From NCBI GenBank assembly GCA_017633115.1, contig JAGBPZ010000145.1, positions 1-32,233 on the forward strand: a stretch of DNA of 32,233 bases, given 5' to 3'. The DNA is from Erysipelotrichaceae bacterium. Its GTDB lineage: Bacteria > Bacillota_I > Bacilli_A > Erysipelotrichales > Coprobacillaceae. Positions 1 to 32,233 of the stretch are shown here, in pieces. The position numbers were made by a program, and so were the translations under genes. Numbering within the stretch: the stretch's first letter is position 1; every line of letters starts with the position of its first letter. The notes under the pieces are model-generated. The model did not search any database and was not told the origin of the DNA. It saw only the letters and a list, made by a program, of their open reading frames with translations.

Positions 1-1494
<1,494 letters not shown>

Positions 1495-1501
1495 TCCATT
1501 G

Positions 1502-1522
1502 AGCCAAGGCCTAGCCTTGGCT
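1502..1522 (+). other. Intercistronic hairpin between dnaK and dnaJ
   Basis: AGCCAAGGC and GCCTTGGCT form a perfect 9-bp stem with a CTA loop. No T-run follows, only tcagtgatgataag and then the dnaJ ribosome binding site. It is therefore more likely an mRNA-stabilising or processing element, or a partial attenuator that lowers dnaJ relative to dnaK, than a full terminator. Confidence 0.7.
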
Positions 1523-1547
1523 TCAGTGATGATAAGAGGTGACTTAA

Positions 1548-2690
1548 ATGGCAGAGAAGAGAGATTATTATGAAGTGCTAGGTGTTGATAAAAACGCCAG
1601 CGCTGATGAAATAAAGAAGGCTTATCGTAAACTGGCCAAGAAATATCATCCTGATGTCAATAAGGCTCCAGATGCCGAAGAAAAGTTCAAAGAAGTCCAG
1701 GAAGCTTATGAAGTTCTGTCAGATGATGACAAGAAAGCGGCTTATGACCGTTATGGTCATGCTGCCTTTGATCAGAATGCAGGAGGCTTTGGCGGCGCTG
1801 GTGGCTTCGGTGGTTTTGGCGGCTTCGGCGGCGGCGCAGGCGGCTTTGGTTTTGATGATATCTTTGAATCATTCTTTGGTGGCGGTCCACGTACAAATAC
1901 ACGTAATACCGGCCCAATGAAAGGTGAAGACCGCACTATGAGTGTCGAAATCGATTTCATGGATGCAATCAAAGGTCTTCAAAAAGATATTAAAATCAAC
2001 TATGATGAACAATGCCCACATTGTCATGGCTCAGGTGCCAATACACCAAATGATATTTCAACATGTACACGATGCAATGGTACTGGTACTGTGAGAACTC
2101 AACAGCGTACAGCTTTTGGTACATATGTTGCAACCTCTGCATGTCCTGATTGTAATGGTACTGGTAAGAAAATTACTGTGCCATGTTCACACTGTCATGG
2201 TAATGGCTATATCAACAAGAGCTCAACCATCACACTGAATATTCCAGCTGGTATCAATGAAGGCAATCTCATTCGTGTTAAGGGCAAAGGCGAGCGTGGA
2301 ATCAATGGTGGCGAAAATGGTGATTTATTCGTCGGCGTTCATATCAGACCACATAAATATTTCATCCGTCAGGGTGATGATATCTATATGACTATTCCAG
2401 TTTCAGCTGTTGATGCCGCATTAGGATGTAAAATTGATGTTCCAACTGTCTATGGCGATGTAAGTGTTGATATTCCTCAGGGTACTCAGCCAGGTACAAC
2501 ATTACGTTTAAGAGGCAAAGGTGTTAAGAATTATCGTAACAACAGCAGGGTTGGTAATCAGTTTGTTAAAGTTGATGTTCAGATACCTAAACATCTGACT
2601 GGCAAAGAAAAAGACCTTTATACTCAACTTAGAAATCTGAATAATAAAGGTTCAATCTTTGATCAGTTCAAAAAGAATTTTAAATTCTAA
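1548..2690 (+). CDS. dnaJ: Chaperone DnaJ (Hsp40)
   Basis: This 380-residue type I J-protein delivers substrates to DnaK and stimulates its ATPase. The J-domain is at residues 5-70 with the HPD motif at 34-36. A Gly/Phe-rich linker runs from about 79 to 113. Four CxxCxGxG zinc-binding repeats lie at 156-220 ([32 protein letters not shown]). The C-terminal substrate-binding and dimerisation domains follow. Length is normal for the family. The ATG is preceded by aagaggtga at a good distance. The gene is the second member of the dnaK-dnaJ operon; hrcA and grpE, if present, lie left of the window. Confidence 0.98.
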
Positions 2691-2725
2691 TTTATTAGTT
2701 CTGATATATGAATCTATATTTACAT

Positions 2726-2752
2726 GGGGAGTTTATCTCTCCTTTTTTTGTT
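2726..2752 (+). terminator. Weak terminator after dnaJ
   Basis: A short GGAG/CTCC hairpin is followed by seven T. The stem is only 4-5 bp. It may end dnaJ transcripts together with the stronger hairpin just downstream. Confidence 0.45.
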
Positions 2753-2780
2753 TTGCTAAGATTCTATGATTAAAGACGAA

Positions 2781-2825
2781 AAAACACTATGAATTGTTCG
2801 TTGTATGAACCTTTCATAGTGTTTT
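2781..2825. terminator. Bidirectional terminator between dnaJ and the aminotransferase
   Basis: AAAACACTATGAA (2781-2793) pairs perfectly over 13 bp with TTCATAGTGTTTT (2813-2825); a nested GTTC/GAAC pair lies in the loop. T-rich tracts follow on both strands, so it can serve the converging dnaJ (+) and aminotransferase (-) genes. Confidence 0.85.
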
Positions 2826-2836
2826 ATAATTTTTAT

Positions 2837-4006
2837 CTATTTTGCTTTAAAGATATTGCTTTGATCCATGACTTCAATCATATGCTTGATGGTATCATCA
2901 TCCTGGACAAGAGCCATTCTGACAAAGCCTTCACCTTCACTGCCAAAGGCATTACCAGGAACGACAAGGACACCAGTCTTTTCAAACAAATCATAAGTAA
3001 ATGATTCGGAATCTTTGTAATGATCAGGAATCTTAGCCCAAACAAACATTGAACCTTCAGGTAGATCAATATCCCAGCCAATTTCTCTGACGCCGTTGAC
3101 CAATAAATCACGACGATGGCGATAAGCATTACGAGTATCAAGAACGATTGACTGATCACCCTGGATCGCAGAGATAGCTGCTTTTTGAATAGGGATGAAC
3201 ATACCATAGTCCATATTTGATTTCAATGTCTTATATTTGCTGACGATTTCACTGTTGCCTACCATAAAGCCAATACGGGCACCAGCCATACCATATGTTT
3301 TGCTAAGAGAATTGAATTCAACTCCGATATCTTTAGCACCTTCAAATTCAAGGAAGCTGTGACCAGGACCGGCGAATAATAATTCACTATAAGCATTATC
3401 GTGAAGAACGACGATATCATATTTTTTTGCGAATTTGACCAGTTCTTCATAAAATTCAACAGGTGCCACACCACATGTTGGATTGTTTGGATAAGACACA
3501 ATCATCAGTTTAGCTGCCTTTGCATCATCCTCAGCAATGGCATCAAGATCGATAACATAATTGTTTTCTTTCTTTAATGGCATATCAACGATTTTTGCAC
3601 CTGCAAGCAAGGCACCATCTCTAAAGATAGGATAACACGGATTAGGTACGAGAACGATATCACCAGGATCTACAAGGGTCAGTGCCAGGTGAGATAAGCC
3701 TTCCTGACTGCCAAGCATTGATGTGACTTCCGTACGTGGATCAAGTGTTACGCCATAACGTCTTTGATACCATTCAACGACAGCATCCTGAAGTTCTGGT
3801 AAATCAGTGATGGCATAAATGTAATTGCCACGATCCAATGTTTCTTTTGATAACGTATTGACAATGCGTTCATGTGGAGGAATATTTGGAGCACCAATAC
3901 TTAAATCGATGACTTCCAATCCTTTTTGTGCACGTTCATAACGCATTTTTGCCAATGTCGTAAAGATGCTTTCACCAAAAACATCCATTCTTTTTGCGAA
4001 TTTCAT
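2837..4006 (-). CDS. Class I/II PLP-dependent aminotransferase (LL-DAP/alanine aminotransferase-like)
   Basis: This is a 389-residue fold-type I aminotransferase. The PLP-binding lysine is K236 in SLSKTYGMAGARIGF. Other family marks are YPNNPTCG at 172-179, HDNAYSEL at 202-209 for cofactor binding, and a substrate-carboxylate arginine in GFVRMAL near the C-terminus. The family includes aspartate, alanine and LL-diaminopimelate aminotransferases; the sequence resembles the DapL/PatA-like group, but the amino-acid substrate cannot be fixed by reading. The start ATG follows gagaggtg with 7-8 nt spacing. The gene is monocistronic, bounded by a divergent gene upstream and a bidirectional terminator downstream, so context gives no pathway clue. 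Confidence 0.93.
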   Translation of the reverse strand: MKFAKRMDVFGESIFTTLAKMRYERAQKGLEVIDLSIGAPNIPPHERIVNTLSKETLDRGNYIYAITDLPELQDAVVEWYQRRYGVTLDPRTEVTSMLGSQEGLSHLALTLVDPGDIVLVPNPCYPIFRDGALLAGAKIVDMPLKKENNYVIDLDAIAEDDAKAAKLMIVSYPNNPTCGVAPVEFYEELVKFAKKYDIVVLHDNAYSELLFAGPGHSFLEFEGAKDIGVEFNSLSKTYGMAGARIGFMVGNSEIVSKYKTLKSNMDYGMFIPIQKAAISAIQGDQSIVLDTRNAYRHRRDLLVNGVREIGWDIDLPEGSMFVWAKIPDHYKDSESFTYDLFEKTGVLVVPGNAFGSEGEGFVRMALVQDDDTIKHMIEVMDQSNIFKAK

Positions 4007-4112
4007 GATAGTTTCACCTCTCGAGTCACTATTTTAACGCAATATTATTGAAAAATAAAGCGACAATAGAGTGAATTTGTGATATTCTAGGCGTGTTTAG
4101 GAGGAACGTGTC

Positions 4113-4586
4113 ATGACTGCTGACTTATCATTGCTTCAACAATGTAAGCCTGAAGGCTACCATGAGTCGATTATTGAACTCAAACATCTCAAAATGATGG
4201 CCTTTATTGACGAAAGTCATTTATTGATTGTGACTGATCGTCCGATGGTCGTCAATTGTGATGATTTAGCTATTGAAGATATTGAGAAGCCATTGAAGAT
4301 GGACTTTAGTGAAATGTTGAGTTATTCTTCAAAAGGGCTTGCCAACATGTCTCATTTTTCTCCTTATGGGGATGTGGTGAGCATGCTTGCACCTCATTAT
4401 CCAATGAAGATGGTCGTCTTTATGCCCCTTGGTGTTTCTTGTACCCGTTTCCCTGAGAAGTGTTTTATATTGACAGAATGCAGGGATCTTATTGGCTTTG
4501 GCTTCAATCAAACCGGTACATTGATGGTATGCGGGGAGCGTAATCGTCTTAAAATCTACCATCGCCAGAAAAATATTGAGGCATAA
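4113..4586 (+). CDS. Hypothetical protein, 157 aa
   Basis: I do not recognise this protein. It begins at an ATG with a strong taggagga ribosome binding site, and an extended -10 (TGATATTCT, 4080-4088) lies just upstream. There is no signal peptide and no clear membrane helix, so it is probably cytosolic. It contains three scattered cysteines in its second half (positions 110, 117 and 123 by rough count) and a basic C-terminus with KIYHRQKN. It is transcribed alone between the divergent aminotransferase and the promoter of the purine operon, whose -35 lies only about 20 nt past its stop. It shows no homology to purine enzymes that I can see. Confidence 0.7.
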   Translation: MTADLSLLQQCKPEGYHESIIELKHLKMMAFIDESHLLIVTDRPMVVNCDDLAIEDIEKPLKMDFSEMLSYSSKGLANMSHFSPYGDVVSMLAPHYPMKMVVFMPLGVSCTRFPEKCFILTECRDLIGFGFNQTGTLMVCGERNRLKIYHRQKNIEA

Positions 4587-4605
4587 TTTAACGTAAATTT
4601 CAGGG

Positions 4606-4634
4606 TTGTCAAAATAGTATTAAAATGGTATTAT
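4606..4634 (+). promoter_or_regulatory. Promoter of the fhs-pur operon
   Basis: A -35 TTGTCA (4606-4611), a 17-bp spacer and a -10 TATTAT (4629-4634) preceded by TGG (extended -10) give a strong sigma-A type promoter. Transcription should begin near 4641, at the start of the riboswitch. Confidence 0.85.
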
Positions 4635-4639
4635 GCACT

Positions 4640-4740
4640 TGGTTATACAACTGACGGGGTATCGTGGAATTAACCACATGGAGTATAGCCTGTACGAGTC
4701 GACCGTCTGGGCAACCCCAGGATGATTAGGCTCTTTTTTT
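4640..4740 (+). promoter_or_regulatory. ZTP riboswitch (pfl motif) with terminator-type expression platform
   Basis: The leader carries the pfl/ZTP signature: an ACTGACG segment at 4650-4656, a GTGG/CCAC hairpin (4664-4667 with 4674-4677), and the conserved 3' segment CCGTCTGGGCA (4703-4713). This class senses the purine intermediate ZMP/ZTP, which rises when 10-formyl-THF is short, and typically switches on fhs and purine genes. Overlapping the 3' segment is CTGGG-CAAC-CCCAG (4707-4720), and AGCCT/AGGCT (4687-4691 with 4728-4732) can close a larger stem followed by seven T (4734-4740). A transcription terminator competing with the ligand-bound fold is therefore likely. Class assignment is from known consensus; the switching mechanism is inference. 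Confidence 0.88.
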
Positions 4741-4806
4741 GTTTAAGGGTATCCTGAGGTGATCAATCGCATGTTAAAGATAATTGAAAACGAAAGGAAA
4801 GAAATA

Positions 4807-6477
4807 ATGTTAACAGATGTAGAAATTGCTCAGAGTACAGTTATGGAGCCTATTAAGGCTATCGCTGAAAGAATTGGATTAGATGAAGATGATTTAGAAC
4901 TTTATGGTAAATATAAAGCTAAAATTTCATTAGAAACAATCAATCGTTTAAAAGATAATGACAATGGTAAACTTGTTTTAGTGACTGCAATCAACCCAAC
5001 ACCTGCAGGTGAAGGTAAAACAACAACTATGATTGGTTTATCTCAGGCATTAAATAAACTTGGTAAAAAATCAATCGTTGCAATGCGTGAACCTAGCTTA
5101 GGTCCATGTTTTGGTATTAAAGGTGGCGCAGCTGGTGGCGGTTATGCTCAGGTTGTTCCTATGGAAGACATCAACCTTCATTTCACTGGTGATATTCATG
5201 CCATCACAACGGCTAATAACTTAATTGCAGCAATGCTTGATAATTCAATTCAGCAGGGCAATCCATTAGATATAGATACAAGACAGATCGTTTGGAAACG
5301 TTGTGTAGACTTAAATGACCGTGCTTTAAGACATATCGTTGTTGGTTTAGGCGGACGTTTAAATGGTGTACCAAGAGAAGACGGTTTTGATATTTCAGTC
5401 GCAAGTGAAGTTATGGCTATCTTATGCTTAGCTACTTCATTAGAAGACTTAAAAGCTAGAGCAGGTCGTATGATTGTTGCCTATACAAATAGTGGTGAAG
5501 CTGTTACTGTTGATGATATCAAAGCAACTGGTGCTGTCACATTATTATTAAAAGACGCTATCAAACCTAATCTTGTTCAGACATTAGATCATACTCCAGT
5601 CTTTGTTCATGGTGGTCCATTTGCAAATATTGCTCATGGCTGTAACTCAGTTATGGCTACTGAATTAGCAATGAAATTAGGTGACTATGCAATTACTGAA
5701 GCAGGTTTCGGTGCTGACCTTGGTGCAGAAAAGTTCTTAGATATCAAATGTCGTCAGGCTGGTTTAAAACCTGATGCCGTTGTAATCGTTGCTACTGTAC
5801 GTGCGTTAAAGATGCATGGTGGTGTTGATAAGAAAAATCTTGCTGAAGAAAATCTTGATGCCTTAAAGAAGGGTGTTGCTAACTTAACTAAGCATATTGA
5901 AAACATCCATAAATATGGCTTACCTACAGTTATCGCAATCAATGCTTTCCCAACTGATACAGATGCTGAATTACAGTTATTGAAAACTGTTTGTGAAGAA
6001 ATGGGCGCAGAAGTTGCCATTTCTGAAGTATGGGCTAAAGGTGCTGATGGTGGTATCGAAATGGCAGAAAAATTATTACACGTATTAGAAACAACTGAAT
6101 CTCATTTCAAACCAATCTATGAATTAGATCAGCCTATTGTTAACAAATTACGTGCTATCGCACAGGAAATCTATGGTGCTGATGATGTTATCATCACTAA
6201 GAAAGTTGCTAACAAGATTAAAAAATATACAGCTCAGGGTCTTGATAATTTACCAATCTGTATTGCTAAAACTCAGTACTCATTATCAGATGATCCTACA
6301 TTACTTGGTCGTCCAACAGATTTCAGTGTTGAAATCAACGATTTGATTCCTAACACTGGTGCTGGCTTCTTAGTTGCGATTGCAGGCAGCATTATGCGTA
6401 TGCCTGGCCTTCCAAGAGTACCAGCTGCTAATGGCATGGACATTGACGAAAACGGCAAAATCGTTGGCTTATTCTAA
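4807..6477 (+). CDS. fhs: Formate-tetrahydrofolate ligase
   Basis: This enzyme condenses formate, ATP and THF into 10-formyl-THF, the formyl donor for PurN and AICAR formyltransferase. The N-terminal region has the P-loop [10 protein letters not shown]; the long conserved FTHFS body follows, including [23 protein letters not shown]-type sequence and the C-terminal [11 protein letters not shown] chose the ATG at 4807 (MLTDVEIAQ) because it follows aaaggaaag and gives 556 residues, the usual family length. An in-frame GTG at 4759 would add 16 residues but lies almost at the riboswitch T-run without a good ribosome site. It is the first gene of the purine operon and directly under the ZTP riboswitch. 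Codon bias suggests high expression. Confidence 0.97.
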
Positions 6478-6494
6478 GCGAAAGGAATGATTTC

Positions 6495-6983
6495 ATGAAA
6501 GTTGCAGTTATTATGGGATCTGCTTCTGACAAAGGTCAGTTGACAGGTTGCATTGATATTTTAAAAGAATACGGTGTTGATGTAGCTGTCCGTGCTTTAT
6601 CAGCACATCGCGCGCATGGAGCACTGGCTGAATTCGTAGAAGAATGCAACAATGATGGCACTGACGTTATCATTACAGCAGCTGGTATGGCTGCAGCTTT
6701 ACCTGGCGTCGTTGCATCAATGACAATCCTGCCAGTCATTGGCGTACCTGTTAAAGGTTCTACCTTAGATGGTATGGATGCTTTATTTTCAATCGTTCAG
6801 ATGCCTCCAGGAATTCCTGTGGCAACAGTTGCCATTAACGGTGGCAAGAATGCTGCCTGGCTCGCATTGGAAATCATGGCTATTAAATATCCAGAATTAA
6901 AAGCGAAATTATTAGCGTACCGTAAAGAAATGGAAGCTTCATGTCTGAAAGTAAATGATGATATTAAAGCTGAATTTAACTAA
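6495..6983 (+). CDS. purE: PurE, N5-carboxyaminoimidazole ribonucleotide mutase
   Basis: PurE forms CAIR in purine synthesis. The 162-residue chain has the class I hallmarks MGSASD at the N-terminus, SAHRAH around the catalytic histidine, and SIVQMPPGIPVATVAI. One difference stands out: the usual GGAAHLPG loop reads GMAAALPG here, with Ala where many class I enzymes have His. I recall the same variant in Bacteroidetes-like PurE. No purK (the N5-CAIR synthetase partner of class I enzymes) is next to it or elsewhere in the operon. It starts 17 nt after fhs with gaaagga upstream. Confidence 0.95.
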   Translation: MKVAVIMGSASDKGQLTGCIDILKEYGVDVAVRALSAHRAHGALAEFVEECNNDGTDVIITAAGMAAALPGVVASMTILPVIGVPVKGSTLDGMDALFSIVQMPPGIPVATVAINGGKNAAWLALEIMAIKYPELKAKLLAYRKEMEASCLKVNDDIKAEFN

Positions 6984-7003
6984 AAAAGAGAAGGAGAAGA
7001 CAA

Positions 7004-7714
7004 ATGGAAAAAGGTAAACTACTTTATGATGGTAAAGCAAAATCTGTTTATGCAACAGATCGTGAAGATGAAATTATTATGCATTATAAAGATGATGCTA
7101 CTGCTGGCAATGGCGTTAAACATGAACAGTTTGGCGGTAAAGGTGTTTTAAATCACACCATTTCAGGTATTATTTTCGATATGCTTGCTGAAGCTGGTAT
7201 CGAAACTCATTTGATTAAAAAATTAAATGAACGTGACGACCTCGTTAAGAAAGTTGACATTTTCCCATTAGAAGTCATTGTTAGAAATATTACAACAGGC
7301 TCATTCTGTGCCCGTACTGGCTGCCCTGAAGGTTTAGTTCTTGATGAACCAATCTTTGAAATCAGCTATAAGAATGATGAATATGGTGATCCATTGATCA
7401 ATGAAGATCATGCTGTTGCCATGAAATTATGTACACGTGCAGAATATGCAAAAATCAAAGAAGAAACTTTAAAAGTCAATGAATTATTAAAAGCCTTCTT
7501 CTTACAGCTCAATTTAAAACTTGTTGATTTCAAAATCGAATTTGGTAAAACAGCTGATGGTCAGATTTTATTGGCTGATGAAATCTCTCCAGATTCTTGC
7601 CGTTTATGGGATGTTGATACAAACCAGAAATATGACAAAGATGTCTTCAGACAGGATATCGGCGATTTAATTGAAACTTACAAAGCTGTTCTTGCTAGAA
7701 TGGAAAACAAATAG
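7004..7714 (+). CDS. purC: SAICAR synthetase PurC
   Basis: PurC joins CAIR and aspartate with ATP to give SAICAR. The 236-residue length is normal for the bacterial enzyme. Recognisable segments are LLYDGKAKSVY at the N-terminus (ATP-binding lid), the VRNITTGS motif, and LADEISPDSCRLWD with the conserved acidic and arginine residues. It starts 20 nt after purE behind agaaggagaag. Confidence 0.97.
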   Translation: MEKGKLLYDGKAKSVYATDREDEIIMHYKDDATAGNGVKHEQFGGKGVLNHTISGIIFDMLAEAGIETHLIKKLNERDDLVKKVDIFPLEVIVRNITTGSFCARTGCPEGLVLDEPIFEISYKNDEYGDPLINEDHAVAMKLCTRAEYAKIKEETLKVNELLKAFFLQLNLKLVDFKIEFGKTADGQILLADEISPDSCRLWDVDTNQKYDKDVFRQDIGDLIETYKAVLARMENK

Positions 7715-7723
7715 GTAATTTAT

Positions 7724-8749
7724 ATGGATTATAAAAAAGCTGGTGTTGATATCGAAGCTGGTTATCGTTCAGTTGAATTGATGAAAGGTTCGATTAAAGA
7801 AACCCTTCGTCCAGAAGTTCTGGGGGGAATTGGTGGCTTTGCTGGAGCATTTAGTTTAAGTGCCATTAAAGATATGAAGGATCCGGTTCTCTTATCAGGT
7901 ACTGATGGCTGTGGTACAAAAGTAAAACTTGCTTTCATTCTCGATAAGCACGATACGATTGGTATTGATGCAGTCGCAATGTGCGTTAATGATATTGCCT
8001 GTGCTGGAGGAGAACCACTATTTTTCCTTGATTATATTGCCTGTGGTAAAAACTATCCGGAAAAAATCGCAACTATTGTCAGTGGCGTAGCTGAAGGCTG
8101 TAAACAGTCTGGCTGTGCTCTGATTGGTGGTGAAACAGCTGAACATCCAGGTTTAATGCCTGAAGATGATTACGATCTTGCGGGATTTGCGGTTGGTGTT
8201 GTTGAACGCGATGATATCATTGATGGTACATCAATCAAAGATGGTGATGTCCTTATTGGTATCGCTTCAAGCGGTGTTCACAGCAATGGTTTTTCTCTCG
8301 TAAGAAAAGTCTTCACGATGGATGAAGAATCACTCAATCGTTACTATCCTGAATTAGGCAAGACCTTAGGTGAAGCCTTACTTGCGCCAACTAAGATTTA
8401 TGTTAAAACTCTTAAATCAATCAAAAATGCAGGCGTTAAAGTCAAAGGCTGCAGCCATATTACAGGTGGCGGTTTCTATGAAAACGTACCAAGAATGCTT
8501 CCTGATGGTGTAAGAGCAATCGTGAATAAAGACAGTTATGAAGTACCTGCTATCTTCAACATGATCGCAAAAGTTGGTCAGATTGAAGAACACATGATGT
8601 ATAATACCTTCAATATGGGTATTGGTATGATCATCGCTGTTGATGCTAAAGATGTTGATACAACTTTAGCGGCCATTAAAGAAGCAGGGGAAACTCCTTA
8701 TGTCGTTGGTAATATTGTAAATGGTGCTAAAGGAGTCGACTTATGTTAA
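7724..8749 (+). CDS. purM: AIR synthetase PurM
   Basis: PurM closes the imidazole ring, converting FGAM to AIR with ATP. The 341-residue chain starts with the DYKKAGVDIEAG motif and contains SGTDGCGTKVKLA, CVNDIACAGGEPLFFLDYIA, and GGETAEHPG. The C-terminal ATP-grasp-like PurM domain includes ITGGGFYENVPRMLP. It follows purC by 9 nt with only a weak ribosome site, so translation is probably coupled. Its 3' end overlaps purN by 7 nt. Confidence 0.97.
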   Translation: MDYKKAGVDIEAGYRSVELMKGSIKETLRPEVLGGIGGFAGAFSLSAIKDMKDPVLLSGTDGCGTKVKLAFILDKHDTIGIDAVAMCVNDIACAGGEPLFFLDYIACGKNYPEKIATIVSGVAEGCKQSGCALIGGETAEHPGLMPEDDYDLAGFAVGVVERDDIIDGTSIKDGDVLIGIASSGVHSNGFSLVRKVFTMDEESLNRYYPELGKTLGEALLAPTKIYVKTLKSIKNAGVKVKGCSHITGGGFYENVPRMLPDGVRAIVNKDSYEVPAIFNMIAKVGQIEEHMMYNTFNMGIGMIIAVDAKDVDTTLAAIKEAGETPYVVGNIVNGAKGVDLC

Positions 8750-9333
8750 ATATTGCAGTTTGTATTTCTGGCGGTGGTACTGATCTGCAGTCAATCATTG
8801 ATGCAGTAGAAGCTGGAGAAATCAATGGTACAATCAAACTCGTCATCTCAAACCGTAAAAAGGCATATGGCCTTGAACGTGCAAGACTTCATGGCATTAA
8901 GGCAGAAGTCATCAGGGATGAAGATTTGATCATCAAGCGTATGGAAGAAGAACAAATTGATTTGATCGTTCTTGCAGGTTATCTTGCCATTGTTTCCGAA
9001 AAATTAATCAATCGCTATGAAAACAGAATAATTAATATCCATCCATCATTGATTCCATCATTTTGTGGACCTGGTTATTATGGTATGCATGTTCATAATG
9101 AGGTCTATAAAAGAGGTGTCAGAGTATCAGGTTGTACAGTTCATTTTGTCACCGCTGATGTTGATGGTGGTCCAATTATCTTACAAAAAGCAGTTGATAT
9201 TACAGATGTTAAATCACCTGAAGAAATTCAGGAACGTGTTTTAGTAGAAGAACATAAATTATTACCAGAAGCAGTTAAATTATTCTGCGATGGTCGTTTA
9301 AAAGTCATAAATGAAAGGGTCGAAATATTATGA
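8743..9333 (+). CDS. purN: Phosphoribosylglycinamide formyltransferase PurN
   Basis: PurN transfers a formyl group from 10-formyl-THF to GAR. The 196-residue length fits. Family marks are the N-terminal phosphate loop SGGGTDLQ, the catalytic Asn-His pair in NIHPSLIP, and the catalytic Asp in the HFVTADVDGGPII segment. The ATG follows aaaggagtcg inside the end of purM, and the stop overlaps the purH' start as ATGA. The formyl donor is supplied by fhs at the head of the operon. Confidence 0.97.
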   Translation: MLNIAVCISGGGTDLQSIIDAVEAGEINGTIKLVISNRKKAYGLERARLHGIKAEVIRDEDLIIKRMEEEQIDLIVLAGYLAIVSEKLINRYENRIINIHPSLIPSFCGPGYYGMHVHNEVYKRGVRVSGCTVHFVTADVDGGPIILQKAVDITDVKSPEEIQERVLVEEHKLLPEAVKLFCDGRLKVINERVEIL

Positions 9334-9908
9334 AAAGAGCTTTAATTTCTTTAACTGATAAATCAGGTATCATCCCATTTGCTAAAGAATTAGAAACATT
9401 AGGTTTTGAAATCGTTTCTACAGGCGGTACATTAAAAGTCTTAAAAGAAGGTGGCGTTAATGTCATCGCGATTGATGATGTCACTGGTTTCCCTGAAATC
9501 CTTGATGGTCGTGTTAAAACATTACATCCAAAGGTTCATGGTGGTTTACTCTATCGCCGTGATGATCCAAATCATGTTGCAACAATCAAAGAAATGGAAA
9601 TTACTCCAATTGATTTAGTTTGCTGTAACTTATATGCTTTTGACAAAGCATTAGAAGCAGGCTTACCAATTCCTGATATGGTTGAAAATATTGACATTGG
9701 TGGTCCATCAATGATCAGAAGTTCAGCTAAAAACTTTAAAGACGTATTAGTTGTCACTGATCCAGCTGATTATGACAGCGTCATCGATGCTTTAAAGAAC
9801 GGTACAGATACATTTGAATTCCGTATGAATCTTGCTTACAAGGCATTCAGCCTCACTGCAAGCTACGATACAATGATTTCAAACTGGTTTGCTACATTAG
9901 TTAAATAA
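9330..9908 (+). CDS. purH: Stand-alone IMP cyclohydrolase (PurH N-terminal domain only)
   Basis: The 192 residues match the MGS-like IMP cyclohydrolase domain of bifunctional PurH: ALISLTDKSGI at the start, STGGTLKVL, VTGFPEILDGRVKTLHPKVHGG, NLYAF, and ENIDIGGPSMIRSSAKN. It should convert FAICAR to IMP. The chain ends cleanly at the domain boundary (SNWFATLVK, then TAA); the AICAR formyltransferase domain of about 300 residues is absent, and the next 64 nt do not encode it. Some Clostridia are known to carry the two activities as separate genes, so the formyltransferase is expected elsewhere in the genome. It overlaps purN by four bases and is followed by a perfect hairpin. Confidence 0.93.
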   Translation: MKRALISLTDKSGIIPFAKELETLGFEIVSTGGTLKVLKEGGVNVIAIDDVTGFPEILDGRVKTLHPKVHGGLLYRRDDPNHVATIKEMEITPIDLVCCNLYAFDKALEAGLPIPDMVENIDIGGPSMIRSSAKNFKDVLVVTDPADYDSVIDALKNGTDTFEFRMNLAYKAFSLTASYDTMISNWFATLVK

Positions 9909-9914
9909 TGAATC

Positions 9915-9938
9915 AATAAGATGCGAAAGCATCTTATT
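9915..9938 (+). other. Intercistronic GAAA-loop hairpin between purH' and purD
   Basis: AATAAGATGC and GCATCTTATT pair over 10 bp around a GAAA tetraloop. The following bases (tgtgcttatt) are not a T-run, so a complete terminator is unlikely. It could stabilise or mark a processing point that separates the two halves of the operon transcript. Confidence 0.7.
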
Positions 9939-9972
9939 TGTGCTTATTAAAAAGAATTATGAGGAGGTCAAA

Positions 9973-11229
9973 ATGAAGGTTTTAGTTGTAGGCAGTGGCG
10001 GCAGAGAACATGCCATTGCATGGTCATTAGCCAAGAGTTCACATGTCGATAAATTATATGCTATCCCTGGTAACCCTGGTATTGAAGCCATTGGTACTTG
10101 TGTGCCAGGAAACGTTGAAGATTTAGAAGGTATCCTGACATTTGTCGAAGATAACGATATTGATTTAACTGTTATTGGTCCTGAAGTGCCATTATGCATG
10201 GGTATGGCCGATTTACTTGAAGATCATGGTCATAAAGTCTTTGGTCCACGCAGTGCAGCTGCTAACCTTGAAGGCAGTAAAGCATTCTCAAAGGACTTCA
10301 TGATTCGTCACAATATTCCTACAGCTGCTTATAAAGAAGTTGACAATCTGGAAGACGCGTATGCAGCACTTGCTGAATTCAGTTATCCAGTCGTTGTCAA
10401 AGCTGATGGCTTAGCTGCAGGTAAAGGTGTTGTCATTGCTGAAGACGAAGCAACTGCAAAAGCAACATTGAAAGATATGCTTGATGGTAAAATCTTAGAT
10501 GGTGCGGGCAAGAAAATCGTCTTAGAAGAATTCCTGACAGGCTTTGAATGCTCATTACTTTGCTTCACTGATGGTGAAACAATTGTACCAATGGTATCTG
10601 CAAAAGATCATAAACAGGTTTACGACAACAATAAAGGTCCTAATACCGGTGGTATGGGTACTGTCTCTCCAAATCCATTCCTTCCTGAAGGTATGAATGA
10701 AGTCTTTAAGACAGATATCCTTGATCCATTCATTAAGGGTTTAAAGGAAGATGGATTAGATTTCAGAGGTGTTATTTTCATCGGTTTAATGATTGAAAAC
10801 AACAAAGCTAAAGTTCTTGAATTCAACGTTCGCTTCGGTGATCCAGAAACTCAGGTCATCTTAATGCGCCTTGAATCTGACCTCTATGAAATTATGGATG
10901 CGGTTGCTTCCCGTTCATTAAAAGATGTCGACATCAAATGGAGTGATGATCAGGTCACTTGTGTCGTACTAGCTAGCGGTGGCTATCCAAATAGCTATCC
11001 AAAAGGAAAAGTCATTACTGGTTTAGACAATGTTCCAGAAGATATCGTCGTTTTCCACGCGGGAACAGCACGAAATGAACAGGGTGATATTGTCACTGCT
11101 GGTGGACGTGTCCTTAATGTATGCGCTAAAGGTGCATCACTTGAAGAAACAAGAAAGAAAGTCTACGATGCAATCAAAGATATCAACTTTGAGGGTGTTT
11201 ATTATAGAAAAGATATAGGATTACATTAG
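9973..11229 (+). CDS. purD: Phosphoribosylamine-glycine ligase PurD
   Basis: PurD joins phosphoribosylamine and glycine with ATP to make GAR. I start it at the ATG at 9973, which follows gaggaggtc and gives the classic N-terminus MKVLVVGSGGREHAIAW and 418 residues; an upstream in-frame ATG at 9940 would add 11 residues ahead of the ribosome site and is unlikely. The ATP-grasp core shows VVKADGLAAGKGV, GGMGTVSP, and EFNVRFGDPETQ. purL begins 7 nt after the stop. Confidence 0.97.
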   Translation: MKVLVVGSGGREHAIAWSLAKSSHVDKLYAIPGNPGIEAIGTCVPGNVEDLEGILTFVEDNDIDLTVIGPEVPLCMGMADLLEDHGHKVFGPRSAAANLEGSKAFSKDFMIRHNIPTAAYKEVDNLEDAYAALAEFSYPVVVKADGLAAGKGVVIAEDEATAKATLKDMLDGKILDGAGKKIVLEEFLTGFECSLLCFTDGETIVPMVSAKDHKQVYDNNKGPNTGGMGTVSPNPFLPEGMNEVFKTDILDPFIKGLKEDGLDFRGVIFIGLMIENNKAKVLEFNVRFGDPETQVILMRLESDLYEIMDAVASRSLKDVDIKWSDDQVTCVVLASGGYPNSYPKGKVITGLDNVPEDIVVFHAGTARNEQGDIVTAGGRVLNVCAKGASLEETRKKVYDAIKDINFEGVYYRKDIGLH

Positions 11230-11236
11230 GAGGTAC

Positions 11237-14200
11237 ATGATGCAAGTTTATCGTGTATATGTCGAAAAAAGAAAAGAACATGCTGTTGAAGCTGATGGTA
11301 TTCGCCATAACCTTGTCCATCAGTTAGGTATGGAACAAGTTACAAGCGTCAGAGTTGTCAACCGTTATGATGTGCAAGGTATCTCTAAAGACATTCTTGA
11401 CCGTGGTATTCCAACTATCTTGAGCGAACCTATGGTTGATGATGTTTATATGGAAGAGTATCCAATCTCTGAAACAGCCCAGGCATTTGCGGTTGAATAT
11501 TTGCCTGGACAATATGACCAGCGTGCCGATGCCTGTGAACAGTGCTTCCAATTGTTGACAGAGGAAAAAGGTGTCAAAGTCAGATGCGCACGCCTCTACA
11601 TTATTGAAGGTGTCAACGCTCAAGACGTACCAGCTATTCAAAACTATTTGATCAACCCTGTTGATTCACGCGTTGCTTCTCTTGAAAAGCCACTTGATCT
11701 TAATGATGCTGATGTGGCTATCAAACCTGTTCCGGTCATTGAAGGTTTCAATCAGTTTGATGAAGACCAACTCAATCAGTATTTAGCTGATAATGGTATG
11801 GCAATGAACTACGATGACCTTAAATTCACTCAGGATTATTTCAGAGATGAAGAGGGCAGAGATCCAACAGAAACAGAATTAAAAGTCTTGGATACCTATT
11901 GGTCAGACCATTGTCGTCATACTACTTTTGGTACGATCATCACTGATCTTGATATCGAAGAAGGTATCTATAAAGATATCATGGTTGAAGACATTGAACG
12001 TTATAAAGCTAGTCGTCATCTTGTCTATGGTATCGATACAAAACGTCCATTAACTTTAATGGATTTAGCTACCATTTCAATGAAAGAATTACGCAAACGT
12101 GGTTATCTTGATGATATGGAAGTCAGTGATGAAATCAATGCCTGCTCAGTGGAACTGACTGTTCACACAACAGATGGTGACGAAGACTGGTTACTCATGT
12201 TCAAGAATGAAACACATAACCATCCTACAGAAATCGAACCTTTTGGTGGCGCTGCAACATGTTTGGGTGGTGCTATCCGTGATCCATTATCAGGTCGTGC
12301 TTATGTCTATCAGTCTATGCGTATCACTGGTGCTGGTGATCCACGTAAAACTCTTGCAGAAACTTTACCAGGCAAACTGCCTCAGCGTAAAATCTGTCGT
12401 GAATCTGCACATGGTTTCTCAAGCTATGGTAACCAGATTGGTTTGACAACTGGCTATGTTCATGAAGTATATGATGAAGGCTATGTCGCCAAACGTATGG
12501 AAATCGGTGCCGTCGTGGCTGCTGCGCCAAAGGAACAGGTCTTACGTTTGGAACCTCAACCAGGACAAATCGTTTTGATGCTTGGTGGTCGTACTGGTCG
12601 TGATGGTATTGGCGGTGCGACTGGTTCATCTAAAAAGCATGAACTTAAGACAACCGAAACAGCTGGTGCTGAAGTTCAAAAAGGTAATCCAGTTGAAGAA
12701 CGTAAAATTCAGCGTTTGTTTAGAAATGCTGATTTCTCGAAGAAGATTGTTCGTTGTAATGACTTTGGTGCTGGTGGTGTTTCAGTTGCCATTGGTGAAC
12801 TTGCTGATGGGCTTGATATCAACCTTGATGCAGTCTTAAAGAAATACGAAGGACTTAATGGTTCTGAAGTTGCTATTTCTGAATCTCAGGAACGTATGGC
12901 AATCGTCATCAACAAAGAAGACCGTGAATATATGATGGCAGAATGTGCCAAAGAAAATCTTGAAGTTGTTGAAGTGGCTGTTGTGACTGATAATAACCGT
13001 CTCATAATGCATTATATGGGTGATACGATTGTTGACATCTCACGTGACTTCCTCAATAAGAATGGGGCAAAACGTTATCAGGCAATTACTGTTGCTGCTC
13101 CTGATGAAACTGTTGATCCTTATATCAGACAAACAGGAGCAACATTTACAGAAACAGCTAAAGACGTTATGTCTGACTTATTAGTGGCTTCACAAAAAGG
13201 TCTTGTTGAACGTTTTGACTCATCAATTGGTAATGGCACTGTTTTATCTCCATATGGTGGTAAAACATTACGTACTGAAACTGAAGGTATGGCAGCACTT
13301 ATTCCAGTTCTTGGCAAAGAAACAACAACTTGCTCATTAATGGCTTATGGTTATAATCCATTGATTGCGAAATGGTCTCCATATCATGGTGCATTGGATG
13401 CCGTTGTGGAAAGTGTTGCTAAGATCGTTGCCATGGGTGGCGACTATCATACAGTACGCTTCTCATTCCAGGAATACTTTGAACGTTTAGGTAATGATCC
13501 AAAACGCTGGGGTAAACCATTTGCTGCATTATTAGGTGCTTATAAAGCTCAGGAAGAATTATTGTTGGCGTCAATTGGTGGTAAAGACTCTATGTCAGGT
13601 TCATTTGAAGATCTTGATGTTCCACCAACACTTGTTTCATTTGCGATTACAGGTGCAGATGTCAAAGATGTTATTACTCCTGAATTAAAGAGTGAAGGTC
13701 ACACATTAGTAGAAGTAATGGTTCCTCGTAATGACCAACATTTAATTGATTTTGATCAGTTAAAAGCACAGTATGATGCAGTTCATGAACTGATGCAAAA
13801 TGGTAAAGTTAAATCAGCTTATACAGTTAAAGAAGGCGGTTTGATTGAAGCAATCGCTAAGGCAGCCTTTGGTAATAGTATTGGTGTGTCTATTAATCCA
13901 TCATTAAGTTTGAACGACTTAACTGCAAAAAATTATGGAAATATCGTTCTTGAAGTGGAAAGTGCAGCAGTCACCGAAAAGATGGACAATGTTCGTATCA
14001 TTGCGACTACAAATGAATGTAATGCATTGATTTATGGTGATGAAAAAGTCAAACTGGATGATCTCTATGCAATTCATACAAAACCATTGGATGATGTCTA
14101 TCCAGCAACAGCTAAAGCACCAAGCGACGAAGTACGCGTAAAAGATTGTTTCGAACGTACAAAGTTACATGCATCTAAAACTTATGATGAAGTCAAAGTT

Positions 14201-14992
14201 GTCATTCCAGCATTCCCTGGTACAAACTGTGAATATGATTCAAAACGTTCATTTGAAAAAGCTGGCGCTAAAGTTAAAGTTGTATTAATCCGCAATAAGA
14301 CTGAAGATGATATCAAACAGTCAGTTGCTGAACTTGAAGCAGCTATTAAAGAAGCCCAAATTATGATGATTCCTGGTGGTTTCTCCGCTGGTGATGAACC
14401 TGAAGGTTCAGGTAAATTCATTGCGACTGTTTTACGAAACCCTAAAATCAAAGCTGCTATTGATGACTTGATGGATAATCGTGAAGGCTTGATGATTGGT
14501 ATCTGTAATGGTTTCCAGGCGCTTGTGAAATTAGGTCTGTTGCCTGATGGTCATATCAGAGACATGTCTCAAGAAGATGCGACATTGACATTCAATACGA
14601 TTGGACGTCACGTATCACAAATGGTTACGACAAGAATCAGTTCTGTTAAATCACCTTGGCTTGCTAATGTGAATGTTGGTGATGAACATGTTATTCCAGT
14701 CAGTCATGGTGAAGGACGCTTCGTTGCCCCTAAAGAAGTTCTTGATCGTTTAATTGATAATGGTCAGGTCTTTACTCAGTATGTTGATCCTAATGGTCAG
14801 GTCACAATGACATCACCATACAATCCAAATGGCTCTTATTATGGTATTGAAGGTATTGTTTCTGTTGATGGTCGTGTTTTAGGTAAGATGGGTCATAGTG
14901 AACGTCAAGGCGATAATCGCAATTTAAATATTTATGGCGAAATGGATCAGCTCTTATTTGAAGCAGGGGTCCAGTATTTTAAAGGAGAATAA
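11237..14992 (+). CDS. purL: FGAM synthase, single-chain large PurL
   Basis: This 1251-residue one-chain enzyme converts FGAR to FGAM with glutamine and ATP. It combines what Bacillus splits into PurS, PurL and PurQ. The N-terminal PurS-like region is followed by the linker with YWSDHCRHTTF and two AIR-synthetase-like halves (FKNETHNHPTEIEPFGGAATC, then GGKDSMSG). The C-terminal class I glutaminase starts near residue 980, with PAFPGTNCEYD, the nucleophile C1090 in GICNGFQ, and H1157 in SHGEGRF. Tandem ATGs lie at 11237 and 11240; the second has better spacing from aggagg. The stop overlaps the purB start by one base. Confidence 0.97.
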   Translation: MMQVYRVYVEKRKEHAVEADGIRHNLVHQLGMEQVTSVRVVNRYDVQGISKDILDRGIPTILSEPMVDDVYMEEYPISETAQAFAVEYLPGQYDQRADACEQCFQLLTEEKGVKVRCARLYIIEGVNAQDVPAIQNYLINPVDSRVASLEKPLDLNDADVAIKPVPVIEGFNQFDEDQLNQYLADNGMAMNYDDLKFTQDYFRDEEGRDPTETELKVLDTYWSDHCRHTTFGTIITDLDIEEGIYKDIMVEDIERYKASRHLVYGIDTKRPLTLMDLATISMKELRKRGYLDDMEVSDEINACSVELTVHTTDGDEDWLLMFKNETHNHPTEIEPFGGAATCLGGAIRDPLSGRAYVYQSMRITGAGDPRKTLAETLPGKLPQRKICRESAHGFSSYGNQIGLTTGYVHEVYDEGYVAKRMEIGAVVAAAPKEQVLRLEPQPGQIVLMLGGRTGRDGIGGATGSSKKHELKTTETAGAEVQKGNPVEERKIQRLFRNADFSKKIVRCNDFGAGGVSVAIGELADGLDINLDAVLKKYEGLNGSEVAISESQERMAIVINKEDREYMMAECAKENLEVVEVAVVTDNNRLIMHYMGDTIVDISRDFLNKNGAKRYQAITVAAPDETVDPYIRQTGATFTETAKDVMSDLLVASQKGLVERFDSSIGNGTVLSPYGGKTLRTETEGMAALIPVLGKETTTCSLMAYGYNPLIAKWSPYHGALDAVVESVAKIVAMGGDYHTVRFSFQEYFERLGNDPKRWGKPFAALLGAYKAQEELLLASIGGKDSMSGSFEDLDVPPTLVSFAITGADVKDVITPELKSEGHTLVEVMVPRNDQHLIDFDQLKAQYDAVHELMQNGKVKSAYTVKEGGLIEAIAKAAFGNSIGVSINPSLSLNDLTAKNYGNIVLEVESAAVTEKMDNVRIIATTNECNALIYGDEKVKLDDLYAIHTKPLDDVYPATAKAPSDEVRVKDCFERTKLHASKTYDEVKVVIPAFPGTNCEYDSKRSFEKAGAKVKVVLIRNKTEDDIKQSVAELEAAIKEAQIMMIPGGFSAGDEPEGSGKFIATVLRNPKIKAAIDDLMDNREGLMIGICNGFQALVKLGLLPDGHIRDMSQEDATLTFNTIGRHVSQMVTTRISSVKSPWLANVNVGDEHVIPVSHGEGRFVAPKEVLDRLIDNGQVFTQYVDPNGQVTMTSPYNPNGSYYGIEGIVSVDGRVLGKMGHSERQGDNRNLNIYGEMDQLLFEAGVQYFKGE

Positions 14993-16374
14993 TGATGGAT
15001 CAGCTTATTTTTGAAAGTAAAACTTTATCACCATTAGATGGTCGTTACAGTGGTATTAAGAATGCATTTGCTGACTATTTCAGTGAATATGCTTTAGTGA
15101 AATACCGTGTACGTGTTGAAATCAAATGGTTGTTATTTGTTCTTGATCATTGTGATACAGCTGCTATCAGAGCTTTTGATCAAAGTAAAAAAGCAGACAT
15201 TATGGCAATCAGTGATGATTTTGATGATGATGCTTTTAAACGTATTAAAGAAATTGAAGGCGTGACTCGTCATGATGTTAAAGCTGTTGAATATTATATT
15301 GATGAATGCTTAAAGGCGATTGGTTGTGACGATCTTCAGAGTTTAGTTCATATTGGTTGTACTTCTGAAGACATCAACAATACATCATATGCCAGTATGA
15401 TCAAAGAAGGTCTTGACAATGTCTGGCTTAAGGAAGCAAAAGCTTTCACAAAAGTTATTGATGATCTTGCAGTCAAATATAAAGATGTACCAATGCTTGC
15501 CCATACTCATGGACAGCCGGCAACACCAACGACAATTGGTAAGGAATTTAAAGTTTATGCTTATCGCTTGTTATCAAGCATCGAAAATATTGAAAGCATC
15601 AAAATTAAGGCAAAATTTAATGGTGCCACAGGCAACTATGCGGCTATCACAACAGCTTTCCCTAATCAGGATTGGGAAGCTTTAAGCAAAGCTTTTGTTG
15701 AAGAGTCATTAGGTCTTACTTTTAATCCATTGACAACTCAGATTGAATCACATGACTACACTTGTCATATTCTTGATGGTGTCAGACATTTCAACAATGT
15801 CGTTATGGATCTTGATGTTGACATGTGGCTTTATATTTCAATGGAATATTTCAAGCAGATTCCGGTTAAGGGTGAAGTTGGTTCATCTACTATGCCTCAT
15901 AAAGTTAATCCAATTCGTTTTGAAAATTCGGAAGCTAACGCTGATTTCTCAAATCAGATTTGTGTGTCACTTTCAAATAAACTGCCTAAATCAAGAATGC
16001 AGCGTGATTTATCTGACTCATCATCACAGCGTAACTTAGGTCTTGCTTTTGGTTATTCTTTACAAGCCATTCGTGAAACAACCGCTGGTTTAGCTAAATG
16101 TGTCATCAATGCTGACAAACTCGCAAGTGATTTGAATGAAAAATGGGAAGTTCTCGCTGAACCAATTCAAACAATCTTACGTAAATATGCGATTGCTGAT
16201 GCTTATGATCAGTTAAAGGCATTGACACGTGGTAAGAATATTTCTAAAGAAGATATTCAGGCATTTGCAAATAGTCTGGAAGTTTTATCTGATGAGGACC
16301 GTCAGACTTTGATCAATATGACACCTGCAAGCTATATTGGATATGCAGTGAAACTTGCCGAAAAGAAGTTATAA
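14992..16374 (+). CDS. purB: Adenylosuccinate lyase PurB (E. coli-type)
   Basis: PurB cleaves SAICAR to AICAR and adenylosuccinate to AMP, both with fumarate release. At 460 residues it is the longer E. coli-like form, not the roughly 430-residue Bacillus form. LSPLDGRY at the N-terminus, LAHTHGQPATPTT, and the signature GSSTMPHKVNPIRFEN with the mobile-loop serines near 298-299 all support this. Tandem ATGs at 14992 and 14995 are both possible; the second is better spaced from aaaggag. It is the last gene of the operon and is followed by a strong terminator. Confidence 0.97.
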   Translation: MMDQLIFESKTLSPLDGRYSGIKNAFADYFSEYALVKYRVRVEIKWLLFVLDHCDTAAIRAFDQSKKADIMAISDDFDDDAFKRIKEIEGVTRHDVKAVEYYIDECLKAIGCDDLQSLVHIGCTSEDINNTSYASMIKEGLDNVWLKEAKAFTKVIDDLAVKYKDVPMLAHTHGQPATPTTIGKEFKVYAYRLLSSIENIESIKIKAKFNGATGNYAAITTAFPNQDWEALSKAFVEESLGLTFNPLTTQIESHDYTCHILDGVRHFNNVVMDLDVDMWLYISMEYFKQIPVKGEVGSSTMPHKVNPIRFENSEANADFSNQICVSLSNKLPKSRMQRDLSDSSSQRNLGLAFGYSLQAIRETTAGLAKCVINADKLASDLNEKWEVLAEPIQTILRKYAIADAYDQLKALTRGKNISKEDIQAFANSLEVLSDEDRQTLINMTPASYIGYAVKLAEKKL

Positions 16375-16424
16375 ACGATATTAGGGGATACAAAACAATT
16401 ATTCTCAAACAATCAAACACAAAG

Positions 16425-16454
16425 ACGATCATGTGAAGGCATGGTCGTTTTTTT
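16425..16454 (+). terminator. Terminator of the purine operon
   Basis: ACGATCATG (16425-16433) pairs over 9 bp with CATGGTCGT (16440-16448) around TGAAGG, followed by seven T. Confidence 0.93.
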
Positions 16455-16533
16455 GGTTAGTCTTTCTATGAAGTGATTTCTTTTTTTAATGTAAAGTATA
16501 TATGAACATTTTGTAACGCTTTTTGAGTATATT

Positions 16534-16564
16534 TTGTCAAATCATGAAGAATATGTGATACAAT
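16534..16564 (+). promoter_or_regulatory. Promoter of the alcohol dehydrogenase gene
   Basis: TTGTCA (16534-16539), a 19-bp spacer, and TACAAT (16559-16564) preceded by TGA (extended -10). The long spacer is offset by the extended -10. The start codon lies 24 nt downstream after aaaggagg. Confidence 0.7.
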
Positions 16565-16588
16565 ATATACGTTAAAGGAGGAAAAGAT

Positions 16589-17737
16589 ATGGCTAATCGT
16601 ATTATCTTAAACACAATCTCATATCATGGAAAAGGTGCTATCCAGGAAATCGTTGGTATCGCTCAGGATGCTGGCTTTAAAAAAGTTCTTGTAGTTACTG
16701 ACCCATCATTAGTTAAATTTGGTGTTGCTGGCAAAGTAACAGCTTTATTAGATGAAGCTGGTATTGCTTATGCTGTTTACAGTGATGTTAAAGCTAACCC
16801 AACTATTGAAAATGTACAGAATGGTGTTGCTGCATTCAAAGCTGCTGAAGCTGATTCAATCATCACAATCGGTGGTGGTTCTTCAATGGATACTGCAAAA
16901 GCAATCGGTATTATCATTACTAACCCTGAATTTGCTGATGTACGTTCATTAGAAGGTGTTGCACCTACTAAAAATCATGCTGTTCCTACAATCGCTGTTG
17001 CTACAACTGCTGGTACAGCTGCAGAAGTTACAATCAACTACGTTATTACAGATGTTGAAAAAGAAAGAAAATTCGTTTGTGTAGACCCTCATGATATTCC
17101 ACAGTGGGCAATCGTTGACCCAGAAATGATGTACACATTACCAAAAGGCACAACAGCTGCAACTGGTATGGATGCATTAACTCATGCAATCGAAGGTTAT
17201 ACAACTAAAGGCGCTTGGGAAATGACTGATATGTTCCACTTGGAAGCTATCAAGTTAATCTCTCAAAACTTACGTGGCGCTGTAGAAAATACACCTGAAG
17301 GCAGAGAAGGTATGGCTTTAGCTCAGTATATCGCTGGTATGGGCTTCTCAAATGTTGGTTTAGGTATCGCTCATTCAATCGCTCATACATTAGGTGCTCA
17401 TTATGACACTCCTCATGGTGTTGCTTGTGCAATGATGCTCCCATTAGTAATGGAATTCAACCAGGATTATACAGGTGAAAAATTCCGTGAAATCGCTCGT
17501 GCAATGGGTGTTAAAGGCGTTGATGAAATGACTCAGGAAGAATACCGCAAAGCTGCTATTGATGCTGTTAAACAGTTATCAGAAGATGTTGGTATCCCTA
17601 AATATGTTGAAGGCTTAACTGAAGCTGATCTTGATGTTTTAGCTGCTGATGCTGCTGCTGATGCATGTGCACCTGGTAACCCACGTGAAGCATCAATCGA
17701 AGACTTCAAAGCTCTTTATAGAAAAATCATGAAATAA
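16589..17737 (+). CDS. fucO: Iron-containing alcohol dehydrogenase, FucO-like (lactaldehyde reductase)
   Basis: This is a 382-residue group III NAD(P)-dependent alcohol dehydrogenase. It closely resembles E. coli FucO, which reduces L-lactaldehyde to 1,2-propanediol. Shared segments include the N-terminus MANRIILN, GGGSSMDTAKAIGI for cofactor binding, TTAGTAAEVTINYVITD, and KFVCVDPHDIPQ. Metal ligands are visible as the Asp and His in GMDALTHAIEGY and the two His in SIAHTLG and DTPHG. No fucose or rhamnose genes are nearby; it has its own promoter and terminator, and the codon bias of highly expressed genes. It may therefore serve as a general fermentative reductase, and the exact substrate is uncertain. 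Confidence 0.9.
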   Translation: MANRIILNTISYHGKGAIQEIVGIAQDAGFKKVLVVTDPSLVKFGVAGKVTALLDEAGIAYAVYSDVKANPTIENVQNGVAAFKAAEADSIITIGGGSSMDTAKAIGIIITNPEFADVRSLEGVAPTKNHAVPTIAVATTAGTAAEVTINYVITDVEKERKFVCVDPHDIPQWAIVDPEMMYTLPKGTTAATGMDALTHAIEGYTTKGAWEMTDMFHLEAIKLISQNLRGAVENTPEGREGMALAQYIAGMGFSNVGLGIAHSIAHTLGAHYDTPHGVACAMMLPLVMEFNQDYTGEKFREIARAMGVKGVDEMTQEEYRKAAIDAVKQLSEDVGIPKYVEGLTEADLDVLAADAAADACAPGNPREASIEDFKALYRKIMK

Positions 17738-17746
17738 TGATTATTG

Positions 17747-17770
17747 AACCTCGGGCAACCGAGGTTTTTT
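17747..17770 (+). terminator. Terminator after the alcohol dehydrogenase
   Basis: AACCTCGG (17747-17754) and CCGAGGTT (17759-17766) form an 8-bp stem with a GCAA tetraloop, ending in six T. Confidence 0.93.
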
Positions 17771-17793
17771 AGTGGGACAGTCTTAATATGCTA

Positions 17794-17823
17794 TTGTGTC
17801 AAAGGTAAAAAATAGAGTATAAT
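17794..17823 (+). promoter_or_regulatory. Promoter of the CNNM/CorC-family gene
   Basis: TTGTGT (17794-17799), an 18-bp spacer and a perfect TATAAT (17818-17823) sit about 36 nt before the TTG start. Confidence 0.7.
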
Positions 17824-17859
17824 ATTTATGTATGAATTTTGATACAAAGGAGATTTACA

Positions 17860-19134
17860 TTGGATTCCTCGCAAATATTAATCATTTTTTCATTTATTTT
17901 TTTAATTATATTATCAGCTGTTTATTCTGGATCTGAAACCGCATTTATGTCCGTTTCAAAGATTCGTATTCGTACGATTGCTGAAAATGATAAGCATCCA
18001 GAACAGAAAAAGGCCCTTGCAGTTGATCAATTGTTGGAAGATTCGGATCGTTTGTTGAGTACGATTCTTGTTGGGAACAATCTTGTCAACATTGCCGCCT
18101 CATCTTTGACGACAGCTTTTGTTTTATCAATCTTTGGCGATCAGGGGATTGGTGTTGCTATAGCCACAGGTTTCGTTACTTTAGTTATCTTGATTTTTGG
18201 CGAAATCACACCAAAAACACTTTCTAGCAACAGAGCTGAAGACATGTGTTTTGCTTTATGTGGATTTATACGTTTTAATTATTATTTATTCACCCCGGTC
18301 GTTATTCTCCTGACAGCTTTGAGTCACTTACTCATCAGATTTTTAGGTGCTGATGTTGACGATGGACCAACACTTTCTGAAGAAGATTTGAAAACGATCG
18401 TTGATGTTTCGCACGAAGAAGGTGTCCTTGAAGACGAAGAAAAAGAGATGCTGCATAATGTTTTCAATTTCAATGATACAGCTATTGAAGAAATCATGAC
18501 GCCTCGTATTCACGTAGAGTGGGTCGATGATGATATCACATACAAAGAATTGATGGAAGTTCTCAGACATTCGCAGTTTTCCCGTATTCCTGTTCATGAT
18601 ACTGAACAGGACGAATTTGTGGGTGTCTTGAATATTAAAGATTTATTGATCACGAAAATCGATAAAGAACATTTTGATATTAAAGAGATCATGCGTGAGC
18701 CATTCTTTGTTTATGAATTCCAACACCTGCAGGATGTCTTTGAAGCGATGCGTTCGTCACATATGTCGATTGCCATTGTTCTTGATGAATATGGTGTTAT
18801 GAGTGGTCTTGTCACTCTTGAAGATATCGTTGAAGAGATTTTCGGTGATATCGATGATGAATTTGACCAGGATGACCATGCCATCCTGCAAATTACAGAA
18901 CGTGAATGGATTCTTGATGGTTCTCTTGATATTGATGAAGTCAATGACATCTGTGATACGGAATTCGAAACTGATGACTTTGAATCCATTGGTGGTTTGG
19001 TTTTAGGTGCTTTGAAAGGTAATCCTAAATTATATGACAAAGTGACTATTGACGACACTATTTTGACAATTGAACGAATTGATAAGAATCGTATTTCACG
19101 ATTGAAACTCGTTAAAATGCGACAAAAGGAGTAG
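17860..19134 (+). CDS. CNNM/CorC (hemolysin C) family membrane protein with CBS pair
   Basis: Members of this family are membrane proteins linked to magnesium or other divalent cation transport. The N-terminal CNNM domain has about four hydrophobic segments in the first 170 residues and the motif SGSETAFMSVSKIR. A tandem CBS pair follows (EEIMTPRI, SRIPVHD, then IAIVLDEYGVMSGLVTLEDIVEEIFGDI), and a C-terminal CorC/HlyC transporter-associated domain closes the protein. I start at TTG 17860 because aaaggaga lies 7 nt before it; a further in-frame TTG at 17839 would place this ribosome site inside the gene. The result is 424 residues. The next gene begins 9 nt downstream, so they share a transcript. 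Confidence 0.93.
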   Translation: MDSSQILIIFSFIFLIILSAVYSGSETAFMSVSKIRIRTIAENDKHPEQKKALAVDQLLEDSDRLLSTILVGNNLVNIAASSLTTAFVLSIFGDQGIGVAIATGFVTLVILIFGEITPKTLSSNRAEDMCFALCGFIRFNYYLFTPVVILLTALSHLLIRFLGADVDDGPTLSEEDLKTIVDVSHEEGVLEDEEKEMLHNVFNFNDTAIEEIMTPRIHVEWVDDDITYKELMEVLRHSQFSRIPVHDTEQDEFVGVLNIKDLLITKIDKEHFDIKEIMREPFFVYEFQHLQDVFEAMRSSHMSIAIVLDEYGVMSGLVTLEDIVEEIFGDIDDEFDQDDHAILQITEREWILDGSLDIDEVNDICDTEFETDDFESIGGLVLGALKGNPKLYDKVTIDDTILTIERIDKNRISRLKLVKMRQKE

Positions 19135-19143
19135 AAAGATTTC

Positions 19144-21270
19144 ATGAAAGACAAAATTGGAAAATATGCCTCGATTGCAGCTAATTATGTATCTGACTAT
19201 CGAACATATGTGCCTGCTTTTTCGGGAGCCGCTTTATCATTCTTTTTACTCGTATTAATTGTACCAGCAACTACGATCATTGCTTTAACAGCATCGATTT
19301 TCAATGTTGATCTAAGTATTCTCACAACTGTACTTCAGGAATACTTAGGTGAGTTTGCTTCGATTGTAACAAGCGTTCTTGAAAATGCCTCGTTTTCATT
19401 CAGTTCGGTTGTCATCTTAGCCATCTCAATTTATGCGATTTCTCGTGCAGTTGGGATGATTTATCAAATTTCTAAGAGAATGTTCCCAACTGATAAGTAC
19501 AACAATGAAAATATCATCTTCTATTATGTCTATGTTATTTCGGTTACAGTTGTTCTCTTAGCGATGTTTTCAACGATGATCGTTGTTATTGGTTTAGGTC
19601 CAATTGCCCGTGTTTTCAACATTTTCTATGGCTATATTGTATTTAGAGTTGTCTTGTTTGCGATTATTGCGTTCTTCTTTTTCTTCGTTCTTTATAAGAT
19701 TATTCCAAGAACAACTATTTATGCAGAAGACATTGCGCGTGGTGCGTTGTTTACGACAATTGGTTTAGGTGGATTCTATATCTTTGTCATGATTTATTTC
19801 CATTTTGCGAATTTCTCTAACGTTTATGGGCCACTTGCATCTTTGATCCTTATTTTATTCGTCTTTAACTGGGGTTCAGAAATCTTCTATATTGGTATGT
19901 ATGTCATTCATCTACGTGTGTTAATGCGTAGTGAAAAACGAACACAGGTAGTGACGATTAGAGATATCACTGCCAGAGGTGTTGGTATAACTCGTGTCTT
20001 TGGTAAAAGATGTATGGTACCAAATGCCTTCCCAGGTGAAGAAGTTGAAATTCATGTGGATAAAGATAGAGGCCGTGTATTAAAAGCTCATGTCACACGT
20101 GTATTGACACGTTCTGAAAAGCGTACTCATGCTGAATGCGGTCAGGCAGAAAAGTGTAATGGCTGTTCATTACAGTTTATGAAGTATTATGATCAGATTG
20201 AATTCAAACAGCGTTTAGTTAAAGAATCTATCGCAAAAAATACAAATTTCCGATATGACGATGACGTAGTTATGCCAGTCATGCCTGCTAATGATATCTT
20301 AGGTTATCAGCAGTATGCTGCATTTCCAATTTTTGGCTATTTTGACAAAGTCTATATCGGAATTCCAGACAAAAAAGGCGATAACCACATCTACAAGAGT
20401 AACTGTCCATTACAGGACCGTATGATCAATCGTGTCATGACGCAAATCGAATTCATATTCAACTATTATGATTGTCATGCTTATGATCGTAAAACGAAAA
20501 ATGGCCTTCGCTATTTAATTGTCAAAAAGATTGAAGAAGATATTCATGTCATCATTGTGACAGGCGCAGATGGGGTTCCAGAAAAAGCTCTTAAGGAAAT
20601 TGGTGATATTGATGAAATCGATGGCTTATTTATCAGTATCAATACCGCTCGTAATCCATTGAACTATGAGGACAAGATTCAGAAGATCTATGGTGAAGAT
20701 TATCTACGTTATCACTACCAGGGCGATGAATATATTCTTTCTGCAGGTAGTTATGTCTTCATTTCTCCAGAGATGGAAGATAATACGATTCAGCTTCTCA
20801 AAGATATGCTTAATCCTGAAGACCGTGTACTGTCAGCTTATTGTAAGTCAGGTATTCTTGAAATGCAGTTGCTGAATGAAAAAATTGTCGCTATCGATGA
20901 TTTGAAATGTAACATTGAAGATGCGGCCAATAATGCGAAACGCCTTGGTAAAGATAATATTCAGTTCATTTGTAAAAATGTTGAAGGTGAAATCGTTAAT
21001 CAGCTGCAACATGGCAATTTCGATTCCATTATTCTTCATTTACGTGACCGTATTATCACGATGGGTACTTTACAGGCATTATTCCAGAGTGAAAGCATAA
21101 AGAATATTTATTTCATCAGTGATGACCCAAGTATCTTTATGCAGTCAATGAAATCAGCCGATTTCTCTTTGAAACGTCTCGATGCGTTTATTCTTGAAAT
21201 CGTTTGGTGTGTTGATAAAGAACCATATACATCACGTGTTGAAACATTATTCCATTTCTATAAAGCATAA
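19144..21270 (+). CDS. Fusion of a YihY/BrkB membrane domain with a degenerate TrmA/RlmD-type RNA methyltransferase
   Basis: The 708-residue frame is uninterrupted. Residues 1-265 look like the YihY/BrkB family, with about six hydrophobic segments (near 25-50, 85-110, 124-152, 158-187, 198-222 and 227-255). Residues 269-318 are a TRAM RNA-binding domain (VGITRVFGKRCMVPNAFPGEEVEIHV). Fe-S cysteines of the TrmA/RlmD family are present at C332, C338, C341 and C421. The catalytic part is degenerate: the FFQvN motif is replaced around 536-540, the SAM loop reads LSAYCKSGILE (563-573), DPPR is replaced by HLRDR (632-636), and the nucleophile Cys of SCNP is D660 in SDDP. A Glu corresponding to the general base may remain in RVETL. 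RVLxRSEKRTx occurs at 258-268 and again at 319-329, flanking the TRAM domain. It follows the CNNM gene by 9 nt and ends before a terminator. Methylation activity is unlikely; an Fe-S, RNA-binding, membrane-anchored role is inference. Confidence 0.85.
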   Translation: MKDKIGKYASIAANYVSDYRTYVPAFSGAALSFFLLVLIVPATTIIALTASIFNVDLSILTTVLQEYLGEFASIVTSVLENASFSFSSVVILAISIYAISRAVGMIYQISKRMFPTDKYNNENIIFYYVYVISVTVVLLAMFSTMIVVIGLGPIARVFNIFYGYIVFRVVLFAIIAFFFFFVLYKIIPRTTIYAEDIARGALFTTIGLGGFYIFVMIYFHFANFSNVYGPLASLILILFVFNWGSEIFYIGMYVIHLRVLMRSEKRTQVVTIRDITARGVGITRVFGKRCMVPNAFPGEEVEIHVDKDRGRVLKAHVTRVLTRSEKRTHAECGQAEKCNGCSLQFMKYYDQIEFKQRLVKESIAKNTNFRYDDDVVMPVMPANDILGYQQYAAFPIFGYFDKVYIGIPDKKGDNHIYKSNCPLQDRMINRVMTQIEFIFNYYDCHAYDRKTKNGLRYLIVKKIEEDIHVIIVTGADGVPEKALKEIGDIDEIDGLFISINTARNPLNYEDKIQKIYGEDYLRYHYQGDEYILSAGSYVFISPEMEDNTIQLLKDMLNPEDRVLSAYCKSGILEMQLLNEKIVAIDDLKCNIEDAANNAKRLGKDNIQFICKNVEGEIVNQLQHGNFDSIILHLRDRIITMGTLQALFQSESIKNIYFISDDPSIFMQSMKSADFSLKRLDAFILEIVWCVDKEPYTSRVETLFHFYKA

Positions 21271-21282
21271 AAATTTAGATGT

Positions 21283-21318
21283 AAAGACAAAAGTGATTTC
21301 ATGCGCTTTTGTCTTTTT
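21283..21318 (+). terminator. Terminator after the YihY-methyltransferase fusion
   Basis: AAAGACAAAAG (21283-21293) and CTTTTGTCTTT (21306-21316) form an 11-bp stem with a 12-nt loop and a short T-run. It separates the two methyltransferase-like genes into different transcripts. Confidence 0.85.
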
Positions 21319-21336
21319 CTTCGCCATTAAGAGTGT

Positions 21337-21342
21337 TATAAT
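21337..21342 (+). promoter_or_regulatory. Extended -10 promoter of the second methyltransferase-like gene
   Basis: A perfect TATAAT preceded by TGT lies 30 nt before the start codon. The -35 position (TTTTTC, 21314-21319) falls in the preceding terminator tail and is weak. Confidence 0.65.
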
Positions 21343-21371
21343 AACGAAGACTTTTTAAGGAGGATTGTAGA

Positions 21372-22694
21372 ATGAGATTTGAAACAATGACGATTAAACG
21401 TGTAGGTATTAATGGTGAAGGTATTGGCTATGTTCACAATAAAATTTGTTTTGTGAAAAATGCTTTACCTCTTGAAGAAGTAGACGTCAAAATCGTCAAA
21501 GAAGAACGCCGTTTTATGATTGGCGAAGTTAAAACAATTAAGAAGAAATCATCAATGAGACAAAAATCTCCATGCCGTCAGTTTCCGGCTTGTGGTGGTT
21601 GCGCTTTATTGCATATGAATTATGCAGATCAGTTAAATTTTAAATTGGACATTTTAAAAGAAACCTTGGAAAAATATGCGCCATATGATTTAAGTGAAGT
21701 TCACTTCTATCCAGTGCAGGGGATGGAGTCTAACCGCCATTATCGTCAACAGATTGCCTTACCAGTTACTTATGATAAAGGCAAATTGAGAGTAGGCATT
21801 TATCAACGTGAGAGTAAGATTCTGACATACATGGATCATTGTGTCATGCAGGACCGCGTGATCAACGATGCAATTGTGAAGATTGAAGAAATCCTCAACA
21901 AGTATCATTGTCATGATTACAACGATAAGTTTAAAAAAGGTATTCGATTCCTGATTATCCGCAAAGTCAGTGATGAATTACAAGTCATCTTTGTCACGGG
22001 TACTGATGGTATTGATAAGAAAGCAACACATGAAATGACTAAGATCGATGCCGTTAAAGGTTTATTCTATACAGTCAATACGACCAGACATCAAGATTTT
22101 GCCTTACAGGGTTATAAACGCATTTATGGCACGCCTTATTTAAGCTATGACTATAATGGTCATACTTATACTTTCTCCGTTAAAACCGATTTAATTGAGA
22201 ATACGGATGCTTTTGATGCTGAAGTTAAACTTTTACGAGAACGTATTGCGAAAGAAGATAAAGTTTTATCAATCAATTGTGGTAATGCGATTGTGGAATG
22301 TGAACTTGATCAAGAAATAGTCGCTATTGATGAATCTAAAGAAAACACTGATTCAGCCGAAAAGAATATTGAAAAGAATGGCTTTGAACATATTCGTGTT
22401 ATTCATGGTAAAGTGAAAGACATTGCCGCTTCGCAAATGCGTCATCACAAATATGACACCGTCATTATTCGTCTTAAACGCGATCAGATTAATGGTGATC
22501 TCGTAGAGTCACTTTACAAAGGACATGTACAAAAAGTCATACTCATCAGTGATAATGTCAGTTCACTCGCAAAAAGCTTAAAAGATGATAATGATTATTT
22601 CGTCAAATACTTTAACTTTGTATCTGCTGATGCAATTGACCATGCACCACATTCTGCACGTGCCAATTATATTCTGACATTAGAAAGAAAGTAG
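21372..22694 (+). CDS. TrmA/RlmD-family protein lacking catalytic residues (pseudo-methyltransferase)
   Basis: At 440 residues it has the full RlmCD/TrmA layout. A TRAM domain lies at 1-58 (GINGEGIGYVHNKICFVKNALPLEEVDVKI by family fit). Fe-S cysteines are C68, C74, C77 and C157. The catalytic motifs are lost: the SFFQvN segment is KTDLIENT (271-278), the SAM loop reads LSINCGNAIVE (299-309), DPPRKG becomes RLKRDQ (367-372), and the nucleophile position in SCNP is D394 in SDNV. The C-terminal PHxxHVE motif reads PHSARAN, so the general-base Glu is also gone. The Cys-to-Asp change matches the upstream fusion protein, so the two look like diverged duplicates. It is preceded by ttaaggaggattg and followed 7 nt later by rmuC. 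Confidence 0.85.
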   Translation: MRFETMTIKRVGINGEGIGYVHNKICFVKNALPLEEVDVKIVKEERRFMIGEVKTIKKKSSMRQKSPCRQFPACGGCALLHMNYADQLNFKLDILKETLEKYAPYDLSEVHFYPVQGMESNRHYRQQIALPVTYDKGKLRVGIYQRESKILTYMDHCVMQDRVINDAIVKIEEILNKYHCHDYNDKFKKGIRFLIIRKVSDELQVIFVTGTDGIDKKATHEMTKIDAVKGLFYTVNTTRHQDFALQGYKRIYGTPYLSYDYNGHTYTFSVKTDLIENTDAFDAEVKLLRERIAKEDKVLSINCGNAIVECELDQEIVAIDESKENTDSAEKNIEKNGFEHIRVIHGKVKDIAASQMRHHKYDTVIIRLKRDQINGDLVESLYKGHVQKVILISDNVSSLAKSLKDDNDYFVKYFNFVSADAIDHAPHSARANYILTLERK

Positions 22695-22701
22695 GGGGAT
22701 T

Positions 22702-23667
22702 ATGCCAGACATTATTCTTGGTGTCATTCTTGCATTGCTGTTAGTAGCAGTTGTTTTAATGGCTATGATTTATTATCGTTTATCCCATGATGATGCCTCA
22801 ATGCGTTTTGAACGAATTGAGAAAGGCATCGAAAACAACATGCACGATATCATTGAGACCAAGGCAATCAATGATCAAATGAATCGTTCGTTTGATTATC
22901 TTTTGAATGAAACAAGCAGGACGAAGGAATATTTAAGTGTTTCCGATGCTAAGCTTAACACGTTGACACATCAAATCACTGATATGAATGCCATTATGAC
23001 CAACACGAAAAAACGCGGTAATTTTGGCGAATATCAGTTAGAGCACTTATTGTCACTTTATTGTGGTGATGCAAAGTCGATTTATGAAATGCAGTACCAT
23101 TTAAGTAACAGTCGTATACCTGATGCAATCATGCATTTACCAGATACTGACAGAGTCCTTTGTATTGATTCGAAATTTCCGACGGTCAATTATTTACGTA
23201 TTGTTGATGATCCAAGTGATGTGAATGCTATTCGTGATTTTCGTAAAGATGTCAAAAAGCATATCAAAGATATTGCATCTAAATATATTACGGAAGAGAC
23301 TGCAGAAGAAGCTATTATGTTTGTGCCAAGTGAAGCGATTTATCTTTACCTGTGTCAGGAACAGGGAGATCTCATTGAACAGGCACATCGTCAGCATGTA
23401 TTGATCACTTCGCCATCGACTTTGATGGGTGTAGTTTTTACACTGATCAACATCACTAAAGATTTTAAACGTTCACAAAATCTTGAACATATGGAAAAAG
23501 CCATCATTGCGATGAAAGATGATTGTGAACGTCTCGTCAATCGCTTGACAAGTACGCTGCAGACGTATGAGACGCTTAATAAAAAATTAGGAGATCTATC
23601 GACGTCGATTTATAAAGTTTCTAATACTGTTGAACGTCTTTATGATGGTCAGGACAATATTGAATAG
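22702..23667 (+). CDS. rmuC: RmuC family protein
   Basis: RmuC-family proteins are linked to DNA recombination and to limiting inverted-repeat rearrangement in E. coli; they carry a nuclease-like core. This 321-residue version has an N-terminal membrane helix (about 4-25), a coiled-coil region (30-100), and the core motifs RGNFGEYQLEHLL (105-117), PDAIMHLP and IDSKFP (155-160), FVPSEAIY, and SPSTLMGVVFT. A short coiled coil ends the protein. The usual WGE tryptophan is Phe here (NFGE). It starts 7 nt after the pseudo-methyltransferase behind aggggga and ends before a strong terminator, so the two are co-transcribed. Confidence 0.93.
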   Translation: MPDIILGVILALLLVAVVLMAMIYYRLSHDDASMRFERIEKGIENNMHDIIETKAINDQMNRSFDYLLNETSRTKEYLSVSDAKLNTLTHQITDMNAIMTNTKKRGNFGEYQLEHLLSLYCGDAKSIYEMQYHLSNSRIPDAIMHLPDTDRVLCIDSKFPTVNYLRIVDDPSDVNAIRDFRKDVKKHIKDIASKYITEETAEEAIMFVPSEAIYLYLCQEQGDLIEQAHRQHVLITSPSTLMGVVFTLINITKDFKRSQNLEHMEKAIIAMKDDCERLVNRLTSTLQTYETLNKKLGDLSTSIYKVSNTVERLYDGQDNIE

Positions 23668-23675
23668 AGAAAGAA

Positions 23676-23701
23676 AACGCCCATAACGGGCGTTCTTTTT
23701 T
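23676..23701. terminator. Bidirectional terminator between rmuC and the NlpC/P60 gene
   Basis: AACGCCC (23676-23682) and GGGCGTT (23688-23694) form a 7-bp G/C-rich stem. Six T follow on the plus strand, and the minus strand runs into a T-rich ttttctttctc tract, so it can serve both [15 protein letters not shown]. Confidence 0.85.
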
Positions 23702-23737
23702 GGATATGGAAATATAAAAATGAATTGCGATTTAAAA

Positions 23738-25075
23738 TTAGTATAAACGTCTGACACAATACCATTCACGCTGATAGTATGACAAGTCAGCGACTTGAAC
23801 AACTGTTCCAGTGTAAGGGGCATGTACCATTTTATTACCACCGATATAAATACCTGTATGGTGGACACCTGAGTAGGCGCCGTTACTAGAGAAAAGAATT
23901 ACGTCTCCTGGCTGAATGTTTTTCTTGGAAACTGCTTTGCCTTTATAAACCAGTGTCTTTGTGGTATTTGAACCAATATTGTAACCACACTGATAATGGG
24001 CCCAGTTAACTAAACCTGAACAGTCGAAATAGCGGCTGTGTGAATTTCTGATTTGGCTCATGGCATGACATGCACCCCAGACATACCAACAACCTTGTTT
24101 TGATAATGCCTTATTGGCGATGGCAACACCTGCATCATAAGAAGATGCATAAGACTTCCTGCTTGATGTACTGCCTGAAGATGAAGAAGATTTCTTATTC
24201 CTCTTTTTGGCCGCTTTAGCTGCAGCTCTTCTTGCTGCTTCTCTCTTTTTACGATCTTCTTCGGCTTTCTTAATACCAAGAAGTCTGGATTTATCAGCAG
24301 TTTTCTTGACAACCGCAAGGTTCTTTTCAATTGTCTTAATGCTTTCTTTTTTTGCTTTTAAAGAGTCTTTTTCTTCGCTTAATTCTTTATATTGCTTTTC
24401 GAGTTTTGCTTTATAAGAGGATTCTAAAGACTTTTTAGCTGCTTTTTCTTTTTCAAGTGATGCCTTATCGTCTTCGAGTTCAGATTCTAAGTTTTCCAAT
24501 TCTTTCTTTTCAGCTTTGATCTCTTTGACAAGTTCCTTTTCGTAGTCAGTGATATCAGAGACAGCGTTTACTCTGGAGAAAAAGTCAGAGACAGAACTTG
24601 CATCGAGTAAATACGAAGAAAACATACTAGAATTTAGATGACTTTGCATGGCGTAGATACGATCTTTTAGAAGATTTTCTTTTGTTTCGATTTCTTTCTT
24701 CTTGCGTTCGATCTGGCCCTCAACATAGGCAATGCGTTCCTTGGTTTCAGCAATCTGAGTGTTGATCTCAACGATTTGATTGGTGATTTCATTGATTGCT
24801 GACTGAGTACTCTGAATTTTGTTTTCAGTTTCATTGATTCTTGACTGAATACCTTTGCTTGATTTTTTCAGAGATTTACTTTTCTTTGTCAAGTAAGCAT
24901 CAAATTCTTTACATACTTTTAATGTTTTCTTGTTAAGAGTTACAGAAGAACAGAGTTTGTAATATTTACTCTCTTTCCCTTCGAAGTTAGTGGCACTGAC
25001 GGTAATTGTTTGATTCGCAAGGGGAACCATTAACATCAATGTCATGATAACGACGACGATTCTTCTTTTAAGCAA
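23738..25075 (-). CDS. CwlO/PcsB-like NlpC/P60 peptidoglycan hydrolase
   Basis: This is a secreted cell-wall hydrolase. I start at TTG (25075) because aaggaggtg lies 7 nt before it; the in-frame ATG at 25103-25105 overlaps the -10 box and cannot be transcribed from that promoter. The 445-residue chain has a basic start and hydrophobic signal peptide (about 1-29). A long coiled coil (about 72-282) contains the PcsB/CwlO-like hinge LLDASSVSDFFSRVNAVSDI. An Ala/Lys- and Ser-rich linker follows, then a C-terminal NlpC/P60 domain with the nucleophile C352 in DCSGLVNW, H406 in HHTGIYIG and H418 in MVHAP. Proteins of this build usually split peptide stems during division and are activated by FtsEX; that link is by analogy. 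Confidence 0.93.
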   Translation of the reverse strand: MLKRRIVVVIMTLMLMVPLANQTITVSATNFEGKESKYYKLCSSVTLNKKTLKVCKEFDAYLTKKSKSLKKSSKGIQSRINETENKIQSTQSAINEITNQIVEINTQIAETKERIAYVEGQIERKKKEIETKENLLKDRIYAMQSHLNSSMFSSYLLDASSVSDFFSRVNAVSDITDYEKELVKEIKAEKKELENLESELEDDKASLEKEKAAKKSLESSYKAKLEKQYKELSEEKDSLKAKKESIKTIEKNLAVVKKTADKSRLLGIKKAEEDRKKREAARRAAAKAAKKRNKKSSSSSGSTSSRKSYASSYDAGVAIANKALSKQGCWYVWGACHAMSQIRNSHSRYFDCSGLVNWAHYQCGYNIGSNTTKTLVYKGKAVSKKNIQPGDVILFSSNGAYSGVHHTGIYIGGNKMVHAPYTGTVVQVADLSYYQREWYCVRRLY

Positions 25076-25103
25076 AACGTCACCTCCTTGTATAAGCGTT
25101 TTC

Positions 25104-25133
25104 ATTATAGCATATGGATAGTACTTTTGTAAA
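25104..25133 (-). promoter_or_regulatory. Promoter of the NlpC/P60 gene
   Basis: On the minus strand TTTACA (25133-25128), an 18-bp spacer and TATAAT (25109-25104) preceded by TGC form a strong extended -10 promoter. It lies just past the stop of the upstream HD gene, and its -10 overlaps the first in-frame ATG. Confidence 0.85.
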
Positions 25134-25145
25134 TAAAGATGGTGT

Positions 25146-25610
25146 TTATAAATCTAAAAAACCGGTATTTTTCACTACATTTTCGTATCGCAACTTTTCG
25201 TTTTGTTTAAGTGCTTGTCCTTCAAGAGAGTGAGCAATGACATCTGCATCTTTGATCAGTTCACAGTAGTTATCATCAATGTCATTTTTGTTGGAATGCT
25301 TTCTAATGGCTTCAGTGATGATAGCCATTTCTTCACTGGTAAACAGTTGAGTTTCCTTTAACAGCTGTCCAGCCATATATGATGAACGAGATGCATGCGC
25401 AAAATGATTACAGTCAATCGCAATGCTCATATCATGAAGTAAACCAATGATTGCAGCTAGCTCTTCATCAAGATGACGATAACGCGCCAAAATTATACAG
25501 ATGGTTGAAACCTGGATCAGATGGCTGTAGGCGTTTCTTTTGTAGAAACCATGACTTTTGCTTTCTAATAGTGTGAATAATTCATCTTTCACAACTTCAT
25601 AACGATTCAT
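25146..25610 (-). CDS. HD-domain phosphohydrolase-like protein
   Basis: The 154 residues carry the metal-binding pattern of HD hydrolases: a His in YSHLIQVS, the His-Asp pair in GLLHDMSI, further His in NHFAHASRSS and IRKHSN, and Asp in LIKDADVIAH. Such proteins often cleave nucleotides or phosphate esters, or act as small metal-dependent phosphatases; the substrate here is unknown. There is no signal peptide. Its ATG overlaps the stop of the upstream rsmF-like gene as ATGA, so the two are translationally coupled. No terminator is visible after it, and transcription may continue into the NlpC/P60 gene. Confidence 0.85.
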   Translation of the reverse strand: MNRYEVVKDELFTLLESKSHGFYKRNAYSHLIQVSTICIILARYRHLDEELAAIIGLLHDMSIAIDCNHFAHASRSSYMAGQLLKETQLFTSEEMAIITEAIRKHSNKNDIDDNYCELIKDADVIAHSLEGQALKQNEKLRYENVVKNTGFLDL

Positions 25611-26920
25611 CGTCTTAATCCTTTCGGTAATAGATTTTTAATTTCATGACTTTCTTTGAAAAAGGAGAGAGGCTGGTCATCAACAAAAATGACGCCATAG
25701 CCTTTACCGCCTCTTGATGGCAGTGTTTCTCCATGTAAATAACGTTTGATGTCTTCATCGTCTTCATCAAAATCATAGCTCAGTTTGACATCGTCTTTTG
25801 ATAATGTGAGCGCCAGAGAGTGAGAAGGGATGAAGCGATTTTTGCGTACTTCTCCAAGATAGAGGCCATTACGCAATATACGTATTTTTGGAAGTTCTGG
25901 GAACTGTGGACAAATGGCATAGATATGACCATTATGATCCACTAAATGTTTTGGTACATTGATGTTAAGGTGTTGATGATAGAAATCTTCGACAACAGCT
26001 CTTGTTTTTTTGGTGATAGACGGTGTCTGGTATTTTATACGTTTTGTCTGACCTTGTTCATCTTTGATGAGTTTAGCCATAAAATGACCTTCACCCTGAT
26101 AAAGATGAGGATAGCAGCGGACTGCTTCTTCCATTTTGATACCAGGCATTAGACCATGGCTTTTTTCTAAAGGAACAAGATGGCACTGATGATGTGACAG
26201 CGCATAGCGAATTGTTTCTTCGTTTTCTTCTGGGGCATAGGTACATGTCGAATACATAAGAGTACCTCCTGGTTTAAGAAGTGTCATGGCAATATCGATA
26301 AGTTGACGCTGGACCAAAGCACATTCTTTGACTTTATCTTCTGACCATGTTGCTTCTGCCTGTTCAGTCGTTCTTAACATGCCTTCACCACTACATGGGG
26401 CATCAAGGATGACTTTATCAAAGAAACTATCTAATAATCCGATGAACGATTTAGGATTTGCAGATGTTACAATTGTATTCTTCAAACCAAAACGTTCACA
26501 ATTTTCACTGAGTATTTTCGCTCGGGCATTTGAAATGTCATTAGCGAGCATGAAACCTTGATTATTCAATTGACTTGCTACAGCACATGTCTTTCCTCCA
26601 GGAGCTGCACAAAGATCGATCACATAATCATCAGGTTCAACGTCAAGATAATGAGCAACAAGCATGGCACTGGGCTCCTGAATATAATAGGCACCACTTA
26701 CAAATAATGGTGAGCGTCCTGGATGATACTCTTCACTATAATAATAGCTGTCTTGAACAATTGGATGAGGCGTAATTGTATCCTGATGTTTGTCAAGAAA
26801 TGACGGATTACGGGCAGGATTGAGATAAAATGATTTATAAGGTGGCTGCTTTAAAGAAGCAATAAAATTATCATAACTTTCGTTTAGAAGTTGTTTCATA
26901 CGCTTATAGAATTCATCCAT
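25607..26920 (-). CDS. rsmF: RsmF-like rRNA m5C methyltransferase (NOL1/NOP2/Sun family)
   Basis: This 437-residue enzyme should methylate a cytosine in 16S rRNA using SAM. The Rossmann core has IDLCAAPGGKT (101-111) for SAM binding, DAPCSGEGM with C176, and YSTCTYAPEEN with the catalytic C226. The N-terminal segment and the C-terminal PUA-like RNA-binding region (about 300-437, including SRGGKGYGVIFVDDQPLSFFKE) match the Gram-positive RsmF architecture. The start ATG follows agaggatgg. It lies only 24 nt downstream of the terminator hairpin of tRNA-Leu, so expression may depend on read-through from the tRNA promoter. It is followed, with a 4-nt overlap, by the HD gene. Confidence 0.92.
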   Translation of the reverse strand: MDEFYKRMKQLLNESYDNFIASLKQPPYKSFYLNPARNPSFLDKHQDTITPHPIVQDSYYYSEEYHPGRSPLFVSGAYYIQEPSAMLVAHYLDVEPDDYVIDLCAAPGGKTCAVASQLNNQGFMLANDISNARAKILSENCERFGLKNTIVTSANPKSFIGLLDSFFDKVILDAPCSGEGMLRTTEQAEATWSEDKVKECALVQRQLIDIAMTLLKPGGTLMYSTCTYAPEENEETIRYALSHHQCHLVPLEKSHGLMPGIKMEEAVRCYPHLYQGEGHFMAKLIKDEQGQTKRIKYQTPSITKKTRAVVEDFYHQHLNINVPKHLVDHNGHIYAICPQFPELPKIRILRNGLYLGEVRKNRFIPSHSLALTLSKDDVKLSYDFDEDDEDIKRYLHGETLPSRGGKGYGVIFVDDQPLSFFKESHEIKNLLPKGLRR

Positions 26921-26943
26921 ATCATCACCATCCTCTTGAAAAC

Positions 26944-26969
26944 AAAAAAACTCACGATGATTCGTGAGT
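26944..26969 (-). terminator. Terminator after tRNA-Leu
   Basis: On the minus strand ACTCACGA-ATCA-TCGTGAGT gives a perfect 8-bp stem followed by a T-run. It stands between the tRNA and the rsmF-like gene. Confidence 0.9.
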
Positions 26970-26978
26970 CATAGGCAA

Positions 26979-27066
26979 TGGTGCCCTCGGCCGGACTCGA
27001 ACCGGCACGGTTTTAAGGCCGGCAGATTTTGAGTCTGCTATGTCTACCAATTTCATCACAAGGGCA
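26979..27066 (-). tRNA. tRNA-Leu (anticodon CAA)
   Basis: An 88-nt class II tRNA including an encoded CCA end. The acceptor strands GCCCTTG and CGAGGGC pair over 7 bp. The anticodon stem GCAGA/TCTGC holds the loop CTCAAAA, so the anticodon is CAA (reads UUG). A long variable arm and the T-loop GGTTCGAGTCC are present. The promoter and terminator flank it closely. Confidence 0.95.
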
Positions 27067-27084
27067 TTTTCGATTGCTCATTCA

Positions 27085-27113
27085 TTATAGTATGATTTTC
27101 AGTGTTTTGCAAC
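27085..27113 (-). promoter_or_regulatory. Promoter of tRNA-Leu
   Basis: On the minus strand TTGCAA (27113-27108), a 17-bp spacer and a perfect TATAAT (27090-27085) lie about 19 nt before the tRNA 5' end. Confidence 0.85.
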
Positions 27114-27207
27114 ATTAAAAATTTCTATTTTCACACATGTCTTTAATAACACTACCGATTGAATTAAAAAAACATTGAATAGAACGCTTAATTTTGTCAT
27201 AATTGCC

Positions 27208-27236
27208 TTGAAGTGTTGATAGATTTGTTATAGAAT
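27208..27236 (+). promoter_or_regulatory. Promoter of the LCP-family gene
   Basis: TTGAAG (27208-27213), a 17-bp spacer and TAGAAT (27231-27236) sit about 40 nt before the start codon. Confidence 0.6.
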
Positions 27237-27277
27237 GTTTCAAGGTAAAAAAATGAAATTAGGATGGTAAAATACGA

Positions 27278-28876
27278 ATGAAAAAGATTGTGAACATACT
27301 ATTTTCTAAACGAATTTTAGCCGTTGTACAAATTATCTTAGGTATTGTGGCTATTATGATCCTGGCTCAGTCAGAATTAGTGCCTGTCAAGTATCTTATT
27401 GGTGCAGGTCTCATTTTACTTCTATTGGATGTCATTTTTTACATCACACAGATTCAGGGATCACTCGTTATTAGAGGAAAACGTATAACCTTTAAAAGAC
27501 CAGTCAATATTATTTCAAAAGTATTGCAGGTTGGTTTGTGTCTTGCTTTGATCTATGGTTGTATTTCAGTCGATGAAGGTACATCTGTCATCGAAGAAAT
27601 TGCCAGTGAACTTGAAGATAATACGATTGAATATAGCGTTGTTGTTTTAGCATCAAGCAAAGTCAAAAAGGCTGTTGATTTAGAAGGTAAGAGTATTGGT
27701 TATTATTCACCAAAGGATGCCGTTGAAAAACAGCGTTACAACCAGATTGTCACAAAAGTTAACGATGAACTGAAGGAAGAATTAGCACCTACAGTTTATG
27801 ATACGGTTGAAGAAGCAACAAATGCTTTATACGATAAAAAAGTCAAAAGTATTGTCATTCAGGAAGCAATGCGTGATGACTATTGTGAAGTCAAAGAAAA
27901 CTTTGATGATGAAACACGCATTATTAAAAGCAGTGAAATTTTAATTCCAACTGCCAGAGCCAATAAGGCTAAAGTTACTAAAGAACCATTTATCGTCTTC
28001 GTCTCTGGTGAAGATGCTTATGGTAAAAAGATTTCAGCTACATCACGTTCCGACGTTAATATGCTTGCCGTTATTAATCCAGTCACTAAACAGGTCTTAC
28101 TGATCAGTATTCCTCGTGACTATTATGTACCAATCAATGGTATGTATAATAACGACAAATTAACTCACAGCGGTTTACGTGGTATTGATTGTACAGTCAA
28201 AACTGTCCAAGACTTCATGGATATTAAGATTAACTACTATGCAAAAGTTAACTATACTTCATTCATGAAAATCATTGATGCTCTTGGTGGTATTACAATT
28301 GATAACCCATATGGTGAATTTACTTCACGTGTTGGTTTCTTTACTTTCAAAGAAGGTAAGAATAAGTTGACTGCTAAACAGGCACTCGCATTTGTTCGTG
28401 AACGTCATTCTTTCTCTGATGGTGACTTTGCAAGAAACTATAACCAGCAGTTAATGATCAAAGCAGTTTTGAAAAAGGTCACAAGTCCATCTTCTATTTT
28501 GAAGCTTGGTAAGATTTTCAATACTGTAAGAAAAACTGTCAGCACCAATATGTCAGCTAAAGAAATCAAGAGTCTGATCAATATGGAAGTAGATGATATG
28601 GCAAGCTGGGATGTACAGACTTATAGTCTTAAAGGTTATCCAACTCGTGCTAATTCATTTGCGATGGTAACTGCACCTACATCTGCAGGTCTTTCAGTTG
28701 TCATGCCTGATGATACTTCAATTCCAAAAGCACAGAAGTATATCAAGAAAGTGATGAAAGGCAAGATCATTAAGATCAAACATGCTAAGAAACAGATTGA
28801 AGTCTATCCAAATGCCAACGATAAATATATGAAGTATGGCGATAAGAAGACTGATGTTAAAACTGAAAAGAAATAA
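27278..28876 (+). CDS. LytR-CpsA-Psr (LCP) family protein, three-TM form with accessory domain
   Basis: LCP proteins attach teichoic acids or capsule polymers to peptidoglycan outside the membrane. This 532-residue protein has three N-terminal hydrophobic helices (about 12-31, 37-57 and 80-98). An extracellular accessory region follows (about 105-235), including DLEGKSIGYYSPKDAVEKQR-type sequence that resembles a small binding-protein fold. The LCP domain (about 240-460) shows SRSDVNMLAVINPVTKQVLLIS, IPRDYYVP, and LALGGI-like DALGGITIDN and FVRERHSF with the phosphate-binding arginines. A basic Lys-rich tail ends the chain. The three-TM plus accessory layout recalls streptococcal CpsA/Cps2A more than single-TM LytR. 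It is monocistronic, with a terminator right after. Confidence 0.92.
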   Translation: MKKIVNILFSKRILAVVQIILGIVAIMILAQSELVPVKYLIGAGLILLLLDVIFYITQIQGSLVIRGKRITFKRPVNIISKVLQVGLCLALIYGCISVDEGTSVIEEIASELEDNTIEYSVVVLASSKVKKAVDLEGKSIGYYSPKDAVEKQRYNQIVTKVNDELKEELAPTVYDTVEEATNALYDKKVKSIVIQEAMRDDYCEVKENFDDETRIIKSSEILIPTARANKAKVTKEPFIVFVSGEDAYGKKISATSRSDVNMLAVINPVTKQVLLISIPRDYYVPINGMYNNDKLTHSGLRGIDCTVKTVQDFMDIKINYYAKVNYTSFMKIIDALGGITIDNPYGEFTSRVGFFTFKEGKNKLTAKQALAFVRERHSFSDGDFARNYNQQLMIKAVLKKVTSPSSILKLGKIFNTVRKTVSTNMSAKEIKSLINMEVDDMASWDVQTYSLKGYPTRANSFAMVTAPTSAGLSVVMPDDTSIPKAQKYIKKVMKGKIIKIKHAKKQIEVYPNANDKYMKYGDKKTDVKTEKK

Positions 28877-28884
28877 CTTTTAAG

Positions 28885-28907
28885 AGACGGCGTTATGCCG
28901 TCTTTTT
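28885..28907 (+). terminator. Terminator after the LCP gene
   Basis: AGACGGC (28885-28891) and GCCGTCT (28897-28903) form a 7-bp stem with a GTTAT loop and a following T-run. Confidence 0.9.
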
Positions 28908-28926
28908 CTTTTGACTATCAATATTG

Positions 28927-28955
28927 TTGGCATTTGGGATGAAAAGGTCCATAAT
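28927..28955 (+). promoter_or_regulatory. Putative promoter of the small orphan-GH20 pair
   Basis: TTGGCA (28927-28932), a 17-bp spacer and CATAAT (28950-28955) directly follow the LCP terminator and precede the small ORF. This placement argues against the TTG and ATG codons at 28924-28941 as starts. Confidence 0.5.
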
Positions 28956-28962
28956 AAAAATA

Positions 28963-29331
28963 ATGAATATAATTGAAATCAATAGAGATAAATATATGTC
29001 ACAACTTAGAAAACTGACACTGATTAATTTGATGGCCAGTACTCCTTTTCAAACTGTTTTGCAGGCTGCTGCGAAATGGGCAGGTTATTATGATTTTCAA
29101 TTCAATAATTTGAATTATAGAAATCATATTTTAAGGTCTAATGATGAACCAGAGATGTTTTCGTTATACCGTTCAATACATGAGATGAAGTTTTATACTT
29201 CTCTTTATAGTGTTGATCAAAAGTTGATTATGGTCATCGATCCAATGACTGGTTCGTGTTATATTGATGCTCTCTTTTTTTACGATCATATAGATGATTA
29301 TCAAGAAATCACGTACTATTTGCAGTTCTAG
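28963..29331 (+). CDS. Hypothetical small protein
   Basis: I do not recognise this protein. Starts at 28963 (MNIIEINRDKYMSQ, 122 aa) and 28996 (MSQLRKLTL, 111 aa) are both possible; neither has a convincing ribosome site, and starts further upstream fall inside the putative promoter. It has a helical N-terminus and many aromatic residues (YYDFQFNNLNY, ALFFYDHIDDYQEITYYLQF). It has no signal peptide. It lies 18 nt before the GH20 gene on the same strand, so they probably share a transcript, but that is its only clue to function. Confidence 0.6.
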   Translation: MNIIEINRDKYMSQLRKLTLINLMASTPFQTVLQAAAKWAGYYDFQFNNLNYRNHILRSNDEPEMFSLYRSIHEMKFYTSLYSVDQKLIMVIDPMTGSCYIDALFFYDHIDDYQEITYYLQF

Positions 29332-29349
29332 CGAAGATGGGGTTAGCTT

Positions 29350-30513
29350 ATGAAAAGTCAAAAGAATCCAAAACGTTTTTTTACCTATGGATATGTCAAT
29401 GAGTTACTAAACAAACACGCAGAAAAGATATCAACTGATGATGAATCAAAGGGAAAGCTTATATCAGGGATGTCACTAGATTGTGCAAGACGTTATTATC
29501 CTGTTCAAACAATCAAGCAGCTTATTGATACTCTAGCTGGCAATCATCACTCTTTCTTGCAATTACATCTCTCAGATGATCAGAATGTAGGTGTTGAATG
29601 TGCTCTTTTAGGACAGACAGTTAAGACATCAGAGTTATTATCTGATGGCAGTTATAGAAATCCACATACAATGAAACAGTTTCTAAGTGCTGCCCAGATC
29701 AAGGATATCATTCAGTATGCAAGAGAAAGAAACGTCGACATTATTCCTGAAATTGATGCTCCTGCACATATGGAAGGATTCTTTACTTTAGCAGAGGCTG
29801 TTTATGGCAGTGATTATGTCAATACCCTTGCTTATTCCCGTCGGGATTATCCTGGTGAGTTAAATATTTCATCACCAAAAGCTATTCATTTTGTAGAACA
29901 ACTTTATGATGAATATGCATCACTATTTAATACTAACCGTTATTTTAATACAGGCCGCTATTTTCATATTGGTTGTGACGAGCATTTTTCCGGGTCAGCA
30001 GCTGATAAAATCTCTTATATCATGAGAATATCATCTTATATGAAAGATAAAGGTTTTAGAGTCCGAATGTGGAATGACCTGTTGACCAAGTCTGATATTT
30101 ATAAGCTTGATAAGAGTATTCAGGTAACATATTGGAGTTGGGATGGTGATGCCCAGGATGAAAATGTCAGGGCAGCGAGACAGGAAGAACGTGCCACAGT
30201 AGCAGATCTTCAGGCGGAAGGTTTAGATATACTCATTTATAATTCTTATTATCTCTACTATGTGCCTTCCCATAGAAATTTCAATCAACATGACATGGAC
30301 TATACTGTTAATGACTTAAGAGAGAACTGGACAGTGAGGAACTGGTATAAAAACAGTGGTTTGTCACTTGAAAGCTTAGAGCATATCATTGGCAGTGCTG
30401 TCTCTTTGTGGAGTGAGGATTCAGGAGGGCTTCCTACCGACAAAATCATTGCCCAGTTCATTAGACACTATCGTGCTATGGAATGGGTCAACAATCGAGA
30501 AGAGATTGAATGA
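29350..30513 (+). CDS. Dispersin B-like GH20 beta-N-acetylhexosaminidase, apparently cytosolic
   Basis: GH20 enzymes release terminal N-acetylhexosamine by substrate-assisted catalysis. This 387-residue protein reads as a catalytic barrel alone. It strongly recalls dispersin B, which cuts the biofilm polymer poly-beta-1,6-GlcNAc. Visible are R47 in LDCARRYYP, LQLHLSDDQN, IIPEIDAPAHM, the catalytic pair D210-E211 in HIGCDEHF, YWSWDGDAQDEN (261-272), YNSYYLYYVP (297-306), and W354 and E356 in SLWSEDS. No signal peptide is visible (the start is MKSQKNPKRFFTYGYVN), so it should stay in the cytosol and act on imported oligosaccharides or muropeptide-derived sugars. That differs from secreted dispersin B. 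Its ribosome site is weak and it follows the small orphan by 18 nt. Confidence 0.88.
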   Translation: MKSQKNPKRFFTYGYVNELLNKHAEKISTDDESKGKLISGMSLDCARRYYPVQTIKQLIDTLAGNHHSFLQLHLSDDQNVGVECALLGQTVKTSELLSDGSYRNPHTMKQFLSAAQIKDIIQYARERNVDIIPEIDAPAHMEGFFTLAEAVYGSDYVNTLAYSRRDYPGELNISSPKAIHFVEQLYDEYASLFNTNRYFNTGRYFHIGCDEHFSGSAADKISYIMRISSYMKDKGFRVRMWNDLLTKSDIYKLDKSIQVTYWSWDGDAQDENVRAARQEERATVADLQAEGLDILIYNSYYLYYVPSHRNFNQHDMDYTVNDLRENWTVRNWYKNSGLSLESLEHIIGSAVSLWSEDSGGLPTDKIIAQFIRHYRAMEWVNNREEIE

Positions 30514-30534
30514 CTATAAAGAAATTGTTATAAT
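30506..30534 (+). promoter_or_regulatory. Promoter of the lipoprotein gene
   Basis: TTGAAT (30506-30511), a 17-bp spacer and a perfect TATAAT (30529-30534). The -35 overlaps the end of the GH20 gene. Confidence 0.8.
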
Positions 30535-30594
30535 TCTTAATAGAAGTAAACTTAAATATGTCATTAATTTAATCAAAACAAGAAAGGAGTTCTA

Positions 30595-31056
30595 ATGATG
30601 AAAAGACTTGTTTTATTCACTTTATCTTTGCTTTGCTGTCTCACAATGCTTTGTGGCTGTGGCGGTGAATCAATTACTTCTTATAACTTTAAAGGATATG
30701 CCGGTGAGAAGATTAGTATTGGTGAAGTAAGTGGCTCTGGTTATAAGGTAGGTCATAAAGGTCAGACTGTTGTATTATTGATGAAAGATAAGGCAACTAT
30801 AATGGAAGGCTATTTAGATGGTGATTCTTTATGGACTGCTGCAACTAAAACTATTGAATCTAAAAAGGTTGAAGTGATTGCTCATGAAGATGAAAAACTT
30901 ATCTATAAAGATGGTGATAAGTATACTGCAGTTTTCATGGTTCCAGGTGCTCTTTCATATGTCATTCTTGAGGGTAGAGTAACTGGTGATGTCACTGATG
31001 ATGATATCAAGACGGCGTTAGATAATCTTCGCGTAGATATCGATTTGACAGAATAG
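30595..31056 (+). CDS. Small secreted lipoprotein, unknown function
   Basis: The 153-residue chain starts with a lipoprotein signal peptide: basic MMKR, a hydrophobic stretch, and the lipobox LCGC with the modified Cys at position 22. The mature part is about 130 residues of likely beta-rich sequence (KISIGEVSGSGYKVGHK, YKDGDKYTAVFMVPG) ending in an acidic stretch. I do not recognise a named domain. Tandem ATGs at 30595 and 30598 both follow aaaggag; the second has better spacing. It has its own promoter and terminator. It is probably anchored on the outer face of the membrane. Confidence 0.85.
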   Translation: MMKRLVLFTLSLLCCLTMLCGCGGESITSYNFKGYAGEKISIGEVSGSGYKVGHKGQTVVLLMKDKATIMEGYLDGDSLWTAATKTIESKKVEVIAHEDEKLIYKDGDKYTAVFMVPGALSYVILEGRVTGDVTDDDIKTALDNLRVDIDLTE

Positions 31057-31076
31057 TTTTAAATTTATATACAATC

Positions 31077-31106
31077 AGGTTTCGGTGAAAAACCGAAGCC
31101 TTTTTT
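31077..31106 (+). terminator. Terminator after the lipoprotein gene
   Basis: AGGTTTCGGT (31077-31086) pairs over 10 bp (one G-T) with ACCGAAGCCT (31092-31101) around GAAAA, ending in six T. Confidence 0.93.
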
Positions 31107-31398
31107 ATTTTGTACTTATGAAGAAAGAATCATGTCTCATAAGTATAATGTGGCATCAAGGCGTCTAAATGTGCTATTATGTGAAGGTGATATATATCTA
31201 TTTGAAATAGACAGTAGTCACTCTGCACTTCAATCGATGTCCGTATTGAGGAGAAATGCTTTTATTTGTCATTATTGATTACACAGGCTGTTGAGCAAAC
31301 ACTGTGTGATAGATCCGAGTCATTAAAACCAGAATGTTTTGAAGATCTGGTCAAGCAGTTAAAGTTTATTGAGACAGTCATAAGAAAGGAAAAATAAG
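31107..31398 (+). other. aroB leader region with tiny or broken ORFs
   Basis: About 290 nt with no clear gene. Two -10-like boxes are visible: TATAAT at 31144-31149, with no good -35, and an extended -10 TGCTATTAT at 31172-31180. A 13-codon ORF (31169-31210, four Tyr codons) follows aagg. A hairpin CTTCAAT/ATTGAGG lies around 31228-31251, without a T-run. I found no T-box signature (TGGNACC). Confidence 0.5.
31266..31397 (+). CDS. Possible small ORF (43 aa) or 3' remnant of a gene before aroB
   Basis: The frame is open from 31218 and ends in TAA at 31395-31397, one base before the aroB ATG. The only reasonable start in the frame is TTG at 31266, 12 nt after gaggag. The peptide (LSLLITQAVEQTLCDR... 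ending FIETVIRKEK) is charged and helical, and reads like genuine protein. A different frame upstream (31171-31278, containing EGDIYLFEIDSSHSALQ) also reads like coding sequence, so a single frameshift in 31218-31276 could join them into a protein of about 75 residues. The tight junction with aroB suggests co-translation. No family is recognised. Confidence 0.35.
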   Translation: MSLLITQAVEQTLCDRSESLKPECFEDLVKQLKFIETVIRKEK

Positions 31399-32233
31399 AT
31401 GAATCAATATGTAGAATTAGGAGCTGATAGTTATACAATTTATATCGAAAATGGTTTATTGCATCATGTCGATAAAATTATTGCGCAGGTATATAAAGCA
31501 GGAAAAATTGCCATTATTAGTGATGATAATGTTTTTCCACTTTATGGATCGCTGATTATGGATAAATTATCACCTTTTTATGAAGTGACCGCAATTGTGA
31601 TTCCCCACGGAGAACAATCAAAACGTTTTGATATATTACCGGAGATTTATTCTCAATTAATTGACGCTCATCTAACCCGTACAGATTTAATTATTGCTTT
31701 GGGTGGTGGTGTCATCGGTGATCTTGCAGGATTTGTTGCCAGCAGTTATTTACGTGGCATTAAGTTCATCCAGATTCCAACCAGTCTGCTTGCACAAGTT
31801 GATTCTAGTGTCGGCGGTAAAGTAGCTGTAGATCTGCCTCAGGGTAAAAACCTTGTTGGTGCTTTTAAACATCCATTACAAGTCATTATTGACCCTGATA
31901 CTTTAAAGACCTTGCCACATCGTTATCTGGTTGATGGTATGGGTGAAGTCATCAAATATGGTTGTATTAAGGACCGCAGTCTTTTTGAACAATTAATGAC
32001 CTATAATGGCTATGATGAATTATTAAAAGATATGACATCAATTATTGACAATTGTGTTGATATTAAACGTGATGTTGTTGAAAGAGATTTATATGATTTT
32101 GGCGATCGCTTATGCTTGAACTTTGGACATACGATTGGTCATGCTGTCGAACAGTATTATCATTATGGCACCTATTCTCATGGGGAAGCTGTTGCCATTG
32201 GTATGGTTGCTATCACACGTCTATCAGAAGCAA
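31399..32233 (+). CDS. aroB: 3-Dehydroquinate synthase AroB, 3' end missing
   Basis: AroB converts DAHP to 3-dehydroquinate, the second step of the shikimate pathway, using NAD and a divalent metal. The frame is open to the right edge, giving the first 278 residues of about 350. Visible motifs are PHGEQSKRF, LGGGVIGDLAGFVASSYLRG for NAD binding, IPTSLLAQVDSSVGGK, GKNLVGAF, and the metal-binding E183 (GEVIKYG), H244 or H248 (NFGHTIGHAVE) and H261 (SHGEAVAIGM). The ATG follows aagaaagga, which overlaps the end of a small upstream frame. Further aro genes probably follow outside the window. Confidence 0.96.
   Translation, partial: MNQYVELGADSYTIYIENGLLHHVDKIIAQVYKAGKIAIISDDNVFPLYGSLIMDKLSPFYEVTAIVIPHGEQSKRFDILPEIYSQLIDAHLTRTDLIIALGGGVIGDLAGFVASSYLRGIKFIQIPTSLLAQVDSSVGGKVAVDLPQGKNLVGAFKHPLQVIIDPDTLKTLPHRYLVDGMGEVIKYGCIKDRSLFEQLMTYNGYDELLKDMTSIIDNCVDIKRDVVERDLYDFGDRLCLNFGHTIGHAVEQYYHYGTYSHGEAVAIGMVAITRLSEA

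Follow-up and report, generated by a model that had tools for sequence, protein, structure and literature searches.

Two neighbouring genes in the 32,233-nucleotide contig analysed here (the window) encode proteins of the RlmCD/RlmD (RumA) type, the COG2265 23S rRNA m5U methyltransferases, that have lost the catalytic centre, which raises the question of what such proteins are retained for. ORF A (19144..21270, + strand) and ORF B (21372..22694, + strand) are long, intact frames of 708 and 440 aa, as the first-pass annotation of this DNA had reported, and share 32% identity over 435 aa. Both score slightly under the cut-off of the NCBIfam RlmD model TIGR00479 (183.55 bits), ORF A with 162 bits and ORF B with 178 bits. 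Domain searches and models show the TRAM, central and Rossmann folds to be kept in both, and the TRAM domain, central domain and overall fold are held in common with RlmCD/RlmD; the AlphaFold model of ORF B (pLDDT 91.9) has S. pneumoniae RlmCD as its top fold match, with a TM of 0.92. Both proteins also have the RumA-type CX5CX2C pattern plus a fourth Cys, the four-Cys Fe-S motif that E. coli RumA also carries, at C332, C338, C341 and C421 of ORF A (20137..20406, +) and at C68, C74, C77 and C157 of ORF B (21573..21842, +). The TRAM domains had been noticed earlier, and the positions given then for these cysteines were correct.

The N-terminus of ORF A was overlooked by the first-pass annotation, whose description of both proteins as retained RNA-binding and Fe-S parts holds for the C-terminal 440 residues of ORF A and not for this region. 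Residues 1-262 (19144..19929, +) match the YihY/BrkB family PF03631 with 51.7 bits, above the Pfam cut-off of 33.7, and form six hydrophobic helices that both the AlphaFold model and hydropathy place in the membrane. The TRAM domain (aa 266-317, 19939..20094, +; PF01938 and model) follows directly after the last membrane helix, and in the model (pLDDT 89.7) the bundle of long hydrophobic helices passes straight into it. By charge pattern both ends of the YihY domain are cytosolic, the TRAM side included. ORF A is therefore a membrane protein whose RlmD-like half lies in the cytosol, and it is this C-terminal half that distinguishes it from YihY/BrkB proteins with the same six helices. The YihY-TRAM-RlmD-like architecture recurs in four other genomes, giving five genomes with the fusion (A-type), and the four Fe-S cysteines are invariant across the five.

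The catalytic positions were mapped on S. pneumoniae RlmCD (F281, Q283, D381 and C408). None of them is kept in the B-type proteins (0/29) or in the A-type proteins (0/5), and with them the SFFQxN motif (F281, Q283) and the DPPR motif (D381) are absent from all of these sequences, which extends to relatives the loss first noticed in the two ORFs. The four residues are kept in 21/21 intact RlmCD of relatives; among orthologues from the sister family Erysipelotrichaceae, F281, Q283 and D381 are present in 20/20 and C408 in 19/20. The nucleophile Cys is an Asp in both ORFs, at Ser659-Asp660 of ORF A (21118..21123, +; the site of the SCNP Cys) and at Ser393-Asp394 of ORF B (22548..22553, +), where the replacements had been placed before. 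Relative to RlmCD/RlmD, ORF A and ORF B are without the uracil-binding Phe, Gln and Asp and the Cys that attacks C6, they keep the RlmD fold, the motif-I Asp is replaced by Ser, and ORF A adds the YihY domain. In S. pneumoniae RlmCD, D381A and Q283A leave ~2% and ~8% of the activity on U747 RNA with RNA binding not severely affected, and the activity of D381A on U1939 RNA is also strongly cut (PMC6235398). Since the catalytic positions are lost and the published Q283 and D381 mutants lose activity, neither ORF A nor ORF B is expected to make m5U, and their status as pseudoenzymes is well supported. An alignment error that misplaces the active site of two ordinary RlmCD proteins is highly improbable. 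The HMM scores are indeed barely below the cut-off, and Glu700 of ORF A aligns with the general base (E443), as does a Glu in some relatives and none in ORF B, but family, PDB and mixed alignments agree on the placement of the active site, and the models are full-length RlmCD folds.

The SAM loop (D-x-x-x-G-x-G) had been called unrecognisable; judged from sequence, it is degenerate, but can still be recognised in the B-type proteins. The motif-I Asp is absent in all proteins and is a Ser in 29/29 B-type sequences, in which one loop glycine remains in 25/29, the other in 27/29, and the acid that binds ribose in 28/29. Both the loop and the ribose acid are degenerate in the fusions, and within the window ORF A is without one loop glycine and ORF B without the other. 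The B-type proteins have a new invariant Ser at 310 and Glu at 319, and their Rossmann part is constrained about as much as the remainder. These features, together with the binding of SAM by the RlmCD mutants F281A and D381A (PMC5614603), would suit proteins that are active with a changed chemistry, with the Rossmann part binding SAM or another nucleotide and serving a new methylation target or a signal ligand. Such activity is nevertheless decidedly unlikely: every one of these proteins has lost D381, the acid close to the methyl group, along with the nucleophile and the motif-I Asp, about half have the DPPR loop deleted, and no substitute catalytic set is evident. With what is left of its Gly-rich loop and ribose acid, B may still bind a cofactor.

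Searched with a B profile, 43/43 genomes of the family yield a B-type protein; from the genus names of its members we take this family to be the GTDB Coprobacillaceae. Named carriers are Eggerthia, Sharpea, Kandleria, Massilimicrobiota, Longibaculum, Stoquefichus, Faecalibacillus, Thomasclavelia and Beduini. The catalytic motifs of B are dead in all 37 Coprobacillaceae genomes read (two of them incomplete), none of which has normal DPPR and SCN motifs at the same locus, and intact RlmCD copies are additionally present in most relatives. Purifying selection is strong on every domain, with dN/dS of 0.04-0.20 over whole genes for pairs of B and no domain above 0.32; for the Sharpea fusion pair the value is 0.118, with the YihY part lowest at 0.039. 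Selection for a role other than methylation, proposed earlier from the two frames, is borne out by these values and by the 43/43 genomes, and a dead B kept by a whole family must have gained another job. The fused copies do sit on long branches in a 61-sequence tree, which might suggest decaying pseudogenes or sequencing or assembly artefacts. This is scarcely credible, as the fused frames are open over 681-708 aa in five independent genomes, and decay is ruled out by the dN/dS values and the conservation across the family.

The same tree unites B and the fusions in a single group (100/100), with the intact sister-family proteins outside it; nested within this clade, in the Eggerthia/Sharpea/Kandleria/G014 branch, the five fusions are again grouped at 100/100. 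Because the fusions are nested in this single clade, catalysis was lost once, with the duplication and, judged from the RlmD part, the fusion coming later; duplication after the loss had been suspected from the shared Ser-Asp replacement. Independent loss in A and B was rejected on the 100/100 clade. A tree of the YihY part supports a single fusion with only 76/68, and it is the RlmD part that argues for one fusion event. Orthologues with intact motifs are confined to the Erysipelotrichaceae, and they date the loss. On this reading A and B are paralogues within a single pseudo-methyltransferase family, founded once in the Coprobacillaceae ancestor and probably derived from a yihY-linked RlmD/RlmCD paralogue whose motifs the Erysipelotrichaceae have kept intact.

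The Coprobacillaceae gene order is CNNM-(yihY)-B. The first gene of this conserved operon, at 17839..19134 (+) in the window, encodes a membrane transporter of the CNNM / CorC-HlyC family (Pfam CNNM, CBS and CorC_HlyC), and it lies directly upstream of (yihY-)B in 25/27 Coprobacillaceae loci with enough flank. By coordinates, yihY immediately precedes B in 21 Coprobacillaceae genomes, and the two genes often overlap. The nearest syntenic relative, G014, has the order purB-feADH-CNNM-yihY-B-RmuC, and in the window the fused gene occupies the exact place of yihY in this order. The fused gene lies elsewhere in Sharpea and in G015/G024, and the latter also keep a separate yihY-B pair. The downstream neighbour in the window is an RmuC-family gene (22702..23667, +; PF02646), found downstream of B only in the Eggerthia/Sharpea/Kandleria/G014/G015 branch.

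In the Erysipelotrichaceae, yihY is directly upstream of the orthologue in 16 searched genomes, and the 12 of these loci that were read on sequence all have it adjacent and co-directed (12/12). The motifs are intact in 11/12, with G057 having Cys to Ser and Glu to Gln replacements. This orthologous group of yihY-linked RlmD paralogues (for example in Amedibacillus dolichus, L173/L231) differs from the Coprobacillaceae B and A in its intact motifs and in having no CNNM gene beside it, and it was never seen fused. Since the intact orthologue is often directly behind yihY, the partnership with yihY is older than the catalytic loss. Haloplasma- and Acholeplasma-like relatives have yihY, a polysaccharide deacetylase gene and in some cases a glycosyltransferase gene ahead of rlmCD, which suggests an envelope neighbourhood that is older still. 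Among the loci inspected, those of Thomasclavelia, Faecalibacillus, Eggerthia and Sharpea have no yihY beside B, and a search of the Eggerthia genome finds yihY nowhere, with B retained. B therefore cannot depend on YihY everywhere.

The positions corresponding to the RNA-contact residues of S. pneumoniae RlmCD (F146, H151, Q162 and N244-N249) are occupied in the B-type proteins by fixed polar, basic or aromatic residues, with Y/F at 146, K/R at 151, Q/H at 162, N at 244 and R/K at 247 in 29/29 each and Q at 249 in 28/29. The central domain of B is basic, with a mean net charge of +7.3. The RNA-contact positions are not kept in the fusions. Because they are fixed in B and not in A, we read B as a pseudoenzyme that binds RNA, and A as a copy that is anchored in the membrane and has diverged further, so that an RNA scaffold, one of the roles suggested by the first-pass annotation, suits B better than A. 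B could also be a ribosome-assembly or tRNA chaperone that lost its chemistry and kept its RNA binding, with CNNM and yihY as incidental neighbours and A as a side product of fusion. The fixed RNA contacts, the RNA binding of inactive RlmCD mutants (PMC6235398) and the persistence of B in Eggerthia all fit such a chaperone. It is fairly unlikely all the same, because the pairing with yihY is found in both families of the order, CNNM accompanies nearly all of the loci with enough flank and the fusion is present in five genomes, and chance neighbours are unlikely to last so long or to fuse.

On balance, the probable explanation is that the family has kept a pseudo-methyltransferase which binds RNA but does not methylate it and which works within a membrane operon, with A as its tethered copy. 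B would bind RNA with its TRAM and central domains, the target probably being an rRNA- or tRNA-like RNA as in the parent family, and would serve the CNNM-yihY-B membrane operon as an adaptor or RNA-binding subunit without catalysis. In ORF A the same module would now form the cytosolic domain of the YihY protein. As its RNA face has drifted, A is probably mainly a membrane-anchored docking part that possibly pairs with B. A more specific version, unlikely on present evidence, is an RNA- or ribosome-coupled membrane module in which YihY works together with a catalytically dead RlmD, the former RNA face and SAM pocket of which serve as sensors; if true, YihY and/or the CNNM cation exporter would be controlled, and the state of RNA or translation would be read at the membrane.

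An Fe-S sensor had also been proposed for these proteins. The four cysteines of ORF B are invariant in the 29 sequences of one alignment. All four are gone from the B proteins of Kandleria and of G015 and G024, which are retained nevertheless, and because this loss is tolerated the sensor idea is weakened; an essential conserved Fe-S function of B was rejected on these three genomes. The inclusion of CNNM in the B operon suggests, as a lead, a role in cation homeostasis. Bacterial CorC proteins are reported to protect Salmonella from excess Mg2+ (PMC12421838).

The mollicute TrmFO-like proteins are likewise paralogues of an RNA m5U methylase whose gene has been retained, in this case with both catalytic Cys lost (PMC7226160); they differ from A and B in belonging to an unrelated flavin/folate enzyme family and in not being fused to a membrane domain. 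The literature searched contained no retained pseudoenzyme of the RlmD/RlmCD family and no paper naming YihY/BrkB and RlmD together, and the papers found establish no molecular function for YihY. The fusion offers a handle on this widespread membrane family. In B, a dead RlmD-type protein is fixed across a whole family of gut bacteria, and with the intact yihY-linked version of the sister family it provides a before-and-after pair for studying what the protein did in addition to methylating. Automatic annotation may label B as RlmD and so wrongly credit it with methylation.

An intact RlmCD was not found in the 171 contigs of the source assembly. In all the relatives compared (13/13) a conserved hypothetical gene stands just before the intact gene, and gatB lies next to it in G014, the relative checked by Pfam. 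Neither gatB nor the hypothetical gene was found in the assembly either, in searches run without a positive control. Because these neighbours are missing as well, the RlmCD region probably falls in an assembly gap, and the proposition that the source genome is without an intact RlmCD was not accepted.

Between the two genes of the window, a 13-bp hairpin followed by a T run (21283..21316, +; -16 kcal/mol, z = -3.7) is a likely intrinsic terminator, so that A and B are possibly not made together. Upstream of B, TGTTATAAT (21334..21342, +), read from the sequence, is a candidate extended -10 element containing TATAAT; it is tentative, since it is not in the promoter scan list. With the hairpin and T run separating the genes and TATAAT preceding B, B may also be made from a promoter of its own.

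The B proteins, orthologues in Coprobacillaceae of the unfused, catalytically dead RlmD-like ORF B, have lost all four Fe-S cysteines in Kandleria (L140), G015 (L245) and G024 (L246/L136), and the frames of these genes are still intact and lie within the CNNM-yihY-B-RmuC operon. In the single-contig genome G034 the B-type gene seems to be broken into two frames (G034:C1:2154627-2155927), possibly owing to a frameshift. In the sister family Erysipelotrichaceae, the yihY-linked RlmD of G057 (L232 4920-6236 / L178) retains DPPR and FFQLN and has Ser in place of the nucleophile Cys and Gln in place of the general-base Glu. This may be a second, independent loss of catalysis.

A strong hairpin with a T run, likely a terminator, lies between ORF A (the YihY fusion) and ORF B at window 21283-21316. 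Downstream, an HD-domain gene adjoins an RsmF-type 16S rRNA methyltransferase gene (25149-26920, minus strand); this neighborhood is common to Kandleria and G015/G024, and Eggerthia shares the RsmF-type gene of it. A search of the source assembly (listed completeness 95.9%) found neither gatB nor the conserved gene upstream of RlmCD, two neighbors of this intact m5U methyltransferase in relatives.

The gene order yihY - polysaccharide deacetylase - (glycosyltransferase) - rlmCD recurs in Haloplasma/Acholeplasma-like lineages (L143, L150, L163, L176 and L190), with the families checked by Pfam in L143, L163, L176 and L190. In G068 of the sister family, O-acetylation-like MBOAT and DHHW genes are immediately 5' of yihY-RlmD (L226 3037-7800), and L233 of G096 has genes of similar size.

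Follow-up and report, generated by a model that had tools for sequence, protein, structure and literature searches.

A 32,233-nt stretch of DNA from an Erysipelotrichaceae bacterium (hereafter, the window) carries a gene whose product had been described, from the sequence alone, as a dispersin B-like hexosaminidase without a secretion signal. Dispersins are defined functionally by hydrolysis of beta-1,6-linked poly-GlcNAc (PNAG), a sticky sugar of bacterial biofilms. Since dispersin B (DspB) is secreted, the locus raises the question of where such an enzyme acts and on what. Three options had been offered in the preliminary description: an intracellular substrate, a misplaced start codon or non-classical release.

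The protein belongs to GH20. It matches the Pfam family PF00728 (Glyco_hydro_20) with an E-value of 5.4e-42 and 144.8 bits, above the curated cut-off of 22.3, and the adjoining catalytic Asp-Glu pair is found as D210-E211. In a sequence search of the PDB, DspB (1yht) ranked first (4.8e-66), followed by the dispersins 8qak, 8qb6 and 8qce (1.9e-32 to 7.3e-30); non-dispersin GH20 enzymes reached 7.1e-16 at best. E-values this low exclude chance for the GH20 assignment. A structure was modelled with AlphaFold2 from eight sequences (mean pLDDT 82.4; below 50 at residues 1-34 and 196-201), with the first predicted barrel strand at residues 38-44. Foldseek placed DspB first for this model as well (2.0e-32, TM 0.83/0.93, rmsd 1.9), then five dispersin chains and StrH (1.3e-18).

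The protein shares the GH20 barrel with DspB of Aggregatibacter actinomycetemcomitans and is 36% identical to it over 334 aligned residues. With the DspB numbering anchored on D183/E184, the alignment equates R47 with R27, D210 with D183, E211 with E184, W354 with W330 and E356 with E332. The WDGD segment (residues 264-267) is aligned to YDGD 239-242 of DspB, and the YNSYYLY segment lies at residues 297-303, with NSYYLY kept from DspB. The active-site set named in the preliminary description thus maps to DspB as claimed. All seven catalytic or binding positions are kept (R27, D56, D183, E184, W237, Y278 and E332 in DspB numbers), as are W216, N217, D218, Y236 and W330. The available text of PMC11883664 gives six residues as dispersin-only and eleven more as conserved among dispersins; 13 of these 17 are kept. 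Among the dispersin-only residues (H53, D116, W216, D218, W330, G331) five of six are present, and G331 is replaced by Ser, which is also found in L002, L006, L130 and L131, all of the dispersin group. This six-residue set separates poorly, as the non-dispersins L083, L084, L089 and L134 likewise reach 5/6. Among the eleven further residues, eight are kept and three changed (S64C, A102Q, N271I), S64C being common to all eight proteins of the close group described below. D242 and D245, placed in an anionic groove in the published work as far as available, are kept as D267 and D270. D147 and E248 are aligned to G169 and V273 and are not kept; the accessible parts of PMC11357414 and PMC11883664 tie both to the recognition of partly deacetylated PNAG.

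As a check, the preliminary description had proposed a GH20 phylogeny, with chitobiases or lacto-N-biosidases as the alternative placement. A careful tree of 24 rows and two quick trees of 105 and 106 rows, the latter with several long branches, were compared. The quick trees include GH20 domains from planctomycete, Lokiarchaeota, Bacteroidota and clostridial records. One lacto-N-biosidase and the plasmid hexosaminidase-type GH20 L136 and L137 are represented, chitobiases are not, and a partial Streptomyces hexosaminidase of known structure is present in the 106-row tree only. The protein falls within a dispersin group of 17 rows that a single branch sets apart in both quick trees (17/105 and 17/106, SH-aLRT 98 both times), together with DspB and the characterised dispersins and apart from the lacto-N-biosidase and the other GH20 sampled. 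The same group has 94/98 in the 24-row tree, just below the program's 95/80 mark. As the trees hold no chitobiase row, this half of the comparison relies on the PDB and fold rankings. Fold class, catalytic set and clade are established, and the description as a dispersin B-like hexosaminidase is borne out by sequence, fold, residues and trees.

Relatives in genome contigs were sought by exact peptide patterns, which yielded 196 stretches with 148 relatives, of which 80 were kept; other signal-less members may be missed by this approach. Only seven of these 80 loci (L002-L008) exceed 31% identity to the protein in the best segment. Together with it they form an eight-row group (92/95 in the 24-row tree, SH-aLRT 99 in the quick trees), which DspB adjoins with weak support (65, 105-row tree). 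The sister is L002 from the uncultured Lachnospiraceae bacterium RUG13313 (100/100 in the 24-row tree, SH-aLRT 100 in the quick trees), with 65% identity. The two differ ahead of the first barrel Gly, with 17 residues in L002 versus 39 here; the part of the L002 tblastn match that lies upstream of the ATG and past the stop codon was discounted. A gene for a TIR-domain protein (L002 4750-6834; Sel1 below cut-off, weak ThsB-like PADLOC match) starts 10 bases downstream of the L002 GH20 gene. L003-L008 come from Lachnospiraceae and Eubacterium (L005 and L008 from rumen by record title) and are 40-47% identical to the protein. R27N and D56G occur together in L005, L006, L007 and L008 and suggest an altered -1 subsite in these four; the protein studied here and the remaining rows of the group keep both positions. 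In L006 (Eubacterium oxidoreducens, 4896-5972), the match continues past a TAG, and the C-terminal helix is cut off by this stop. The more distant DispTs3 (8qak), DispTs2 (8qb6) and DispLp (8qce), reported as PNAG-active GH20 enzymes in the available text of PMC11883664, share the tree group, the catalytic pair and the Trp pocket at 26-28% identity.

The main difference from these relatives is the N-terminus. DspB has a signal of 20 aa according to the accessible part of PMC11357414, and native secretion signals of DispTs3, DispTs2 and DispLp were predicted by the authors of PMC11883664, as far as that text is available. Hydropathy was assessed as the best 12-residue Kyte-Doolittle mean among segments starting in the first 45 residues. 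It amounts to 0.71 for the protein studied here and 1.23 for L002, in contrast to 2.60-3.34 in L003-L008, all six of which have a hydrophobic N-terminus. Neither a hydrophobic N-terminal stretch nor a membrane segment was found in the protein by Kyte-Doolittle analysis. Apart from the protein studied here and L002, the cellular proteins of the dispersin clade that were read, ten in number with L003-L008, have a hydrophobic N-terminus (at least 2.56 in nine, 1.51 in L133). GH20 proteins without one do exist elsewhere, namely L083, L084, L089 and L134, yet these lie outside the dispersin group, and L083 matches lacto-N-biosidases best in the PDB. In L083, L084 and L089, which belong to one genus of the same order, the GH20 without such an N-terminus adjoins a second GH20 reading frame.

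The in-frame TAG directly before the ATG rules out an upstream start, so that a check of all upstream starts, as proposed in the preliminary description, yields no usable alternative. No GTG or TTG codon occurs in frame at residues 2-40, and the next in-frame start, the ATG at residue 41, lies inside the first predicted strand. Given the TAG, the lack of an alternative start before this strand and the lack of a hydrophobic stretch, a signal peptide is impossible with this start. A signal hidden in another frame was also rejected, as the hydrophobic runs found at 29189 and 29313 either end in stop codons or lack a preceding ATG, GTG or TTG. The isoelectric point proved uninformative as a hint to the compartment, the signal-bearing L003 being acidic too. 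The L002 gene likewise has an in-frame stop just ahead of its start, and because this nearest relative also lacks a signal, a lone misannotation is excluded. The misplaced start was accordingly rejected as unlikely: the TAG rules it out upstream, the next start falls within the strand and L002 is a second case.

The two signal-less genes differ in GC content (37.6% versus 56.7% in L002). Their 65% protein identity and intact catalytic sets despite this gap argue that the signal-less form is kept under constraint. The state would be either old or have arisen twice, with the active site kept in both cases; a comparison of the DNA upstream of both genes showed nothing shared (local score 20 versus a mean of 17.4 and a maximum of 27 in shuffles). 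The enzyme is probably cytosolic, as judged from its sequence alone, and an intracellular substrate appears the likeliest of the three options.

The features around the GH20 gene are compiled in Table 1.

Table 1 Features at the GH20 locus, in positions of the window
Feature	Position	Strand	Remarks
LCP (LytR-CpsA-Psr) glycopolymer transferase gene	27278..28876	+	left flank
Terminator-like hairpin after LCP gene	28882..28906	+	3 such found, mean of shuffles 1.2
Promoter-like TTGGCA-17-CATAAT	28927..28955	+	10/12; ahead of small ORF
Orphan ORF, 122 aa	28963..29331	+	alternative start ATG 28996, preceded by GAGAT
In-frame TAG directly before GH20 ATG	29344..29346	+	rules out upstream start; sequence reading
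GH20 catalytic domain protein gene, dispersin clade, 387 aa	29350..30513	+	ATG start, no signal peptide
Promoter-like TTGAAT-17-TATAAT	30506-30534		before putative lipoprotein gene
Putative lipoprotein gene, 153 aa	30595..31056	+	by eye: hydrophobic start, then Cys
Terminator-like hairpin	31077-31101		after putative lipoprotein gene
aroB (3-dehydroquinate synthase)	31399..32232	+	right flank, runs off window

The putative lipoprotein gene is probably a separate unit. Promoter-like sites are about as common in shuffled sequences (14 found versus a mean of 12.9). The GH20 gene had been described as paired with an unknown small protein. The adjacency holds, as it starts 18 bases after the 122-aa orphan ORF; a pairing beyond adjacency does not, since tblastn at E 1 gave no counterpart of this ORF at the loci L002-L008. 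Both genes are in the same frame with two TAG between them (29329-29331 and 29344-29346), and a fusion of the two was not seen in L002-L008. The small ORF matches no family in Pfam, NCBIfam or PADLOC and only weakly one in PHROG (0.057). A pattern search of viral contigs and a plasmid search at E 1 were both negative, phage records gave two matches at 0.8, and the best PDB match was a eukaryotic protein at 0.018. Among 184 loci, only L113 gave matches outside the window's own DNA, both of them weak (4.5e-4 and 0.87, tblastn). The best non-self match in 60 genomes (G017, E 0.00138, or 4.5e-4 in the comparison of loci) falls within an ORF of HAD-like appearance on visual inspection and is probably due to chance. 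A single-sequence model was uninformative (mean pLDDT 37.1). A defence role was rejected, since neither the GH20 protein nor its two small neighbours match PADLOC; a phage role was rejected as well, the GH20 protein having no PHROGs match and no relative in viral contigs.

Elsewhere in the window, PurH (9330-9908) has 192 aa and matches roughly residues 1-195 of the bifunctional enzyme (510 aa); no second half is named among the window's ORFs. A 708-aa protein (19144-21270) combines a weak YihY-like N-terminal half with an RlmD-like rRNA methyltransferase half, and a second RlmD-like gene follows (21372-22694), both below the curated cut-off.

The position downstream of a glycopolymer transferase gene is compatible with a cytosolic GH20 of changed substrate, which would trim beta-GlcNAc from a different glycan, whether intracellular or imported, such as chito-oligomers, host glycan fragments or pieces of cell-wall glycopolymer. 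Several dispersin-typical positions differ, and the order also contains non-dispersin GH20 proteins that lack a hydrophobic N-terminus (L083, L084, L089). We regard this reading as quite unlikely: a terminator-like hairpin lies between the LCP gene and the GH20 gene, W241, W262, W354, E356, D267 and D270 are all kept, and the trees place the protein in the dispersin clade.

The gene is rare. At E 1e-24, a relative was found in one of 315 genomes of the order, its own. At 0.001, GH20 matches were obtained in 32 of 98 relatives' genomes, the 31 others being weaker (best 1.1e-22) and of the usual distant kind. Around L002, five of 397 genomes drawn from a larger family matched at 1e-30; they include L002's own genome and G412, which gives the same protein as L007. 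The presence of dnaK, a pur operon and aroB around the GH20 gene on the contig makes contamination of the assembly unlikely. In the related genome G019 (L139), aroB (355.9 bits, cut-off 305) comes directly after an LCP relative. L140, L141 and L143 have a DAHP synthase gene at some distance behind the LCP relative. The comparison with G019, a single genome with 43% identity in a family of proteins with paralogues, suggests that, in the window, an insertion took place between the LCP gene and aroB; loss in G019 instead of gain in the window may also account for the difference. Horizontal gain would be the simplest account of the sporadic occurrence. The codon fit of the GH20 gene is the second lowest of 26 genes, close to several others, and codon usage was dismissed as weak proof of recent transfer.

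No GH20 relatives were found in the viral contigs searched. Annotated records contain distant ones at E 1e-5 (30 phage, 310 plasmid), all below 60% identity and approximately 30% for the best listed. Two staphylococcal plasmids (L132, L133) carry a dispersin-group GH20 gene beside pgaC/icaD or icaADBC, i.e. a PNAG maker and breaker on a mobile element. A 'tail fibre' gene of a Staphylococcus phage (L135 640-2511) ends in a dispersin-group GH20 domain and is a possible PNAG depolymerase.

An accessory gene confined to one genome of the order, with a low though not isolated codon fit and no signal, could also be a decaying or non-functional copy on its way out. This is highly improbable given the open frame of 387 codons, the kept catalytic residues and the second signal-less relative, L002, which is intact as well.

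The genome holds this one GH20 gene, a nagA (333.6 bits, cut-off 225.65) and eight ROK matches, four of them above 100 bits. No GlcNAc-type PTS exceeds the cut-off in the genome, and no transporter is named beside the GH20 gene in the window. PgaC/IcaA is absent above cut-off from the genome (best 64.7 bits versus 422.3) and from six genomes of relatives, with one of 14 control genomes passing; a link to PNAG synthesis was therefore rejected. The lack of a PNAG synthase above cut-off fits a substrate made by others, and thus also an enzyme that reaches the outside after lysis or by non-classical release and disperses the PNAG biofilm of neighbours. The hydrophobic N-termini in the clade and the ica/pgaC neighbours of the two plasmid genes indicate that the ancestral job was probably extracellular. 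We nevertheless consider release unlikely for this protein, as nothing named beside the GH20 gene in the window would serve its release, be it a holin, a phage tail or a dedicated exporter. A phage tail-fibre dispersin does exist in L135, but the gene studied here has no phage-family match and lies among housekeeping genes.

Digestion of imported fragments would best explain why a PNAGase-like enzyme is kept inside a cell that apparently makes no PNAG of its own. The reading we prefer, at slightly less than even confidence, is that a dispersin-clade GH20 beta-N-acetylglucosaminidase was gained horizontally, lost its export signal and now frees GlcNAc from imported beta-1,6-GlcNAc oligomers in the cytosol. 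Neighbouring bacteria would shed short beta-1,6-linked oligomers (PNAG fragments), which the carrier cell would import. In the predicted substrate-assisted catalysis, D210 would orient the 2-acetamido group and E211 act as acid/base, with W241, W262 and W354 forming the pocket and R47 and E356 holding the -1 sugar. GlcNAc released from the non-reducing ends would pass to a ROK-type kinase and then to NagA. What we infer here comprises the activity, the beta-1,6 preference, the import of oligomers, the cytosolic location, the identity of the kinase and the horizontal gain.

Among the papers listed in literature searches, none reports a dispersin without a signal, as judged by titles and the openings of abstracts. 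For an intracellular GH20 precedent, the available text of PMC12791066 was consulted and names other routes (phospho-sugar hydrolase, GH3, secreted GH20). The novelty lies in the signal-less form of a known dispersin-type enzyme. Tentatively, a branch of the dispersins, here seen in two genomes, may have exchanged extracellular biofilm dispersal for intracellular digestion of PNAG fragments. If so, the dispersin scaffold would have been selected for cytosolic work, and the carriers would scavenge PNAG, taking up beta-1,6-GlcNAc oligomers through an importer that awaits discovery. Interest in dispersins centres on secreted enzymes with antibiofilm action; a signal-less lineage with a kept active site suggests that PNAG fragments may also serve as a nutrient, and the gene in the window provides a concrete case for testing such nutrition.
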